Assembly (NCBI RefSeq): GCF_004364635.1
Contig: NZ_SOAX01000003.1
Span: forward strand, 373,538 to 437,537
Origin: Halospina denitrificans
GTDB lineage: Bacteria; Pseudomonadota; Gammaproteobacteria; Pseudomonadales; Oleiphilaceae
DNA length: 64,000 bases
Direction: 5' to 3'
Shown: in pieces, positions 1-64,000 of the stretch
Numbering within the stretch: the stretch's first letter is position 1
Layout: each line of letters starts with the position of its first letter
The notes under the pieces: generated by a model
What the model was told of the DNA's origin: nothing
What the model saw: the letters and a program-made list of their open reading frames with translations, nothing else
Databases searched by the model: none
Made by a program: the position numbers and the translations under genes

Positions 1-2047
<2,047 letters not shown>

Positions 2048-2119
2048 CGGGTTTGAGGGTCCGGAGCCAAGGTGCGGGGAGCGTATTCGATCGGGATGTG
2101 GCTTGGCAAGCGGAGCTTA

Positions 2120-2974
2120 TTACTCCGCAGGGGACTGCATGCATTCAGGGCAGTAAAGAGTACCCAGACGCAGATGATAACGGACTGTCGTGCCCGCATC
2201 GATTTCCTCGCCGCAGCTATCGCAGAGAGAGCCAATCTCCAGCGTGACCTCTCCATAGCCCGATACCGGAATTTCCATGTCGCCTATTTTCCGGTTCCAG
2301 GGCTCATCCTTGACAATATCCTCCCTGAAACTGTTTTCCAGACCACGCCATCGCTCTATCAAGTGTTCAGGCAGATTGTGGCGCCTCATGGATTCCACCA
2401 TTATCGACTCTCTATAATCGAATAGATCATCGGATATCACCATCCAGTGATGAGCGTTGCGCGGCCTGTCTCCGAAATAAACCTTTTCTCCCGTAAACTT
2501 CTGCTTCATGAAAAGATACTGCTTTTCCTGCACCCGTTGCCGGGTTACGCCGTGAAAAAATGGGGAGAGCCGTTCATCCGAAAAAACCCGGATGTAGAAA
2601 TCCTCAAGAATTTCTGACAGAACACGGCCGTTATCCAGTGCCTCCCACATTTCTGGATCCGGCGACAGGAACGTTTCTTTACGGCTTGTGGACGACTTCC
2701 TTTTAACACTGCCTTTTCCCGCCGGAACAATCGAGAGTCCTTCTATCGGTCTGCAAACACAGGGAAGAAAACATCCCTGCTCAACCTGTTCATCACTGAG
2801 TCCTTTCTGGGATTTTGGGGGCAGTCTCCCCTTTTCAGCAATGTGCATGCAGGTGTGACAGGATCCCTTGCGGCAGGAAAAAGGGAAATTCACACCCTGT
2901 CGCAGCATTGCTTCAAGCAGGGTTTCGTGCGGATCACAATCATAACTGCTGCCCGAATACTCAATCCTGAACAT
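2120..2974 (-). CDS. 2Fe-2S ferredoxin / truncated globin / zinc-ribbon fusion protein
   Basis: A 284-residue protein with three modules. Residues 1-90 look like a plant-type 2Fe-2S ferredoxin: SCRKGSCHTC gives Cys34, Cys39 and Cys42, with the fourth ligand at Cys72 or Cys74 in FLPCVCRP. Residues about 105-225 resemble a truncated haemoglobin: LSPFFHGV, then NAHHWMVISDDLFDYR, with His175/His176 as candidate proximal haem ligand. Residues 248-280 carry two CxxC pairs (Cys251/254 and Cys275/278), probably a zinc ribbon. It is the last gene of a leftward cassette, 16 bases after a roadblock gene. A role in redox or gas sensing, or in electron delivery to haem, is inference. Domain calls rest on motifs only. 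Confidence 0.8.
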   Translation of the reverse strand: MFRIEYSGSSYDCDPHETLLEAMLRQGVNFPFSCRKGSCHTCMHIAEKGRLPPKSQKGLSDEQVEQGCFLPCVCRPIEGLSIVPAGKGSVKRKSSTSRKETFLSPDPEMWEALDNGRVLSEILEDFYIRVFSDERLSPFFHGVTRQRVQEKQYLFMKQKFTGEKVYFGDRPRNAHHWMVISDDLFDYRESIMVESMRRHNLPEHLIERWRGLENSFREDIVKDEPWNRKIGDMEIPVSGYGEVTLEIGSLCDSCGEEIDAGTTVRYHLRLGTLYCPECMQSPAE

Positions 2975-2990
2975 AACAATTGCTCACGCG

Positions 2991-3416
2991 TCAGTAATTA
3001 TTTCCGATTAGTTCGTCGATTTTTGAGGCCGATTTGCGTGCCTCGAGAAAGATCCGTCCGAGGTTGACGCTTGGTTTGGCAGCTATGGCGAGAACCTTGT
3101 CACCGCCGGCCCTCACCAGGAGCATCAGTCCTTGAGAGCCTTCTATCAGCAGTTGCTTCATCTCGCCGCGGGCGATCTCGTCCGCGGCCCTTTCAGCCAG
3201 TGCAAGCAGCGATGCGCACATTGCCGCAAAGCGGTCCTCATCGGTATCTTTCCCCAGCACCGCGCCAATGATGTAGCCATCGGAGGTCATCGTGGCAGAT
3301 GCTTCTATGTCGCTGGAGGAAGCATTCAACTCCCGCAAAACCCCCCTTGCTGACGTTGCCGCAGTTGCCGCACTTCCTTTTACAGGATTCTGTCCGGAAT
3401 CAGTCGAGGCGCTCAT
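2991..3416 (-). CDS. Roadblock/LC7-domain protein (MglB-like), second copy
   Basis: A 141-residue protein. After a low-complexity N-terminus (about 30 residues rich in Ser, Thr and Ala) it has a single roadblock/LC7-like fold: ELNASSSDIEASATMTSDGY, a helix MCASLLALAERAADEI, strands QLLIEGSQGLMLLVRAGGDKVLAIAA, and a final helix GRIFLEARKSASKIDELI. In known systems MglB-type roadblock dimers are activators of MglA-type GTPases, and a GTPase of that kind is encoded two genes upstream. The ATG lies 68 bases after the previous stop and the gene ends 16 bases before the ferredoxin-globin gene. A regulatory partnership with the GTPase is inferred from context. Confidence 0.8.
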   Translation of the reverse strand: MSASTDSGQNPVKGSAATAATSARGVLRELNASSSDIEASATMTSDGYIIGAVLGKDTDEDRFAAMCASLLALAERAADEIARGEMKQLLIEGSQGLMLLVRAGGDKVLAIAAKPSVNLGRIFLEARKSASKIDELIGNNY

Positions 3417-3484
3417 AAAGTCTTCCTGTTCAATGTCGCACTGTCGGAGTTTTCTGGCCGGGCTTAACCCGACCAGACAACTGA

Positions 3485-3892
3485 TTAAAGTCCAGCTTCA
3501 ACCGTAGAGAGAGCCGTGCGTGCCTTTGTAAGGACCATGCCCAGATTGGCGGTTTTCCGGCAGACAAACGTCACCACGTGATCCTGATGGGCCTTGGCTC
3601 GCATGAATACGTGAATGAGGTTTTCGCTGTTCACAATGATTTCCTGGAAGTAATGGAAGTCATCAAGTGGCAAGCCCCTCGCTTTTTTGAACATGTTCTC
3701 GATGCTGACGACATTCGGTCCCTGGAAAAGATCGGCAGTAGCGGCAGCGAGCATTTCCAGAACTTCGTCCGGATGCGAATCCACCGTTTTGATTCCAAGA
3801 AGCATCCCGCTGGAGATGTCGACATAGCCTCCAGCAAGGCATTCGGGAATGGTTGTAATCGCTTCTTGTATGGTGTTATCGAGGTCAGACAT
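3485..3892 (-). CDS. Roadblock/LC7-like protein, first copy
   Basis: A 135-residue protein that I place in the roadblock/LC7 superfamily with less certainty than its neighbour. It has an N-terminal helix, a GYVDISSGMLLGIKTVD strand pair, a helix DEVLEMLAAATADLF, strands EIIVNSENLIHVFMRA and HVVTFVCRKTANLGMVLTK, and a last helix. The order matches the 2991-3416 protein, though overall identity is low by eye. It may form the second half of a heterodimeric roadblock module acting on the GTPase. A good Shine-Dalgarno (AAGGAGG in the reverse strand) lies just upstream. It starts 41 bases after the ABC-phosphatase gene. Confidence 0.68.
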   Translation of the reverse strand: MSDLDNTIQEAITTIPECLAGGYVDISSGMLLGIKTVDSHPDEVLEMLAAATADLFQGPNVVSIENMFKKARGLPLDDFHYFQEIIVNSENLIHVFMRAKAHQDHVVTFVCRKTANLGMVLTKARTALSTVEAGL

Positions 3893-3933
3893 CTATCGTC
3901 CTCCTTATCTTTTTTAAAGGTACGCGGAATCCG

Positions 3934-5271
3934 TCAGGATCCCTGCGCGGTTTTCGCCCGTTCCGTCAGAAACAGGGCAAATTTCTCCAGGAATTCCACC
4001 TGTGCTTCGGATTGAACCCAACGGGGCTCGATGCGCCGGACCATTTCCAGTGAATCCAGCGCGGCCATGCCTTCCCAGATCAGGCAGGAGGCAAGTACGG
4101 TTCCGGTACGACCGAGACCAGCCCTGCAGTGGACAGCGACAACGCCACCTTCATCACAGAGCCTCTGGATCCTTTTGCAAAGGCCCGCAGCCTGGGTGAT
4201 TGAGGGGGCCGCCATGTCCTGGAAGGGTGACCAGAAATTGTCGATGCCGTACTCGGCCAGGGCTTCGGTGTCAGGTCTGGTTTCGGTCAGGGTGATCAGT
4301 GTGGTGACGCCAACCCGTTTCAGTGCTGCGAGGTCATGCTCAAGATCCTGAACAATTCCCGGTCTGGGTGTTCCAGCAAGCTGTCCTTTCTTGAGCCAGA
4401 GAAAACCTCTCGGGCCGAAACTGTCGCTGACAAAGGATCGTGCTTCCTCCGGGAGGGGCGGGGGCGCAGGCGTTTCAGGAGCGAGGGTCTCAGGGTCCGC
4501 ATCGGGAGCGGCAACGGCGCAGGATCCGGTTCTCACGAAGCTTTGCCCGGCCTCGCTGACCGGAGACTTGAGAAAGTCGCTCGTTTTTGCCGCCTCATGA
4601 ACGCTGCCTCCCGCAATTAAAACCATGCGTCCGCCAAGCATTGAGGCGTGAGAAAGATTGTGCAGCGCAATCAGGATTGAGCGCCGATGGGCCTCGGAAG
4701 CAATGTAATCCAATAGGCGCCGTGCTTCCTGATCATTCAGGCCGGTCGTTGGTTCATCCAGCAGAATCAGGCGGGCCCCTGTTGCCGCGAGCCTCATGGT
4801 GGCGAGATGTCTTTGCTGTGCCAGATTCAGGTGAATGGCCGGCTCGTCAATCCGATCAATAAGCTCGTGCAAACCGGCTGCTTCCAGAAGTCTCTGCGCC
4901 AGTTCGCGCTGCTGAATCGGGGACAGGGACCTGCGTTCGGGCAGATCCTGAATGATGTTTTCAAGGATGCTCGCCATCACCATTCTGGCGTTCTGTGCGG
5001 CGAGTACGGGCCGTTCCCCATCGCCCAGGGGGTTGCCAAGGTAATTCACACTGCCCCAGGTACGAAGGTTGGGGTTGGGATCGTTAAAACCGGCCAGGGT
5101 CCGGAGCAGTGTCGATTTTCCGGTTCCGCTGGGGCCAAGGAGAATGGTGACCTCACGGTCCGGAACCTCAAGATCGATACTTGCAAGTACGGTTTTCTCG
5201 CTGAAGGCCACGCCAAACCCGCTAAGCGAGAGAACCGACGGATTTGAGGCATCCTGTTCAGGGGTGTTCAA
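3934..5271 (-). CDS. ABC-type ATPase fused to a tyrosine/dual-specificity phosphatase
   Basis: A 445-residue two-domain protein. Residues about 10-235 form an ABC ATPase: Walker A LLGPSGTGKSTLL, Walker B LILLDEPTTGLN and an H-loop IALHNLSH. The signature is weak (HLNLAQQRHLATMR rather than LSGGQ). A Pro/Glu-rich linker follows. The C-terminal 150 residues look like a Cdc14/DSP-type phosphatase with the P-loop VHCRAGLGRTG and a conserved Asp upstream in GIDNFWSPFQDMAAP. No permease is encoded nearby, so transport is not indicated. It overlaps the upstream GTPase gene by 4 bases. I read it as a soluble signalling enzyme, by inference. Confidence 0.85.
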   Translation of the reverse strand: MNTPEQDASNPSVLSLSGFGVAFSEKTVLASIDLEVPDREVTILLGPSGTGKSTLLRTLAGFNDPNPNLRTWGSVNYLGNPLGDGERPVLAAQNARMVMASILENIIQDLPERRSLSPIQQRELAQRLLEAAGLHELIDRIDEPAIHLNLAQQRHLATMRLAATGARLILLDEPTTGLNDQEARRLLDYIASEAHRRSILIALHNLSHASMLGGRMVLIAGGSVHEAAKTSDFLKSPVSEAGQSFVRTGSCAVAAPDADPETLAPETPAPPPLPEEARSFVSDSFGPRGFLWLKKGQLAGTPRPGIVQDLEHDLAALKRVGVTTLITLTETRPDTEALAEYGIDNFWSPFQDMAAPSITQAAGLCKRIQRLCDEGGVVAVHCRAGLGRTGTVLASCLIWEGMAALDSLEMVRRIEPRWVQSEAQVEFLEKFALFLTERAKTAQGS

Positions 5272-5801
5272 CGCTTAACTCCAGGGTCCAGCATGGCCAA
5301 CAACGCCTGCAGCAGAACGGTAATATCGTTTCTTTCGCGGGCATCGACTTCAAAAACCGGGGCCTTCACACCAAGCTCATTCAGCTTGGTGTGGTAGGAA
5401 TACAGGCCAGGCCGGGCCTTCATATCCATCCGGGTTACACCGATGACCATGGAGCTTTTCTTGATGAAAGGGCGAAAGGCCTGGATAAAGAATTCCAGGT
5501 CAGCAAGTGGATCTTCCCGTTTGTTGTCGAGCAGCAGGACGAGGCCAAGCCCCCCGATTGTTATGATGTCCCACATAAAGCTGAAGCGTTCCTGGCCAGG
5601 AGTCCCGTACAGGTGGATTTTCTGTTCGCCTCCGACATCCAAAGTGCCGTAATCCATGGCAACAGTGGTCGTTTCCTTGCGCTCCGAAACGTCATCGCTC
5701 GCCTTGCTCTCGGTGCTGACCACCTCGATATCGCTGATGGTCTGTATTGCTGTCGTTTTCCCGGCCCCGACAGGACCGGCGAAGATGATTTTATGTTCCA
5801 C
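5268..5801 (-). CDS. MglA-like small Ras-family GTPase
   Basis: A 177-residue GTPase. G1 is GPVGAGKT (residues 9-16), G3 is YGTPGQERF (65-73) and G4 is the variant TRMD (123-126) instead of NKxD. The TPGQ form of G3 is typical of MglA and related bacterial GTPases that work with roadblock proteins. There is no membrane segment or lipidation motif. It starts 9 bases after the preceding gene and its stop overlaps the start of the ABC-phosphatase gene, so all are co-transcribed. Roadblock proteins encoded downstream are likely GAP or GEF partners. The cellular output is unknown. Confidence 0.9.
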   Translation of the reverse strand: MEHKIIFAGPVGAGKTTAIQTISDIEVVSTESKASDDVSERKETTTVAMDYGTLDVGGEQKIHLYGTPGQERFSFMWDIITIGGLGLVLLLDNKREDPLADLEFFIQAFRPFIKKSSMVIGVTRMDMKARPGLYSYHTKLNELGVKAPVFEVDARERNDITVLLQALLAMLDPGVKR

Positions 5802-5810
5802 AAAGAACTC

Positions 5811-6449
5811 CTAACGTCCGGAGAGCTTGCCGAGAAGCGAGGACAGGAGAGTCTGGTTGCGATGGGGCTCCAGTCGCGGCTCCTCTGGCTTACGGTTGAT
5901 GGGGCGAGCAAAACCGGCAGCACGGGCTGCGCTGTAAATCTGGTACATTTCCTTGGCTGGAACTTTCAGCAGCCGGGACGCAAAGAAGATGGATGTCGGG
6001 TGTTGGTAGAACAGGGCCAGGCTTCTGAATGTATCGGGTGTTAAAGGCAGACGCGTCAGGTTGGGCCAGTAATCGAGCTGAACAACATCGTTCCAGCTAC
6101 ACCCCTCCATCAGGCGGCCCTTGGAGACATGAAAGGCGGTTTGCCACATCAGTTCGTCTATATTCCTTCCGACCCGGTTCGCGTAAGGCGCGCTGTCTTC
6201 TTCAGAGACAATGGTTACGCGACACTTGTCGGGGGGAAGCTGAAGGAGCTCTGGCAGATCCGGGCTGTCTGCAAAGTACTCGCCCCGGGTACTGAGAAGC
6301 ACCAGGCTTCCATGTCCTTCGGCAGAAACCCGAATGTTCTGCTGATTCGCTAACGCCCGTCTAAAGCTGGTGATCAGGCAATCATCAGGGCTGAAAAACT
6401 CTGGAGCTGCCGCATTATTCGAGTTCTGGGGGTCTGCTCTTACGTCCAT
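5811..6449 (-). CDS. Conserved protein of unknown function, first gene of GTPase/roadblock cassette
   Basis: A 212-residue soluble protein that I do not recognise. The frame is open upstream to a TTG at 6539, but the ATG at 6447-6449 has a Shine-Dalgarno-like GGGAAGG directly upstream and starts in the right place, so I use it. Visible parts are a central alpha/beta segment (SLVLLSTRGEYFADSPDL, then CRVTIVSEED) and a C-terminal helical region (LFYQHPTSIFFASRLLKVPA, then MYQIYSAARAAGF) that could be a winged-helix-like or adaptor domain. It is probably the promoter-proximal gene of the leftward operon, 9 bases before the GTPase. It could be an effector or scaffold of the GTPase, but nothing in the sequence proves this. 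Confidence 0.75.
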   Translation of the reverse strand: MDVRADPQNSNNAAAPEFFSPDDCLITSFRRALANQQNIRVSAEGHGSLVLLSTRGEYFADSPDLPELLQLPPDKCRVTIVSEEDSAPYANRVGRNIDELMWQTAFHVSKGRLMEGCSWNDVVQLDYWPNLTRLPLTPDTFRSLALFYQHPTSIFFASRLLKVPAKEMYQIYSAARAAGFARPINRKPEEPRLEPHRNQTLLSSLLGKLSGR

Positions 6450-6502
6450 GCGCCTTCCCGGAAAGATGGGTTTATTTTTCTGATTTTTTCTTAACCATGA
6501 TC

Positions 6503-6523
6503 CTGCTATTAAAAAATTAGCAG
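6503..6523. promoter_or_regulatory. A+T-rich 21-bp inverted repeat upstream of the GTPase cassette
   Basis: Six-base arms CTGCTA and TAGCAG flank a nine-base A+T-rich centre. It lies about 55 bases upstream of the first ATG of the leftward cassette, in a markedly A+T-rich stretch (6470-6530) suited to a promoter. An operator or part of the promoter is plausible; a hairpin in the leader is the alternative. No clear -35/-10 pair was assigned. Confidence 0.35.
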
Positions 6524-6667
6524 CTGTATCCGAGGGCAATTTCAGGTGTGCAATATCCGGCTATGGAGGGCGCCAGATACGACCTGTCTTGCAATAAACG
6601 TACTTCTGCCCTCCTGGGCAGATGATGCCAGGGACGCGCTTTCGCATCTGGAAACAACCCGAGCGCT

Positions 6668-6679
6668 GGGGGGGGGGGG
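6668..6679. repeat. Homopolymer tract of 12 G
   Basis: Twelve consecutive G residues lie between the cassette promoter region and the tRNA-Leu gene. No gene runs through it that I can support. Such tracts slip during replication and are also common sequencing-error sites, so the length should be treated as approximate. The surrounding stretch 6540-6788 holds no other feature that I can support except a small hairpin (CGATAA, four-base loop, TTATCG) at about 6744-6759. Confidence 0.6.
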
Positions 6680-6788
6680 CTATGGTAGGGACATTCGGAG
6701 TTGCAGCAGGCCCTCTGTGCACCAGACAGACCTATGACTCATCGATAATGATTTATCGTGGGTAATTTTCGTACGGGGGAATCAGGGT

Positions 6789-6873
6789 TGGTGCCGAGGG
6801 TGGGACTCGAACCCACAAGGCTTTCGCCACCTGATTTTGAGTCAGGCGTGTTTACCGGTTTCACCACCTCGGC
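6789..6873 (-). tRNA. tRNA-Leu (anticodon CAA)
   Basis: Reverse complement of 6789-6873 folds as a class II tRNA. The acceptor stem is GCCGAGG paired with CCTCGGC, followed by discriminator A and an encoded CCA. The anticodon stem CCTGA/TCAGG encloses loop CTCAAAA, anticodon CAA (decodes UUG). A long variable arm and the T-arm GGGTTCGAGTCCC are visible. Length is 85 nt including CCA. A strong promoter lies directly upstream. It stands alone. Confidence 0.96.
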
Positions 6874-6884
6874 GACGGAATCGG

Positions 6885-6912
6885 ATTATACGCGTGCGCG
6901 GCAACAGGTCAA
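6885..6912 (-). promoter_or_regulatory. Sigma-70 promoter of tRNA-Leu
   Basis: On the minus strand TTGACC (6907-6912) and a perfect TATAAT (6885-6890) are separated by 16 bases, and the tRNA 5' end lies 11 bases after the -10 box. A hairpin-forming inverted repeat AACCCGC/GCGGGTT (6915-6934) sits immediately upstream. The rest of 6874-6993 holds only the leader of the adenylate cyclase gene. Confidence 0.8.
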
Positions 6913-6993
6913 TCAACCCGCGGCCAGGCGGGTTAATTGTTAGCCGGCCCATTTGCTGATACCGTTACGCTAAAAGGATCCGATCGTTAACCC

Positions 6994-8400
6994 ATGATGA
7001 ACGCACCGTTAATGCCCTCGGGCATCACCGCCATGGATCGCAAACAGCGACCGGCCGCGATACCGCCAATGCCGGACTACCATGCCCGTGTCATGGGCTA
7101 CATGGCCGGCGGCGCCATCATCATGACCGGGGTACTGATCGACCACTTCCCCGCCCACCTGATATGGCTGGTGCCCCTCGCCCTGCTCTGGCCCCATGCC
7201 CTGTACTTCCTCAGCCGGGCACTGCTTCCCAAGCGGACCGCCGTAGTCCGCGAGCGCATCCTCCTTCTGGACGGCGTAATCATCGGGTCTCTGATTGTAC
7301 AACTGCAGTTCAGTCTGATCCCCGCCATCATGCTACTGCTGATGGTCAGTTTCAGCTGCATCATCGTTGGCGGGCTGCGGGCGTGGGCCATGAACATGGT
7401 CGCCCTGGCCCTGGGTATCGCCGGTACCGTTGCGGTACTGGGCGCGGAATTCCAACCGGAAATACCCCTGACCCTGGCGATGGTCAGTGCCGTGGCAACG
7501 GCGGTCTACGTGTGCATCATGGCCTTCTATACCTACCAACAGGCCAGGGCCCTCGTGCTCGCCAAGTCCCAGATCCAGTACCAGCGGGAACAGTCCATTG
7601 CCCTGTCCCACAAGCTGGCCAAGTATCTCTCTCCCCAGGTCTGGCAGTCGATCTTCACGGGCGAACGGGATGTGCGCCTGGAGACCCAGCGCAAGAAACT
7701 GGCTGTCTTTTTTTCGGATATTCAGGGCTTCACCGAGCTGTCCGAGGAAATGGAGCCGGAAGGGCTTACCGACCTGCTCAACACCTACTTCACGGAAATG
7801 TCCCAGATCGCGCTGAAGTATGGGGGCACCATCGACAAGTTCGTGGGTGACAGCATCATGATCTTCTTCGGTGACCCCACCAGCCAGGGCGCCAAGAACG
7901 ACACCATCGCCTGTGTGGCCATGGCGATCGAGATGCGCAAGCACATGACGGTGCTGCGCCAGAAGTGGAAAAGCCAGGGCATCCGTACGCCGCTGGAAAT
8001 CCGCATGGGCATCAGTACCGGCTTCTGCACCGTGGGCAACTTCGGCGCGGACAACCGCATGGATTACACCATCATCGGCAAGGAAGTGAACCTGGCCAGC
8101 CGCCTGGAAGAGCTTGGAGACCCCGGCGAGATCCTGGTCTCCTATGAGACCTTCTCCCTGATCAAGGACAGGATCATGTGCCGCGACAAGGGCGAGATCA
8201 CCGTTAAGGGTTTTGCCCGGCCCGTTCCCATCTACCAGGTCATCGACTTCCGCCAGGACATTGGCAACAGCCGCAGTTTCATCGAGCACGAAGGCGACGG
8301 CTTTGCCATGTACCTGGACTCGGAAAAGGTGGACGCCAACGAGAGGGAGCAGATCATCCAGGCGCTGGACAATGCCGCCCGCCACCTCCGCGAAGACTGA
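6994..8400 (+). CDS. cyaB: MASE2-domain membrane adenylate cyclase (class III, CyaB-like)
   Basis: Makes cAMP from ATP. The 468-residue product has a hydrophobic N-terminal half with about six membrane segments (residues 30-190), resembling the MASE2 sensor of Pseudomonas CyaB (a protein of similar length), then a class III cyclase domain at about 225-400. In the cyclase, VFFSDIQGFTELSE and FVGDSIMIFFGDP supply metal-binding aspartates, and YTIIGKEVNLASRLE carries the transition-state Asn/Arg region. cAMP would act through a Vfr/CRP-type regulator, which is not in this window. The ATG at 6994 is followed by a second ATG, with only a distant Shine-Dalgarno (AAAAGGA), so the exact start is uncertain. 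Ends flush against convergent queF. Confidence 0.9.
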   Translation: MMNAPLMPSGITAMDRKQRPAAIPPMPDYHARVMGYMAGGAIIMTGVLIDHFPAHLIWLVPLALLWPHALYFLSRALLPKRTAVVRERILLLDGVIIGSLIVQLQFSLIPAIMLLLMVSFSCIIVGGLRAWAMNMVALALGIAGTVAVLGAEFQPEIPLTLAMVSAVATAVYVCIMAFYTYQQARALVLAKSQIQYQREQSIALSHKLAKYLSPQVWQSIFTGERDVRLETQRKKLAVFFSDIQGFTELSEEMEPEGLTDLLNTYFTEMSQIALKYGGTIDKFVGDSIMIFFGDPTSQGAKNDTIACVAMAIEMRKHMTVLRQKWKSQGIRTPLEIRMGISTGFCTVGNFGADNRMDYTIIGKEVNLASRLEELGDPGEILVSYETFSLIKDRIMCRDKGEITVKGFARPVPIYQVIDFRQDIGNSRSFIEHEGDGFAMYLDSEKVDANEREQIIQALDNAARHLRED

Positions 8401-9222
8401 CTACTGGCGGCATAGCCTGATGCCTGGCGCACTACCCGTGTCGGTTGAACGCCAGGGATTGATGTCCAGGCCACCCCGCCTGGTGTACCAGGCTCCCACG
8501 CTCAATCGCGCTGGACCAAGATGGTGCTGGAGGTCGGTGAAAATCCGCTCCACACAATGCTCATGGAAGTCACGCTGCTCCCTGAAGCCAATGATGTAGC
8601 CAAGCAACGCCCCCCTGTCGATGCGTGGGCCGTCATACTCAACCAGAAGCGTTCCCCAGTCAGGCTGGCCCGTCACCGGACAGAGACTGCGCAGAAGATG
8701 CGAACAGAGCCGTTCCTGAACCCGTTCGCCACGGGCTTCAACCAGGTGCGACAGCGGCTCATCCGCAGGCAGCACCACGCCACCGGCATCATCAATCAAC
8801 GCAGCCTCACTCGGGCGAGCCTGCGCCTGACGCATTTCCTCTACCGGAAAGAGCCGCGCGCTGACCAGCGCCCCCGCCTTTTCCGAGAGGTCCGTTTCCA
8901 GGGTCCGGATCAACTCGACCTGGGTCGGAAAAACCCGGTTATTGAGCGAGTTCAGATACAGCTTGAAGGACTTGGACTCTATCAGACAGGGAGAATCCGC
9001 CGGCACCCGGAACTCACCCACGGCAACCCGCGGGACCCCGTCGGGCCTGAGCCAGCTTATCTCCCAAGCCTGCCACCGATCCTCTCCGTACCAGGGCCAA
9101 CCGCCCTGACCAAGCCCCAGTTCCCGGCGATTATCGACGCGAGGGACCGGGAAAAGCAGCTCCGGATCGTAGCTTTCCGGATAGTTGGTGGTCCGCCCCA
9201 GCGGCATGTCATCCTGCGTCAT
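8401..9222 (-). CDS. queF: NADPH-dependent 7-cyano-7-deazaguanine reductase QueF (type II)
   Basis: Reduces preQ0 to preQ1, the base that Tgt (encoded at the left end of this window) inserts into tRNA. At 273 residues it is the two-domain type II form (E. coli, 282). The QueF motif ESKSFKLYLNSLN is at residues 82-94 and the catalytic Cys181 lies in LCPVTGQPDWG. The N-terminus MPLGRTTNYPESYDP is typical. The gene runs leftward and starts 12 bases after the ABC-2 permease gene, so it may be co-transcribed with the exporter. It is convergent with cyaB with no spacer. Confidence 0.96.
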   Translation of the reverse strand: MTQDDMPLGRTTNYPESYDPELLFPVPRVDNRRELGLGQGGWPWYGEDRWQAWEISWLRPDGVPRVAVGEFRVPADSPCLIESKSFKLYLNSLNNRVFPTQVELIRTLETDLSEKAGALVSARLFPVEEMRQAQARPSEAALIDDAGGVVLPADEPLSHLVEARGERVQERLCSHLLRSLCPVTGQPDWGTLLVEYDGPRIDRGALLGYIIGFREQRDFHEHCVERIFTDLQHHLGPARLSVGAWYTRRGGLDINPWRSTDTGSAPGIRLCRQ

Positions 9223-9234
9223 CGTCCACTCCCG

Positions 9235-10008
9235 TTACTGGCGAATACCCTTGCCCCGGTCCAGCAGCCAGAGACTCAGGCTGAACAGGGCCACGGCGAA
9301 GATCACCAGCATACCAATCGCATAGAAAGGCGCCACGTCCGACGCCCCCAGAACCCCGTACCGGAACGCATTGACCATATAGAGAATGGGGTTGGCCATG
9401 GACAGCCCCTGCCAGAACGGAGACAGGAGATTGATGGAGTAGAACACGCCGCCCAGATAGGTCAGCGGCGTCAGCACGAAGGTCGGCACAATCGAGATGT
9501 CATCAAACTTGGTGGCGAACATGGCATTGATGAAGCCTCCCAGGGAAAACACCAGGGAGGTCAACAGGGCCGTGGTTACCACGAGCAGCGGGCTGTAGAA
9601 GTCCAGGGATGTAAAGAACAGCGACACCAGCATCACCACGAAGCCCACGATCAGGCCCCGCGCCATACCGCCGGCCAGGTAGCCGGTGAGAATCACCCAG
9701 TTGGGCGTGGGCGAGACCAGCAGCTCCTCGATGCTGCGCTGGAACTTCATGCTGAAAAAGGAAGACACCACGTTCGCGTAGGAACTGGTAATCACCGACA
9801 TCATGATCAGCCCGGGAACAATGAACTCCATGTAGTCATAGCCTTCCATGGGGCCAATCCGGTCACCGATCAGGTTCCCGAAGATCACGAAATAGAGCGT
9901 CATCGTCACCGCCGGCGGCAGCAGCGTCTGGGGCCAGATGCGGGTAAACCGCCGCACCTCCCTCACAACAATGGTGATAAAGGCAATCCAGATCTGAAAG
10001 GGCGTCAT
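9235..10008 (-). CDS. ABC-2 type exporter permease (YadH-like)
   Basis: A 257-residue integral membrane protein with about six predicted membrane segments and the ABC-2 family pattern (PPAVTMTLYFVIFGNLIG, then FIVPGLIMMSVITSSY, then FSMKFQRSIEELLVSPTP). The length matches YadH-type permeases. It pairs with the ATPase encoded immediately upstream (4-base overlap at 10005-10008), together forming a homodimeric-type exporter. Substrate is unknown; YadGH-like pumps are annotated as putative multidrug or envelope exporters. Downstream queF follows after 12 bases. Confidence 0.9.
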   Translation of the reverse strand: MTPFQIWIAFITIVVREVRRFTRIWPQTLLPPAVTMTLYFVIFGNLIGDRIGPMEGYDYMEFIVPGLIMMSVITSSYANVVSSFFSMKFQRSIEELLVSPTPNWVILTGYLAGGMARGLIVGFVVMLVSLFFTSLDFYSPLLVVTTALLTSLVFSLGGFINAMFATKFDDISIVPTFVLTPLTYLGGVFYSINLLSPFWQGLSMANPILYMVNAFRYGVLGASDVAPFYAIGMLVIFAVALFSLSLWLLDRGKGIRQ

Positions 10009-10949
10009 TCAACCACCTCCCCGTTCTGCTCGGGCAGGTTCCTACCCACCATGCTCATGAACAGCTCCTCCAGACGATTCGAACGATTGCGCATACTGAC
10101 GATGTCGAAGCCCTGCTCGGAAAGCTGACGGAACGCATCGTTCAGGCTGGCGCCCTTCTGTACCTCCAGCATCAATGCCCCTTCGTCATTACGGGTGCAC
10201 TCAAAGCCCTCAAGGCTCGGGAGCGTGCCCGGATCATCCCGCACATCCAGGATGAAGTGCTCCATGCTCAGCTGGCGCAGAAGCTCATCCTTGGGCAGGT
10301 TCTGCAGTATCCGCCCCTGGTCGATGATCGCAATGTTACGGCACAGCGCCTCGGCTTCCTCCAGGTAGTGGGTGGTCAGGATAATCGTCACCCCCTCCCG
10401 GTTGATCCGCTCCATAAAGGCCCACATCGACCGTCGCAGCTCAATATCCACGCCGGCCGTCGGCTCATCCAGGATCAACACGCGCGGCTCATGCACCAGC
10501 GCCCGGGCAATCAGCAACCGCCGTTTCATACCACCGGACAGCATCCGCGCCGGCGAATTGCGCTTGTCCCACAGCCCCAGCTCACGCAGGTAACGCTCGG
10601 CATTGCGCGCAGCCTGCTTCAGGGGCATGCCGTAATAACCCGCCTGGGTCCGGACAATATCCCCGACCTTCTCGAACTGATTGAAATTGAACTCCTGGGG
10701 CACAACACCAAGGTAAGTCTTCAGGCGCGCCGGATCCTTGTCCAGATCCGCATCAAACACCGATACCTGCCCGGAGGTCTTGCGCACCAACGACGCCAGA
10801 ACTCCAAGGGTCGTCGACTTACCGGCGCCGTTCGGCCCCAGAAGCGCAAAGAAATCCCCGGCTTCCACGCGCAGATCGATACCCTTCAGCGCTTCGAGTC
10901 CTCCCGGAAAGGTCTTGCGTAGATCTTTGATATGCAAAGCGTCTGTCAT
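10005..10949 (-). CDS. ABC-2 exporter ATP-binding protein (YadG-like)
   Basis: Supplies ATP hydrolysis for the 9235-10008 permease. It has Walker A LLGPNGAGKST, signature LSGGMKRRL, Walker B LILDEPTAGVD and switch His in TTHYLEEAE, plus a C-terminal extension of about 80 residues, typical of drug-exporter ATPases. The frame is open further upstream, but that part runs into the palindromic element at 10966-11103. The ATG at 10947-10949 has a GGGGG Shine-Dalgarno and starts the conserved ABC fold (MTDALHIKDLRKTFPGG), giving 314 residues. The palindromic element therefore sits in its leader or promoter region. Confidence 0.92.
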   Translation of the reverse strand: MTDALHIKDLRKTFPGGLEALKGIDLRVEAGDFFALLGPNGAGKSTTLGVLASLVRKTSGQVSVFDADLDKDPARLKTYLGVVPQEFNFNQFEKVGDIVRTQAGYYGMPLKQAARNAERYLRELGLWDKRNSPARMLSGGMKRRLLIARALVHEPRVLILDEPTAGVDIELRRSMWAFMERINREGVTIILTTHYLEEAEALCRNIAIIDQGRILQNLPKDELLRQLSMEHFILDVRDDPGTLPSLEGFECTRNDEGALMLEVQKGASLNDAFRQLSEQGFDIVSMRNRSNRLEELFMSMVGRNLPEQNGEVVE

Positions 10950-10965
10950 GCTACCCCCAAACTGA

Positions 10966-11103
10966 GGATGAAAACGGTGGAACGGGCTGGGGGCAGCCTT
11001 CCGGGAAGCTCTGGAGCCATGGATGGCGGAAGCGCAGCGTACATGGATGTATTCATAGCGATTCCCGGAAAGCTGCCCCCAGCCCGTTCCACCGTTTTCA
11101 TCC
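10966..11103. repeat. 138-bp palindromic intergenic element with nested 12-bp palindromes
   Basis: Two 42-base arms (10966-11007 and 11062-11103) are inverted repeats with a single mismatch. The arms carry a GATGAAAACGGTGGAACG core and G-rich/C-rich tracts. The 54-base centre contains two smaller palindromes of the same pattern, GCCATGGATGGC and TACATGGATGTA. The element separates the leftward exporter operon from the rightward lipoprotein gene. It looks like a dispersed palindromic (REP/MITE-like) element. I recall similar sequences between genes in Marinobacter-type genomes, but only one copy is present here. It could form a long hairpin in the exporter mRNA leader. Confidence 0.85.
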
Positions 11104-11257
11104 GTCTCAACAGGCTGCAAATTATGGAGCCCAACAACCGCATTGCAACATCTTTATTCAATCTGCGACCTGTGTCCGGTCACTCCCCCGCATGGTTACC
11201 TACAATAACCCCAACGTCGATATCTGCGAGTCAAGTGATAGTGTGATAGGACATCCC

Positions 11258-12418
11258 GTGAGAGAAACCAAACTCAAACCCCTTCTGTTACCGGGCCTCT
11301 GCGCTTTCGTCCTGACCGGCTGCCTCGACAGCGATGACAGCAACGGCAACGACCGTAACATTGGAACCTTCACCCAAATCGGCGTTGAAAACCTCAGCTA
11401 CGAGACCCGCAGCAGGTCAGGAACCACAGACGAAGAAGGCCGCTACAGCTACCTGCCGGGTGAGACAATCAGTTTCTCCATCGGCGACCTCCCGATTGCC
11501 AGTAACGTGCCGACTGCCCCTTTCCTGACCTCGATGGATTTCACCGAGGAACAGCGGCAGCGGCTACAGGAGGGCGATATCAGTGAGGAGGGCTTCCACA
11601 CCCATCGCATAGCCGAGGAGGAGCTTGCCTCAAGCAACCGCATTGCCATCAACACGATGCGGCTGATTATGGCCCTGGGCGAGGATTTACAGACCGATCC
11701 CAGCAAACCGATCCGGATTACGGATCGAACCATCGAGCAGCTCAACCGCTACCTCGCCGAGAACGAGCCGGATATCGACTTCAGCCAACCCGTATTGTCC
11801 TTTGCCAGCCCGAGAACACCGAAGTACGACAAAAAGGGAAATCTGGAGGGTGGCTCAGTCGTAAACCAGATGCTCGATGAGATCTGCTTCGAGCCCGAGG
11901 GCGACGAACTCTGTGAGCCTCCGCCCACACGGAAGGAGATCAGCGAGACCACGGACGACGGGTTGAGGCAGGATCTGGAGCAGAAACGCCAACAGATCCT
12001 GGATGCGCGCCATACACTCAGCGAAATCAGTCAAAACGACGTCAAGAATTTCCTTTTGTCCGAAGCAAAAGACTTCAGGCTGGATCTGGAGGCGCCCTAT
12101 TTCCTTGACCCGGACGCCGTGACATTAGCTCCCGACGAGACCGGCATTCAGGAAATACGCATCCGCCGCATCGGCTCCGGTGGGGTACAGCTTCAGGGCA
12201 TTGGTGCCCTTGATGCGAGCGCTCAGGGCGATGCGCTCAACCTCCACAGCGTGGACTGGCAGAGCGGCGTGGTTGAGTATTCTCATCATGGCGATGCCGG
12301 GGATTCCGGAACAATCCTGGTCAACTTCAAGATTGAATCTCCGGACTTCGAGAATTACAGGTGGTTCCGAAAAACCGTGAAAGTGTGTGTCACAGAGAAC
12401 AGCCAGTGCTCCCAGTAA
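11258..12418 (+). CDS. Secreted lipoprotein of unknown function
   Basis: From the GTG at 11258-11260 (Shine-Dalgarno AGGA) the product is 386 residues with a lipoprotein signal: two positive residues, a hydrophobic core and lipobox LTGC at about residue 22, so it is lipidated on Cys. Asp at +2 after the Cys (CLDSDD) hints at inner-membrane retention by the E. coli rule, which may not apply here. The segment GTTDEEGRYSYLPGETISFSIGD resembles a repeat found in large adhesin-like lipoproteins of marine gammaproteobacteria. The C-terminal 120 residues are beta-rich and end in a possible disulfide pair (CVTENSQC). Function unknown. The gene converges on the HD-GYP gene with a 10-base gap. Confidence 0.78.
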   Translation: MRETKLKPLLLPGLCAFVLTGCLDSDDSNGNDRNIGTFTQIGVENLSYETRSRSGTTDEEGRYSYLPGETISFSIGDLPIASNVPTAPFLTSMDFTEEQRQRLQEGDISEEGFHTHRIAEEELASSNRIAINTMRLIMALGEDLQTDPSKPIRITDRTIEQLNRYLAENEPDIDFSQPVLSFASPRTPKYDKKGNLEGGSVVNQMLDEICFEPEGDELCEPPPTRKEISETTDDGLRQDLEQKRQQILDARHTLSEISQNDVKNFLLSEAKDFRLDLEAPYFLDPDAVTLAPDETGIQEIRIRRIGSGGVQLQGIGALDASAQGDALNLHSVDWQSGVVEYSHHGDAGDSGTILVNFKIESPDFENYRWFRKTVKVCVTENSQCSQ

Positions 12419-12428
12419 CACACAGCCC

Positions 12429-13721
12429 TCATCCGCTCATAAGGTGACGCCAGCTCCAGCGGGACCCCGCGCCAGTCACTTCGTAGCGGGACGCGTCAAT
12501 GCCACCATACCCCAGCGGTTTACAGTTGGCGACCTTGAGGTCCCCGCCCTCTTCCTGCGCCTTCGCAAGGTCCACAATATGGCCATTCTTCAGCGGCGTA
12601 TGGCTCTGGTCGGTGAGCACCAGAACACTCGGCCACAGGCGCCGCTTCGGGGTATGGGAAATAACGACGCCCAGCTCCCGGGTTGAGAGTTCAACAATAG
12701 TGCCCGTCGGGTACACACCCACCGCCTGGATGAACTGGTCCACCAGATCCTCCTGGAAGAGGCTGTTACGCCGTTCGAAGAGTTGCGATACGGCCTGGGC
12801 AGGCGTCAGCTGGCCACTGGTATCGCGGGGCTCAATCATGGATTCGTAATAATCCACGAGACCCACGATCTTGGCCAGCACTGGAATTTCCTCACCGCTG
12901 ACCCCCTGTGCGAAGCCCGAGGCGTTGTGACGCTCGCGATGATAGCGGACGACATTAGCCACAACCCTGGGCAGGCCCGATGCTTCAACAATCCCCGCAC
13001 CTAGCTCCGGGTACTTAATGTATTCCTGCCACTGACCTGCCGACATATGACTTTCACTGATACGCAGCGAAGCAGGAAGCTTGGCCTTACCAACATGCGC
13101 CAGGATTGCGCCCATCGAGAGCTTATGCAACACATCCGGGGCCAATCCAAGCTGACGCCCGAGCAGCAGTGCCCAGATACTGAGATTCAGCGAGTGCCTG
13201 TAGGTGTAGTTGTCACGGCTCTGGACGCGGCTCAACCACAACAGGGCGTCTGGATTACGGGCGACACTGTCAACCATTGAGCGCGCCACGGACTCAACCG
13301 CCTCCACATCCGGCCGCTGGTCGCCCCTTGTGATACTCTCACTGAGGCGATCCAGGGCCTGCTCCACATCGTCGAGCAACGGTTCCACATCCTTCAGTTC
13401 ACGCTTGAGGGTGCGGGTTGTCTCGTAATGGTGTGGGTTACGGATCCGCACAGCGGGAAGCTTGACAACCCGCTCCTCCTTGCTCTTACCCGAAGCCTGG
13501 GGCTTCGCTGCGCCAGCCGTGGTTTCGGGCTTCTGGCGAACTTCCGCCACGTCCACAAACACATGGCGGCAACAGCGGATGAGCTGATCAATCTCCTGCT
13601 GATTGCGTATGTAGAAACCCTGAATCGGGAATGGCGTCTCATGCCATGGCCGGTCCAGATTGGCCACGAACATGCCGATTTCGAGTTCCTGTACGAGAAA
13701 TTTTTTCCGTTGCACACCCAT
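12429..13721 (-). CDS. DUF3391/HD-GYP protein with degenerate active site
   Basis: A 430-residue protein. An N-terminal DUF3391-like domain (residues 1-130, with FLVQELEIGMFVANLDRPW) precedes an HD-GYP-like domain (about 140-340). HD-GYP enzymes hydrolyse cyclic-di-GMP, but key ligands are changed here. The HD pair reads H209-V210 (AHVGKAKLP), the HPxxG histidine is Tyr (KYPELGAG), and the GYP motif is degenerate (NASGFAQG). His176 (YTYRHSLN) is kept. Loss of metal ligands suggests no phosphodiesterase activity and a binding or scaffold role, which is inference. A C-terminal 90-residue extension is beta-rich. Start ATG at 13719-13721. Confidence 0.88.
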   Translation of the reverse strand: MGVQRKKFLVQELEIGMFVANLDRPWHETPFPIQGFYIRNQQEIDQLIRCCRHVFVDVAEVRQKPETTAGAAKPQASGKSKEERVVKLPAVRIRNPHHYETTRTLKRELKDVEPLLDDVEQALDRLSESITRGDQRPDVEAVESVARSMVDSVARNPDALLWLSRVQSRDNYTYRHSLNLSIWALLLGRQLGLAPDVLHKLSMGAILAHVGKAKLPASLRISESHMSAGQWQEYIKYPELGAGIVEASGLPRVVANVVRYHRERHNASGFAQGVSGEEIPVLAKIVGLVDYYESMIEPRDTSGQLTPAQAVSQLFERRNSLFQEDLVDQFIQAVGVYPTGTIVELSTRELGVVISHTPKRRLWPSVLVLTDQSHTPLKNGHIVDLAKAQEEGGDLKVANCKPLGYGGIDASRYEVTGAGSRWSWRHLMSG

Positions 13722-13850
13722 GGCTGCACCTCAAGCGCGGATTACCGTCTTCTTGCATTGTTTCAAATTGAGCGCGGGAAACAATCAGTTCGTCGTGAAG
13801 ATCAGTAAACTTCCACCCTGGAAATGTAACGAGTATTTACACTCTGTGCT

Positions 13851-14438
13851 TTACTCGTCCAGGTCACAGACACTGTCGTCCAGTTCAGGCGGGCGTTGGG
13901 TCAGGCTGCCAAGGGGCGCAGCGCGCACCCGGAAGTTATAGGGAACTACCGAAGCTCGCAGGTAATCCGCATTGGCAGTTTCGTCACCCATCTCAATCTC
14001 GGTGTGACGGGGATAGCAGCTGACGGTCACCTCAACCCGCTCACCCAGCTCCAGAATGCGGTCACTGCCCTTTTCATCGGAAACGGTGATGCACTGGTGC
14101 TCTGTGGAATCGAGCAGCTCCCGATCCGTGTCCAGATCCAGTGCCGGATCCCCACAGGCGCCAATGGAGTCGGTGGAACAGGATTCCTCCATACCGGGAT
14201 CCTTGATGCGCCAGACACGGCGGCTGCACTGGGTCTCCATGCGGATCGGCGTTGCCTTGTCCTGGCGCCAGTGCCAGGACGGATAATGCGCCGTGCGCCA
14301 CGTGAGCCGCACTTTGCGCTCCTTGCCCGAGGATGTCGCTGCCTCAATAACCGAGTAGTGGGATTGGTAGGATGCGCAGCCCACGCCAACCAGCGGCAGA
14401 ACAATAAGAACAAGCAAAGTCCGGTAGAAGCGCATCAC
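13851..14438 (-). CDS. Cysteine-rich lipoprotein of unknown function
   Basis: A 195-residue product with a lipoprotein signal peptide (MMRFYRTLLVLIVLPLVGVGC, Cys at residue 21). The mature part is hydrophilic and has several cysteines (TQCSRRVW, SCSTDSIGACG, HQCITV, SCYPRH, VCDLDE), suggesting disulfides in the periplasm. No recognised domain. It lies 129 bases upstream (in transcription order) of the HD-GYP gene in the same leftward direction. Nothing in 13722-13850 was identified beyond the HD-GYP leader. The stretch 14439-14629 holds no gene. Confidence 0.75.
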   Translation of the reverse strand: MMRFYRTLLVLIVLPLVGVGCASYQSHYSVIEAATSSGKERKVRLTWRTAHYPSWHWRQDKATPIRMETQCSRRVWRIKDPGMEESCSTDSIGACGDPALDLDTDRELLDSTEHQCITVSDEKGSDRILELGERVEVTVSCYPRHTEIEMGDETANADYLRASVVPYNFRVRAAPLGSLTQRPPELDDSVCDLDE

Positions 14439-14629
14439 CCGTGATCACCTCGGTTCAATCAATGAGTTGAAGGCCAGAGCCCACTTGCGGAAAGTCGTCA
14501 TTATCCACAATCACGAAGAGTCCGCCATCGGACAGATCACGCATATTGAAAACCGGCTACCCGAAAGGATTATAACAGCTGCAACGCGGATTACCGGCAG
14601 GTGGCCACTGACCGAAAAAGGATAGCACC

Positions 14630-14644
14630 TGAGAATCATTTGCA
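14630..14644. promoter_or_regulatory. Fur-box-like site upstream of the ferric iron transporter
   Basis: TGAGAATCATTTGCA matches the 7-1-7 Fur consensus TGATAATNATTATCA at 11 of 14 informative positions. It lies about 50 bases upstream of the substrate-binding protein ATG, in the expected place for iron-dependent repression. The overlapping downstream sequence is A+T-rich (TGCATTACAATGCG) and probably holds the promoter. Confidence 0.6.
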
Positions 14645-14695
14645 TTACAATGCGTACTATTAATGCGGACGTTCAACAAAAAGGAGATTCCGTCT

Positions 14696-15709
14696 ATGCA
14701 GCGCGCCCTATCCGGCCTCGTCGTTCTGATCCTGATTGCAGCGGCTGGCTACCTCGGCCTTTCATCATTTCAGCAAACAGACACACTCACCCTCTATTCC
14801 GGGCGCGGCGAATCCATGGTCAAGCCCATGATCGAGCGGTTCGAGGAGAAGACCGGGATCAACATCGACGTTCGCTACGGCGATACCGCCCAACTCGCGG
14901 TACTGCTGCAGGAAGAAGGCGAACAGACCCCGGCCGACCTTTTCTGGGGCCAGGATGCCGGCGCCATGGGCGCACTCGCCAAGGGAAACCAGCTTCAACC
15001 GCTGCCGGAATCGCTCTATGCCGATCTACCCGCCATCTACAAGAGCAACACCGGCGAATGGGTTGCTGTTACCGGCCGGGCCCGCACCTTCGTCTACTCG
15101 CCGGAGCGCGTCTCCGAGGACGGGATGCCCGAGAGTGTCTTCGACCTGACCGGCGAGGCCTACGAAGGGCGCGTCGGCTGGGCACCCACGAACGGCTCCT
15201 TCCAGTCCTTTGTCACCGCCATGCGCCACCGCCACGGGGATGAGCGCACACTGCAGTGGCTGGAAGCCATGGATGCCAATGGCGCCAAGCGCTTCCGGAA
15301 CAACAGCTCTCAGGTTGAAGGCGTTGCCGATGGTGAAATTGATTTCGGGCTTGTGAATAATTACTATTTGCCGCGATATAAGGCCAACGACCCCGATTTC
15401 CCGGCCGAGCAGGCCTTCTTTGCACCCGATGACATCGGCAACCTGGTGAACGTCGCCGGGATTGGCCTGATCAAGGATGCCGGGAACCCGGAAGAAGCCC
15501 TTGAGTTCATCCGCTTCCTCCTCTCGTCGGAAGCCCAGAGCTACTTCACGCAGACCGTTCACGAGTATCCGGTCCAGAGCGACGTCGAGCGGAACGAGAA
15601 CCTGCAGTCCTTCGAATCGCTGCTTGAGGTTGCGCCCGAAATCAACCTGGATGAGCTGGAGGATCTTGAAGGCACCCTGGATCTTCTCCGGGAAGCGGAC
15701 CTGATCTGA
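14696..15709 (+). CDS. fbpA: Ferric iron ABC transporter substrate-binding protein (FbpA/FutA type)
   Basis: Periplasmic Fe(III)-binding receptor. The ATG at 14696 has AAGGAG eight bases upstream, giving 337 residues. It has an N-terminal membrane or signal segment (ALSGLVVLILIAAAGYLGL) and the type-2 binding-protein fold (LTLYSGRGESMVKPMIERFE near the start). The paired tyrosines in VNNYYLPRY are the typical ferric ligands of FbpA-like proteins. The signal has no clear cleavage site (a Gln/Thr follows), so the protein may be membrane-anchored. First gene of the three-gene importer, behind the Fur-like site. Confidence 0.93.
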   Translation: MQRALSGLVVLILIAAAGYLGLSSFQQTDTLTLYSGRGESMVKPMIERFEEKTGINIDVRYGDTAQLAVLLQEEGEQTPADLFWGQDAGAMGALAKGNQLQPLPESLYADLPAIYKSNTGEWVAVTGRARTFVYSPERVSEDGMPESVFDLTGEAYEGRVGWAPTNGSFQSFVTAMRHRHGDERTLQWLEAMDANGAKRFRNNSSQVEGVADGEIDFGLVNNYYLPRYKANDPDFPAEQAFFAPDDIGNLVNVAGIGLIKDAGNPEEALEFIRFLLSSEAQSYFTQTVHEYPVQSDVERNENLQSFESLLEVAPEINLDELEDLEGTLDLLREADLI

Positions 15710-15737
15710 GCCGACGCCATGACGCTGTGGAGACCAC

Positions 15738-17297
15738 ATGGTAAAACGCCCGCCACTGCACATTATGGGGCCCTCCCTCCTGGTCGTGGCGGCCATGCTG
15801 GTTCCCCTTGCCTATCTGGTACTCAGGGCCTTCCAGGCGGATCCGGCCACCGTTGTTGAGCTGGTCTTCAGGGAGCGCAACCTCTGGCTGCTGATCAATA
15901 CGCTGGCACTGACCGCCAGCGTGCTGATCCTGACCACGCTGATCGCGCTTCCGCTCGCCTGGATCCTCACGCGCACCCGGATTGCCCATAAACGCCTGCT
16001 TACCGTGCTCGGCGTTGTGCCCCTGGCGGTTCCCGGGTACGTCATGGCCTATGCGCTGCTTGGCGTCGGCGGACATTATGGGGTTACGGCGCAGCTCTTT
16101 GGCTGGCAACTGCCCCGGATTGATGGCTATACAGGCGCCGTGCTCGGCCTGAGCCTCTACACCTTCCCCTACCTCTTTCTGAACCTGCGCTCCGCGCTGC
16201 TCGGGCTGGATGCCAACCTGGAAGAAAGCGCCCGCAGCATGGGCTACAGCGAGTTCGCCATATTCCGCCGCATCATCCTGACCCAGCTCATTCCGTCACT
16301 GATGGCGGGCTGGCTGGTCATCGGTCTCTATACGCTGGGCGATTTCGGGGTTGTTGCGCTAATGCGCTACGAGGTCTTCAGCTACGCCATCTTTAACCAG
16401 TATTCCGGCGCCTTTGACCGCATCTATGCCGCCTGGCTGTCCCTGATGCTGCTCGCCATTGCGCTCGCTCTGGTCATGAGTGAAAGCCTCATTCTAAAGC
16501 GCCGACGCCTGGCCAGTGTCGGGCGCGGTGTGGACCGCCACCCGCGCCCCCATGAACTTGGACCCTGGCGCATCCCAGCCTATGCGTTCCTGGGCCTGGT
16601 GTTCGCGGCCTCCATCGGGTTGCCCTTGATGATCCTGGCCTACTGGCTGCTGATGGCGCCTCCAGACCCGCAGTTCTTTCTGGAGGTGCCGGTGGCCTTT
16701 GCCCGATCCGCCGGGGCCGCCATGCCAGCCGCCGTGCTTGCCGCCGCCATGGCCCTGCCCATCGCCTATTACTCGGTGCGCTACCCATCGCCACTGTCCA
16801 ACATAGCGGAGCGTTCGGCCTACATCGGCTATTCCATCCCACCACTGACGCTCGCGCTCGCGCTGGTATTCTTTGCACTCCAGACAGCCACCTTCCTGTA
16901 CCAGACACTGGCATTGCTGATCCTCGGCTGGACCCTGGCAACCGTGGCCCTGGCCCTGGGCCCCATCCGCAGCACCCTGATGCAGATGCGCCCCAGCTTC
17001 GAGGAAGCTGCGCACTCGCTTGGCCACAGCCCCAGATCCACCTTCGTGCACGTCGTCTTTCCCCATCTGCGCAAAAGCCTGTTCGCATCCCTGGCGCTGG
17101 TGTTCCTGTTCTGCATGAAGGAGCTTCCCATCACCTTCCTGCTGGCGCCAACGGGTTACACGACACTGGCCGTGACTGTATTCAGCCGCACCTCAGAGGG
17201 TATGATGGCAGAAGCGGCCCCCTTCGCCGCCGCCATCATCCTGTTCTCGGGGCTGTCCGTGGCACTCATTCTCAATCGTGAGGGGGCCCGGGCCTGA
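15738..17297 (+). CDS. fbpB: Ferric iron ABC transporter permease (fused double domain, FbpB type)
   Basis: A 519-residue membrane protein with two tandem BPD_transp_1 units and about 12 membrane segments. EAA-loop-like sequences appear in each half: ESARSMGYSEFAIFRRIILT and EAAHSLGHSPRSTFVHVVFP. The fused arrangement is typical of FbpB/SfuB iron permeases. It starts 28 bases after fbpA and its stop is followed after one base by the first candidate ATG of fbpC, so translation of the two is probably coupled. Confidence 0.94.
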   Translation: MVKRPPLHIMGPSLLVVAAMLVPLAYLVLRAFQADPATVVELVFRERNLWLLINTLALTASVLILTTLIALPLAWILTRTRIAHKRLLTVLGVVPLAVPGYVMAYALLGVGGHYGVTAQLFGWQLPRIDGYTGAVLGLSLYTFPYLFLNLRSALLGLDANLEESARSMGYSEFAIFRRIILTQLIPSLMAGWLVIGLYTLGDFGVVALMRYEVFSYAIFNQYSGAFDRIYAAWLSLMLLAIALALVMSESLILKRRRLASVGRGVDRHPRPHELGPWRIPAYAFLGLVFAASIGLPLMILAYWLLMAPPDPQFFLEVPVAFARSAGAAMPAAVLAAAMALPIAYYSVRYPSPLSNIAERSAYIGYSIPPLTLALALVFFALQTATFLYQTLALLILGWTLATVALALGPIRSTLMQMRPSFEEAAHSLGHSPRSTFVHVVFPHLRKSLFASLALVFLFCMKELPITFLLAPTGYTTLAVTVFSRTSEGMMAEAAPFAAAIILFSGLSVALILNREGARA

Positions 17298-17298
17298 C

Positions 17299-18402
17299 AT
17301 GCTGGAGGAAACCTCTATTTATCCCATGAACCAAGATACTGACGACACCCAGCAGCGCCCGCCAATGGGCCCGCTGCTCAGTATCAGCAGCCTGAGCAAG
17401 CAATACCCCCGCACACAGGCACGGGCGGTCAACGATGTTTCCTTCAACCTTTATTCGGGCGAGATCCTGGCACTGCTGGGACCCTCCGGCTGCGGCAAGA
17501 CCACAACCCTGCGCATGCTGGCCGGCTTTGAGACCCCGGATACGGGCTCAATCCACCTCAAGGATCGGGACATCACCTCACTGCCGCCCCAGAAACGCCA
17601 CATCGGCATGGTCTTCCAGGATTACGCCCTCTTCCCGCACATGACGCTGGCCGAAAACGTGACCTTCGCGATGCAGCAAATCGCGCGCGACCAGCGCTAT
17701 ACCAAGGCCCTGGAATGGCTGGAACTGGTGGGACTGGGCGATCTGGCGGATCGATTCCCGGAGGAACTCTCGGGCGGTCAGCAACAGCGGGTGGCCCTGG
17801 TGCGCACCCTGGCCGCGGAGCCGGAGCTGGTGCTACTGGATGAGCCCTTCTCCAACCTGGACGCGGGGCTGCGGGAGCGCACCCGCAAGGAAATGCGGCG
17901 CCTTTTCAAAAAAACAGGCACCTCGGTAGTACTGGTGACCCACGACCAGGCCGAGGCCATGACCATGGCCGACCGGATCGGGGTCATGAAAGATGGCGAT
18001 CTGCTGCAGCTCGGTCCGCCCCAGCAGGTTTACCGGGAACCGGCGAACGCCTTCGTTGCGGAATTCCTGGGCCACACCAACCTGCTCGAAGCGCAGGCCA
18101 GCGGCGAATCCGCCGCAACGCCACTGGGGCAGGTGGATCTCAATGCGCCGGCCGAAGGCAGGGTAACCCTCTCACTGCGCCCCGAGCATCTCGCCCTGGT
18201 ACCCTCGGACGACAGCGACAGCGCGACGGTGGTGGATCGCGAGTTCCGGGGGCACGACTACTTCTACGTCCTGCAGCGGGGCGAGCAGCGCTATTGCGCC
18301 ATCGTCCCCAACCACGAGCCGCTTGAAGTCGGCGACCGCGTACGCCTCAAGGCGCACCGGCAGGCTTCAGTGCTGCCCGCCGAGCAACAGCGGAAGCACT
18401 GA
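17299..18402 (+). CDS. fbpC: Ferric iron ABC transporter ATP-binding protein (FbpC type)
   Basis: ATPase of the iron importer: Walker A LLGPSGCGKTT, Q-loop MVFQDYALFPH, signature LSGGQQQRV, Walker B LVLLDEPFSNLD and switch THDQAEAM, plus a TOBE-like C-terminal domain (VTLSLRPEHLALVP). The ATG at 17299 gives 367 residues. A second in-frame ATG at 17326 lies 15 bases after a good GGAGGAAA and may be the true start. It converges on the acyl-CoA ligase gene with a gap of only 2 bases and no terminator visible between them. Confidence 0.94.
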   Translation: MLEETSIYPMNQDTDDTQQRPPMGPLLSISSLSKQYPRTQARAVNDVSFNLYSGEILALLGPSGCGKTTTLRMLAGFETPDTGSIHLKDRDITSLPPQKRHIGMVFQDYALFPHMTLAENVTFAMQQIARDQRYTKALEWLELVGLGDLADRFPEELSGGQQQRVALVRTLAAEPELVLLDEPFSNLDAGLRERTRKEMRRLFKKTGTSVVLVTHDQAEAMTMADRIGVMKDGDLLQLGPPQQVYREPANAFVAEFLGHTNLLEAQASGESAATPLGQVDLNAPAEGRVTLSLRPEHLALVPSDDSDSATVVDREFRGHDYFYVLQRGEQRYCAIVPNHEPLEVGDRVRLKAHRQASVLPAEQQRKH

Positions 18403-18404
18403 CC

Positions 18405-20075
18405 TCAGTCTTCCCAGATGATCGTCTGGCTCCGGCTGTACCAGTCGTCCATCTTGTTCTGGTAGGCATCCTCGACCACATTGCGCTTGAGCTTCATCGT
18501 GGGCGTCAGGAAGTTGTTCTCAATGGTCCACTCATCACGCACGACCACCATGAACTTCAGCTGCTCGTGCGGGTCCAGACCCTGGTTCACCTCCTCCATC
18601 AGGTGCTCCAGCTGTTTATCCACCTCCTTGCGGTAATTCGGGTTTGAGATCCGCGGGCGGACGTCCTCGCCCAGCATCACCAACGCATAGGGGCTGGTCT
18701 GGTTTGCCCCGCTCACACAGGCCACTTCCACCATCGGGTGCGCCACCAGCTCGTTCTCGATCGGCGCCGGCGCCACATACTTACCCTTGCTGGTCTTGAA
18801 GATCTCCTTGATCCGGCCCGTCAGCTTGAGCCGCTTGAGCTCATCCTCCTCGCCCTTGTCACCGGTGGCGAGGAAACCATCCTCGGTCATGGTCTCGGCC
18901 GTCTTCTCCGGGTCCCGGTAGTAACCCATCATGGTTGCCGGGCTGCGGACCTGCACCTCGCCTTCCTCGGTGATGCGGGTCTCCACCCCGGGCAGGGGTT
19001 CGCCCACATAACCGGTGCGCGAGCGCCCTGGCATGGACATGTGAGAATAGGCAAAGTTCTCGGACATGCCATAGCCCTCAAGCAGCTCCAGCCCCAGGCG
19101 CCGGTACCACTCCAGGATCTCGCCGGCCAGCGGCGCGGACCCGCTTCCCGCGAATTTCACGTGCTCAAGCCCGAGGTTGGTCAGGATCTTCTTCTTGATC
19201 ACGCGGTTCAGCAGCGGAATCTTCAGCAGCCGATCCAGCTTTTCGGGCGGCATCTTCTGGAAGACGCCGGCCTGGAACTTCGTCCAGATCCGCGGCACCG
19301 CAAGGAAGAGCGTGGGTTTGGCGCGCTGCAGGTCCTGCAGGAAGGTATCCAGCGTCTGCGCGAAATACAGGTGGAAGCCCGCGTAGAGCGACCCCAACTC
19401 CACAACGAAGCGTTCGAACACATGGGCAAGCGGCAGATAGGACAGCATGCGCTCATCCGGCGTCACATCCAGCGCCTGGATGCAGCCTTCCGCCGCATAG
19501 GCCATGTTGGCAAAACTCAGCATCACGCCCTTGGGTTTACCGGTACTACCCGAGGTGTAGACGATGGTCGCCATCTCATCCGGATCGCGTTCGGCCACCG
19601 GCTGCAATGGTGACTGCTGGGCCACGATCTCGTTCCAGGTGGGAAAGTCCGTCTCCGGGCTCAGTGGGTAGGAGATGCAGTGCATCGTCTCGGGAACACC
19701 CGGCTTCATCATCTCCCAGTCATCCAGCTTCCCCACAAAGGCCACTTCGGCCCCGCTGTGATCCAGGATATAGCGAACGGTCTCAGCGTTGAGCGTGGGA
19801 TAGAGTGGCACGGAGACATGGCCGGCCATCCAGATGGCCCAGTCGGACATGATCCAGTGCGCGCAGTTCTTGGAGATAATCGCAATGCGGCTTCCCGCCG
19901 GCAGATCCATGGACTTGAGGTAAGTCGCCATGCGCCGCGCTTCGCCCACAGCCCGCCGCCAGGTATAATCCACCACCTCACCATTGCCCATGGGCTGACT
20001 CAGGTAGATTTCCTGGGCCTTCTGCTCCTCCCAGTACTGAACCTTGTCCAGGGGCAGGCTGAGTTTTCTCGCCAT
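18405..20075 (-). CDS. Long-chain acyl-CoA synthetase, AMP-forming (FAA1/LACS type)
   Basis: Activates fatty acids to acyl-CoA through an acyl-AMP intermediate. The 556-residue product has the adenylate-forming core: P-loop TIVYTSGSTGKPKGVMLS, motif LLEGYGMSEN, ATGDKGEEDE and the hinge/lysine region LTGRIKEIFKTSKGKYVAP. It belongs to the eukaryote-like FAA1 branch rather than the FadD branch (LPLAHVFERFVVELG, then PRIWTKFQAGVF). The Shine-Dalgarno AAGGA precedes the ATG. It is divergent from the small zinc-ribbon gene at 20161. A role in fatty acid uptake or wax ester supply (compare the WS/DGAT at 62450) is inference. Confidence 0.93.
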   Translation of the reverse strand: MARKLSLPLDKVQYWEEQKAQEIYLSQPMGNGEVVDYTWRRAVGEARRMATYLKSMDLPAGSRIAIISKNCAHWIMSDWAIWMAGHVSVPLYPTLNAETVRYILDHSGAEVAFVGKLDDWEMMKPGVPETMHCISYPLSPETDFPTWNEIVAQQSPLQPVAERDPDEMATIVYTSGSTGKPKGVMLSFANMAYAAEGCIQALDVTPDERMLSYLPLAHVFERFVVELGSLYAGFHLYFAQTLDTFLQDLQRAKPTLFLAVPRIWTKFQAGVFQKMPPEKLDRLLKIPLLNRVIKKKILTNLGLEHVKFAGSGSAPLAGEILEWYRRLGLELLEGYGMSENFAYSHMSMPGRSRTGYVGEPLPGVETRITEEGEVQVRSPATMMGYYRDPEKTAETMTEDGFLATGDKGEEDELKRLKLTGRIKEIFKTSKGKYVAPAPIENELVAHPMVEVACVSGANQTSPYALVMLGEDVRPRISNPNYRKEVDKQLEHLMEEVNQGLDPHEQLKFMVVVRDEWTIENNFLTPTMKLKRNVVEDAYQNKMDDWYSRSQTIIWED

Positions 20076-20160
20076 TGAAATTATCCTTATTGTGGTTGTT
20101 TCAACTATGGGAGACTATACAAACAAAATGGTGTCTCAGAAACCCGATAATGGAGTGCCT

Positions 20161-20529
20161 ATGCTGGTCTGCACCAACTGCAGGCAGGGCCTGATGGACC
20201 CTATAAGAGATGACGAGGAACCCGAGTACACGGACCGCTACCAATGCGGCCACTGTGGCCATATCGCCACCATCCCCTCCGTGCTGATTGTCACCAGCCA
20301 GATCATCTCAGCCCTGCTTGGGGGCGGCATTACGGTCTACCTGTTGGTTCTTCATGGCGGCAACATGCTGCAACTCTGGCAGTATGGTGGCGAAGGGAGC
20401 CTGCTGCACGAGGGAGGGCTGGCAGTCGCCGCCCTGCTGCTGCTTGGCGGCTTTCTCTACATCATGGTCCGGGCCGCCAGCGGCATCGCACTGCGCGTAC
20501 GCTACCGCCAGCCCCAGGGCAGCAGCTAG
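20161..20529 (+). CDS. Small zinc-ribbon membrane protein, unknown function
   Basis: A 122-residue protein. Two CxxC pairs (CTNC at residues 4-7 and CGHC about 27 residues later) make a likely N-terminal zinc ribbon. Two hydrophobic segments follow (VLIVTSQIISALLGGGITVYLLVL and GLAVAALLLLGGFLYIMV as halves of a hairpin). The frame is open upstream to 20044, but the ATG at 20161 has GGAG five bases before it and starts just ahead of the cysteines. The gene ends 4 bases into the convergent ogt gene. Confidence 0.7.
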   Translation: MLVCTNCRQGLMDPIRDDEEPEYTDRYQCGHCGHIATIPSVLIVTSQIISALLGGGITVYLLVLHGGNMLQLWQYGGEGSLLHEGGLAVAALLLLGGFLYIMVRAASGIALRVRYRQPQGSS

Positions 20530-21074
20530 GCAAGCGCGCCCTCGGCATCAAGCAGCGCCTTCTTCCGTGCCGCTCCGCCCGCGTAATTACCCGTACCACC
20601 GCCGGAAGGGAGCACCCGGTGGCACGGCACCAGCACCGAGACCGGGTTATAGGCCACTGCCCGCCCTACCGCCTGGGCGGCGCCGGACTTGCCCAGCCGC
20701 GCGGCAATATCGCCGTAAGTCACCGTCTGCCCGGGCTGCAACCGAAGCAGCAACCGCCAGACGCTCTGCTGGAAGTCGGAGCCAATCATCTCCAGGGTTG
20801 GTATCCGTTTTCCTGTAACCTCAGGCCACTCCGCCAGCAGGGCCTGTAGTTCTTCAAGCCGGGCATCCGTCGGCTCCATCATTGCCGGCTTTTCACCCCA
20901 GAGCCGGGAAACCGCGTCCAGCTCTTCGTCCCGGCTTTCCGGATCATCGACAAACACCAGGCGCACCAGTGCATCGTCATGCCAGACCGTCAGCACCTCG
21001 CCCCAGGGGGAATTCAGGGTGCCGACCTCGACCCGCTCCGATTCCACCGGCTTCGCCAGCCAGATCACGTTCAT
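20526..21074 (-). CDS. ogt: Methylated-DNA--protein-cysteine methyltransferase Ogt
   Basis: Removes O6-alkyl groups from guanine in DNA by suicidal transfer to Cys151 in the VPCHRVLP motif. The 182-residue product has the helix-turn-helix segment TYGDIAARLGKSGAAQAVGRA and the terminal GGGTGNYAGGAARKKALL block. There is no Ada regulatory domain. Its ATG overlaps the stop of the upstream lipoprotein gene (ATGA at 21071-21074), so the pair forms an operon. It overlaps the convergent zinc-ribbon gene by 4 bases. Confidence 0.95.
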   Translation of the reverse strand: MNVIWLAKPVESERVEVGTLNSPWGEVLTVWHDDALVRLVFVDDPESRDEELDAVSRLWGEKPAMMEPTDARLEELQALLAEWPEVTGKRIPTLEMIGSDFQQSVWRLLLRLQPGQTVTYGDIAARLGKSGAAQAVGRAVAYNPVSVLVPCHRVLPSGGGTGNYAGGAARKKALLDAEGALA

Positions 21075-21622
21075 TGGCGCTCCTTCCTGTTCCCCATAAT
21101 GAGGACCTCGGTGCGATCCACATCCTCGGGGCCGAAATTCACCGCCCCGTCCTCAATGCTGTAGCTCAGCCGCCGCAACAGCGCCCGCCCGGACTGATGC
21201 TCCATATGGGCCACGACCATCTGGCTCCGGTCACGGGTATCCAGCAACTGCCCTTCCCCGGTGGCATAAACCACGAAGGCCACAATATCGTCACCCTGCG
21301 TCATGGCCCTGATGCTCTGAAAGATCAGGTCAAGCCGGTCCTCGTGGTCATCCCCGGCCCGCGGCGAGATATGGACGCCGCGCACGCCCCCGAGCCGGGA
21401 GAGCACAAAACCGCGCGGATAGAACGGCTCTGGCTCATTCACCAGCGCGTCGCGCACCACGGGCAGGGTCTCGCGCATCAAGCGATTCCAGGAGGCCATG
21501 GGCCGGTCATCCTGCACCTTCTCCGGCGGCGTCTGGCGCTGCATACTCTGGTCAACCGTGGTACAGCCGTTAACCACCACCATTGCGGCCAATGCAAGCA
21601 ACGCTGCAACAAAACGCATCAT
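21071..21622 (-). CDS. Lipoprotein of unknown function upstream of ogt
   Basis: About 183 residues from the ATG at 21620-21622. A GTG 12 bases upstream is also in frame, but AAGGAA lies between them and fits the ATG starts better. A signal peptide ends in lipobox VVNGC. The mature part has no domain that I recognise; a basic segment GGVRGVHISPRAGDDHEDRLD and an alpha/beta C-terminal half (SQMVVAHMEHQSGRALLRRLSY) are visible. It is translationally coupled to ogt by a 4-base overlap. The stretch 21623-21803 upstream has no gene. Confidence 0.7.
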   Translation of the reverse strand: MMRFVAALLALAAMVVVNGCTTVDQSMQRQTPPEKVQDDRPMASWNRLMRETLPVVRDALVNEPEPFYPRGFVLSRLGGVRGVHISPRAGDDHEDRLDLIFQSIRAMTQGDDIVAFVVYATGEGQLLDTRDRSQMVVAHMEHQSGRALLRRLSYSIEDGAVNFGPEDVDRTEVLIMGNRKERQ

Positions 21623-21689
21623 GGGTTCCTTCACCGTAATCCCGCCCTGAAAGAGACAGCATAACCGATTCCGCCGCCGTGATCAGCAA

Positions 21690-21705
21690 ACACTATATCT
21701 AGTAA
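21690..21705. promoter_or_regulatory. NrdR-box-like site, distal
   Basis: ACACTATATCTAGTAA matches the NrdR box acaCwATATATwGtgt at 13 of 16 positions. It lies about 390 bases upstream of the nrdJa start and 120 bases upstream of the promoter-proximal pair. No second box sits at the usual 31-32 base phase next to it, so it may be a solitary or accidental site. Confidence 0.5.
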
Positions 21706-21803
21706 TCGCTGATTGACAGCAACACCACGCGAACCACTCAGCCCCCACGGATCAACAACCTGGCGCCCATCAAAAATTTCATCTCTCCGTCCCGGATTTT
21801 TTC

Positions 21804-21871
21804 TTGACACTATTCGGACCTGGACCACAATATACAGGCATCAACAACAACAAAAAGCCGATATATTGGGG
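21804..21871 (+). promoter_or_regulatory. nrdJ promoter with paired NrdR-box-like sites
   Basis: A consensus TTGACA (21804-21809) is followed after 17-18 bases by an A+T-rich -10 region (CAATAT). Overlapping it are two NrdR-box-like 16-mers at 21825-21840 (CCACAATATACAGGCA, 11/16) and 21856-21871 (11/16; core CGATATATTG). Their starts are 31 bases apart, three helical turns, which is the known geometry for tandem NrdR boxes. NrdR, with its ATP-cone, is the general repressor of ribonucleotide reductase genes. The resulting leader to the nrdJa ATG would be about 240 bases. Confidence 0.65.
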
Positions 21872-22011
21872 TAAACAAAAATGACACCGCGTGTCAACAG
21901 GCCGGCATTCTCGCCGCTACCGCCCTCATTCCCGCTTATCATGGCGCCATATTCCCGCCGGAGGACCGTCACTCCGGGGCTCGGCGGCCCATGATCACCG
22001 ATTGAACGAAA

Positions 22012-22027
22012 ACACAATATATGGTGG
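22012..22027. promoter_or_regulatory. NrdR-box-like site, proximal
   Basis: ACACAATATATGGTGG matches the NrdR consensus at 14 of 16 positions, the best in the window. It lies 51 bases upstream of the nrdJa ATG. No phased partner was seen, so it may mark a second promoter or an additional half of the operator array. The rest of 21872-22077 contains no gene that I can support. Confidence 0.55.
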
Positions 22028-22077
22028 TTGCACCGAGCAACCATTTTGATAAACACCAGGGACACCGAGGCCTTTAC

Positions 22078-25000
22078 ATGAACGCCAAGATTCAGGATCT
22101 CACCAACAACATCCCGTTTCAGGAAACCTCCAAAGACATCTGGGAAAGCAAGTACCAGTTGAAGACCAAGGCCGGTGAACCGGTCGACAAGGAGATCGAG
22201 GACACCTACACCCGGGTTGCTGAAGCCCTGGCCTCGGTGGAAACGGCCAAGAAGAAGGACAAGGTCCTCAAGGACTTCGTCTGGGCGCTGCGTAACGGCG
22301 CCATCCCGGCCGGGCGCATCATCTCCAACGCCGGCGCGGAAGCGCACAAGCCGTCCACGTCCACCATCAACTGTACCGTCTCCGGTACGGTCAAGGACTC
22401 CATGGACAACATCCTGGTGAAGAACCACGAGGCGGGCCTCACACTGAAGGCCGGCTGCGGCATTGGCTATGAGTTCTCCACCCTGCGCCCGCGCGGCGCG
22501 TACGTGGCCGGCGCCGGCGCCACCACCTCCGGCCCGCTGTCGTTCATGGACATCTTCGACCGCATGTGCTTCACCGTCTCCTCCGCCGGCGGGCGCCGTG
22601 GCGCGCAGATGGCCACCTTCGACGTGCACCACCCGGACATCATCGACTTCATCGAAGCCAAGCGCGAAGACGCCCGCCTGCGCCAGTTCAACCTCTCGCT
22701 GCTGATCACCGAAGACTTCATCGAGGCCGTTAAGAACGACACCGACTGGCAACTCTCCTTCCCCGTCTCCAGCGAGGAAGTCGAGAAGGAAGGCCTGGAC
22801 CTGAACGACCCGAAACAGTTCGTCTACCGCGACTTCCCGGTCAAGGAAGGCTACGTCACCGACGGCAAGGGCCGCGTCGCCTGCCGGATCTACCGCACCC
22901 TCAAGGCGCGCGCGATCTGGGACAAGATCATGTCCTCCACCTACGACTACGCCGAGCCGGGCTTCATCCTGATCGACAAGGTCAACCGGATGAACAACAA
23001 CTGGTTCTGCGAGAACATCCGCGCTACCAACCCGTGCGTGACCGCCGACACCTGGGTCCAGACCAGCAAGGGCCCGCGCCAGGTGAGCGAGCTGATCGGC
23101 AAGCCCTTTACCGCCATGGTCGACGGCCAGCCCCATGACAGCGGCGCGGAAGGCTTCTTCCACACCGCCGACAAGGAAACCGTCACGCTCAGGACCGCCG
23201 AAGGCCACGAGCTGCAGCTGACCAGCGATCACCGCGTGCGCCGCGTCAGCGCCTTCACCCGCCACCGCACCGAGACCGAATGGTGCGCCGCCGGCGAACT
23301 GACCCAGGGCGACCGCGTCCTGCTCAACGATCACCGTGAGATGGCAGACTGGGAAGGCGAGCGCACAGAACAGGAAGGCTACCTCCTCGGCCTGCTGGTC
23401 GGCGACGGCACCCTGAAGGACGACAAGGCCGTTCTCTCCGTCTGGAAGCCCGCCATGGCCGCCAACGGCGGCCCCACCGCCTCGGGCGTGGACGCCATGA
23501 TGAGCTACGCCGAAGAAGCCGTGCGCACCCTGCCCCACCGCAGCGACTTCAGCGGCTGGCAGACCGTTGGTGGCCGCAACGAATACCGCCTGGCCACTGC
23601 CGCCCTGAAGCAGCTTGCCTCGGACGCCGGCATGGCACCGGGCAACAAGGCCATCACGCCCGAGATCGAGAAAAGCTCCGCCGCCGCCTATCGCGGCTTC
23701 CTGCGCGGCTTCTTCGACGCGGACGGCTCCGTGCAGGGCAGCCAGGCCAAGGGCGTGAGCGTCCGCCTCGCCCAGTCTGACATGGGTCGCCTGCAGGCCG
23801 CCCAGCGCATGCTCCTGCGCCTGGGCATCGCCTCCACCATCTACCGTGACCGCCGCGCCGCCTCCGAAGCCACCCTGCCCGACGGCAAGGGCGGCCAGAG
23901 CGAGTACACCATCCAGCCGCAGCACGAGCTGGTCATCACCGGCGAGAACCTCAGCCGCTTCGCGGACCAGGTCGGCTTTGTGGACACGGACAAGCAGGCA
24001 CGCCTGAACAACAGCCTTGAAGGCTACCAGCGCAAGCTCAACCGTGAGCGCTTCGTGGCCCGTGTGACCGCCGTGGAAAAGGCCGGCTCCGAACCCGTCT
24101 ACGACGTACAGGTTCCTGGAATCAATGCTTTCGATGCTAATGGTATTCACGCTCACAATTGCGGAGAACAGCCATTACCGCCCTACGGAAGCTGCCTCCT
24201 GGGCTCGGTCAACCTCACCCGCTTCGTGGAGTTCCCCTTCACCGAGAAGGCGCGCTTCAACTACGAGAAGTACCGCCAGGTGGTGGGCATCTTCACCCGC
24301 ATGCTGGACAACGTGGTCGAGATCAACGGCCTGCCCCTGGACAAGCAGCGCCACGAGATTGAATACAAGCGCCGCCACGGCATGGGCATCCTGGGCCTGG
24401 GCTCCACGCTCACCATGCTGGGCATGCCCTACGGTTCCCCCGAGTCCGTGGCCTTCACCGAAGAAGTGAACAAGGAAATGGCCCTGGAAGGCTGGCGCGA
24501 AGGCGTCAAGCTGGCCGACGAGAAAGGCCCGGCGCCGATCATGAACGACGAGTTCGAGCTCACCGAGGAAATGCTCGAATGGCGCCCCGAGATGCGCGAA
24601 GACGGCTACAAGGCCGGCGACAAGGTGCCCGGCCGCATCCTGCACGCCCGCTACAGCCGCTACATGCAGAAAGTCGCCGAAGCCGAGCCGGAGCTGGTGG
24701 CGCAGATTGCCGAGAAAGGCGCACGCTTCACGCACCACACCTCCATCGCGCCCACGGGCACCATCTCGCTGTCGCTGGCCAACAACGCCAGTAACGGCAT
24801 CGAGCCCAGCTTCTCGCACCACTACTCACGCAACGTCATCCGCGAGGGCCGCAAGTCCAAGGAAAAGGTCGACGTCTTCTCCTACGAACTGCTGGCCTAC
24901 CGCGAGCTGATCAACGGTCGCGCCATGCCCTTCTCGGAAAACCCGGAAGAGCAGCTGCCCGAGTACTTCACCACTGCGGACGATGTCTCGCCCAAGCAGC

Positions 25001-25341
25001 ACGTGGACATCCAGGGCGCGGCCCAGAAATGGGTGGACTCCTCCATTTCCAAGACCGCCAACGTCCCCACGGACTTCGCCTACGAGGACTTCAAGGACAT
25101 CTACATGTACGCCTACGAACAGGGCCTGAAAGGCTGCACCACCTTCCGCTTCAACCCGGAAGCCTTCCAGGGCGTACTCGTAAAGCAGAAGGACCTCGAA
25201 GGCACACAATACGAATTCACGCTGGCAGACGGCAGTACCGTGAAAGTGAGCGGCGATGAGGACATTGAGTACGACGGCGAGATCCACAACGCCGCCAACC
25301 TCTTCGATGCGCTCAAGGAAGGCACCTACGGTAAGTACTGA
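22078..25341 (+). CDS. nrdJa: Adenosylcobalamin-dependent ribonucleotide reductase NrdJa, with intein
   Basis: Class II ribonucleotide reductase large part, reducing ribonucleotides with adenosylcobalamin and independent of oxygen. Start ATG 22078 has GAGG eight bases upstream. The precursor is 1087 residues; removing the 375-residue intein (320-694) leaves 712, in line with Pseudomonas-type NrdJa. Extein motifs are TSTINCTVSG, GCGIGYEFS and FDRMCFTVSSAGGRRGAQ, NP joined to CGEQPLPPYGSC (the NxCxE catalytic motif restored on splicing), and APTGTISL. The C-terminal redox cysteines are absent and supplied by NrdJb 29 bases downstream. Regulation by NrdR is suggested by upstream boxes. Whether splicing occurs is inferred from intact splice motifs. 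Confidence 0.96.
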   Translation: MNAKIQDLTNNIPFQETSKDIWESKYQLKTKAGEPVDKEIEDTYTRVAEALASVETAKKKDKVLKDFVWALRNGAIPAGRIISNAGAEAHKPSTSTINCTVSGTVKDSMDNILVKNHEAGLTLKAGCGIGYEFSTLRPRGAYVAGAGATTSGPLSFMDIFDRMCFTVSSAGGRRGAQMATFDVHHPDIIDFIEAKREDARLRQFNLSLLITEDFIEAVKNDTDWQLSFPVSSEEVEKEGLDLNDPKQFVYRDFPVKEGYVTDGKGRVACRIYRTLKARAIWDKIMSSTYDYAEPGFILIDKVNRMNNNWFCENIRATNPCVTADTWVQTSKGPRQVSELIGKPFTAMVDGQPHDSGAEGFFHTADKETVTLRTAEGHELQLTSDHRVRRVSAFTRHRTETEWCAAGELTQGDRVLLNDHREMADWEGERTEQEGYLLGLLVGDGTLKDDKAVLSVWKPAMAANGGPTASGVDAMMSYAEEAVRTLPHRSDFSGWQTVGGRNEYRLATAALKQLASDAGMAPGNKAITPEIEKSSAAAYRGFLRGFFDADGSVQGSQAKGVSVRLAQSDMGRLQAAQRMLLRLGIASTIYRDRRAASEATLPDGKGGQSEYTIQPQHELVITGENLSRFADQVGFVDTDKQARLNNSLEGYQRKLNRERFVARVTAVEKAGSEPVYDVQVPGINAFDANGIHAHNCGEQPLPPYGSCLLGSVNLTRFVEFPFTEKARFNYEKYRQVVGIFTRMLDNVVEINGLPLDKQRHEIEYKRRHGMGILGLGSTLTMLGMPYGSPESVAFTEEVNKEMALEGWREGVKLADEKGPAPIMNDEFELTEEMLEWRPEMREDGYKAGDKVPGRILHARYSRYMQKVAEAEPELVAQIAEKGARFTHHTSIAPTGTISLSLANNASNGIEPSFSHHYSRNVIREGRKSKEKVDVFSYELLAYRELINGRAMPFSENPEEQLPEYFTTADDVSPKQHVDIQGAAQKWVDSSISKTANVPTDFAYEDFKDIYMYAYEQGLKGCTTFRFNPEAFQGVLVKQKDLEGTQYEFTLADGSTVKVSGDEDIEYDGEIHNAANLFDALKEGTYGKY
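23035..24159 (+). other. Intein with LAGLIDADG homing endonuclease domain inside NrdJa
   Basis: A 375-residue protein-splicing element. It begins with Cys1 (CVTADTWVQTSKG, block A), has a block B TSDHRV, and ends in block F/G VYDVQVPGINAFDANGIHAHN, followed by extein Cys+1. The two dodecapeptide motifs YLLGLLVGDGTL and GFLRGFFDADGSV show a two-motif LAGLIDADG endonuclease, apparently intact. The insertion point is directly before the Cys of NPCGE, so the +1 splicing nucleophile is the catalytic thiyl-radical cysteine of the reductase. Bases 24110-24180 across the C-terminal junction are clearly A+T-richer in codon choice than the surroundings. Confidence 0.95.
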
Positions 25342-25370
25342 ACCGAATCCAGACTACGGAGACACGAACA

Positions 25371-26060
25371 ATGACCGTCCGAATTGAACAGAAAATCGTC
25401 GACCAGCGCGTGCTCAAGGACGAGAACGCCGCCAACGAAGAGCAGCAGGCGGCGAGCCCGGAAAACCAGCCGCTGGTGATGAACGAGCACATCGAACGGC
25501 CCGAGTTCCTGCTGGGAACCACCTACAAGATCAAGCCGCCGATCGATGACCACGCGATGTACATCACCATCAACGACATCATCCTCAACGAAGGCACCGA
25601 CCACGAAACCCGGCGACCCTACGAGGTGTTCATCAACTCCAAGAACATGGAGCACTTCCAGTGGGTGATCGCCCTCACCCGAGTGCTCTCCGCCGTGTTC
25701 CGCAAAGGCGGCGACGTGACCTTCCTGGTGGAAGAGCTGCGCTCCGTGCACGACCCCAGCGGCGGCTACTTCAAGAAAGGCGGCGTCTTCATGCCCTCGC
25801 TGGTGGCAGAGATCGGTTACATCATCGAGAAACACATGAAGGCCATCGGCCTGATTGAAACCGAAGAGATGAGCGAACTCACCCAGCGGATGATCGCCGA
25901 GAAAAAGGCCGCCTTCGAGGCCAATGGCGAACCCGCCTCCAACGCCGACGGCACCTACCCGCCCAACGCCACGGTCTGCGGCAAATGCCACACCAAGGCC
26001 ATGGTGATGATGGATGGGTGTGAGACCTGTCTTGCCTGCGGCGAGAGCAAGTGCGGCTAA
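25371..26060 (+). CDS. nrdJb: Class II ribonucleotide reductase accessory/C-terminal subunit NrdJb
   Basis: The 229-residue partner of NrdJa in the split class II enzyme found in Pseudomonas and relatives. It has a TSCPD-like central domain (PYEVFINSKNMEHFQWVIALTR) and a C-terminal cysteine cluster: CGKC, then CETCLACGESKCG, which provides the swinging redox cysteines that re-reduce the active site and possibly a zinc site. The ATG is preceded by CGGAGA. It follows nrdJa by 29 bases in one operon and is closed by a strong terminator. Confidence 0.93.
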   Translation: MTVRIEQKIVDQRVLKDENAANEEQQAASPENQPLVMNEHIERPEFLLGTTYKIKPPIDDHAMYITINDIILNEGTDHETRRPYEVFINSKNMEHFQWVIALTRVLSAVFRKGGDVTFLVEELRSVHDPSGGYFKKGGVFMPSLVAEIGYIIEKHMKAIGLIETEEMSELTQRMIAEKKAAFEANGEPASNADGTYPPNATVCGKCHTKAMVMMDGCETCLACGESKCG

Positions 26061-26071
26061 CGCCGGAAACC

Positions 26072-26107
26072 AAACCCCCTGCGGTGTGAGCCCAGGGGGT
26101 TTTTTAT
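26072..26107 (+). terminator. Rho-independent terminator of nrdJab
   Basis: Stem AAACCCCCTG (26072-26081) pairs with CAGGGGGTTT (26093-26102) around an 11-base loop and is followed by a T-run. It begins 12 bases after the nrdJb stop. It marks the end of conserved sequence before the cassette block. Confidence 0.92.
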
Positions 26108-26333
26108 TGGGGCTGATTGAGTGCGGGTAAACGAGAACTCAAGATATTACATAACGAAGCGCCGACAAACCTCCAACTGCCTGATTCCTGAAAAGAAAGG
26201 CGGTCGGCAGACAGAAAAGGCGCTGGCGCTATACCGACGTCGCGAATATCAATAATAAAGAGTTCTAACCATTACCTGTTATGCCTGAAAACTTAACTGG
26301 ATCGCAGTCAATGGGTGTTTTTGAGGTTTTGCA
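26108..26333. other. Gene-free left flank of the cassette block
   Basis: No coding region is supported. The G+C content falls after about 26120. ACATAAC at about 26150 and GTTATGC at 26279-26285 are near-complementary and could be the R'' and R' ends of a long (about 135-base) attC, with GTTATGC as the entry point of the first cassette. The interior pairing is not convincing, so this is only a candidate. The promoter of the SEFIR gene is probably also here. Confidence 0.35.
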
Positions 26334-27086
26334 ATGAATCCACCGAGAGTATTTGTTTCCTATTCTCATGACTCTGCTGATCATAAGAGATGGGTACTAG
26401 ATTTTGCCACTACTTTGCGGAATCGAGGTATTGATGCAGTTCTTGATCAATGGGACCTGAAACCAGGAGACGATCTTCCGCATTTTATGGAAACACAGCT
26501 GGAGTCAGCGCAGTATGTGCTGATGATTTGCTCAAACCGCTATGTGGAGAAGGCTAATGCAGGCGAGGGTGGAGTTGGGTACGAAAAAATGATCTTGACC
26601 TCAAACCTGCTCTCAAAAATTGATAGCGCAAAAGTTATCCCCATTATTAGGCAGCCAGCTGGCACGCACAACACTCCAACTTTTTTGCGCACGAAACTGT
26701 TTGTTAATTTTTCTAATGATGCTGAACTTGAGTTTAGCTTTGACGAATTATTGCGGCATTTGCTCGACGCCCCTCTGTTTGAAAAACCTGAGATAGGCTC
26801 GAATCCTTTTAAGCCAATGGAGAACTCCGCTCCGGATAGGAGTTCTGATGGGATAAAAGAGGTCATGAAAGCTGTTGCGCGGTGCTATAACAAGACATCG
26901 GCTTCTTATATCCAATTTCACAACCTTCTCAATGACTTGAGCATGCATAGGATTACTTCAGAGAAGTACTTATTGGAGGCTAAACAAGCAGGCCTTCTGA
27001 CTGCAGTTCGGAACTTCCCTTCTCGAATAAGACTGACACCGGAAGGGAGAGAGTATCTTTTTGAACATGGTATTGTGGATAAATAA
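26334..27086 (+). CDS. SEFIR/TIR-superfamily protein (possible defence effector)
   Basis: A 250-residue protein. Residues 4-150 form a SEFIR-type fold: VFVSYSHDSADHKRWVLDFA, LRNRGIDAVLDQWDLKPGDD, VLMICSNRYVEKA, then a conserved GVGYEKMIL and VIPIIRQ. SEFIR domains are TIR-like; bacterial TIR-type proteins often degrade NAD+ or signal in phage defence. Residues 165-250 look like a helical winged-helix-type domain (DLSMHRITSEKYLLEAKQ, then RIRLTPEGREYLF). Codon use is A+T-rich, unlike the conserved neighbours. It is the first recognisable gene of the cassette array and is followed 1 base later by an attC-like site. Function in defence is inference. Confidence 0.85.
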   Translation: MNPPRVFVSYSHDSADHKRWVLDFATTLRNRGIDAVLDQWDLKPGDDLPHFMETQLESAQYVLMICSNRYVEKANAGEGGVGYEKMILTSNLLSKIDSAKVIPIIRQPAGTHNTPTFLRTKLFVNFSNDAELEFSFDELLRHLLDAPLFEKPEIGSNPFKPMENSAPDRSSDGIKEVMKAVARCYNKTSASYIQFHNLLNDLSMHRITSEKYLLEAKQAGLLTAVRNFPSRIRLTPEGREYLFEHGIVDK

Positions 27087-27087
27087 A

Positions 27088-27171
27088 GCATAACCAGTGC
27101 AGGCACGGCGACGCCCTTTACATTGCGCCTTCGGCTCCATTTCATGGCCGCGCATGCTGCAAGCGTTAAAG
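27088..27171 (+). repeat. attC-like recombination site 1
   Basis: An 84-base imperfect palindrome starting GCATAAC (R'') and ending GTTAAAG (R'), with inner arms TGCAG/CTGCA and the CGCCTTCGGCTCC element common in integron attC sites. It directly follows the SEFIR stop codon, as attC sites do in gene cassettes. Confidence 0.72.
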
Positions 27172-27428
27172 GCCTAGCTACGTCGCTTTTGGATTTGGTG
27201 TTTGGGCGCAGCTTGGCAGTAGTTTTCAGGCAAAACACAGCCGCCTGTCTGGCGGCGGTTTTGGCCGCTATTTCGGTGTTCAGGTTGCGGGGCAATCCGG
27301 CGCATTCGTCGTGCAGTTTCCGCTCATTCGGTGCTCTGGTTCCTGGCGCTATGGGTCGAGCTAGTACACAGTATCGGGAGTAGGCATTCAGTATTGGGTG
27401 CCAAACCAAAAAACAAGGGTAAACAGGC
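27172..27428. other. Cassette without a convincing gene
   Basis: About 257 bases lie between attC-like sites 1 and 2. Short frames exist on both strands, but none has a Shine-Dalgarno with a protein-like sequence. A CCGCC/GGCGG hairpin sits at about 27241-27257, followed by a short T-run. It may be a non-coding or promoter cassette, or a decayed gene. Confidence 0.45.
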
Positions 27429-27529
27429 CCTTAACAAGTCGCAGCAGTACGCGGCCTACGGCCGCCGGACGCCCTTTCCATGGCTCCTTCGTCGCCATTC
27501 CAAGGTCGCCGCTGTGCTCAGCGTTAAAT
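27429..27529 (+). repeat. attC-like recombination site 2
   Basis: A 101-base imperfect palindrome starting CCTTAAC and ending GTTAAAT. The centre is GCGGCCTACGGCCGC with further partial pairing around a GGCTCCTTCGTC loop. The TAACAAGTCGC opening is the same as in attC-like site 3, supporting common origin. Confidence 0.75.
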
Positions 27530-27541
27530 GTACGGGGAACT

Positions 27542-27859
27542 ATGACTGAGAAGACCACCGCCAAGCTCTCATCTCTCATAGGGTCAATATTTCTGGCTAT
27601 CCTGTACATCGTCGACATAGGCTTTGATGGGTGGGCATATGTTTTTGCCGCAGGAACTTGGGAAGGCGTGAAGCTAGCCGCAGATACGTTTTGGGGTATA
27701 GGCTTCCTCGTGCTTTTTATTAATCTATTTTTGATGTGGCGTGATATGTACAGGGAAGGGAAATGGGGTTGGTTTATCGCTACGGTTTTCTTGTTTTTCT
27801 TTAGTGCTCTTGCCTACTATTTCATTGAATACAGGAATCGTAACGTTCGAGATATTTGA
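27542..27859 (+). CDS. Small membrane protein, cassette-borne
   Basis: A 105-residue protein from the ATG at 27542 (GGGGA five bases upstream), 12 bases after attC-like site 2. Three hydrophobic stretches are visible: LIGSIFLAILYIVDIGF, FWGIGFLVLFINLFLMW and WFIATVFLFFFSALAYYF. The C-terminus is basic (EYRNRNVRDI). No family recognised. The position right after an attC end is the usual layout of a cassette gene. Confidence 0.7.
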   Translation: MTEKTTAKLSSLIGSIFLAILYIVDIGFDGWAYVFAAGTWEGVKLAADTFWGIGFLVLFINLFLMWRDMYREGKWGWFIATVFLFFFSALAYYFIEYRNRNVRDI

Positions 27860-27940
27860 CTGTCGCCCAAGTTAGCAGCCTTCCGGTATGGGGCTCGCAA
27901 GCTGACGCCGCGGTGCTTACTGATAGAACGAGTCGCAACT

Positions 27941-28342
27941 ATGAGTCTAGGTGAAGCCCTTACGATTTTATCAGGTCTTCTGGGGTTGTCAGGAACCATA
28001 TTATTTTGTGTGGGTATTCTTGAAGTTCGTCGGCCTGAGCTAATCTGGCTTGCAATCAGGATGTATGGTGCTGGACAGCAAATGGCACTGGGGATGAGAG
28101 CGCAGCAGGTAGACTTCTTTTTTGGCTTGGTTCTAGTCGGCCTAGCGTTCATTCTGCAAACATTGGGGGTTTTGAGTTCAGGAAAGTACCTAGTTGGTGC
28201 CAAATCTATTGGGTGCCCCGCAACCCTGATATTATCTAGTTTTACTCTTTTTATTCTAGTGTATTTAGTGGTCTGGCTCTTAGTTAGAAAAAATAGACTG
28301 AAAAGCCTTAGATTCAGAATTGAGCAACATGACAAGAGCTAG
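27941..28342 (+). CDS. Membrane protein of unknown function, cassette-borne
   Basis: A 133-residue protein with three or four hydrophobic segments (ALTILSGLLGLSGTILFCVG, FFFGLVLVGLAFILQTLGVL, LILSSFTLFILVYLVVWLLV) and a basic tail. The 81 bases before it contain GTTAGCA at about 27872, with TAAC some 35 bases earlier, possibly a collapsed attC. If so this is a separate cassette from 27542-27859. No recognised family. The stop is followed closely by attC-like site 3. Confidence 0.65.
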   Translation: MSLGEALTILSGLLGLSGTILFCVGILEVRRPELIWLAIRMYGAGQQMALGMRAQQVDFFFGLVLVGLAFILQTLGVLSSGKYLVGAKSIGCPATLILSSFTLFILVYLVVWLLVRKNRLKSLRFRIEQHDKS

Positions 28343-28346
28343 AACT

Positions 28347-28407
28347 TTTTTAACAAGTCGCGCAAGGCGGACGCCCTGGTGGGCGCCGGCTTCGCTCTGC
28401 GTTATAC
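28347..28407 (+). repeat. attC-like recombination site 3
   Basis: A 61-base site starting TTTTAAC and ending GTTATAC, with strong internal pairing (GGCGGACGCCC with GGGCGCCGGC around TGGT, and AAG with CTT outside). It is the shortest and most symmetrical of the sites. The TAACAAGTCGC beginning matches site 2. Confidence 0.8.
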
Positions 28408-28421
28408 CTAAATAGGCCGAA

Positions 28422-28931
28422 ATGCGTGCCGACGTGAAAATTCGACGAATGTCACTGTCTGACCTCCCTGAGATTTCTCGCGTACAGCGGGAGTGCTACA
28501 ACGAGAGCATTCTTGAATCTGTAGATTCATTTTCCGCAAAGCTCTCTGCTTCCCCTGATTTCTGTTTTATGGCTGTCCAAGGGGATCTGGTGGTGGGCTA
28601 TGTTGTATCTTTGCCATGGGTGTTTGGCGAGATACCCGACTTGGACGGCGCCGAGTATCTTGTGCCTTCAAATGCGGATAGTTTGTGCATTCATGATATG
28701 GCGGTGACTCCCTCAGCCCGTAAGGTTGGCGCCGCGAAACAGATGTTAAACACTGTGCTAGATAGCGCAAAGCACAGGGGGTACAAACGGATATTCTTGG
28801 TTGCTATCCAAGGGGCGTCCTCGTATTGGATGCGCCATGGTTTCAAAGCTGTGCATGTAGGTGAGTCGCTTAAGAGGGATCTATCCGCATATGGAGAAGA
28901 AGCGGTATGTATGGCCAAAACCGAGGATTAG
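28422..28931 (+). CDS. GNAT-family N-acetyltransferase, cassette-borne
   Basis: A 169-residue protein with the GNAT fold: FCFMAVQGDLVVGYVVSLP (strands 2-4), motif A DMAVTPSARKVGAAKQMLNTVLD (a variant of the Q/RxxGxG/A loop that binds acetyl-CoA), and YKRIFLVAIQGASSYWMRHGF. The substrate is unknown; cassette-borne GNATs range from aminoglycoside to toxin or peptide acetylation. The start lies 15 bases after attC-like site 3. There is no good attC after it, only a lone GTTATAG at about 28951. Confidence 0.82.
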   Translation: MRADVKIRRMSLSDLPEISRVQRECYNESILESVDSFSAKLSASPDFCFMAVQGDLVVGYVVSLPWVFGEIPDLDGAEYLVPSNADSLCIHDMAVTPSARKVGAAKQMLNTVLDSAKHRGYKRIFLVAIQGASSYWMRHGFKAVHVGESLKRDLSAYGEEAVCMAKTED

Positions 28932-28978
28932 GTATAGCACCGTTATAGGCCGAGCATCGCCGAAGAAGGAGAAGAATT

Positions 28979-29242
28979 ATGGGTCCCGAACATTTTGGCT
29001 GGGGTGGTTGGTGGGTGTTCCCCGTAGTCATGCCGCTCGTAATGATCATTTTTCTCATTATTTTTCTTTACATTGTGTTTGGTCGAGGTGGACCCAAGCC
29101 GCCGTGGTGGAATAACTCTGAGGGACCATCGAACCACAATAAGGATTCTGAAACGGCGATGGAGATACTCAAGAAGCGCTACGCCAAGGGTGAGATAACG
29201 CGAGAAGAGTTTGAGCAGATCAGAAAAGATCTTGAGAGTTAA
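28979..29242 (+). CDS. SHOCT-domain small membrane protein
   Basis: An 87-residue protein with one N-terminal membrane segment (WWVFPVVMPLVMIIFLIIFLY), a Gly/Pro/Trp-rich linker and a C-terminal SHOCT motif (AMEILKKRYAKGEITREEFE). AAGGAG precedes the ATG. SHOCT proteins of this kind are common small envelope proteins, often near metal or stress genes; no specific role can be given. It is probably part of the cassette block, although the upstream attC is missing. Confidence 0.8.
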   Translation: MGPEHFGWGGWWVFPVVMPLVMIIFLIIFLYIVFGRGGPKPPWWNNSEGPSNHNKDSETAMEILKKRYAKGEITREEFEQIRKDLES

Positions 29243-29314
29243 CTCGGGGGAGGATCTGAAAAGCGGATGCCTTCAACGGTGAGGGAGCATGATGAGATGG
29301 CCGCCAGAGGTCGG

Positions 29315-29364
29315 GCATAACCCCCTCTTTTGGGCTGGTCCTGAGCGGTCTTCATAGGGTTAGC
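29315..29364 (+). repeat. Degenerate attC-like site 4
   Basis: GCATAACCC (29315-29323) and GGGTTAGC (29357-29364) are near-perfect inverted ends with little pairing between them. It lies directly before the second acetyltransferase gene. Short and weak, so an eroded attC or chance are both possible. Confidence 0.4.
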
Positions 29365-29369
29365 AAGAC

Positions 29370-29906
29370 ATGAAGTTTTCGATGTATAGCGAGTCTGATC
29401 GACAGGAAATAGAGGCCCTGTTTACCCGGACGTTCTCTGATTCGGAAGGCCAGTCCGAGGGAAAGCTGATTGGGCAATTAGTGCATGAATTGATGATCGG
29501 GACCGAAACCGATGACATGCTCGGGTTCATCGCCACCGAGCAAGAGCAGATCGTCGGTTGTATCTTCTTCACTCGGTTGTCGTTCAGTTCCCCTGCTAAA
29601 GCTTTTCTGTTGTCACCAGTAGCAATAGATACAACTCATCAGGGCACAGGCATTGGCCAAAAACTGATTAAGTTTGGAATTAGGCACTTGGGTGCATTGG
29701 GTGTTGAGCTCATTTTTACCTATGGAGATCCCAGCTATTATTCAAAAGTGGGTTTCAGGCAGGTACCTGAAGAGGTTGCGGCAGCACCATTTAAACTAGC
29801 TCATCCAGAGGGTTGGCTGGGGCAATCATTAGACGGAGGCAGTCTTGAGTTCCCACTGGGACAGGCTAGTTGCGTTGAGCCATTCAATGATCCTCAGTAT
29901 TGGTAA
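29370..29906 (+). CDS. GNAT-family N-acetyltransferase (YhbS-like), cassette-borne
   Basis: A 178-residue protein resembling YhbS-type acetyltransferases: EQIVGCIFFTRLSF, LLSPVAIDTTHQGTGIGQKLIKFGI (the acetyl-CoA loop HQGTGIGQ), and LIFTYGDPSYYSKVGFRQVP. The C-terminal part (PFKLAHPEGWLGQSLDGG) is also typical of that family. The substrate is unknown. The gene is followed by a damaged attC-like sequence that marks the right edge of the array. Confidence 0.85.
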   Translation: MKFSMYSESDRQEIEALFTRTFSDSEGQSEGKLIGQLVHELMIGTETDDMLGFIATEQEQIVGCIFFTRLSFSSPAKAFLLSPVAIDTTHQGTGIGQKLIKFGIRHLGALGVELIFTYGDPSYYSKVGFRQVPEEVAAAPFKLAHPEGWLGQSLDGGSLEFPLGQASCVEPFNDPQYW

Positions 29907-29931
29907 ACCTATCTACCGGACCGGGAATCAC

Positions 29932-29982
29932 ATAACAATTCGCGTAAGACGTCCCTGACGGGCCGCCGCTTCGCTCGGTAAT
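29932..29982 (+). repeat. Truncated attC-like site 5 at right edge of array
   Basis: It begins ATAACAATTCGCG, then GACGTCCCTGACGGGCCGCCGCTTCGCTCGG, which resembles the inner part of attC sites, but it ends in GGTAATC instead of GTTA. A run of eight C follows (29983-29990). It appears to be the last site, damaged on its 3' side. Confidence 0.55.
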
Positions 29983-30017
29983 CCCCCCCCATTTTTAGAA
30001 GGCTTCAAAAGTAGAGC

Positions 30018-30104
30018 TCAGGCCACAGCGGCCAGTTCAAGCAGCGAGAGCTTGCGCTTGGTATGATGTGAAATGACAGCCAGGACGCCCAATAACCAGG
30101 ACAC
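30018..30104 (-). pseudogene. Possible C-terminal remnant of a transposase
   Basis: On the minus strand a 28-residue frame from a GTG ends ISHHTKRKLSLLELAAVA followed by a stop. This looks like the tail of a larger protein, perhaps a transposase, with its upstream part missing (an in-frame stop precedes it). The flanking region 29985-30174 holds no other gene, only a perfect 14-base palindrome AAAGCGGCCGCTTT at 30133-30146 and the gdhA leader. Family assignment is a guess. Confidence 0.25.
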
Positions 30105-30174
30105 CTACGCAAGCGTGGTGGCACTGCTTTAAAAAGCGGCCGCTTTGCGCTTTCTTAGATGGAAAAGGAAAAAT

Positions 30175-31524
30175 ATGTCAGCAGAGCGATCTGAAATCGA
30201 GCAGTTCATGCGGGGACTGGAACACCGGAATCCACACGAGCCGGAATTCCACCAGGCCGTGCAGGAGATCGCCGAGTCGGTGATGCCCTGGTATCTGGCG
30301 CATGAAGACTACCGGAAAGCACAGATTCTGGAACGGGTGACGGAACCGGATCGCATCATCAGTTTCCGGGTGTCGTGGGAGACGGATGATGGCGATATCC
30401 GGGCGAATCGTGCCTGGCGCGTCCAGTTCAGTCACGCGCTGGGCCCCTATAAGGGCGGCTTGCGTTTTCATCCAACGGTGACGCAAAGCGTTCTCAAGTT
30501 CCTCGGGTTCGAGCAGATTTTCAAGAACAGCCTGACCGGCTTGCCGATGGGCGGGGCCAAGGGTGGCTCGAATTTTAACCCCAAGGGCAAAAGCGAGCGC
30601 GAAGTGATGCGGTTCTGTCAGTCGCTGATGACAGAGCTGTATCGCCACATTGGTGAGGATGTGGATATACCCGCGGGGGACATTGGGGTAGGCACCCGCG
30701 AGATCAGTTTCCTGTTCGGCCATTACATGCGGCTTCAGAACCGCTGGACGGGGGTGTTAACCGGCAAGGGATGTTCTTTCGGTGGCAGCGCGGTTCGCAT
30801 GGAGGCCACGGGCTACGGTTGTGTCTATTTCTGCGAGCACATGCTGAACCACCACGGTGAAGGACTGGAAGGCAAGTGCATCGCCATCAGCGGCAGTGGG
30901 AATGTCGCGCTCCATGCCGCCGAAAAAGCAGTCGAGAAGGGCGCAAGGGTTGTGACGCTCAGCGATTCCGATGGCTTTGTTTACGTCAGGGAGGGGCTCC
31001 AGCAGGAGCACCTCGAATTCGTGAAGGACCTGAAGCAGAACCGGCGGGGTCGAATCTCCGAATTCGCGGAAAACTACAGGGGCGCGGAGTTTCACGAGGG
31101 GGAAGATCCATGGAGGGTGACCTGTGACATTGCCTTGCCCTGTGCGACTCAGAACGAGCTGCAGGAAAACGATGCCGAGGCGCTTATCAGGAACGGCGTG
31201 ATGGCTGTGTGCGAAGGCGCGAACATGCCGTTGACTGCCGGGGCAGCCCGGTTATTCGCCGCCCACAATATCCTGCATGCGCCGGGCAAAGCCTCGAATG
31301 CCGGCGGAGTCGCGGTCAGCGGACTTGAGCTGAGCCAGAATGCCATGCGCATCAGCTGGTCCCATGATGAAGTCGATTCGCTGCTGCAGAAGATTATGAC
31401 GGAGATCCACTTGAGCTGTGTCCAGCACGGTACGAGCCACGGGCGAGTCGACTACGTGCGCGGGGCCAATATCGCCGGCTTCAAGAAAGTGGCCGACGCC
31501 ATGCTGGCTTACGGTGTCTTTTAG
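30175..31524 (+). CDS. gdhA: NADP-specific glutamate dehydrogenase GdhA
   Basis: Converts 2-oxoglutarate and ammonia to glutamate with NADPH. The ATG at 30175 has AAAAGGAA upstream; the product is 449 residues (E. coli GdhA, 447). Motifs are PYKGGLRFHP, the catalytic-Lys region LPMGGAKGGSNF, the PAGDIGVGTREI block and the dinucleotide site AISGSGNVALHA. It is convergent with cyanophycin synthetase (5-base gap). Supplying glutamate for aspartate and arginine, the building blocks of cyanophycin, would link it with its neighbours, but this is an inference from position. Confidence 0.96.
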   Translation: MSAERSEIEQFMRGLEHRNPHEPEFHQAVQEIAESVMPWYLAHEDYRKAQILERVTEPDRIISFRVSWETDDGDIRANRAWRVQFSHALGPYKGGLRFHPTVTQSVLKFLGFEQIFKNSLTGLPMGGAKGGSNFNPKGKSEREVMRFCQSLMTELYRHIGEDVDIPAGDIGVGTREISFLFGHYMRLQNRWTGVLTGKGCSFGGSAVRMEATGYGCVYFCEHMLNHHGEGLEGKCIAISGSGNVALHAAEKAVEKGARVVTLSDSDGFVYVREGLQQEHLEFVKDLKQNRRGRISEFAENYRGAEFHEGEDPWRVTCDIALPCATQNELQENDAEALIRNGVMAVCEGANMPLTAGAARLFAAHNILHAPGKASNAGGVAVSGLELSQNAMRISWSHDEVDSLLQKIMTEIHLSCVQHGTSHGRVDYVRGANIAGFKKVADAMLAYGVF

Positions 31525-31529
31525 CGCTA

Positions 31530-34160
31530 TCAGCCCTGGGCGATCTCGGCCTGTGTCGGGAAGCGTCGCCCCTTGAGACGTTCCGTCGCGCCTTCGATGT
31601 CATCGACGAAAAGCAGCAGGAAATCCCCCTCCTGGGCCTCGGCAATGGCTTTTGCCACTGCATCCTGTTCACTCATGATCGTTTCGACCTGAATGGATGA
31701 GTCGGCATGCGTGGCACCGCGGTGAATGAGCTTCGCCGTCTCGCCGGTCTTGCGCCCACGGGCATCCGTCTCATAAACATAGAGAACATCGCACATACTG
31801 GCGAGCTGCCCGCCCAGGGCCCAGAGATCTTCGTCCCGCCGGTTGCCGGGTGCCGTGGCAACACCGATCCTGCGTTTGGTGGCCAGCCCATTGACCAGAT
31901 GTTCAAGCGCCTCCAGCGCCGGGACGTTGTGACCGTAGTCGATAAGGCATTTCACCCCATCCGCCTCGAAATAGTTCGTGCGGCCCGGCATCTGCGCCGG
32001 TGTCGGATGGAAGGTCAGAAGCCCCGCCCGAACGTCGTCGATCTCTACCCCGTGGCTGATGGCGGCCGCGGCGGCGGCCATCGCGTTCTGTACGTTGAAA
32101 GGCGCATGGCCTTCGAAGGCGATCGGCACATCGTTGACTTCGACGATTTCGACCGTGACCTTGCCTTTCAGCAGAACGATCTTCCCGTTCTTCACGGTCA
32201 GCACCATGCCGTGGTTACTGAGGTGCTCGGCCAGCGCCGGATTATCGGGATTCATCGTGAAGTATATGATTTCACCACGCGCCCAATAGGTGCCGTGCTC
32301 CATCACTAAGGGGTCGTCGGCGTTGAGAACGCAGTACCCGCCTTCCTTCTTCACCGAATCGACGACGACGGTCTTGCAGCGGGCGAGTTCATCCAGCGTA
32401 TGGATATCGTTTTCGCCCAGGTGATCGGAGGCGATATTCAACAGGACGCCGACATCGCATTCGTCAAAACCCAGTCCGCGACGCATGATGCCGCCGCGCG
32501 CGACTTCAAGCACGGCGTGCTCGACCGTCGGTTCCCGAAGCACGGCCTGCGCCGCCGCGGGGCCGGAATAGTCACCACGCAGGATGACATGGTTGTCGAT
32601 CTCGACTGTACCGGTACACCCCATGCCGACGGAATGCCCTGCCTGGCGAAGGATATGCATCGTCAGGCGCGTCGTGGTTGTCTTACCGTTGGTACCGGTA
32701 ATCGCGGTTATCGGAATCCGGCCGTTATTCGTCGGGTCGGGGAAGAGCATATCCACCACATGCTCGCCCACGGGACGTGGTGTGCCATGGGTCGGCGACA
32801 TATGCATGCGGAAACCCGGTCCGGCATTGACTTCGACGATACCGGCTGACTGCTGATCCAGCGGTACGAACAGGTTTTCGGCCAGAAGATCGATGCCGAT
32901 CACGTCGAGCCCGACAAGCCGGGCAACGCGTTCCATCGTGAAGCGCACTTCCGGGTGCACCTCGTCGGTCAAATCCGTTGCGGTACCGCCCGTCGAGAGA
33001 TTGGCGGTCGATTTCAGATACGCGATCTCGCCTTTCGGCAGCACGGTATCCAGCGTATGGCCCGCCTGCTCCAGCATCCGGTGGGTCTGTGCGTCCACAT
33101 GAATCTGGGTCAGCAGGTTTTCATGCCCCACACCACGGCGCGGATCGGCGTTCTCACTATCGATGAGTTGCTGGATCGTGTTGGTTCCATCGCCCGTCAC
33201 ATGAGCGGCCCGACGGCGTGCTGCGGCCACGAGTTTGCCGCCGATCACCAGAATCCGGTGGTCCTCGCCCTTGGTGTAGCGTTCCACAAGCACGGTTTCG
33301 TGCTTCGCATAGCCAGCTTCATATCCGGCTTTGAGATCTTCCAGAGAGTTGATGTTGGTTGTCACGCCGCGTCCATGATTGCCCGACAGCGGTTTGGTTA
33401 CGACCGGCCAGCCGAGCCAATCCGCCGCGCTTTGCGCCTCCTCCCAGGAATAACAGGCTTGTCCGCGCGGCACCGGAATCCCGGCATCATCCAGTATCTG
33501 CTTGGTCCATTCCTTGGAGTCGGCGATCGAGAAGCCGATGATCCCGGATGAATCCGTCACCGTCGCCTGAAACCGCCGTTGTTTGACGCCGTGGCCAAGC
33601 TGCGTGTAGCTGGTGCCTTCGGTAAGATTGTAGGCCGGAATGTTTCGGGCCTTGGCAGCATTGATGATCGATCCGGTGGAGGGGCCGAGCGCGTTGGCGT
33701 CGCGAACCTCTTTCAGGCGATCGATAGTGGGACCGAGGTCCACGTCCTCGCTATCGTAGAGCTTCTGCGCGATCTCCACCGCAGCCTCGCCCGCGGCGAG
33801 GCCTGTGGCTTCGTCCCGGTAGCGATAGACCACGCTGTAGATTCCGGGGTCATAGCTATCGACGGTTTTTCCGTATCCGACCGAAAAGCCGACCAGGTTC
33901 TGCAACTCGATCGCGAGATGCTCGACCAGATGCCCGGCCCAGGTGCCCTCTCTGAGCCGCTGCAGAAAACCACCCGGTTCCCCAACCGAGCAACGGTGCT
34001 CGTTGATGCTGGGAATCAGGCTCAAAAGCTTAGCCGCTATCCCCGGAACCTGGTCGCTGGGCCTGTTTTCCAGTTCATCAATAGCGAGCCGCATGTAGAT
34101 GGCTTTGTAGCGGCTATAGTAATTGGGCCCACGCAGGGCGCGGTGTTCAAGAATTCGCAA
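31530..34160 (-). CDS. cphA: Cyanophycin synthetase CphA
   Basis: Builds multi-L-arginyl-poly-L-aspartate, a nitrogen reserve, by ATP-dependent ligation. The 876-residue product has an N-terminal domain (MRILEHRALRGPNYY), a central ATP-grasp part (VVTKPLSGNHGRGVTTNI, then IGIDLLAENL) and a C-terminal Mur-ligase-like part with P-loop ITGTNGKTTTTRLT and APGNRRDEDL. The start is a TTG (34158-34160), supported because it begins the conserved family N-terminus. It overlaps the cphB stop by 14 bases, implying translational coupling from cphB. Confidence 0.96.
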   Translation of the reverse strand: MRILEHRALRGPNYYSRYKAIYMRLAIDELENRPSDQVPGIAAKLLSLIPSINEHRCSVGEPGGFLQRLREGTWAGHLVEHLAIELQNLVGFSVGYGKTVDSYDPGIYSVVYRYRDEATGLAAGEAAVEIAQKLYDSEDVDLGPTIDRLKEVRDANALGPSTGSIINAAKARNIPAYNLTEGTSYTQLGHGVKQRRFQATVTDSSGIIGFSIADSKEWTKQILDDAGIPVPRGQACYSWEEAQSAADWLGWPVVTKPLSGNHGRGVTTNINSLEDLKAGYEAGYAKHETVLVERYTKGEDHRILVIGGKLVAAARRRAAHVTGDGTNTIQQLIDSENADPRRGVGHENLLTQIHVDAQTHRMLEQAGHTLDTVLPKGEIAYLKSTANLSTGGTATDLTDEVHPEVRFTMERVARLVGLDVIGIDLLAENLFVPLDQQSAGIVEVNAGPGFRMHMSPTHGTPRPVGEHVVDMLFPDPTNNGRIPITAITGTNGKTTTTRLTMHILRQAGHSVGMGCTGTVEIDNHVILRGDYSGPAAAQAVLREPTVEHAVLEVARGGIMRRGLGFDECDVGVLLNIASDHLGENDIHTLDELARCKTVVVDSVKKEGGYCVLNADDPLVMEHGTYWARGEIIYFTMNPDNPALAEHLSNHGMVLTVKNGKIVLLKGKVTVEIVEVNDVPIAFEGHAPFNVQNAMAAAAAAISHGVEIDDVRAGLLTFHPTPAQMPGRTNYFEADGVKCLIDYGHNVPALEALEHLVNGLATKRRIGVATAPGNRRDEDLWALGGQLASMCDVLYVYETDARGRKTGETAKLIHRGATHADSSIQVETIMSEQDAVAKAIAEAQEGDFLLLFVDDIEGATERLKGRRFPTQAEIAQG

Positions 34161-35007
34161 TCCAGTGCTCCAGCCCTTCCGCCCTGAGCTCTTCGGGGCC
34201 CAGGACCCGCCGATTCGTCAGGTTAAATCCATAACCATCGACCAGCGCATGCATGATGATATTATGTACGGTAACAGCTTCCCCGTCCGAAAGATCGGAC
34301 ACGTTCGACCCTGATATCTGGGAACTGTCAACGATGATGACATGACCGGGCCCGAAAGCCCGCATTACATCACCCTCGAACAGGACAGCCGCATCCTCAC
34401 CCAGACCGACGCCCAAGTATTCCGGGTTGGTGGCTCCCACTTCCATCAACCTCGAAAAGCGTCCACGCTCAAGGAAATGGGTATCAATGATGATGCCCTC
34501 AACCAGGCCGAAGCCGGCAGTCATCTGCACCGCGCCCTTGCGCAGGGAATCGTCAGCCGGACCGCCGTAGACCATGGTCTGGGACTGACAGGCCGCCCCG
34601 GCGCTCGTCCCCGCGATCACGGTGCCCGATTGATGCCCCGCACGGATCGTCTCCATAGCGGGAGAACCGCCGAGAACATACGTTAGCCGCATCTGGTCGC
34701 CGCCGGAGATGAAAACAATGTCCGAGTTCCGGATCATCTCAACGAATTGGTCCGACGCCGCGTCGCTGCGCTCGCGGATCCGGATGTCCAGTACTTCCGA
34801 CGCGCCCAGGTTCGAAAACACCTCGCGATACGCGCCGAATACATCGTCGGGAACGCTGCTCGCCGTGGTGATGACACCGACGATTGGCGCCTCCTTTTTC
34901 GACAACAACAGCACACGGCGCAGTATCTCCGACTCGGACGTCTTGTCCTCCGCGCCGCCGATTGCGACAAGCGGCCCTCTGGGGGTAGTTTGGGCGGGTA
35001 TGCTCAT
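34147..35007 (-). CDS. cphB: Cyanophycinase CphB
   Basis: Serine exopeptidase of the S51 family that releases beta-Asp-Arg dipeptides from cyanophycin. From the ATG at 35005-35007 it has 286 residues; an in-frame ATG at 35053-35055 would add 16, and neither has a strong Shine-Dalgarno. The nucleophile Ser135 lies in AGTSAGA, with VAIGGAEDK near the N-terminus and FISGGDQMRL before it. It is the first gene of the leftward cphB-cphA operon and diverges from the isoaspartyl dipeptidase gene, so promoters for both lie in about 95 bases (35008-35103). Confidence 0.95.
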   Translation of the reverse strand: MSIPAQTTPRGPLVAIGGAEDKTSESEILRRVLLLSKKEAPIVGVITTASSVPDDVFGAYREVFSNLGASEVLDIRIRERSDAASDQFVEMIRNSDIVFISGGDQMRLTYVLGGSPAMETIRAGHQSGTVIAGTSAGAACQSQTMVYGGPADDSLRKGAVQMTAGFGLVEGIIIDTHFLERGRFSRLMEVGATNPEYLGVGLGEDAAVLFEGDVMRAFGPGHVIIVDSSQISGSNVSDLSDGEAVTVHNIIMHALVDGYGFNLTNRRVLGPEELRAEGLEHWIANS

Positions 35008-35103
35008 TGACTGCACTTCGAACCCCACAATTGAATTCTCTGGGTTAGTATACATGTATTATCGAGCCCATTGGCCGATGACGTAACCTTCTGGAGAATG
35101 AAC

Positions 35104-36030
35104 ATGATTCGCGGTTTTAGTCTCGCAATTCACGGCGGCGCGGGCGTTTTGCACCGCGATTGCATGACGCCGGAGCGTGAGGCCGAGTATCACGCCGCGC
35201 TGGACCGAGTGTTGAGCACGGGTGAAGCGGTTCTCGACACTGATGGTTCCGCGCTCGACGCCGTGACGCAGGCGGTGTGCGCCCTTGAAGACGAACCGCT
35301 TTTCAATGCGGGCCGCGGCGCCGTCTTCACGCGCGATAAGCAGCAGGAAATGGATGCCTCCCTAATGGATGGCAGCAATCGCCAGGCGGGTGCCGTCGCC
35401 GGAATTTTCGGGCCGAAGAACCCCATACTGGCTGCCCGTAGCGTTCTCGAGAACACCGATCACGTTTTCATGATTGGAGAGGGCGCACTTGCCGTCGCGC
35501 GCGCCGCCGGGCTTGAGTTCGAAGAGAAGGATTACTTCTTCACACAGGATCGGTGGGACTCATTGCAGGAGACGCTGAAGATGCGGGCGGAAGGGACGCT
35601 CGACGACGACCCCGCCCGCCGTCACGGTACCGTCGGTGCTGTGGCATGCGATCGGAACGGCCATCTAGCGGCGGCGACCTCCACCGGCGGCATGACGGCA
35701 AAGCGATCCGGTCGCGTAGGCGACAGCCCGGTAATCGGCGCCGGGACCTATGCCGATGACGCCACCTGTGCGGTATCGGGAACCGGCGATGGCGAAGCCT
35801 TCCTGCGCTTGTGTGCCGCCCATGAAATCGAGGCGCGCATGCGGCTCACCGGCGTAGCATTGGAACGCGCCGCCGAGGACGTGATAATGACCCAGCTTAC
35901 AGCCTTGAACGGAACCGGCGGCATCATCGCGCTGGACCGCAACGGCGCCATCACGACGCCCTTCAACTGCGAGGGAATGTATCGCGGCTGGAGCGTCGAA
36001 GGGGACGGTCGAAAAACCGCAATTTACTGA
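35104..36030 (+). CDS. iaaA: Isoaspartyl dipeptidase / plant-type L-asparaginase (Ntn hydrolase)
   Basis: Cleaves beta-aspartyl dipeptides; here it would split beta-Asp-Arg from CphB into aspartate and arginine. From the ATG at 35104 (GGAGA in proper spacing; an earlier ATG at 35098 is too close) it has 308 residues. The autocatalytic cleavage site is Gly-Thr176 in RRHGTVGAV, giving alpha and beta subunits with Thr as N-terminal nucleophile. Other family motifs are LAIHGGAG, FNAGRGAVFT and MDASLMDG. Divergent from cphB, completing the cyanophycin synthesis and breakdown set. Confidence 0.93.
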   Translation: MIRGFSLAIHGGAGVLHRDCMTPEREAEYHAALDRVLSTGEAVLDTDGSALDAVTQAVCALEDEPLFNAGRGAVFTRDKQQEMDASLMDGSNRQAGAVAGIFGPKNPILAARSVLENTDHVFMIGEGALAVARAAGLEFEEKDYFFTQDRWDSLQETLKMRAEGTLDDDPARRHGTVGAVACDRNGHLAAATSTGGMTAKRSGRVGDSPVIGAGTYADDATCAVSGTGDGEAFLRLCAAHEIEARMRLTGVALERAAEDVIMTQLTALNGTGGIIALDRNGAITTPFNCEGMYRGWSVEGDGRKTAIY

Positions 36031-36092
36031 GGGATCCGGCGAATTTCAGTGGGCACCACTGAAACGGAGCAGAAGCGACAGGATCAGAAACC

Positions 36093-36455
36093 ATGTCCAA
36101 CCTGAAAGATCCAAGAGTCCTCTTCGCTGCAGAGCGGACATTGCTTGCCTGGAACAGGACGAGCCTGTCTCTGATCGCGTTTGGTTTTGTCGTTGAGCGC
36201 GCGGGCCTGCTCCTGGATGCCCTTTCCTCTGCAGCTTCCCAGAGCACACTCACGTTCTGGCTCGGACTAGCCTTCATCGCGCTCGGTTCAGTTACCGCGG
36301 GCTACTCTGCGCATCAGTATTCAGTGGTCCTGCGCACCTTGAGCCCGGAGGAGTTCCCTGCCGAATACCAGGCCAGGTGGGGCCTGGTGGTTAATCGCCT
36401 GGTTGCCATCCTTGGTGTGTTGCTGATTATCGTAATCGCCCTTGGTCGTGGGTAG
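36093..36455 (+). CDS. DUF202 membrane protein
   Basis: A 120-residue protein with the DUF202 signature DPRVLFAAERTLLAWNRTSL at residues 6-25 and three membrane segments (SLIAFGFVVERAGLLL, FWLGLAFIALGSVTAGY and LVAILGVLLIIVIALG). DUF202 occurs in YidH-like proteins and in some transporter chaperones; the role is unknown. It starts 62 bases after the dipeptidase gene and may be read through from it. Confidence 0.88.
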   Translation: MSNLKDPRVLFAAERTLLAWNRTSLSLIAFGFVVERAGLLLDALSSAASQSTLTFWLGLAFIALGSVTAGYSAHQYSVVLRTLSPEEFPAEYQARWGLVVNRLVAILGVLLIIVIALGRG

Positions 36456-36472
36456 GTTATAGGGCCGCCTTA

Positions 36473-36868
36473 ATGCTCATCACGATTGCAAGCTACAGCT
36501 TTCCATTCGAAGCTCACATTGCCCGGTCACGCCTGGAGTCGGAAGAGATCCCGGCCTTTGTCGCCGATGAGCACACCATCAACATGCAGTGGCTGTATTC
36601 GAACGCGCTTGGCGGCGTCAGGCTCCAGGTTCCCGAGGAGTTTGTTGAGCTCGCGCTTGAGATCCTGAATGAGGATCGGGAGCAGGATTTGGTTGAGGAA
36701 GTCGGAGTTGACGCCAGGTCCTGCCCGCACTGCGGAAGCACGGATACGGAGTTCCATCAGATCGGCCGGCGCTGGGCCTTTCTGGTTTTCCTGGGGCTGA
36801 ATTTCCCGCTATTCCCAGTGAGGGATGGCATTCGGTGCAATCACTGTGGGAAAGTTTCCGAAACCTAG
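36473..36868 (+). CDS. DUF2007 protein with C-terminal zinc ribbon
   Basis: A 131-residue protein. Residues 1-70 match the DUF2007 pattern (FEAHIARSRLESEEIPAFVA, then GGVRLQVPEEFVELALEIL). Residues 83-127 hold two CxxC pairs (CPHCGS and CNHCGK), likely a zinc ribbon, with a hydrophobic stretch between them (AFLVFLGLNFPLFPV). No catalytic role is known. A fragment of a second DUF2007 gene is found at 41971-42066. Confidence 0.82.
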   Translation: MLITIASYSFPFEAHIARSRLESEEIPAFVADEHTINMQWLYSNALGGVRLQVPEEFVELALEILNEDREQDLVEEVGVDARSCPHCGSTDTEFHQIGRRWAFLVFLGLNFPLFPVRDGIRCNHCGKVSET

Positions 36869-37047
36869 TTCCGGTGGCTTCAAGCTCCGTTCATCAGACA
36901 GAATGCCAGCCGGAGGAACAGCGAGGACAATTCGCCCATACGGCGGAAGGCTACAGGATTGTCTGCATCGAACAGAACGCAGAGTTTGCTGCACCCTTTT
37001 AGATTATGATGTAATACAATGTAGTCACAAAATTTAAGGGTACAGCC

Positions 37048-37320
37048 ATGAGTGTCACTACAGTTCGCCTTCAGACAGAAATTGAGCAGAACCTGGAGGC
37101 AATCGCAAGCAGGCTTCATCGGAGCAAAGGCTGGGTGATCAACCAGGCACTTTCGGAATACATTGAAAAGCAACAGCTGGAACAGGAGCGTTGGAATCAA
37201 ACGCTCGAGGCCATGGAGTCTGCCACCCAGGGAAAAGTGGTTGATGCCAGCGAGGTCCATAGCTGGCTCAATAGCTGGGGAACTGAAAACGAGCAGGAGG
37301 CACCGAGGTCAGGTAAGTGA
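37048..37320 (+). CDS. Ribbon-helix-helix antitoxin (ParD/CopG type)
   Basis: A 90-residue protein beginning with a beta strand and two helices of the RHH fold (TTVRLQTEIEQNLEAIASRL, then SKGWVINQALSEYIE), followed by an acidic tail that would bind the toxin. Its stop overlaps the GTG start of the toxin (GTGA at 37317-37320). A short symmetric TGTAATACA at 37010-37018, in the A+T-rich stretch before the ATG, could be an operator. The stretch 36869-37047 contains no gene. Confidence 0.9.
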   Translation: MSVTTVRLQTEIEQNLEAIASRLHRSKGWVINQALSEYIEKQQLEQERWNQTLEAMESATQGKVVDASEVHSWLNSWGTENEQEAPRSGK

Positions 37321-37598
37321 AACTGGTTTACACGGATGAAGCCATTGAAGATTTGAAACGCCTCAGGCAGTTCATTGCAGCTCACGACCCCTCTGCTGCA
37401 GCCAGAGTAGCAGCAGAACTGGTAGCTAAAATCGAGTTACTGCCAGATTTCCCTAAAATGGGGGCGCCGGTTGAAGTGGCTCCAGTACCTGATTCCATCC
37501 GAGATATGGTTTTTGGCAAGTACATTGTCCGCTATTCAGTCCATGCCAGTGCCATCATCATTCTTCGGGTATGGCATGAGCTGAAGGGTGAACGGTAG
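37317..37598 (+). CDS. ParE/RelE-superfamily toxin
   Basis: A 93-residue protein from a GTG that overlaps the antitoxin stop. The ParE/RelE pattern is clear: an N-terminal strand with KLVYTDEAIEDLKRLRQFI, then a helix RVAAELVAKIELL, PKMGAPVEVAPVPDSIRDM, and the strands YIVRYSVHASAIIILRVWHELK. ParE members act on gyrase and RelE members cleave mRNA; the sequence does not settle which applies. It forms a typical type II module with the upstream antitoxin. Confidence 0.9.
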   Translation: MKLVYTDEAIEDLKRLRQFIAAHDPSAAARVAAELVAKIELLPDFPKMGAPVEVAPVPDSIRDMVFGKYIVRYSVHASAIIILRVWHELKGER

Positions 37599-37667
37599 CT
37601 ATTTAACCAGCCGCTGAGCGGATCCAGAATTGCCACAAGGCTCCGAGCAAGCACGATGGAGGACAGG

Positions 37668-38495
37668 ATGTCAGCCAACAGTATTGATCAGGACTATTTT
37701 CTCGCCAGTGATGAAGAGCTGGGACGACTCCAGGTCCAGGCACAGGTCTGGCAACCCGATGCAGAGTCGATGCTGGACAGGATTGGGGTTGGTTCAGGAT
37801 GGGCCTGCGCCGACATGGGCTGTGGAGGTGCCGGCATTCTGGGCCCAATGTCGCGTCGTGCGGGTGACTCCGGATCGGTCCTGGGCTTCGACTCTGATCC
37901 GGGTCTTCTGGATTCAGCCGCTGCTTATCGGGAGACGGAAGATTTAAGCAACGTTTTGCTCCAGCTGGGTGATGTCACACAACCGGATCTTCCTCACGGC
38001 GCTTTCGATCTGGTCCATTCCCGCTTTCTCCTGCCGCATGTTGACTCGCCCGTTGACGTACTGGGCAATAAAGTCGCGCTGGCGAAACCAGGTGGTGTTG
38101 TCGCATCCCAGGAGAACGACCACAGCTCGTGGAACTTCTACCCACATTGCCCGGAGTGGGACGAGCTTCTGGATCTTCTGGAGCAAACATTTGCCTTGCG
38201 TGGCGACATCAACATCGGTCGCCGGACGTTCCATATGTTCAGGGAGTGCGGCCTGGAGGATGTACGGATTCGAACATCTGTCCAGGCATTGCAGGACCAG
38301 CACCCGTATATGCGCATGCCCCTGATTGGTGCTAAAGCAATGCGCGAGAGAATGCTTGAGGCGAAGCTTACAACGGCGCAGGAGCTTGATCGTTTAATCA
38401 ACGGCGTCGAACAGGCGGTGGATGATCCCGACCGTGTTCAGTTCACCTTCACCCTTGTGCAGGTCTGGGGAAGGAAGAGTCCAACATGGAATTAG
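37668..38495 (+). CDS. Class I SAM-dependent methyltransferase
   Basis: A 275-residue Rossmann-type methyltransferase. The ATG at 37668 has GGAGG six bases upstream and is preferred to the one at 37656. Motif I is ADMGCGGAGILGPM, motif II GSVLGFDSDPGLLDSA and motif IV GAFDLVHSRFLLPHVDSP, followed by KPGGVVASQENDH. The order is that of UbiE/Methyltransf_11-like small-molecule enzymes. The substrate is unknown. It overlaps the next gene, also methyltransferase-like, by 10 bases. Confidence 0.85.
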   Translation: MSANSIDQDYFLASDEELGRLQVQAQVWQPDAESMLDRIGVGSGWACADMGCGGAGILGPMSRRAGDSGSVLGFDSDPGLLDSAAAYRETEDLSNVLLQLGDVTQPDLPHGAFDLVHSRFLLPHVDSPVDVLGNKVALAKPGGVVASQENDHSSWNFYPHCPEWDELLDLLEQTFALRGDINIGRRTFHMFRECGLEDVRIRTSVQALQDQHPYMRMPLIGAKAMRERMLEAKLTTAQELDRLINGVEQAVDDPDRVQFTFTLVQVWGRKSPTWN

Positions 38496-39163
38496 CCAAT
38501 GTAGTCCCATGGGGCCGGTCTTTTGATGAGTACCGGGCAATGTTCGGGTTATCCGAAGACGACCTTAACGGTCAAATCCTTGGGTGTGGTGATGGCCCCG
38601 CCAGTTTCAATGCAGAGGCAACAGCACGTGGATGCGACATCACCTCCTGTGATCCCGTTTTCCAGTTCCCGGCTGAAGCAATACGCTACCGTATTGATGC
38701 GGTGTACCCGGAGATCATGGCCAAGATGAAGGAAGGGGCGGACAACTACATCTGGGACTCCCTCGGCAGCGTTGAGAAGCTGGGGGAGGTCCGGATGGCG
38801 GCCATGTCGAGGTTTCTTTCCGACTTTGATGCCGGTTACCGGCAAGGGCGGTATATTCCAGCATCATTGCCGTCGCTGCCCTTCCCTGACGCCAGCTTCG
38901 ATCTGGCGCTCTGCTCCCATTACCTCTTCCTTTACAGTGACCATGTGGATGAAGCGACTCACCTGGCATCAATGCGGGAACTTTGCCGTGTTGCCTCAGA
39001 GGTCCGCGTCTTTCCCGTGATCTCGCTGGATGGAACGCCATCGAAGCATCTGGATGCGGTGATGACGGCGCTTTCCGAGGATGGTATTGATGTCTCATTC
39101 CAGCCCGTGAGCTACCGCTTTCAGAAAGGCGCTACGGAGATGTTGGTGGCAAGGGCCGATTAG
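38486..39163 (+). CDS. Methyltransferase-like protein
   Basis: A 225-residue protein with a recognisable Rossmann beginning (GQILGCGDGPASFNAEATARGCDITSCDP split over motifs I and II) and a later FPDASFDLALCSHYLFLYSD block like motif IV, followed by LASMRELCRVASEVRVFPVI. The middle insertion (about 60 residues) replaces the usual short link. It probably binds SAM. It is common as an annotated 'SAM-dependent methyltransferase'; the substrate is unknown. Overlaps the upstream gene, so the two are co-translated. Confidence 0.78.
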   Translation: MELANVVPWGRSFDEYRAMFGLSEDDLNGQILGCGDGPASFNAEATARGCDITSCDPVFQFPAEAIRYRIDAVYPEIMAKMKEGADNYIWDSLGSVEKLGEVRMAAMSRFLSDFDAGYRQGRYIPASLPSLPFPDASFDLALCSHYLFLYSDHVDEATHLASMRELCRVASEVRVFPVISLDGTPSKHLDAVMTALSEDGIDVSFQPVSYRFQKGATEMLVARAD

Positions 39164-39238
39164 TCAGTGGCTCCCGGCAGATGCACCTGCCCTGGGATTG
39201 GTCCGGGTGGATTTCACGTCTTTCAGGAGCGTATGGAT

Positions 39239-39460
39239 ATGGCGGATATAGTGCTGGAGTCAACGATCACATGCCCCAACTGCGGCCATCAGAAGGCGGA
39301 GACCATGCCCACTGATGCCTGCCAGTATTTTTTCGAGTGTGAATCCTATCGTAGCCTGCTGAAGCCAAAACACGGCGACTGCTGTGTCTTCTGTTCCTAC
39401 GGCACAGTGCCATGCCCGCCCATTCAGGAGGGAGCAGGGTGTTGTCCGCCTGGGCAATAA
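39239..39460 (+). CDS. GDCCVxC-domain small cysteine-rich protein
   Basis: A 73-residue protein with CPNCGH near the N-terminus, then a central GDCCVFCSYGTVPCPPIQ, the hallmark of the GDCCVxC family, and a CCPPGQ tail. It probably binds metal. The ATG at 39239 has AGGAG nine bases upstream; the ATG at 39233 is too close to it. Members are often found near mercury or other metal-related genes, but none is visible here. Function unknown. Confidence 0.8.
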   Translation: MADIVLESTITCPNCGHQKAETMPTDACQYFFECESYRSLLKPKHGDCCVFCSYGTVPCPPIQEGAGCCPPGQ

Positions 39461-39472
39461 GAGGGGCTGGCA

Positions 39473-40099
39473 ATGCCGACTCCTGAGGAAATACTTCTAG
39501 GCCTGGAGGCGATTGCCAACGACTGGCTGTGGCTCGCGGCGTTGTGGCACCTCTACTTCGCTGCGATCGTGTTAGTACTCGCCTTCGGGGTTCGGCCGTC
39601 ACGACGCACCACTGGTCTCTTGCTGACCCTGCCCCTGCTCTCCGTCAGCCTTCTGGCCTGGCTCTACGCCAATCCGTTCAACGGCGGGATCTTCGCTGTC
39701 GCCGCCCTCGCACTGGTCGTCGTCAGCATGAAGCTTCCACGTGCGCCCGTTCGCCTCGGTCCGCCCTGGCTGGCCGTACTGGGAGGGTTGATGGCCGGAT
39801 TTGGGTGGGTATACCCGCATTTCCTGACCGACTCACAACCATGGCTCTACTTGTTTGCTGCGCCAACAGGCCTTTTGCCCTGCCCTACGACTTCAATCGT
39901 TCTTGGATTATCATTGGTTCTGGGCGGCCTTGGTTAAAAGCTGTGGTGTCTGATATTGGCTCTCGTGGGACTGTTTTACGGGGCCTTCGGCGCTGCAGGG
40001 CTCGGCGTTTCGATTGACTGGACGCTCTTCGCTGGCGCCTTGTTGATCCTGTATGCCGGTCTGTCTCAACGACTGATAACCGCAAGGGTCGTAGGCTAA
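39473..40099 (+). pseudogene. Polytopic membrane protein interrupted by an in-frame TAA
   Basis: The first part (39473-39937, 154 codons) has four or five membrane segments and stops at TAA 39935-39937. The same frame continues without another stop to TAA 40097-40099 and encodes more hydrophobic sequence (LWCLILALVGLFYGAFGAAG, then FAGALLILYAGLSQR), so the whole is about 208 codons with a single internal stop. I read this as a nonsense mutation in a formerly full-length membrane protein gene. A sequencing error or a functional short form cannot be excluded. Family not recognised. Confidence 0.7.
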
Positions 40100-40139
40100 A
40101 GTTGGCGACGGAAATCAATCCACTTGCGGAGCAACATTA

Positions 40140-40553
40140 ATGCCAACCGCCACTGACAAGTCAGCCTTTTCCTGGCCGGTGCTCCTGGCGCACATACTGT
40201 TTCTGCTCGCCGCCTGGACGCTGTTCATCAAATACCTCTTCCCGGTGGCGTTCGCGCTTGCCGAGGGCATCGAGTGGCACACCTACATCTATTGGGATCT
40301 GTGGCCCATCGCCCATGTCTGGCTGGGCTGGGCATTGCTGGCACGCCCGGGCTATACCCGGGCGCTGGCGATTGGTATGGCACTGGTGGAAATCGCCATC
40401 ATCGTCACGCTGTTTTGGCTCTTCCTGGCCGACCCGGAATGGTCGATCTGGCGGACCAACTGGTTCGTCAACAAGGTCTTTGTCCTGGCCTGCTTTGTTC
40501 TGGTGCTGTATGCGGCACTGCGGCACCCGGAGGGTTTCAGTGCATCCCGTTGA
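40140..40553 (+). CDS. Four-helix membrane protein of unknown function
   Basis: A 137-residue protein with four predicted membrane segments (WPVLLAHILFLLAAWTLFIKY, WDLWPIAHVWLGWALLA, ALAIGMALVEIAIIVTLFWLF, FVNKVFVLACFVLVLYAAL as approximate cores). Conserved-looking polar residues (EWHTY, DLWPIAHVW) lie at the membrane edge. No domain recognised. It lies 40 bases after the interrupted membrane protein gene and could be functionally linked to it. Confidence 0.72.
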   Translation: MPTATDKSAFSWPVLLAHILFLLAAWTLFIKYLFPVAFALAEGIEWHTYIYWDLWPIAHVWLGWALLARPGYTRALAIGMALVEIAIIVTLFWLFLADPEWSIWRTNWFVNKVFVLACFVLVLYAALRHPEGFSASR

Positions 40554-40621
40554 TATGGCGGGAAACGGCGAGTGGATTTTGTGTATTATGTATGTGGTTT
40601 ACTTTCATCTCGGAGAGCGCT

Positions 40622-40888
40622 ATGGCAGGTGGATGGTCACGGGATGGCGCCGTTCAGGATCAAATCGACGCCAGCGTTGAAGATGCCGTACAACGCGCAC
40701 GGAGCCAATTGGCTGACGGTGAGAGTGCCGTCAATTGTGAAGAGTGCGACCGCCCTATTCCGGAAGAGCGTCGCAAAGCGATTCCCGGCATTCAACTCTG
40801 CGTTGCCTGTCAATCCGCTCTCGAAAAGCAGGACGTTGCTTCAGGAGGCATTAATCGCCGCGGCAGCAAGGACAGTCAGCTCAGGTAA
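40622..40888 (+). CDS. DksA/TraR-type zinc-finger protein (YbiI-like)
   Basis: An 88-residue protein with the C4 zinc finger NCEECDRPIPEERRKAIPG then CVACQ near the C-terminus, as in small DksA/TraR relatives such as YbiI. The long coiled-coil arm of true DksA is absent, so regulation of RNA polymerase by the DksA mechanism is doubtful. CGGAGAG lies seven bases before the ATG. It starts 68 bases after the membrane protein gene. Confidence 0.88.
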   Translation: MAGGWSRDGAVQDQIDASVEDAVQRARSQLADGESAVNCEECDRPIPEERRKAIPGIQLCVACQSALEKQDVASGGINRRGSKDSQLR

Positions 40889-40923
40889 TCGACAGCAAGC
40901 TCCTGAGCATCCTGCGCCACAAA

Positions 40924-41262
40924 TCAGCGAAAATGTTCTGCACGATTAACCATATCGATCATGTGATCCGCCGCTTTAACGGTGAGCGGGTGTTGGGTGA
41001 AGCCGGTTCTCGGGGCTATATAGCTCGCCATTTCCCGGGCAACCTCAAGCTGGTGATCGGACCCTTCAGCAAGCAGCGTTATGATCAGGTTCTCCAGCGC
41101 AATCACGCGAACCCGAAGATGGACCAGTTGGGGGTTTGTCAATTCGGGAATATCAGCTTGCGCTTCGTCTGGAAACGCTCCACCTTCATCGTTCCATACC
41201 GAAAGAGCCTCCGGGAATTGCCGGGATTCTGCTTCCTCCGTGCTCGAGCTTGAAATAGCCAT
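40924..41262 (-). CDS. Hypothetical protein, leftward
   Basis: A 112-residue hydrophilic protein with an acidic N-terminal half and a helical C-terminal half (LVHLRVRVIALENLIITLLA, then QLEVAREMASYIAPR). An AGGAGGA lies before the ATG at 41260-41262, which supports translation. No family recognised. It is the only leftward gene in this part and is convergent with the DksA-like gene. The stretch 41263-41452 upstream has no gene. Confidence 0.6.
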   Translation of the reverse strand: MAISSSSTEEAESRQFPEALSVWNDEGGAFPDEAQADIPELTNPQLVHLRVRVIALENLIITLLAEGSDHQLEVAREMASYIAPRTGFTQHPLTVKAADHMIDMVNRAEHFR

Positions 41263-41452
41263 CTGCGAGTTCCTCCTGCCGAACCCTGTTTCTGAGGAAT
41301 ACCCAATCTAGCTCCAGAGCTCAGGCGCGTCTGTTCGGCGACGCACAGACCAGGCCTTCCGATGGACGCAGACTCTTGTAAAAGCATGCTTTGAACACCA
41401 TGTTGATTAATAGGGCCAGGTTTTGGCCATCGACGACGCAAGGAGGATCGTT

Positions 41453-41950
41453 ATGAGCGGTGACGAAAAGAAATGGGTACAGGCTTACGAAAAGTTTGCC
41501 GCACAGACCAAGGATTTTTTCGAGGAGTCCCGGGAAAAAACCGTGTCCTCACTGGAACACGCCCTGGAGCGCGCACGGGATCAACTGGTAAAAGCCGGTG
41601 ATCTGACCCAGGAGGAAAGCCGGCAGATCAAGGCTTATCTGCGCCGCGATCTGGAACAGACCGCTACGGATCTCCGTGAAGCCGGCGATCGTGCCAGGAA
41701 AACGGCCAGCCCGGCCGCGATCCAGGCTGGGTTTCTGGATCTCACCCAAAGCATTGCCAAAGGGACCAGCGGTCTGTTCGACCGACTGGCCGAGTGGGCC
41801 GATACAACGGCGGCCTATCATACGGGCGAAGTGGCCGCGCAGGGTACCTTCCGGTGCCGGAACTGCGAGCATGAAATCCACTTTGCGGAGACCGGGCGCA
41901 TTCCCCCATGCCCGAACTGCCATGGAACCGCGTATCGGCGCGTGGAATAG
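41453..41950 (+). CDS. DUF1451 zinc-ribbon protein (YbeL-like)
   Basis: A 165-residue protein. A long helical, coiled-coil-like N-terminal region (FFEESREKTVSSLEHALERA onward) is followed by a zinc ribbon with two CxxC pairs (CRNCEHEIHF and CPNCHG). AAGGAGGA lies before the ATG. This arrangement matches the DUF1451 family. The cellular role is unknown. Confidence 0.85.
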   Translation: MSGDEKKWVQAYEKFAAQTKDFFEESREKTVSSLEHALERARDQLVKAGDLTQEESRQIKAYLRRDLEQTATDLREAGDRARKTASPAAIQAGFLDLTQSIAKGTSGLFDRLAEWADTTAAYHTGEVAAQGTFRCRNCEHEIHFAETGRIPPCPNCHGTAYRRVE

Positions 41951-41970
41951 AACCGGCCTGAAGTAAGGAT

Positions 41971-42066
41971 GGCGGTGGCGTCAGACCCAGGATTCCGGAG
42001 GCGTTTGCTGAGGCTGCACTCGAAATCCTGAACGGGGATTGGAAAAAGGATTTGCAGAATGAGTGA
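41971..42066 (+). pseudogene. Fragment of a DUF2007 gene
   Basis: The frame GGVRPRIPEAFAEAALEILN followed by GDWKKDLQNE and a TGA closely resembles the DUF2007 protein encoded at 36473-36868 (GGVRLQVPEEFVELALEILN, then EDREQDL). Only about 31 codons survive, without a start or zinc ribbon. Its TGA overlaps the ATG of the next broken gene by a few bases, suggesting that the two were once adjacent in an operon. Confidence 0.7.
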
Positions 42067-42340
42067 GACACTGCCAGTTATTGGCGCCACCATCACTTTT
42101 ATCTTCGGGCTTCTGAGCCTGGTAATGCCGCTCCAGGTATCACGCACCCTCGGCATCGACCCGGAAGGCCCTTTGGGGCTCTCCGAAGTCCGCGGCACTT
42201 ATTCGCCTGGGATCAATCCGGTTTTGACGGGTCGCGGAGCGGCACGAACATGGCAGGCCTTGCCGTGGAAGCGGTTACCGGGCCCGTCAGATTTTTTTAC
42301 AGGTTTCCTGTCGCATTCCTCCCCTCTTTCCCTTAAGTAG
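42059..42340 (+). pseudogene. Truncated DUF4345-like membrane protein gene
   Basis: The first 46 codons (SETLPVIGATITFIFGLLSL, then SRTLGIDPEGPLGLSEVRGT) look like the start of a DUF4345-type protein. The frame then changes to an unrelated basic sequence. In another frame, bases about 42211-42292 read DQSGFDGSRSGTNMAGLAVE then AVTG, as expected from the later part of such a protein. This implies an internal deletion with a frameshift. The product is probably non-functional. Confidence 0.6.
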
Positions 42341-42366
42341 CGCTCTACAGTGACTTTTCCCTCAAA

Positions 42367-42384
42367 CCGGCATGGTTTCTGCTG
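42367..42384 (+). promoter_or_regulatory. Sigma-54 type promoter of the PEP-CTERM gene
   Basis: GG at 42369-42370 and GC at 42381-42382 are separated as in -24/-12 promoters (cGGCATggtttctGCt). It lies about 45 bases upstream of the PEP-CTERM gene ATG. PEP-CTERM genes in other bacteria are commonly under sigma-54 with the PrsK/PrsR two-component system, which supports the call. The regulator genes are not in this window. Confidence 0.6.
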
Positions 42385-42426
42385 TCTTCGATCGTTCAGG
42401 ACAACCAGAGAACCAAGGAGTAAACC

Positions 42427-43146
42427 ATGCAAACGATCAGACACACCTTCCTCGTTTCTGTTGGCGCCATTATGGCCACTGTCAGCTTTCATGCATCAGC
42501 TGCACTCGTGACCTATGACGGTATTGATTTCCCGGAAGGGGATGTCAGTTTTGCAGACGAAGTGATTACCTATAACCCATCCTACAGCGGTGGCAATGTG
42601 CCAACGGATTCGAACTACACGGATCCCCAGGAAGCCGTAGGCCCCCCGGATTACAGCGCCCCGAACGGGTCGGTTTCGCTGGGTTCCGGCGGGCTTCTTG
42701 AGCTGGCGTTTACGGATAACTCACTGACCAACAGCGGTACAAATGAGGATGACCTCCACGTCTTTGAGGTCGGTCCGGATGTGGAAGATACCTTCGTCGC
42801 CGTCCGCCCGACAGCGGAAACCTACAACCTGCTCAGCGCGAACTTCACGGCACAAAGCGATGGTTTCTTTTCAGTGGGGAGCGTAAGCGGTTCAACCTCC
42901 TCAATTGATATCGATTCCGTATTTACCGATTTTGCTGCGGGCGCACTGCAGTTCAATGCGGTCCAGCTGATCGATGATCCGAACGAAGGCAACACCGGGG
43001 GCTCAACGGTTGGTGCGGACATCGATGCTGTGGGCGCGATTGCCTCGGCGCCTCCCGTTAACCAGGTACCGGAACCGGGAAGCCTGGCGCTGCTTGCCGG
43101 TGGTCTGCTGGCCGGTGGCGCCTTCCGCCGTTTTGGTCGGCGTTAA
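42427..43146 (+). CDS. PEP-CTERM secreted protein
   Basis: A 239-residue secreted protein. It has a Sec signal peptide (SVGAIMATVSFHASA, cleavage near residue 25), a low-charge Ser/Gly/Asn-rich middle with predicted beta structure, and the C-terminal sorting signal VPEPGSLALLAGGLLAGG followed by RRFGRR. Exosortase (EpsH) recognises this signal and moves the protein outside; no exosortase is in the window. Such proteins are linked to exopolysaccharide and biofilm formation. AAGGAG precedes the ATG. Confidence 0.92.
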   Translation: MQTIRHTFLVSVGAIMATVSFHASAALVTYDGIDFPEGDVSFADEVITYNPSYSGGNVPTDSNYTDPQEAVGPPDYSAPNGSVSLGSGGLLELAFTDNSLTNSGTNEDDLHVFEVGPDVEDTFVAVRPTAETYNLLSANFTAQSDGFFSVGSVSGSTSSIDIDSVFTDFAAGALQFNAVQLIDDPNEGNTGGSTVGADIDAVGAIASAPPVNQVPEPGSLALLAGGLLAGGAFRRFGRR

Positions 43147-43166
43147 AAGAAAGCCCCCACTACAGT

Positions 43167-43198
43167 TTCGGCCCTCGCCGCCCCGGATGAGGGCCGAA
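43167..43198 (+). terminator. Hairpin after the PEP-CTERM gene
   Basis: A 10-base perfect stem TTCGGCCCTC/GAGGGCCGAA with a 12-base loop begins 20 bases after the stop codon. It lacks a clear T-run, so termination may be inefficient or depend on other factors. Confidence 0.5.
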
Positions 43199-43336
43199 CA
43201 ATCGACACTGTCCCTTCCCCATCCCCGTCCGGCCCAGCTCAATCCGACTCATGACGACTGGGTATTAAACCTTGGCGGAACACTGATTTACCGTTACGTT
43301 GAACTCACAGGTGCGTAAGCACAGGCAGGACGGGCG

Positions 43337-46237
43337 ATGAATGAACCAACCGATCACGACAGCCCTCAGGACAACATTCTAGAGGTGGTCGCCCAGACCC
43401 TTCACCAGGGTGACACATCCCGGGCTGAAACAGCGGCCATCAGCCTGGATAGCCATCTCGACAGCGACCTGGGCTTTGACAGCCTCACCCGGGCCGAACT
43501 TCTGGTGAATGCCGAGCGCCGCTTCGGGGTGCAGTTGCCGGAAGCGCTGCTCAATAACGCGCAAACACCTCGGGATATCCTCGACGCCGTTGCCACGGCA
43601 CGCGGTGAACAACCTGCCGAACCGAGCATCGCGCGCCAGGATGGCACGGGCGCCCTGGCGCAAACGGACGCCGACCGCGAACATTTTACCGTCCCCCCTT
43701 TTGAAACCCTGCAGGAGGCGCTGCAGTGGCATGCCCGCAAGCATCCCCAGCGCACGTACCTGCATTGGGTCATCAGCGACAACGATGTCCGTGCGCTGAG
43801 TTTCGAAGACCTCCATAATGGCAGCCTGCGAGTCGCCAACGGCCTGTTCCGGCATGATCTGGAGGAGCGGAATACCGTGGCCCTGATGCTCCCGACCAGT
43901 CACGACTATTTCTACGGCTTTTTCGGCGCCCTCTATGCCAATGCCATCCCGGTTCCCCTCTACCCACCGGCACGCGAGGCCCAACTGGAGGAGCACCTGC
44001 GCCGACAGGCGGCCATACTGAATAACGCCCAGGCCCGGGTCATGATCACGGTTCCGGAAGCCAAGCGCCTGGCCACCGTCATCAAGGCGCTGGTACCCAG
44101 CCTGGAACACGTGGTCACGCCCGAAGACCTTTGGGGCAACCCCCTGATGTACCCGGTAGCCAACGCCGGCGGGAACGAGATCGCTTTCCTGCAATACACC
44201 TCCGGCAGCACCGGTAATCCCAAAGGAGTCCAGCTCAGCCACGCCAACCTGTTTGCCAACATTGGCGCGTGCACGGAGGTACTGGAGGTGGGGCAGGACG
44301 ATGTCTTCGTCAGCTGGCTGCCCCTCTATCACGACATGGGCCTGATCGGCACCTGCCTCTCCAGTCTCTGGTTGGGCCTGCACCTGGTGGTGATGTCCCC
44401 CCTGCTCTTCCTGACCAGGCCCCGCTATTGGCTATGGGCCATCCATCACTTCGGCGGCACCCTCTCACCCTCGCCGAACTTTGGCTACGAGCTCTGCCTG
44501 CACCGCCTGACCGACGAGGATATGGAAGGACTCGATCTCAGCTCATGGCGTGTGGCCTTCAATGGCGCCGAAGCGGTCAGTGCTGACACGGTGGAGCGTT
44601 TTACCCGGCGTTTCGCGCCCTGGGGATTCCGTCCTGAGACCATGGCCCCCGTTTATGGCCTGGCGGAAAACTGTGTCGCCCTGACCTTTCCGGAAACATC
44701 GCGCAAGCCGGTCATCGACCGCATTGATCGCGCACGATTCCAGGAAGACGGGGAGGCAATACCCAACGACGCAGACCACGAAACCGTCCTGCGCCTTGTC
44801 TCCTGCGGCAAGCCCATCCCCCACCATGCCATCCGCATCATTGATGGGAATGGTCGCGAATGCGCGGAGCGACACGAAGGGTCGCTGCAGTTCACTGGTC
44901 CTTCGGCCACACGAGGCTATTACCGCAACCCGGAGAAGACGGCGGAGCTTTTCGATGGCGAATGGCTCAATACCGGCGACCGCGGCTACATCGCCAATGG
45001 CGAACTCTTCCTGACCGGACGCAACAAGGACCTGATCGTGCGCGCCGGGCGCAACCTCTACCCTGGCGAGATTGAGGAAGCGGCAGCGACGCTGGAGCAT
45101 GTCCGGCGCGGCTGTGTCGCCGCCTTTGCCACCGGCATGGGGGAAAGCACCGGTGAGCGCCTGGTGGTCGTCGCGGAGACGCGCTCGACCGACCAGACAA
45201 TACGCCAGCAGCTCAAGCACGATATCACTCAGATCACCCGTGACCGCCTGGGCATCGACGTCGACGAGGTGGTGATTGTCAAACCGCACAGTATACCCAA
45301 GACCTCCAGCGGTAAGCTGCGGCGAAACGATTGCCGGCTGCGCTATGAGCGCGGGGAACTAGAGCGCAAGGCACTGCCAGTGTGGCGCCAGCTGGTGCGC
45401 CTGGCCCGGACCGGTTGGCGCCAGGAGGGGGTCCTCGCCTGGCGCGAGATCAGGCGTCATCTCTATTCCGGTTGGGCCTGGTTCGCTTTTGGACTGACAG
45501 GCCTGTTGACGTTGGTGGGCGTCAACCTCATGCCTCGCCGTACCTGGCGCTGGCAGGTCGTCCACTTTTGCGCCAGGGCCCTGGGGTGGCTGACCGGGAC
45601 GCGCCTGGTCGTCAGGGGTGGCGAAAAACTGAAGCCATTACCCGAAGGCTGCGTGGTGGTCGCCAACCACGCCAGCTATGTGGACGCCATCGTCATTGCC
45701 GCCCTGATGCCGGTACCGGTGAGTTTTGTGGCCAAGGCGGAACTGCAGCGTTTTGCCATCCTGCGCCGGCTGTTGCGCCTGATCGATGCGGAGGCAGTGG
45801 ACCGCTCCACCGACCAAAGCAGCGTCCGTGCTTCCCGCCGCATTGCCGAGCGCGCCCATGGCCGCCGCCTGATGTACTTCGCGGAGGGCTCCTTCGACGC
45901 GGCTCCCGGCATCCAACCATTCCACATGGGCGCATTCATGACGGCGGCGGTCGCTCACCAACCGGTTCTTCCAATCGCCCTCAATGGCACACAGAAAAAG
46001 ATGCCGGCGGATCGCTGGAATCCGCGCCCTGGCCCCGTAGAGGTGGTCGTGGGCGAGCTGATCTGGCCGGACGGCGACGACTGGGCCTCGGCCACGCAAC
46101 TGCGCGAACAAACGCGCAATGCCATCGTCACCATGACCGGTGAGCCGGATCGTTTGGCCCGTCCCGAGTCGAGCCAGCCCCTACCAGCCAGAGACTCCGA
46201 CAATTCCTCTTCCACCGACGTCGAAAATCGGGTTTAA
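43337..46237 (+). CDS. Fusion of acyl carrier protein, fatty acyl-AMP ligase and PlsC-type acyltransferase
   Basis: A 966-residue protein. Residues 12-85 form an ACP/PCP domain with phosphopantetheine Ser49 in DLGFDSLTRAEL. Residues about 115-675 form an adenylation domain of the fatty acyl-AMP ligase type (LQYTSGSTGNPKGVQLSHAN, YGLAENCVALTF, LNTGDRGYIANGELFLTGR, KTSSGKLRR). Residues about 700-930 hold two hydrophobic stretches and a PlsC-like acyltransferase (NHASYVD at about 776-782, then FAEGSF and PVLPIALNGTQ). A fatty acid could thus be activated, loaded on the carrier and passed to a glycerol-lipid or other acceptor at the membrane. The acceptor is unknown. Confidence 0.88.
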   Translation: MNEPTDHDSPQDNILEVVAQTLHQGDTSRAETAAISLDSHLDSDLGFDSLTRAELLVNAERRFGVQLPEALLNNAQTPRDILDAVATARGEQPAEPSIARQDGTGALAQTDADREHFTVPPFETLQEALQWHARKHPQRTYLHWVISDNDVRALSFEDLHNGSLRVANGLFRHDLEERNTVALMLPTSHDYFYGFFGALYANAIPVPLYPPAREAQLEEHLRRQAAILNNAQARVMITVPEAKRLATVIKALVPSLEHVVTPEDLWGNPLMYPVANAGGNEIAFLQYTSGSTGNPKGVQLSHANLFANIGACTEVLEVGQDDVFVSWLPLYHDMGLIGTCLSSLWLGLHLVVMSPLLFLTRPRYWLWAIHHFGGTLSPSPNFGYELCLHRLTDEDMEGLDLSSWRVAFNGAEAVSADTVERFTRRFAPWGFRPETMAPVYGLAENCVALTFPETSRKPVIDRIDRARFQEDGEAIPNDADHETVLRLVSCGKPIPHHAIRIIDGNGRECAERHEGSLQFTGPSATRGYYRNPEKTAELFDGEWLNTGDRGYIANGELFLTGRNKDLIVRAGRNLYPGEIEEAAATLEHVRRGCVAAFATGMGESTGERLVVVAETRSTDQTIRQQLKHDITQITRDRLGIDVDEVVIVKPHSIPKTSSGKLRRNDCRLRYERGELERKALPVWRQLVRLARTGWRQEGVLAWREIRRHLYSGWAWFAFGLTGLLTLVGVNLMPRRTWRWQVVHFCARALGWLTGTRLVVRGGEKLKPLPEGCVVVANHASYVDAIVIAALMPVPVSFVAKAELQRFAILRRLLRLIDAEAVDRSTDQSSVRASRRIAERAHGRRLMYFAEGSFDAAPGIQPFHMGAFMTAAVAHQPVLPIALNGTQKKMPADRWNPRPGPVEVVVGELIWPDGDDWASATQLREQTRNAIVTMTGEPDRLARPESSQPLPARDSDNSSSTDVENRV

Positions 46238-46427
46238 AAAAGGGGCCCGGGTGGACCGTGAATCTTCTGCCCTGGATACCCCCAATCGCCTGTATTGTTT
46301 CGTTGCTTTATGTAAACGGATAGCGGCGCATCAGCGGAGATTTTCATCGTGAGCAACGAGGTTCTGGTGAGGATTTCGTTCTTGATGTGAGGCTGAAAGC
46401 ACTTTAATCCGCCCCCTGTAAACCTTT

Positions 46428-46526
46428 GTAACCATCCGGTTACGAACACATTTTTCGTTTTTTGACATTCCCCATGGGCTCCCGTAGCTTTTCGAACTAA
46501 CTCGACGTCCAGCGAGTTGATTAGTT
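46428..46526 (+). promoter_or_regulatory. Putative promoter and hairpins in the leader of the metalloprotease gene
   Basis: TTGACA (46462-46467) is followed after 17 bases by TAGCTT (46485-46490), a moderate sigma-70 promoter. A GTAACC/GGTTAC hairpin (46428-46443) followed by T-rich sequence could end transcription of the upstream gene. AACTCG/CGAGTT with an outer AACTA/TAGTT (46495-46526) could form a leader hairpin. Otherwise 46238-46611 contains no gene. Confidence 0.4.
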
Positions 46527-46611
46527 GTCCTTTATCGGAGTCCCCAGCAGTTTAAAAGAGTGCTTCCAGGGTCGACTCCGGTGCTTTCGGGTATTTCTGT
46601 TCGGAGAATGC

Positions 46612-47388
46612 ATGCGAACGGCCACAGGTGCACACGCTTTCAAACGAGCTTTCGTAATGGCCGCCCTTCTGCCATTGGCGTTTCCGCTGCCGGCCTCTGA
46701 CGGCGAGCGCGGATACCGGCTGCTTGAGCTGGATGGCTACAGGGTGAAATGGGGCGAACAGGAACTCGGGGTCGGGGCGAACGTCAGTTACGCCTTCGCT
46801 GACGAGACGCTGCAGTTCGATGATGCGCGAAACTGTCGCAGTCTGACACCGATGAATGCGCTCTCCGCGCAGAATCTTCCCAGGGAAACACTGGCACGGG
46901 AAACTGCGGCGGCGTTCCGGGTTTGGGAGCGTGCTGCCGGGCTGTCATTCCATGAAGTCGACGATGCCCGGGATGCGGATATCGTCCTCGGTGCCCAGGG
47001 CCAGCCCCGCGGCCGCGCATTCACCAACGTCTCCTATGCGTCCGATCCGGAAGAGGATCTGCGCGCCATCGACCAGGCGCTTGTGTGCCTGAACCCCGAT
47101 CACGAGTGGAAGGTCGGGTTCGACGGCGACACGGATGTTTACGACATCCGGTATACGCTGATTCATGAGATCGGGCACGCCATCGGCCTGGATCATCCCG
47201 GGGCATCCGGGCAGGTGATGGGGTTCCGCTATACAGAGGACTTCGCGGAGCTTCAGCCCGGCGACCTGGACGGCGTCCGTCAGCTCTACGGGCGTGGCGC
47301 CGATGAGGACAGGTCCGTAGTCCGGGTTAAAGCGGATGCCGACACTCTGGATGACGCCACACAGTCCGAGAACGCAAGAACGTTCTGA
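46612..47388 (+). CDS. Matrixin-like secreted zinc metalloprotease
   Basis: A 258-residue protein from the ATG at 46612 (GGAGA five bases upstream). It has a hydrophobic signal segment (AFVMAALLPLAFPLPASDG) and a matrixin-type catalytic region: helix TLIHEIGHAIGLDHPG, the zinc-binding HExxHxxGxxH motif, followed by a Met-turn-like VMGFRY and LQPGDLDGVRQLYG. There is no hemopexin or other C-terminal domain; the tail is hydrophilic. Probably a periplasmic or secreted protease. It has no PEP-CTERM sequence of its own. Confidence 0.88.
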   Translation: MRTATGAHAFKRAFVMAALLPLAFPLPASDGERGYRLLELDGYRVKWGEQELGVGANVSYAFADETLQFDDARNCRSLTPMNALSAQNLPRETLARETAAAFRVWERAAGLSFHEVDDARDADIVLGAQGQPRGRAFTNVSYASDPEEDLRAIDQALVCLNPDHEWKVGFDGDTDVYDIRYTLIHEIGHAIGLDHPGASGQVMGFRYTEDFAELQPGDLDGVRQLYGRGADEDRSVVRVKADADTLDDATQSENARTF

Positions 47389-47463
47389 AGAGCGTTTGGC
47401 AACCATAGTCACCCTGGGGCATAGTCGGCTCAACATCGGTATGCTTTCCAGAGGCCAATAAAC

Positions 47464-49422
47464 GTGGATCCCCTGCCCCAGGAACTGCTCGAAAAAGCCC
47501 GCCAATGCAAAAAAGGGAGACTCATGCTGGTCGGGGCATCCGGAACCGGCAAGAGTACCCTGGCCCGTGCACTGGGCATTGCTCTCGGCGAGCCTGGCGG
47601 GGAGGTGTACTGCCTGAATACCGACCCGAGCGCCCCCGCCTTCGGACCACCGGGGGCGATTGCCCTTGGCCGTATGCATCAGGATGACTGGTCACTGCTC
47701 CGGCTTGAGCCGCTCTGCAGTCTGGACGCGGTTCGGTTCCGCCTGCCTCTGGTGGCAGCAGCCAGGCGGCTCTTGGCGCATTGCCCAAAGGGGCTTCTGA
47801 TCCTGGATACGCCTGGGGTGGTGAGCGGGGTCGCCGGCGCGGAGCTGATTCCAGCCCTGGCGGAAGTGGCCGGAATCGACCTCTGTGTGGTCCTCGAGCC
47901 GGAAGGTGGTTCCGTGCCCATTGCCGATGAACTAACGGGGATAGACGCCGAAGTTTTCCATCTTCCGGCTTCCCCGCGCGCCAGGGCCGGCACCCGTTCC
48001 TCACGCGGCCGCCGCCGGACTGAGCTCTGGCACGAGCATATGAGCCAAGCGCAGGCCCGGACCATCAGACCCGGTTCGTTCAAATTGCTGGGCACACCAC
48101 CGCCTCTCGCGAACGAGCAGGCCTGGGAGGGACGCCAGATTGCATTGCTCCGGGACGGTGAATGCGTGGCCATGGGCGAAGTGTTAGAGAAGACCTCACC
48201 CAGTGAGTGGCGGGCCCTCTTGGCCGGGGACACGCAGGAGGCCAATCAGTTGCTCACACGGGACGCCATTCACCGGGACGGCAAGCTGCGCACGGCTCGC
48301 AAACAGTCGGCCTCCCCTCGGACCACTCGGAACAATGGCCTCAGCCCTGGCGCCAACGAGGTGAAGGTTGAACTGGGTGCGCTGACCAGCACGGCCACCG
48401 AGCCCCAGGTAGCTGTTCCGGTTGGGGATGTGACGGCGTCGCTGGTCAACGGCGCCGGCGGTGACGCCCTGTTGCAGGTGCGCATCAAGCACCAGGCCCG
48501 CAGCCTCCTGTTCGACATTGGGGACGCCGGCCGCATGCCGTTACGGGCCGCTCACCAAATCACAGACCTGTTCATCAGTCACGCCCACGCCGACCACATC
48601 AGTGGGTTCATCTGGCTGGTGCGCTGTCGCATCGGTCACTACCCGCCCTGCCGCGTATTTGGCCCCGTCGGTCTCACAAAGCAGCTGCTCGGCATGATGA
48701 ACGGCATCCTGTGGGATCGGGTGGAAGACCGTAGCCCCGTTTTCGAGGTTCATGAGTGGCACGGCACCCACCTAGAGCGCTGGCGCATCCAGGCGGGCGA
48801 GGACCACCCTACCCCGCTCAACCCCCTCCCGATCAGCGACGGCATCATCCACCGGGAACCGGGCTTTCTCATCCGCGCCACCGAGCTGGACCACCGAACA
48901 CCGGTTCTGGCCTACGCCTTCGAACCCCGACGCAAGCTCAAGGTACGCAGGGATAAGCTGGAGGAGCTCGGCGTCGCGCCCGGCCCGTGGTTGCAGCAGC
49001 TCAAGCGGGCCTATATGGCCAGCCGCTGGCAGGAACGGATTCCGCTGGGCGATGACCGTGAACCGACCGTGGATGAGCTGGCCGAGGCACTGCTTCTGAC
49101 CGAGCCCGGCGACGCCCTGGTCTACGCCACCGATTTCCGCGAGAGCCCTGAGAACATCGACAGGGTCACCCGGCTTGCCCGCGGCGCGCATACCCTCTTC
49201 TGCGAATGCACCTTCATGGTGAGCGACCAGGCACAGGCGGAACGAACCCAGCACCTCACCACCCAAACCTGCGCCCACATCGCCAACAACGCCGATGTCC
49301 GCCAGCTCGTTACTTTCCATTTCTCCCATCGTTACGACAACCGGCGCTGGCAGCTCTACGAGGAGCTTCAGCGGTTTACTGACAAGGTGCTGATCCCGAA
49401 CCAGCATCCACACTCAACCTGA
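47464..49422 (+). CDS. Clp1/Grc3-like polynucleotide kinase fused to an RNase Z-like metallo-beta-lactamase nuclease
   Basis: A 652-residue protein from a GTG (AGAGG nine bases upstream). Residues 18-240 resemble Clp1/Grc3 polynucleotide 5'-kinases: P-loop LVGASGTGKSTLARAL (GASGTGKST at 24-32), CLNTDPSAPAFGPPGAIALG (compare the DxDxGQ...PG block of Clp1) and LLILDTPGVVSG. A basic linker (about 280-320) follows. Residues 330-645 form an RNase Z-like domain: SHAHADHISG with His373, His375, Asp377 and His378, a later YATDFRES, and FHFSHRYD near the end. The two parts could act in turn on RNA ends. No ligase or tRNA gene is adjacent. Domain calls rest on motifs. Confidence 0.8.
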   Translation: MDPLPQELLEKARQCKKGRLMLVGASGTGKSTLARALGIALGEPGGEVYCLNTDPSAPAFGPPGAIALGRMHQDDWSLLRLEPLCSLDAVRFRLPLVAAARRLLAHCPKGLLILDTPGVVSGVAGAELIPALAEVAGIDLCVVLEPEGGSVPIADELTGIDAEVFHLPASPRARAGTRSSRGRRRTELWHEHMSQAQARTIRPGSFKLLGTPPPLANEQAWEGRQIALLRDGECVAMGEVLEKTSPSEWRALLAGDTQEANQLLTRDAIHRDGKLRTARKQSASPRTTRNNGLSPGANEVKVELGALTSTATEPQVAVPVGDVTASLVNGAGGDALLQVRIKHQARSLLFDIGDAGRMPLRAAHQITDLFISHAHADHISGFIWLVRCRIGHYPPCRVFGPVGLTKQLLGMMNGILWDRVEDRSPVFEVHEWHGTHLERWRIQAGEDHPTPLNPLPISDGIIHREPGFLIRATELDHRTPVLAYAFEPRRKLKVRRDKLEELGVAPGPWLQQLKRAYMASRWQERIPLGDDREPTVDELAEALLLTEPGDALVYATDFRESPENIDRVTRLARGAHTLFCECTFMVSDQAQAERTQHLTTQTCAHIANNADVRQLVTFHFSHRYDNRRWQLYEELQRFTDKVLIPNQHPHST

Positions 49423-49562
49423 TAGAGTTGCTGACAGAAAACCCCGTCTGATACAAAGCTTTCACATTGACGCTTAAACCGTCGCGGAACAGTTTTTCGA
49501 CAATCACGCATACGCCTTGAGGGTCCGCCGATTGCCGCGACATCGCCACCAGGGATATGGGC

Positions 49563-50714
49563 ATGACTGAAAGCCACTATGATGTGATCATCGTTGGCGC
49601 CGGACTCGCCGGCTGCACGGCAGCACTGCTCTACGCCCGTCGTGGCCTGCATGTTGCTCTCGTCGAAAAAAAGCGCGATCCCTCCGATTACAAGAAGATC
49701 TGCACACACTACCTTCAGCCAAAGACCATCCCCCTTCTCAAGAGCCTGGGGCTCTATGATGAGGTCATGGAAGCTGGTGCTACGTTCTCTCAAATCGTGC
49801 TGAAAACGCCCTGGGGTGATGTGCCGGCGCCTCGATACGGCAGCGATACCCATGGTCTGAACATTCGTCGCGAACTGCTTGATCCGATCTTTCACAAAGC
49901 CGCTATGGCGGAATCCGGTGTCGACTGGTGGGGCGGCTACAGCGTTTCAGCGCTTCTCTGGGACGGCGACCGCGTCCATGGCATCCAAATCCGGTCTGAC
50001 CAGGGGGAGAACCGGGAATTCTCGGCCCCCCTGGTGATCGGCGCTGACGGTCGGGACTCAACTGTCGCAAAAATGGCGGGGATCGCAAGTCGGTTCTTTT
50101 CCAACGAGCGTTTCTCCTACTATCAGTATTTTCGGAATCTCGAACCCGCGCCGGACAACGAGACACAGGTATGGGTCCTGGACGGTGGGGGTTCCTATGT
50201 CACAGCCTTTCCTAACGATGACCTCACGCTGGTGAGCTGCTATGTGCCGGAGCGCTATTTTCATCAATGGCGCAGTGATGTAGAAAGCCATTACCGCGCG
50301 TTCGTTGCGCGCGCCCCGGAGGGCCCCAACCTTGACCGTGCCGTGCCAGCCAGTCGCATACGGGGAATGCGGAAGGCACCAACCATCCGCCGCACGCCAT
50401 CGGCCCCCGGACTGGCTCTGCTGGGTGACTCCGCACTCGCGCTTGATCCGTTGGTGGGAATTGGCTGCACCTGGGCCATGGAATCCGCCTTCATGCTGGT
50501 AAAGGCCACTGCAAAGGCACCCACGGATGCCACATCACGGACGACCAACCGCGGGTTGGATCGCGCGTTGCGCCAGTACCGCTGGCGTCACCGCCTCTAT
50601 TTCGGGCTTCAGTCAGCGCTGTTTATACCGTTATCGAAGGCCAGGCCCTATGGGCGCACTCTTAAATGGGTACTGCGGATGAGTCGGCGGGCAGATCAGC
50701 CCGACAGAATTTGA
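49563..50714 (+). CDS. FAD-dependent oxidoreductase (geranylgeranyl reductase/monooxygenase-like)
   Basis: A 383-residue flavoprotein. It has the dinucleotide-binding beginning YDVIIVGAGLAGCTAALLYAR and a second FAD segment GLALLGDSALALDPLVGIGCTWAMESA, plus an internal LVIGADGRDSTVAKMAG (DG motif). The pattern fits the PHBH-fold group that includes geranylgeranyl reductases, tryptophan halogenase-like enzymes and monooxygenases; the substrate is unknown. The ATG at 49563 has AGGG eight bases upstream; an in-frame ATG lies 6 bases earlier. Nothing was seen in 50715-50864 downstream. Confidence 0.85.
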   Translation: MTESHYDVIIVGAGLAGCTAALLYARRGLHVALVEKKRDPSDYKKICTHYLQPKTIPLLKSLGLYDEVMEAGATFSQIVLKTPWGDVPAPRYGSDTHGLNIRRELLDPIFHKAAMAESGVDWWGGYSVSALLWDGDRVHGIQIRSDQGENREFSAPLVIGADGRDSTVAKMAGIASRFFSNERFSYYQYFRNLEPAPDNETQVWVLDGGGSYVTAFPNDDLTLVSCYVPERYFHQWRSDVESHYRAFVARAPEGPNLDRAVPASRIRGMRKAPTIRRTPSAPGLALLGDSALALDPLVGIGCTWAMESAFMLVKATAKAPTDATSRTTNRGLDRALRQYRWRHRLYFGLQSALFIPLSKARPYGRTLKWVLRMSRRADQPDRI

Positions 50715-50864
50715 ACAACCGTTGATCCCAGTCGTCATTCCTCCAGATTTCTCTGGTGCGGGCATGGCAGGAGCCGACTGACCCGATGGCTGCCGGGTCG
50801 TGTTGCAAGTCGGCTCGTGCACTCACTGCCCTGCGATGTAATGCTTGCCCGGAGTGCCACGCCC

Positions 50865-53303
50865 TCACCCCGCGGCGACCCCGACTTCCATGGTAACGGG
50901 CTCCCCTTCCCCTGAATCGACCTCTGCGGCCTCCAGGAGGCGCACCCGATCCGCCGAAATGCTGTTCTCCACACCCTCGTCGACCAGGGCCTCCCGCACC
51001 GCTTCTGCGCGGGCGTCAGCAAGCGCCTTAAGGTCGGCATCGGTAACGGATTGCGCGGCGACAACACGCTCGGCCAGATGGTTGCGATAGGATAGTACGT
51101 CGAACCCATCTTCCTCCGATGACTCATCCTGAGCCCCGGTGAAACGCGCCCGGACTGTCTCCAGATCCGTATCCGGGTAATGGGTTGTGAACAATGTCTC
51201 GACAGCGTCCTGGCTGGAGGCAGCCGTCAGGCTGGGATCCGTGACCTCGCGATCCGCCTCGGCCAGACGCTGCTCGAGGGCACCCACGGCTTTCCCCTGC
51301 TGCAGGGACGGGCCATCAGTGCTCGGGTTGAAGGGACCCGCGAGCTCCAGGATCAACTCCGGGCGCTCATTGAGCGCCTCGCGGAGCTTGGCAACGCGCT
51401 CGCGCTGGGGCGGCGTCAGGTCGCCGCGGCCCGCTGGGAATTCAACCCGACCCAGGTCCTCCGAGTCAGCGCCGACGAGGCTGGCGAGGAAACGGAACGG
51501 CGCCTGGACGACGGACGTAAGGGTCTTGTTCAGTGCCTGGCGGATCACCTGGCCGAAGTCGAAGTCGGGCTCGCCAACATTCCCGCTCACCGGGAGATCG
51601 AGATCAATGACGCCGTCGCTGTCCTTGAGCAGCGCTATGGCAAGGTCGAGTGGCAGGTCCATTGCATCGCTGGAGGCCATCTTCTCGCCAAGCTTCAGAT
51701 CATGGAGGACCAGGTTGTTGCTGCCGTCGAGCTGCCGATCCTTGACCACATAGTCAAGATCAAGGTCCATGGTACCCCCCGCGATCTTGCGACCGGCAAA
51801 TTGCACGGTGTAGGGGGAATACTCCGGGATCTGAAGATTACGGAAGGTCAGACCAAGATCGGTCTCACGCATGGGGTCCCAAGCGTGGATGGTGCCGCCG
51901 ATACGTGCCAGCCCGTAGTCCGCGACCTGGCCTTCCAGGTTTACCTCTGCGGCCTGGGCCGAGCTGGTGCTCAGCGTCGATATCTGTCCATTCAGAGTAT
52001 GGATACTCGTTGCGAACGGGAGTGGCAGCGAGTTATCCGCAAACTTGAGGGAACCCTCGGTCAGTTCGATGCCCTCAATGGTGATCCCGAACGGGTCCGC
52101 GTCTTCTTCCGACTCGGTGTCGTCCCCCTCTTCCTTCGCGTCCGGGGACCTATTCTCCACCATAAGTTGTCCAAAGTTGGTGGTCCGGTCCTCGTTGATG
52201 ACCACCCGGCCGGACAGACCGTCAACAGTGATGGGGGCAGTGTCGAGCTGGCTATCTCCGACACGCAGGTCAAGCTGCTCTGTCCGCAGGCTCTGCCAGC
52301 CAATGAGAGCGTCATCATCAGAGCCATCGCCAATACTCAGCGCGTCGATCCCCGCGGAACCCCGGAATGCAAACGGCTCCTCTGCCTCTGTGCGAATTTT
52401 CCCGCTCAGATTCAGTGCCCCGCTGTCGATCCGCACAGCCGCGGACTGGCGCAGGTAGGGTTCGGCCTGTACCAGTGCCAGCTCATCAATGCCGGCCTCG
52501 CCCTGGAGGGCGAAGGACGGCAGAATCTGAAGCGTGCCGTCGAATGCGAGCTCACCGCCTCCCGCGAGCTGACCGCCCATACTAATCGGAAACCGAGCAC
52601 CTTCCTGCAGCGAGAATTGGTCCATCGATAGCCCGAACTCCTGCAACGCCAGCGTCACCTGGTTCGTCTGGTCACCCTCGGCACCTGCCCCGCCCTCGAG
52701 ATTGTCAGCAAAGCGCAGAATCCCGCCCTCTACGCGCAGGTCATCAATCCGAAGCGCTGGCAGCGACCCGGATTCCTCTTCTTCCGACGCCTTTCCAGAG
52801 GACTCGGGCTCTTCTTCCGCACCCTTGTCAGAGGACCCCGTAAACAGTCGGGAGAGGCGGGTTTCACCCGAGGCGAAGCGTTCCTCCTGAATCACCGGTC
52901 CCTCAAGGCGAATTGTCTCCAGGGTCCAGGCCATGTTGACGATGCTCGACCAGCTGAGATCAACGAACAGCTGCTTCCAGGCAAGCAGTTGCCGGTCGCC
53001 CTTGTCGTCGAGCACGGCCCCGTCGATCTGCAACGTGAGCGTATAGGGGTTGCTGTGCACCGCTTCAATGCGGAGCTCGCGCCCGAAGTCCTCGCGCGCT
53101 GTCTTGACTGCAAAGTATTCCACGAGCCAGGGCAGGCCAAGAAAGCCCAGCAAGGTGTAAACGAGAACCAGCACAAGCACCCAGAACCGGATCCGGCGCG
53201 GATTGATCCATCGGGTTCTCAGATAACAACCGAATTGGGAGAGTGAGCCATTGTCCATAAGGGCGCGCCATTTTCCATTGGAATGATTGGTACCTGACAG
53301 CAT
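50865..53303 (-). CDS. DUF748 (AsmA-like) envelope protein
   Basis: About 812 residues from the ATG at 53301-53303; another ATG at 53256-53258 is possible and neither has a strong Shine-Dalgarno. One N-terminal membrane segment (FWVLVLVLVYTLLGFLGLPW) is followed by a long periplasmic part of repeated beta segments typical of DUF748/AsmA proteins (SNPYTLTLQIDGAVLDDKGD, GGTIHAWDPMRETDLGLTF, DLPLDLAIALLKDSDGVIDL, LPVSGNVGEPDFDFG). Two acidic low-complexity insertions lie at about residues 155-180 and 385-405. AsmA-like proteins are linked to lipid transport or outer-membrane homeostasis; the exact role here is unknown. Confidence 0.88.
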   Translation of the reverse strand: MLSGTNHSNGKWRALMDNGSLSQFGCYLRTRWINPRRIRFWVLVLVLVYTLLGFLGLPWLVEYFAVKTAREDFGRELRIEAVHSNPYTLTLQIDGAVLDDKGDRQLLAWKQLFVDLSWSSIVNMAWTLETIRLEGPVIQEERFASGETRLSRLFTGSSDKGAEEEPESSGKASEEEESGSLPALRIDDLRVEGGILRFADNLEGGAGAEGDQTNQVTLALQEFGLSMDQFSLQEGARFPISMGGQLAGGGELAFDGTLQILPSFALQGEAGIDELALVQAEPYLRQSAAVRIDSGALNLSGKIRTEAEEPFAFRGSAGIDALSIGDGSDDDALIGWQSLRTEQLDLRVGDSQLDTAPITVDGLSGRVVINEDRTTNFGQLMVENRSPDAKEEGDDTESEEDADPFGITIEGIELTEGSLKFADNSLPLPFATSIHTLNGQISTLSTSSAQAAEVNLEGQVADYGLARIGGTIHAWDPMRETDLGLTFRNLQIPEYSPYTVQFAGRKIAGGTMDLDLDYVVKDRQLDGSNNLVLHDLKLGEKMASSDAMDLPLDLAIALLKDSDGVIDLDLPVSGNVGEPDFDFGQVIRQALNKTLTSVVQAPFRFLASLVGADSEDLGRVEFPAGRGDLTPPQRERVAKLREALNERPELILELAGPFNPSTDGPSLQQGKAVGALEQRLAEADREVTDPSLTAASSQDAVETLFTTHYPDTDLETVRARFTGAQDESSEEDGFDVLSYRNHLAERVVAAQSVTDADLKALADARAEAVREALVDEGVENSISADRVRLLEAAEVDSGEGEPVTMEVGVAAG

Positions 53304-53417
53304 AAACTTCCGTATGCCCAGCGTCACCAGCTGGACGCACACCTACCGGCTGCCAGTGCCCGGCTTAGTCGTCGAGCTCTGCTATGCTGCGAATCACATC
53401 ATTCAGAGGAGCCTCCT

Positions 53418-53753
53418 ATGTCCGAAGAAGCCCTGAAAACACTCTCCGACAGGGCCAGTGAGGCCCATGCACGCATCCAGTCAACGTATCAGCACATTAA
53501 TCCGGTGGTGGGCGTACGCCGCGGCATGCGCGACAATGGTATTCCCGCGGATGCCATGACGATTGAATGCCTGCAGACCCGCCGGCGCATCCTGTTGGTC
53601 CTGCACGACGGGGAACCCGATGTCGTGCTCTATCAGTTCGGCAGCATGGACGAGGACGCGGGCGACGATTTCGAGCGTATTGCACTAAGCGAGGTGGGTA
53701 CTGAGAAGCTCTTTGAGTGGATGCGGGACTACTTGTCGGACAGCGGCTCATGA
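53418..53753 (+). CDS. Conserved hypothetical protein
   Basis: A 111-residue soluble acidic protein with an N-terminal helix, a strand-rich middle (ADAMTIECLQTRRRILLVLHD, then DVVLYQFGS) and a C-terminal helix ending near TEKLFEWMRDYLS. A good AGAGGAG precedes the ATG. No family recognised. The last 25 bases overlap the 3' end of the convergent GGDEF/EAL gene. It lies divergent from the DUF748 gene. Confidence 0.7.
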   Translation: MSEEALKTLSDRASEAHARIQSTYQHINPVVGVRRGMRDNGIPADAMTIECLQTRRRILLVLHDGEPDVVLYQFGSMDEDAGDDFERIALSEVGTEKLFEWMRDYLSDSGS

Positions 53754-56317
53754 GGTTCGGAAAGCCAGCGTTTTAACGGCTCAAGGGGCAGCGGATGGCA
53801 TAGCCAGTATCCCTGGAAGCGGTCGCAACCGATGCGCTTGAGGACACGGGCGGTGCCCTCGTCTTCCACGCCTTCCGCGACCAACTCATAGCCCAGGCCG
53901 TGGGCCATATTGATGGCCGTCTGCACAATGACCCTTGAACTGTCACTCGTACAAAGGTCCTTGATCAGGGAGCGGTCCAGCTTGATCTCCGTAGCGGGCA
54001 ATTGCTTCAGGTAGGACAGCGAGGAATAGCCGCTGCCGAAATCATCAATGGCAACCTTGACCCCAAGCTCGGCCAGCTTCTCCAGCGCGATCCAGCCTTT
54101 CTCCGGATCATCCATGGCCGCCGTTTCCGTCAACTCCACTGTGAGATGGTCAGCCGGGACCTTATAACGCGCCAGCGTCGACTCGATCAGGTCCCGGAGG
54201 TCGTTGGAGACCAGGTCGCGGGCAGAAATATTGATCGACATGGTCAGCGACGGGTTGTCCGCCAGAAGAACCGAAAGATCCCGGATCCCACGGTCAAACG
54301 CCCAGCGCGTGAGGTGGGTGATCACCCCGGTTTCCTCAGCGAGCGGGACAAAATCCGCGGGATAGACCCAGCCGCGTTCGGGATGATGCCAACGGATCAA
54401 GGCCTCCACGCCGGTAATGGCGCCGCTGGCCAGACACGCCTTGGGTTGATAGTGGAGCTCGGTTTCATCCCGCTGCAACGCATCCCGCAGATCCGACATC
54501 AGGGTAAGACGGCTTTCGCTGTAGATGTCGTAACGTCGGGAATAAAAGCCGACCTCGAAGTTATCCCGCGGCGTGATTTCCATGCCCACATGGGCATTGC
54601 GAATGAGGAGTGCGGCGTTACTGCCATGCGCGGGATAGGTGGCGGCACCAAATTTCGGGTGCAGTTCAATCGCCAGGTTATCCAGTTGCACGGGCTCCGA
54701 GAGCTGCTTAAGTGCCCTGTCCAGGCCCTTGAAGTCATCCTTTACCCTGTTCACATCCACCAGCAAGCCGAAGCTGTCCCCGGAGAGCTGGTACACCTGC
54801 TCGACCTGGCCCCTGTCATCCCGGCGACTGTGCACAACCGGCAGCTCAGAAGCCAGCGCCCTCATGTTCCGGGCAATGCGCTGGAGCAGGCGTTCACTGC
54901 GGTTCAGTCCGAGCGTCCGGTTGATCTCATCAAGGCGGGTGATGCGGCACACGCCAACCATGTAATGCCCTTCCGGGTCACTCTGCAACCGCTCGTTCAC
55001 CATCCGTTCAAACCGGTTACGGTTGGGCAGGCCCGTCACGGCATCATGCATCATAGCGTTTGCCAGCCAGTTATACGCTTCATGCCTGGCTTTTTCCTTA
55101 CGCAGGCTCTCGGCCTGAGCCTGGATTTTGTCCTCCCGCTCGCGGTAGAGGCGATCCGCCAGGGCCAGGGTCAGGATGAATGCCTCCAGCCCGGAGCCAA
55201 CCTGCATGGCATACTCGGTCATGAAGTTATCCGGGAAAAACCCCATGGCGCGACCCCCCGTGGCCAACACGCCAATAGTGAGCGGCGTCCAGGCAATGGT
55301 GAAGAACATGCCTGCACGCACGCCCTTCGCCCAGGTAATGGGACCTGCGACAAAAAGCAGCGAGAAAAAGAAAAAGGAAGAGATCGCCGAAATCTTAATG
55401 GCAACGTTGTAGCTCAACACCAAGGCCGCCATCAGGTTGAAGATCTCAAAATAGATCATGGCCCGAATCGCAATGTCCAGCAGGGGGCTGTGGGATTTGA
55501 TTCGGAGAAATTCCCGGCAGAACAGGACAGAGAACAGTGCCAGGATGGGCATTGAGAGCAGCAGCACTCGACCGTGGACCACCGGGAACTGCGGGTAGAT
55601 GTGCTGAAAGCTGTAGCCGTGTATTGAGCTGAAGAACAGCAGGTAACCAGCAATCGCCAGGGCGTAGAAAAGGTACAGCCGTTCGCGCAGCTTCAGGAAG
55701 ACAACCAGGTTGATCAGGATAATGACCAGAATGGCGCCGTAGTAGAAGAAATGCAGTTTCTGTTCCCGCGTAGCAGTCTCAAAGAAGTTGTGCTCGCGCC
55801 AGAGGCGAAGCGGCAGAATCATCGAGCCTTGGGTCTGTACGCGGATGTAAAGGGTCCTGGCCTGCTCCGGCTCCAGATTGAAGCGCAGAAGCATACTCGG
55901 ATGATCAATGTCGCGGGGATAGAAGGGGCGGGTATCGCCGGTGGCGAACTCACGAACGACTCTGCCCTCGTTCAGCAGATGGAAAGTCACGTCGTCCAGC
56001 TGCGAATAGGCAAGCTCCGCGACCATGTTGAGGTTTTCACCGGTGTCATTGCGGACGGAGAACCTCAGCCAGTATGGCGAGGACGTAATGCCAAGGGTGG
56101 CATTGCCTGACTCGGCCAATTGCCATTCGTCTTCGGGCCACTCACGGATCTGCTCAAGGTCTGCCCCGCCGGAAGGGTCCTCCAGGTAGTGGAAATGCGC
56201 CTGGATAGGCGCGGACGGGGTGATCTCGACCGGTCCCGGTTCCGCCAGGGCCGCACTCGGCACACAAGCCAGCGGCGCCGCGAACACAACAAAAAGCAGT
56301 AAGCGGGAAATAATCAC
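53729..56317 (-). CDS. 7TMR-DISM sensor with degenerate GGDEF and intact EAL domains
   Basis: An 862-residue membrane protein. After a signal peptide, residues about 30-170 form a periplasmic 7TMR-DISMED2-type beta domain (SPYWLRFSVRNDTGENLN). Seven membrane segments follow (about 185-400), then a coiled coil, a GGDEF-like domain with SGDSF in place of GGDEF (probably no cyclase activity), and an EAL domain with GVEALIRWHHP, ELTETAAMDD, IDDFGSGYSSLSYLKQLP and VAEGVED. The EAL ligands look complete, so c-di-GMP hydrolysis is likely, driven by an extracytoplasmic signal. It is convergent with a small gene at its 3' end. Confidence 0.92.
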   Translation of the reverse strand: MIISRLLLFVVFAAPLACVPSAALAEPGPVEITPSAPIQAHFHYLEDPSGGADLEQIREWPEDEWQLAESGNATLGITSSPYWLRFSVRNDTGENLNMVAELAYSQLDDVTFHLLNEGRVVREFATGDTRPFYPRDIDHPSMLLRFNLEPEQARTLYIRVQTQGSMILPLRLWREHNFFETATREQKLHFFYYGAILVIILINLVVFLKLRERLYLFYALAIAGYLLFFSSIHGYSFQHIYPQFPVVHGRVLLLSMPILALFSVLFCREFLRIKSHSPLLDIAIRAMIYFEIFNLMAALVLSYNVAIKISAISSFFFFSLLFVAGPITWAKGVRAGMFFTIAWTPLTIGVLATGGRAMGFFPDNFMTEYAMQVGSGLEAFILTLALADRLYREREDKIQAQAESLRKEKARHEAYNWLANAMMHDAVTGLPNRNRFERMVNERLQSDPEGHYMVGVCRITRLDEINRTLGLNRSERLLQRIARNMRALASELPVVHSRRDDRGQVEQVYQLSGDSFGLLVDVNRVKDDFKGLDRALKQLSEPVQLDNLAIELHPKFGAATYPAHGSNAALLIRNAHVGMEITPRDNFEVGFYSRRYDIYSESRLTLMSDLRDALQRDETELHYQPKACLASGAITGVEALIRWHHPERGWVYPADFVPLAEETGVITHLTRWAFDRGIRDLSVLLADNPSLTMSINISARDLVSNDLRDLIESTLARYKVPADHLTVELTETAAMDDPEKGWIALEKLAELGVKVAIDDFGSGYSSLSYLKQLPATEIKLDRSLIKDLCTSDSSRVIVQTAINMAHGLGYELVAEGVEDEGTARVLKRIGCDRFQGYWLCHPLPLEPLKRWLSEPHEPLSDK

Positions 56318-56430
56318 TATTCAGCCAACCAGGTATTCCGTGATCAAAAATTCAAAGAACCGCTTTCAGTCTAGTCAATTTTATTCAAGGCGCGGTTCAG
56401 GAACCCTGGTTTCGAGAATTCCTTCCTGGC

Positions 56431-57219
56431 TCAGGATTCAGGTCGAGCCCCTTCAAGGGGCGGAAGGTGGTATTTCGACCGCAATTCCGGCAATCGGCCA
56501 CTCTCCTCGAGTTCACCCAACAACTGATCCAGTGCCTCAGCTGAGATAGGGCTACCCTTTCTCACCAGGGCGCGCAGCTCATAGACCTGGTCCACACGCT
56601 CACTGACTTTCACAAGGTTCCGGGCTTCCGGACGGCGGTGGAAATAGAGGTTGAGGAAGGAGCGCGGCACTATGGCCACCTCGGCCACCGAAGGCCGGTT
56701 CAGAAGAATCAGCTGTAGATTCCTTTCCAGGCTGCTCGACAACAATATATTGAACTGCGTATCCAGAAAGCCTTCATCAGCCACATAATCAGCAAACTGA
56801 TAGTGGTAGCCCAACATCCCGACCAGCCGCCTGTCCTCAAGATTGCGGAAGAAGGCCTCACCGTCCGCGCGCTCGCTGTGGGCCACAAAAACCTCTTCGT
56901 CGCGGGCGATTACACGCGTCCGGGAAACCGGACGATCGGCCCATTCCCAGCGAGGGTCCTCGAAAAGGATAACGTCATACAACCCCTGATCATGATCGTG
57001 ATAGCGGCGTTTGGAGGACGTGTGGAAGAACTTGAATTCATGCTGGTCCTGGATCTCATTGAGGGCAGCAATAACATCAACTGTCAGGCCGGTGTGCTCT
57101 CCTTTTTCCAGAATGACAAAAGGCGGAAACCGGTAACCACCAACACGGACGGTTTCGGCGAGAGCGGAGAATGGAATGACCAGCGCGAGGCAGATCAAGA
57201 TCGACCCGATACGAGACAC
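56431..57219 (-). CDS. Periplasmic family 3 solute-binding protein
   Basis: About 262 residues from the GTG at 57217-57219, which begins a normal Sec signal peptide (SRIGSILICLALVIPFSALA). The TTG at 57264, in the same frame, is less likely. The mature part begins ETVRVGGYRFPPFVI and continues like bacterial extracellular solute-binding proteins family 3 (GLTVDVIAALNEIQ, then a C-terminal LDQLLGELEESGRLPELRSKY). There are no transport genes nearby. Orphan proteins of this type may bind signals for membrane sensors such as the DISM protein 113 bases downstream in the same direction; this link is a guess. Confidence 0.82.
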   Translation of the reverse strand: MSRIGSILICLALVIPFSALAETVRVGGYRFPPFVILEKGEHTGLTVDVIAALNEIQDQHEFKFFHTSSKRRYHDHDQGLYDVILFEDPRWEWADRPVSRTRVIARDEEVFVAHSERADGEAFFRNLEDRRLVGMLGYHYQFADYVADEGFLDTQFNILLSSSLERNLQLILLNRPSVAEVAIVPRSFLNLYFHRRPEARNLVKVSERVDQVYELRALVRKGSPISAEALDQLLGELEESGRLPELRSKYHLPPLEGARPES

Positions 57220-57464
57220 GTTTCTGATACCTTCTCCGGTAGATGTAAACGCCAGGGCGGCCAATTCTGAAGTAGTCTAAAACAATGCTAGCAGACCGGC
57301 AGCAAACAGACCCTCACGATGATACCGGCAGAAAATCGGGTTGCATTGATTTCCGACACAGATCCGGGATTCAGGCGTCTGCGTAGCATTGATGCGGGAA
57401 GGGTCCCGTAACACACTGGGTTCAGAACACCATCCAGTCCATTGTTGTACCGAGAGAGGAATAT

Positions 57465-58343
57465 ATGGCCGATGACACCTATACGCCACCCAGGGTTTGG
57501 AAATGGGAGGCGGGCAGCGGCGGCAGGTTTGCCAACATCAACCGCCCGATCGCCGGCCCCACCCATGAGAAAGAACTCCCTGTGGGCAAACACCCCCTGC
57601 AGCTCTATTCGCTGGCGACTCCCAACGGCGTCAAGGTCACCGTGATGCTCGAAGAGCTGCTGGCCCTGGGTTATGAGGATGCGGAATACGACGCCCACCT
57701 GATCAGGATCACCGAGGGGGAGCAGTTCAGCAGCGGCTTCGTCAGCGTCAATCCCAACTCAAAGATTCCGGCGATGTGGGACCAGAGTACCAATCCGCCC
57801 GTGCGTGTTTTCGAGTCCGGCGCGATCCTGCTCTATCTGGCGGAAAAGTTTGGCGCCTTTCTCCCGTCAGACTTCGTTAAGCGAACCGAGTGCCTGTCCT
57901 GGCTCTTCTGGCAGATGGGTACTGGCCCCCTGCTTGGCGGCGGCTTTGGCCATTTCTATGCCTATGCCCCCGAGTATTACGAGTACCCGATCAACCGCTT
58001 CACGATGGAGGTCAAGCGCCAACTCGATGTCCTCAACCGGCAGCTTGCCGACCACCAGTACATAGCAGGCGATGAATACAGCATCGCGGACATGGCGATC
58101 TGGCCCTGGTACAGCGCTGTCGTCCGCAATGAGGCCTACAACGCGGCGGAATTTCTTGAGGCGCACACCTACAGTAACGTCCTGCGCTGGGTCGAAGAAG
58201 TCGGGCAAAGACCGGCCGTTCAACGCGGACGGATGGTGAACCGCGCCTGGGGAGACCCGGCGGGACAGTTGCGGGAACGGCATGATGCGAGCGATTTTGA
58301 GACTAAAACGCAGGACAGGATCGACGCGTCTGAAGGCGATTAA
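57465..58343 (+). CDS. yghU: Glutathione S-transferase-like protein YghU
   Basis: A 292-residue protein (E. coli YghU, 288) that reduces organic hydroperoxides or disulfides with glutathione. Typical features are the YTPPRVWKWEAGSGG beginning, the thioredoxin-like domain LQLYSLATPNGVKVTVMLEE (binding Thr/Asn in place of Cys), NPNSKIPA and FESGAILLYLAE, and the helical C-terminal domain with DEYSIADMAIWPW. AGAGAGGA precedes the ATG. Stretch 57220-57464 upstream holds no gene. Confidence 0.94.
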   Translation: MADDTYTPPRVWKWEAGSGGRFANINRPIAGPTHEKELPVGKHPLQLYSLATPNGVKVTVMLEELLALGYEDAEYDAHLIRITEGEQFSSGFVSVNPNSKIPAMWDQSTNPPVRVFESGAILLYLAEKFGAFLPSDFVKRTECLSWLFWQMGTGPLLGGGFGHFYAYAPEYYEYPINRFTMEVKRQLDVLNRQLADHQYIAGDEYSIADMAIWPWYSAVVRNEAYNAAEFLEAHTYSNVLRWVEEVGQRPAVQRGRMVNRAWGDPAGQLRERHDASDFETKTQDRIDASEGD

Positions 58344-58397
58344 TTCAACGTCTCCAGGCAGATAACACCCACACCAATAACCAGTAGCGAATTTGCC

Positions 58398-58421
58398 GGA
58401 CCGGGGCTCAGACCCCGGTCC
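58398..58421 (+). terminator. Strong hairpin after yghU
   Basis: GGACCGGGG pairs perfectly with CCCCGGTCC around a 6-base loop, 55 bases after the yghU stop. It is not followed by a T-run, so it may be a terminator of limited strength or an mRNA 3' stabiliser. Between it and the next gene a short inverted repeat AGTAT/ATACT (58482-58497) sits in an A+T-rich, promoter-like stretch. Confidence 0.55.
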
Positions 58422-58568
58422 TGTAAAGCCTGAACCATCCACTTCAGCGTATCCGCACCTTTCCTCCGTTGAAGCAGGTCAAGTATAGTTGCATACTAAA
58501 CCTACTATCACCGTTTGCTATCGGCACGGCCGCTGAGGCTAACTATTCCCCGGATAAGGAGATCTGCC

Positions 58569-59438
58569 ATGACCGTCCATAGTCTTGCGAGACGCAGTCA
58601 AACCGTTCTCCGCGAGCTGCCTTATTTTCCTTACCTGATCATCCCACCGAACGTTGACGTTCCCTGGTCCGAGCTGGGCTATGGCAATTATAAAACCACG
58701 AGAGAGGCCCTCACGGCCTTAACAGAAGCACTGCTGCCGGTTTACCACCCGTTTGCCCCGGTGCCGCATATTCCGATTGTCATGCCGCCAGCATCCAGCG
58801 TTGCCCCGGAGCGTACCCGCAGGGAGGAGGTCTGGTTTTTCCTGAATGGCATCTGCACCAACGAGACCGTGCTTCGGCTCAACGGCGAGGCCCTTGCCAG
58901 CATTTTCGGGCGCCAGATCAGTCTGCTGCATAACCCGACCGACGGCGTTGTGCTGGACCTGCTTGAATGTGTGGCGGGACGCACCTACGAGATTTTTGAG
59001 CCAGTCAGCCGCAGCGTGGCCGATATTCTTGAGACCGTGCTGAAGATCCAAAAGAAGAAAGTGGTGCTTATCGCCCATTCCCAGGGGGGCATCATCGGCT
59101 CCCAGGCCGTCAACCGGTTACGGGAACGGCTACCGACGGAAGACAGGGAGTACCTGCGCCACCTGGAACTCTACACCTTTGCCAGCGCGGCCACCCAGCT
59201 GGAAGCGCCGGAAGTCTACGCTGAGCATTTCTATAACAGCCGGGACTACGTGTCGCGCATTGGTGTTGCCAGCCACGAGCACCAGATCAGTGGTCGCTTC
59301 TTTACCCTGGAGGCCACAGGTCACCTGATGAACGCCCATTACCTCTATCACTTCGTGTCCGGGCGCTATGAGCCCGAGGATGGGGGCGAAGGAAGCCGTC
59401 TGGCTGGCTATATGACGGCAGGCCCTGGCACGGACTGA
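58569..59438 (+). CDS. Alpha/beta-hydrolase-like (lipase-type) protein
   Basis: A 289-residue protein from the ATG at 58569 (AAGGAG seven bases upstream). The nucleophile elbow is AHSQGGIIGSQAV (GxSxG variant with Ala), preceded by a strand KKVVLIAHS, and an earlier FFLNGICTNE could form the oxyanion region. A His near the C-terminal part (ATGHLMNAHY) could complete the triad. There is no signal peptide, so it is cytoplasmic. The substrate is unknown; DUF676-type lipases are the nearest fold that I recognise. Confidence 0.72.
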   Translation: MTVHSLARRSQTVLRELPYFPYLIIPPNVDVPWSELGYGNYKTTREALTALTEALLPVYHPFAPVPHIPIVMPPASSVAPERTRREEVWFFLNGICTNETVLRLNGEALASIFGRQISLLHNPTDGVVLDLLECVAGRTYEIFEPVSRSVADILETVLKIQKKKVVLIAHSQGGIIGSQAVNRLRERLPTEDREYLRHLELYTFASAATQLEAPEVYAEHFYNSRDYVSRIGVASHEHQISGRFFTLEATGHLMNAHYLYHFVSGRYEPEDGGEGSRLAGYMTAGPGTD

Positions 59439-59465
59439 TAAACCCCATATCCCCGGATCCCCGGA

Positions 59466-60380
59466 TCACGCGTCCCGGATTTTGTAGCCCTGTTTCGGCA
59501 GGTGAACGTGGAGCACGCCCAGATCGTCAGTATCACGGCGCAGCACCCAATCGTACTCATTGGCTGCCACCAAAACCCCCGTGACCGGCTCGCGCGCGTA
59601 GTCATCCGGGGCAATTGAAACGGTCTTACCCAGCATGGGGTCGCTACCCTGTTCCGAAATCGCGCGTGGCTCGCTGGATCGAGCACTGTCCAAAGCCTCG
59701 TCCGCAGTCAGCGCAGTCGGGCTGCCATGGCCAAACGCCTTGATCCGGTCCATCCAGGCATTGACCCTGGGATAGGAACGGATCACGGGTTTTTCGGCGA
59801 GGTCGCGCACATACCAGAGCCCATGGTAGGCCGAGAAATCCGCAATGCAGGGCGAGTCGCCAAACAGGAAATCCTTTTCCAGCATGCCTTCCATCCGTTC
59901 AAGGTGCTCTTTCACCCTCTGGCGGGCCTGCTTGGGCGCCATGGGTTGGACGCGCGCCTTGCGGCCGATGGCGATGCGGTCCTTCAGAAACCGCAGCGCA
60001 TTCATGGTAGAGGTGCTTTTTGCCAGCTTGACCAGCATCCCCGGCCCACTGGCGGAAATGATGCATGCCAGGAAAACCTCAAGGTCCGCATCGCGCACGA
60101 ATGCCTGGACATCCTCGCTGCTGTCTTCCACCACCAGCTCCGGCCTATTGCTCAGCGCCGCTATTTCGCGCGCAATGGTGCGGGTATCACAGAACACGTC
60201 GGCACCGATCTGTGCCACGGGAATCTTGCGGTAACCGCCCGTGAGCGCTTCCAGTTTCGGACGCGGCGGCATCTCGCGTACCGTCACCGACTGCCAGCTC
60301 AGACCGGCATAGCCGAGCATGGGCCGGATTTTTTCGGAGAATGGGGACATGGGGTAATGGTGAAGGATCAGGTCAGGCAT
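59466..60380 (-). CDS. Glutathione S-transferase family protein with C-terminal extension
   Basis: A 304-residue protein. Residues 1-80 form the thioredoxin-like N-terminal domain (LILHHYPMSPFSEKIRPML with Ser in the active position; YRKIPVAQIG; CDTRTIAREI). Residues 95-215 form the helical domain (DFLFGDSPCIADFSAYHGLW). The last 70 residues (MLGKTVSIAPDDYAREPVTG onward) are beta-rich and not part of a classical GST. The substrate is unknown. It is convergent with the hydrolase gene. Confidence 0.88.
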   Translation of the reverse strand: MPDLILHHYPMSPFSEKIRPMLGYAGLSWQSVTVREMPPRPKLEALTGGYRKIPVAQIGADVFCDTRTIAREIAALSNRPELVVEDSSEDVQAFVRDADLEVFLACIISASGPGMLVKLAKSTSTMNALRFLKDRIAIGRKARVQPMAPKQARQRVKEHLERMEGMLEKDFLFGDSPCIADFSAYHGLWYVRDLAEKPVIRSYPRVNAWMDRIKAFGHGSPTALTADEALDSARSSEPRAISEQGSDPMLGKTVSIAPDDYAREPVTGVLVAANEYDWVLRRDTDDLGVLHVHLPKQGYKIRDA

Positions 60381-60482
60381 GGGGCATCCTTTCTTGGATT
60401 CAATGGCTTGGAATCGGTCTGGTGCGCCACTATAGGCACATCAACATGCAATTCCCAAACCCCTTCCGACGCGATGGTTCGC

Positions 60483-61031
60483 CTAGGAGGTCAACGACAG
60501 AAGCCACTCGGGTTCAAGCATGACGTGGCTGTGTTCATTGCCGACACCCACCTGCCCTTCCTGGATGGTGCACTGCAGGGCCATACCCTTGTCCGCCATA
60601 TCCGCGAGCGCCTGGGTGCCATCCCTGGGCAGATTGATGACCTCCAGATTGTCATAGCGGCCAAGCTTGCCGTGCAGCTTCTGCCACCATACGTCCACGA
60701 TACGCCCCCCGTAGGCATAGACCCTGACCCGGCGCGCCCTGTTGCACGCCTTGCGAATCCGGTCCTCGTCCGGCAGGCCAAGCTCAATCCAGAGATCAAT
60801 CTCCCCGGTCAGGTTTCGATCCCAGAGCTCGGGTTCATCATCGGTGCTGAGCCCACGGGTGAACTCGAGGGTCTCACTGGCATTCAGGGCAAATGCCAGC
60901 AGCCGCACCATCAGCCGCTCGTCATTCTCCGACGGATGCTGCGCCAGCGTCAGTGAATGGTCGCCATAGTACTGGCGATCCATATCCGCAATAGTCAGCG
61001 CTGCCTTACATATCGTTGCTTTGAGTGCCAT
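60483..61031 (-). CDS. yaeQ: YaeQ family protein
   Basis: A 182-residue protein (E. coli YaeQ, 181). The family pattern is clear: MALKATICKAALTIADMDR, LTLAQHPSENDERLMVRLLA, IDLWIELGLPDEDRIRKACN and a C-terminal GNEHSHVMLEPEWLL. The ATG at 61029-61031 has AGGA nine bases upstream; one 9 bases earlier is too close to it. YaeQ has a PD-(D/E)XK-like fold; its function is not settled. It is divergent from the ferric-reductase-like gene, with about 100 bases between. Confidence 0.95.
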   Translation of the reverse strand: MALKATICKAALTIADMDRQYYGDHSLTLAQHPSENDERLMVRLLAFALNASETLEFTRGLSTDDEPELWDRNLTGEIDLWIELGLPDEDRIRKACNRARRVRVYAYGGRIVDVWWQKLHGKLGRYDNLEVINLPRDGTQALADMADKGMALQCTIQEGQVGVGNEHSHVMLEPEWLLSLTS

Positions 61032-61135
61032 GGCACGCATCCTAACACTGGATCCGCTTTTCCCTGATATACATCATCCTACCTCCCTGCCTTTTCCGCC
61101 TACACTGGGCCTGACGCTTCGGAGCAGGCCCCAAC

Positions 61136-62440
61136 ATGTCACCAATCAGAATTGCCCTGGTCAGTACGCTTGCCCTCCTTACGGGACTCTGGATTCTGGC
61201 GGAATACCTGGCCCCCGGAGGCTACCGCAGCCTTCATCCGTTCTTCACGCAATACACGGGCGCAATGGGTCTGGCCATGATGAGTTTGGCCATGGTCCTG
61301 GCGACGCGCCCGAAATGGCTGGAGCGTCCTCTTCATGGTCTGGACAAGATGTACCGTCTACACAAGTGGCTGGGGATAACAGGACTGGTTTTCATGCTCG
61401 CTCACTGGTGGTGGACACCGGGTGAGCAGTTGCGGCTTCGCAGGGGGTGGGCTGAGGCAACGCCGGAAGGGATCCGCGCATGGCTCCAGGCGCAGGAGGC
61501 CATTGCGGAATCCATTGGCGAGTGGACTTTCTACGCGATCCTTGTGCTGATCATCCTGGCATTACTGCGTTGGTTTCCTTACCACCTGTTCCAGAAAATC
61601 CATAAATTACTGGCCGTTGCCTACCTGCCCATTGTCTACCACAGCGTGGTGCTGATGCGTTTTGAGTACTGGTTCCAGCCGGCTGGGTTGGTCATGGCAG
61701 CCCTGATGATCGCGGGGACTGGTGCTGCCGCAATTGTCCTTACGGGTCGCATCGGCCTGAGCCGCAAGGTCCAGGGCACCATCCGTTCACTCACCTTCTA
61801 TCCGGAGCTGTATGTCATTGAGGGGGAAGTGGAACTGAAGGGGGGCTGGCCCGGCCACAAACCGGGGCAGTTCGCCTTTCTTACCAATGAACGGCACGAG
61901 GGAGCCCACCCTTACACCATCGCATCGGACTGGGTACCGGAAGAACGCTGCCTTGTCTTCATCGTCAAGGAACTTGGGGATTACACCAATCAGTTGCCGC
62001 GCCAGCTCAAGAAAGGCATGCCGGTTACGGTGGAAGGGCCCTATGGCTGCTTCGATTTCGAGGACAACCATCCACGGCAGATATGGGTTGCCGGCGGCAT
62101 CGGAATTACCCCGTTCGTGGCGCGCATGAAGTACCTGGCGCATCACCCCGACGAGCGCAAACCGGTCGACCTGTTCTTTGGCACCAATGAATACGAGCAG
62201 GATGCCGCGGACAGGCTGGTCACGGATGCGGAGGCCGCCGGCGTGACACTGCATCTGTACTTCACGCCACGCGACGGATTTGTGACCGGGGAAATCATCC
62301 GCTCAACAGTGCCGGAATGGCATGCAGCAAGTGTCTGGTTCTGCGGCCCAGCCGCCTTCGGCAAGGCGGTGAAGCGCGATCTGGTCAACAATGGCCTGGC
62401 CCGCGCGGATTTCCACAGGGAACTGTTCAAAATGCGCTGA
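61136..62440 (+). CDS. Ferric-reductase-like membrane flavocytochrome
   Basis: A 434-residue protein. The N-terminal half has six membrane segments with histidines suited to bind haem (GLVFMLAHWWW and PIVYHSVVLM), as in ferric reductase-like domains. The C-terminal half is an FAD/NAD(P)H reductase: HPYTIASDWVP (FAD), VEGPYGCFDFE, the nucleotide site WVAGGIGITPFVARM and a terminal FCGPAAFGKAV. It would pass electrons from NAD(P)H through FAD and haem across the membrane. The acceptor (iron, oxygen or other) is unknown. It converges on the WS/DGAT gene with a 9-base gap. Confidence 0.9.
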   Translation: MSPIRIALVSTLALLTGLWILAEYLAPGGYRSLHPFFTQYTGAMGLAMMSLAMVLATRPKWLERPLHGLDKMYRLHKWLGITGLVFMLAHWWWTPGEQLRLRRGWAEATPEGIRAWLQAQEAIAESIGEWTFYAILVLIILALLRWFPYHLFQKIHKLLAVAYLPIVYHSVVLMRFEYWFQPAGLVMAALMIAGTGAAAIVLTGRIGLSRKVQGTIRSLTFYPELYVIEGEVELKGGWPGHKPGQFAFLTNERHEGAHPYTIASDWVPEERCLVFIVKELGDYTNQLPRQLKKGMPVTVEGPYGCFDFEDNHPRQIWVAGGIGITPFVARMKYLAHHPDERKPVDLFFGTNEYEQDAADRLVTDAEAAGVTLHLYFTPRDGFVTGEIIRSTVPEWHAASVWFCGPAAFGKAVKRDLVNNGLARADFHRELFKMR

Positions 62441-62449
62441 GCCAAAGAC

Positions 62450-63853
62450 TCAATGGATATCGACCACCTTCCCCCGGTTACCGAACGCCCGGGTCTGCAG
62501 CTCGCGAAAGCTGTCTTCAAAATACCGGACAACCCGGTTTGGGGCATGCACCATGCTGGTGTCCGAGATAAGCCCGAACTGCACGGTCCCCGCATAGCTC
62601 AGTATGCTCAGCCCCACCCCGAGATGACCCGACTGCGGCACCCAGACGAGTGGCTGCAGAATGCGTGCCCCGGCAATAGTCAGTGGCGATTGTGGCCCCG
62701 GCACGTTGGTCATCACCAGGGAGGACTTGTCACTCAGGGTATCCAGGGCAAACTTTTCAAGCGCGGCGGGCCCATACCCCAGGAGCTCCAGGAGCCCGAA
62801 GGTAACCCTTGGCTGGGCGGAGCTTTTGCTCTCCAACAGGGCCGCTTTTACCTTCTGGAAGCGCTTCATGGCATCGGGCTCATCCAGGGGCAACTCCACC
62901 AGGACCAGCCCGAAACGGTTGCCCAACGACTTGATCGGCTCATCCCTGGGGCGGAGATTAAAGGGAATGGTGACGTGTATATTACCCTTGATGTAGCGGT
63001 CCGCCTCGTTCAGGTAGCGCCGTAATGCGCCGGCAACACAGGCAACCAGCACATCGTTCACGGTTGCTTCCAGCTGGTGCGCCAGCTCCTTGACGTCAGC
63101 CAGCGGCAGCGGATCCGCCCAGGCCACCCGTTTGCGCCCGGACAGTTCGGCGTGCAGCCGGGTATTCGGATCCTTCGGCATCATGCCAAGGTTGGCCAGT
63201 TCCTCGGCAATGTGCCTGCCTTCCTCAAGCCAGTGCGTGAAGTGCTCCGGATGGCGAGCCAGCTCCATCCCTTCCTCGACCAGTTCATGGCCCAGGTGGG
63301 CACCCTGTTGCGCCAGTTTCCGGAACGGAGCGGTCAGCGATTCGACCAGATTCTGCGCCTTCGGCGGATGGTCCTGCTTCTTGTCCGGCACCCAGCCCTC
63401 CTCGGCCAGGGACATCAGCACCTGCACCAGCGCAAGGCCGTCCGCAATGCAGTGGTGAAGGCGCGAGATCAGAGCCGCCCCACCCTGATAACCGTCAACG
63501 AGATGGAACTGCCAGAGCGGATGACGGAAATCCAGGGGGGTGCTGGCGAGATCCGCGACGAGCTCCTCCAGCGCCGCCTGGTCCCCGGGATCCGGCAGCG
63601 CGATATGATGCAGGTGGTTGTCGAGGTTGAAGTGGGGATCATCTTCCCAGAACACCTTACCGTCCTGCTCCACCACGCGCTGGGAAAACCGGTTGTAACG
63701 AAGCAGCCGTTTCTCGAGCAACTCCCTAAACTGGTCGATATCCACCTGGCGGTCAAGAACCAGCACGCCGGTGATCATCATGGGATTATCGTCCCGCTCC
63801 ATGTGGCACCAGGCCGTATCAACCGACGTCATCTGTTCCAGTCTGTCACTCAT
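62450..63853 (-). CDS. Wax ester synthase / acyl-CoA:diacylglycerol acyltransferase (WS/DGAT)
   Basis: A 467-residue bifunctional acyltransferase that makes wax esters and/or triacylglycerol from acyl-CoA. The catalytic motif is HHCIADG (residues 133-139) in SRLHHCIADGLALVQVL. Other family blocks are VNDVLVACVAGALRRYL, NRFGLVLVELPL, VMTNVPGPQSPL and the PQSGHLGVGLSILSYAGTV region. The length is usual for the family. In Marinobacter-type bacteria several paralogues make storage lipid. The acyl-CoA ligase at 18405 could feed it. The 147 bases upstream to the window end show no gene; a small TTGACGTGCGTCAA palindrome at about 63942-63955 could be an operator. Confidence 0.95.
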   Translation of the reverse strand: MSDRLEQMTSVDTAWCHMERDDNPMMITGVLVLDRQVDIDQFRELLEKRLLRYNRFSQRVVEQDGKVFWEDDPHFNLDNHLHHIALPDPGDQAALEELVADLASTPLDFRHPLWQFHLVDGYQGGAALISRLHHCIADGLALVQVLMSLAEEGWVPDKKQDHPPKAQNLVESLTAPFRKLAQQGAHLGHELVEEGMELARHPEHFTHWLEEGRHIAEELANLGMMPKDPNTRLHAELSGRKRVAWADPLPLADVKELAHQLEATVNDVLVACVAGALRRYLNEADRYIKGNIHVTIPFNLRPRDEPIKSLGNRFGLVLVELPLDEPDAMKRFQKVKAALLESKSSAQPRVTFGLLELLGYGPAALEKFALDTLSDKSSLVMTNVPGPQSPLTIAGARILQPLVWVPQSGHLGVGLSILSYAGTVQFGLISDTSMVHAPNRVVRYFEDSFRELQTRAFGNRGKVVDIH

Positions 63854-64000
63854 AGATTACCTTCGATGTCTCGTCCCCAGATTTCTGGTTTTTTTCCTCG
63901 TCTTAACTCTCTAATCTTAGAGCCAGAAATCCACGCTCTTCGTTGACGTGCGTCAACATTTGGCATGGCGACAGGAGCAGGTTACCCGAAGCCCTCCAGT

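Follow-up and report, generated by a model that had tools for sequence, protein, structure and literature searches.

A protein joining ferredoxin and truncated globin domains, encoded beside an MglA-type GTPase, Roadblock proteins and a phosphatase: a possible haem/iron-sulfur sensor

The window analysed here, a stretch of 64,000 nucleotides, encodes a protein which combines a ferredoxin domain, a truncated globin domain and a cysteine-containing tail in a single chain, and its gene closes an operon for a small GTPase switch. We incline, with some reserve, to the reading that it represents a redox-fed haem/iron-sulfur sensor which sets this MglA-type GTPase/Roadblock/phosphatase switch. The parts are of known kinds, and we found no description of their combination in the open-licence literature: among the matches listed, neither a ferredoxin(-reductase)-truncated globin chain nor a globin-linked MglA system was described in the titles or the beginnings of the abstracts. 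The protein and its parts were assigned as follows.

2120 to 2974, minus strand: Fer2-truncated globin protein with CxxC/CxxC tail, 284 aa, ATG start (Pfam, PDB search and model)
2717 to 2974, minus strand: [2Fe-2S] ferredoxin domain, residues 1-86, predicted ligands Cys34, Cys39, Cys42 and Cys72 (Pfam Fer2, cysteine conservation, structure match)
2660 to 2716, minus strand: variable linker, residues 87-105, whose place is occupied by an FAD/NAD reductase in 39 of 81 rows of the family alignment
2309 to 2659, minus strand: group 1 truncated globin domain, residues 106-222, with Tyr127, Phe140, Gln152 and His175 (Pfam Bac_globin, HbN alignment, structure match)
2123 to 2308, minus strand: four-cysteine (zinc-ribbon-like) C-terminal tail, residues 223-284, with C251xxC254 and C275xxC278 (cysteine conservation)

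The original prediction of a single chain with ferredoxin and truncated globin parts was confirmed by Pfam, which returned Fer2 at residues 6-76 (E 3e-14, above the curated cut-off) and Bac_globin at residues 113-218 (E 2.3e-8, 34.7 bits vs. a curated cut-off of 21), and by a PDB sequence search with the 284-aa protein, which matched plant-type ferredoxins best (4.6e-12) and HbN of M. tuberculosis at 7.2e-8. The AlphaFold2 model, which had been named as a check, likewise contains the globin fold. Its mean pLDDT is 91.7, with the lowest values around residues 91-100, and it matches HbN (1s56_A) with a Z score of 17.3 over 117 residues (rmsd 1.6) and the ferredoxin 3wcq with a Z score of 14.4 over 90 residues (rmsd 1.7); at a pTM of 0.68, the relative placement of the domains is insecure.

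Conservation was judged from relatives collected with a three-row profile of the globin-tail part, which found loci encoding it in species genomes, 120 in all; the best 80 of them were kept and form 81 rows together with the window protein. Because the scan used two peptide patterns, AHHWMVI and TGE[KD][VC]YFG, and the best 80 of 120 loci, conservation is biased near those motifs. In this set (window plus best 80 of 120 loci), Cys34, Cys39, Cys42 and Cys72 are identical in all 62 Fer2-bearing rows, and the Fer2 profile, the CX4CX2CXnC spacing and the ferredoxin fold agree with the plant-type [2Fe-2S] ferredoxin which had been proposed from these cysteines. Of the two histidines suggested as candidates for the proximal ligand, His175 is invariant across the 81 rows and His176 is shared by 79 of them; the first one aligns without gaps with the histidine of the QVH motif of HbN, the proximal HisF8. 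In the same register and the same 81 rows (window plus best 80 of 120 loci), Tyr127 corresponds to TyrB10 and Phe140 to PheCD1 (81 rows each), and Gln152 to GlnE11 (64 rows), using helix labels (B10, CD1, E11, F8) which we take to hold for the globin residues of the window protein. The two CxxC pairs expected to close the protein are also present, each cysteine being conserved in at least 79 of the 81 rows (C251, C254 and C278 in all of them, C275 in 79). Judging from these cysteines, the tail may be a zinc ribbon; the rows of the structure matches barely touch it.

Proteins of the same architecture, 282-287 aa in length, are present in five other Marinobacter records, and the fusion is therefore not a sequencing artefact. 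Marinobacter records are also the nearest relatives among the best 80 of 120 loci, both by search and by tree. Among six Marinobacter proteins the linker has a mean identity of 0.31, and rough dN/dS values are 0.14 for Fer2, 0.05 for the globin, 0.07 for the tail and 0.55 for the linker, obtained from 4-9 usable pairs of 15, with dS saturated in most of the pairs. With the window protein as query, no second match was found in its own genome, where PF00042 retrieved one weak 3/3-globin ORF of 153 aa. A viral origin was discarded, as viral contigs contained no relative, and so was a plasmid origin, as plasmids gave three Methylocystis records matching the ferredoxin part only (28-32% of the query).

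The globin-tail core is the constant part of the family and occurs in four architectures (window plus best 80 of 120 loci). The commonest form, Fer2-FAD-NAD-globin-tail (39 of 81 rows), is predicted to be a one-chain NAD(P)H-to-haem machine; 18 rows including the window show Fer2-globin-tail, 16 globin-tail without Fer2, and 5 Fer2-FAD-globin-tail. A further three rows carry no Fer2 call, two of them being cut by a contig end (L079, L091) and one having a Fer2 piece just upstream (L090). The best 80 of 120 loci are labelled as Pseudomonadota (58), Myxococcota (12), Nitrospirota (3), Acidobacteriota (2), Bacteroidota (2), Gemmatimonadota (1) and Planctomycetota (1), seven phyla in total, with one locus lacking a label; because many records are metagenome-assembled, single odd phyla may be binning errors. 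In the window protein, Pfam finds neither an FAD nor an NAD domain: it is the reductase-less form of its family, a point missed by the original prediction, and so offers no site of its own for NAD(P)H to enter. Two loci encode chains in which a truncated globin comes after a 3/3 globin, L125 at 6139-7050 near a GTPase-Roadblock operon (Pfam Globin and Bac_globin) and L162 at 5211-6359 (judged from the translation).

The gene is the last of six close minus-strand genes, whose spacings range between a 4-base overlap and 68 bases, in the order 242-aa protein, Ras-like GTPase, ABC-ATPase::tyrosine phosphatase, Robl2, Robl1 and Fer2-globin-tail protein. The other features of the operon are listed below.

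2991 to 3416, minus strand: Robl1, Roadblock/LC7 protein, MglB-like (Pfam Robl_LC7 5.2e-13)
3485 to 3892, minus strand: Robl2, Roadblock-fold protein without Pfam match, the most frequent partner (predicted fold)
3934 to 5271, minus strand: ABC-type ATPase fused to a dual-specificity/tyrosine phosphatase domain (ABC_tran 2.1e-16, Tc-R-P 8.7e-21, PTP-SAK 1.2e-17)
5268 to 5801, minus strand: Ras-like (MglA-type) small GTPase (Pfam, invariant G motifs, PDB matches)
5811 to 6539, minus strand: conserved 242-aa protein of unknown function, from the gene that opens the operon (no match in Pfam or NCBIfam)
6885 to 6912, minus strand: weak promoter-like site upstream of the operon, TTGACC-16-TATAAT, 11 of 12 positions (2 sites in the region vs. 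2.6 expected in shuffles)

The GTPase carries the invariant residues G9, G14-K15, T45-T46 and P68-G69-Q70; in the PDB it matches MglA chains with E about 2e-6, and Rab chains score higher, down to 6.4e-10. For Robl2, no Pfam family fits more than two of 29 members, none of them convincingly, NCBIfam returned no match either, and profile matches to the PDB were set aside as meaningless. Its Roadblock identity was settled by the predicted fold (pLDDT 89.6, pTM 0.83), for which MglB is the best match with a Z score of 15.5 over 118 residues (rmsd 2.3). By their titles, the 50 Foldseek matches listed for this model are MglB, MglC or other Roadblock/LC7 or LAMTOR/Ragulator/MP1-p14 proteins, except for 5x6u and 5x6v, which are titled only as human complexes. 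The profile similarity between Robl2 and Robl1 is short (34 columns, 74% probability). Among 44 ABC-related ORFs, 40 cover both the ABC and the phosphatase domain; all 40 contain a Walker A and an HCxxGxxR phosphatase motif, and the canonical LSGGQ signature is absent from all 40. The operon is flanked by a divergent gene for a MASE2-class III nucleotide cyclase (6994-8400) and, on the other side, by queA (992-2047).

Partners were counted if a tblastn match to the Marinobacter proteins with E 1e-4 or better lay on either strand within about 6 kb, the ABC protein being counted only above 33% identity, and divergent partners would escape these counts. Among the 52 well-flanked loci, which have at least 4 kb on both sides (from the best 80 of 120), 40 contain at least one of the six partners, with Robl2 at 38, the phosphatase at 37, ABC at 36, the GTPase at 29, the 242-aa protein at 26 and Robl1 at 24 loci. 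The labels of the partner-bearing loci span five named phyla, with 47 of 56 in Pseudomonadota, and this recurrence bears out the signalling-operon setting which the original prediction had assigned to the protein. Sorted by architecture (from the best 80 of 120 loci), Robl2 accompanies 20 of 24 complete, 11 of 15 Fer2-globin-tail and 5 of 9 globin-tail members, and the GTPase 15 of 24, 11 of 15 and 1 of 9, respectively; Robl1 is also found at 1 of 9 globin-tail loci, and the partner link is thus weakest in the globin-only members. The cyclase and QueA genes flanking the operon had no counterpart in any of 86 loci at E 1e-3, both being recovered in the window as control; the cassette is therefore kept and its flanks are not.

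The association extends to whole genomes. Five of 274 genomes of the class contain a close Robl2 (E at most 1e-50), three of which hold a globin-tail protein, and none of the other 269 does among the matches listed (down to E about 3e-8), corresponding to a Fisher value of 2.9e-6, or 1.6e-4 with the own genome removed. In 398 genomes of the phylum, Robl2 is found in five at E 1e-20 and the tailed globin protein in two, both with Robl2; the profile matches in G330 and G566 are other globins without the tail. In G468, the globin-tail protein and Robl2 are encoded on different contigs. Robl2 is present and the globin absent in G221, G280 and G509; the first two genomes indicate that phosphatase and Robl2 can exist without the globin, which also occurs without both. 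Neither the fused protein nor Robl2 was found in four congeneric genomes, G001-G004, of which G002 is only 68% complete. That an ordinary globin-ferredoxin fusion is carried along with unrelated genes by chance would agree with the 12 of 52 well-flanked loci (from the best 80 of 120) lacking all six partners, but this is very improbable and largely contradicted by the presence of partners at the other 40 loci in several phyla, by their co-occurrence in genomes and by the changing flanks.

Individual loci vary around the common scheme. A minimal Marinobacter unit at 4390-6564 of L043 consists of a 242-aa-type protein, the GTPase and the ferredoxin-globin; the locus yielded no match to a Roadblock protein or a phosphatase. 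In L047 (6582-12530), the strand that carries the cassette continues with a pair of Roadblock-type ORFs and with a nap-type operon for a 4Fe-4S protein, NapD and a molybdopterin oxidoreductase. A CxxCxxCC (zinc- or iron-chelating) protein is encoded just upstream of the globin gene in L047 (4546-4920) and L078 (4556-4954); the blastp cluster containing the ORF of L078 covers 11 loci, with Pfam checked for L047 and L078 only. In L106 (610-2691), a dynamin-family GTPase gene precedes a complete Fer2-FAD-NAD-globin-tail gene, and the usual partners are absent.

The reductase-less members may descend from complete ones. The FAD motif RxY[ST] is present in 36 of 39 complete members vs. none of the 22 reductase-less Fer2-bearing relatives, a number which excludes the window protein (best 80 of 120 loci). 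Between ferredoxin and globin, ten of these 22 retain inserts which are 107-141 residues long and lack the FAD motif, and five of the ten inserts still match the FAD-domain profile (E 1e-16 to 4e-4); the other 12, including five Marinobacter rows, have 19-45 residues at this place. In the tree of the globin-tail part, the Fer2-globin label requires six changes and is intermixed with complete members (e.g., L110 beside L080 and L113 beside L112); this tree, made by a quick method and weak near the root, cannot by itself separate loss from gain. Because of the decayed inserts, loss is the simpler reading, and the reductase was probably lost rather than gained in Marinobacter. A tblastn search at E 1e-4 with the domains of L074 revealed no separate reductase in the flanks of reductase-less members, the sole match outside genes being the Fer2 piece beside L090. 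Extended to the whole family, an ancestral NAD(P)H-FAD-[2Fe-2S]-haem machine may have repeatedly lost its flavin reductase and sometimes its ferredoxin in several phyla, keeping the globin, the CxxC tail and often the partners, and turning from an enzyme into a gas/redox sensor for a small-GTPase circuit; we regard this course as quite possible, just short of favouring it.

If the protein works as such a sensor, the truncated globin would bind haem and react with O2 and/or NO. Electrons would pass from NAD(P)H via FAD and [2Fe-2S] to haem within one chain in the complete relatives, and the N-terminal [2Fe-2S] domain of the window protein may be the remaining electron inlet of this ancestral machine. 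Because the flavin reductase is missing in Marinobacter, electrons would have to be supplied by a separate ferredoxin reductase; alternatively, the cluster itself may report the redox state of the cell. The ligand or redox state of the haem might then be passed, perhaps via the conserved CxxC tail, to the Roadblock proteins and the Ras-like GTPase, with the ABC-ATPase::phosphatase and the 242-aa protein of the first gene as possible outputs of the switch. Binding of haem, cluster and zinc, electron flow, ligand and every contact with the partners are predicted features. The original prediction had offered two roles for a ferredoxin attached to a globin. Reduction of the haem is supported indirectly, because the commonest relatives join Fer2, FAD, NAD and globin in one chain, and relaying of the haem ligand state is plausible.

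The same protein could be an NO dioxygenase or another haem oxidoreductase supplied by a separate reductase, with the GTPase, Roadblock and phosphatase genes merely co-regulated. TyrB10, PheCD1 and GlnE11 are retained in the window protein; pockets with TyrB10 and GlnE11 are typical of NO-dioxygenating globins and fit an enzyme equally well, and the lack of a transmitter domain fused to the globin (Pfam) counts against a sensor. The complete relatives with FAD and NAD in the chain also show the highest partner frequency (Robl2 at 20 of 24, from the best 80 of 120 loci), at least 7 of 58 relatives (G008, G013, G017, G021, G040, G042 and G052) have separate genes for a truncated globin and a Fer2-reductase next to each other on the same strand, and a nap-type operon lies downstream of one locus, L047. 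Reductases are discussed as the source of electrons for NO dioxygenation by truncated globins, and a globin-ferredoxin reductase operon of Legionella is under NsrR control (PMC3820574). Against an enzyme, the reductase is absent or decayed in the 22 Fer2-bearing relatives and Fer2 is absent in 16 of 81 rows (best 80 of 120 loci), partners often staying in place, and the flanks of reductase-less members hold no separate reductase (tblastn E 1e-4). Because the genes that usually accompany this family encode a small GTPase, Roadblock proteins and a phosphatase, we prefer sensing, which seems somewhat probable, over detoxification, which seems rather unlikely.

Instead of sensing a gas, ferredoxin and haem could also serve a partner, e.g., the catalytic cysteine of the phosphatase, as a redox relay or for cofactor repair. 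The active-site cysteine motif of the operon phosphatase (40 of 40 ORFs covering both domains) and the CxxCxxCC proteins encoded directly ahead of the globin in L047 and L078 would suit this role, which is nevertheless improbable, as Tyr127 and Phe140 on the ligand-binding face of the haem pocket are conserved in all 81 rows (window plus best 80 of 120 loci) and a pure relay would have no use for this face.

With sensing as the preferred reading, a ferredoxin-globin encoded beside a Ras-like GTPase and a phosphatase may connect haem chemistry to a bacterial signalling switch. Apart from a few models, little is known about what feeds into bacterial MglA/Roadblock systems, and most of the MglA-type GTPases found in PMC4316618 remain uncharacterised; a haem protein co-encoded with such a GTPase suggests a testable signal, namely O2, NO or redox state. 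The series of forms, graded from complete reductase-globin chains down to globin-only proteins, also offers a natural experiment on how a haem enzyme may become a sensor.

Among known systems, the window protein shares the 2/2 fold, TyrB10, PheCD1, GlnE11 and HisF8 with group 1 truncated haemoglobins (HbN of M. tuberculosis, GlbN of Legionella), as well as a kinship to ferredoxin-reductase electron donors, but differs by its Fer2 domain and four-cysteine tail, the family signature HHWMVI and the GTPase/Roadblock/phosphatase operon. The complete relatives resemble flavohaemoglobin (Hmp) in joining globin and FAD/NAD domains in one chain, but contain a 2/2 instead of a 3/3 globin, an N-terminal reductase and an added [2Fe-2S] domain; the window protein itself, lacking a 3/3 globin with C-terminal FAD/NAD domains, is not a flavohaemoglobin. 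The chimeric globins treated in PMC1457004 are flavohaemoglobins and globin-coupled sensors. The latter carry an N-terminal 3/3 globin fused to a transmitter, whereas the window protein has a 2/2 globin and no transmitter in Pfam or NCBIfam. HGbRL, a globin-Roadblock fusion of Methylacidiphilum, provides a precedent for globin-Roadblock coupling (PMC4476040), and like these sensors the window system links a globin with Roadblock/GTPase signalling; in contrast to HGbRL, the link is by operon rather than by fusion, the globin is of the 2/2 type and an electron-transfer domain is present. Actinobacterial conservons (cvn) likewise combine Roadblock and Ras-like GTPase genes in an operon (PMC4316618). 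No histidine-kinase family corresponding to their kinase CvnA was found in the six operon proteins among the Pfam and NCBIfam matches listed (for the ABC protein, the best 25 of 32 and 25 of 181 matches). In Group 3 MglA systems, an MglA-like GTPase is encoded beside one or two MglB-like proteins and an unknown protein with a receiver-like N-terminus and a winged-helix C-terminus (Wuichet and Sogaard-Andersen 2014, PMC4316618). In gene arrangement, the genes at 5811-6539, 5268-5801, 2991-3416 and 3485-3892 correspond to such a system, and the 242-aa protein (5811-6539) is a candidate for the unknown component. The words globin, ferredoxin and phosphatase do not occur in the main text of PMC4316618, and compared to the systems described there, the window operon adds an ABC-ATPase::phosphatase, Robl2 and a haem/Fe-S protein.
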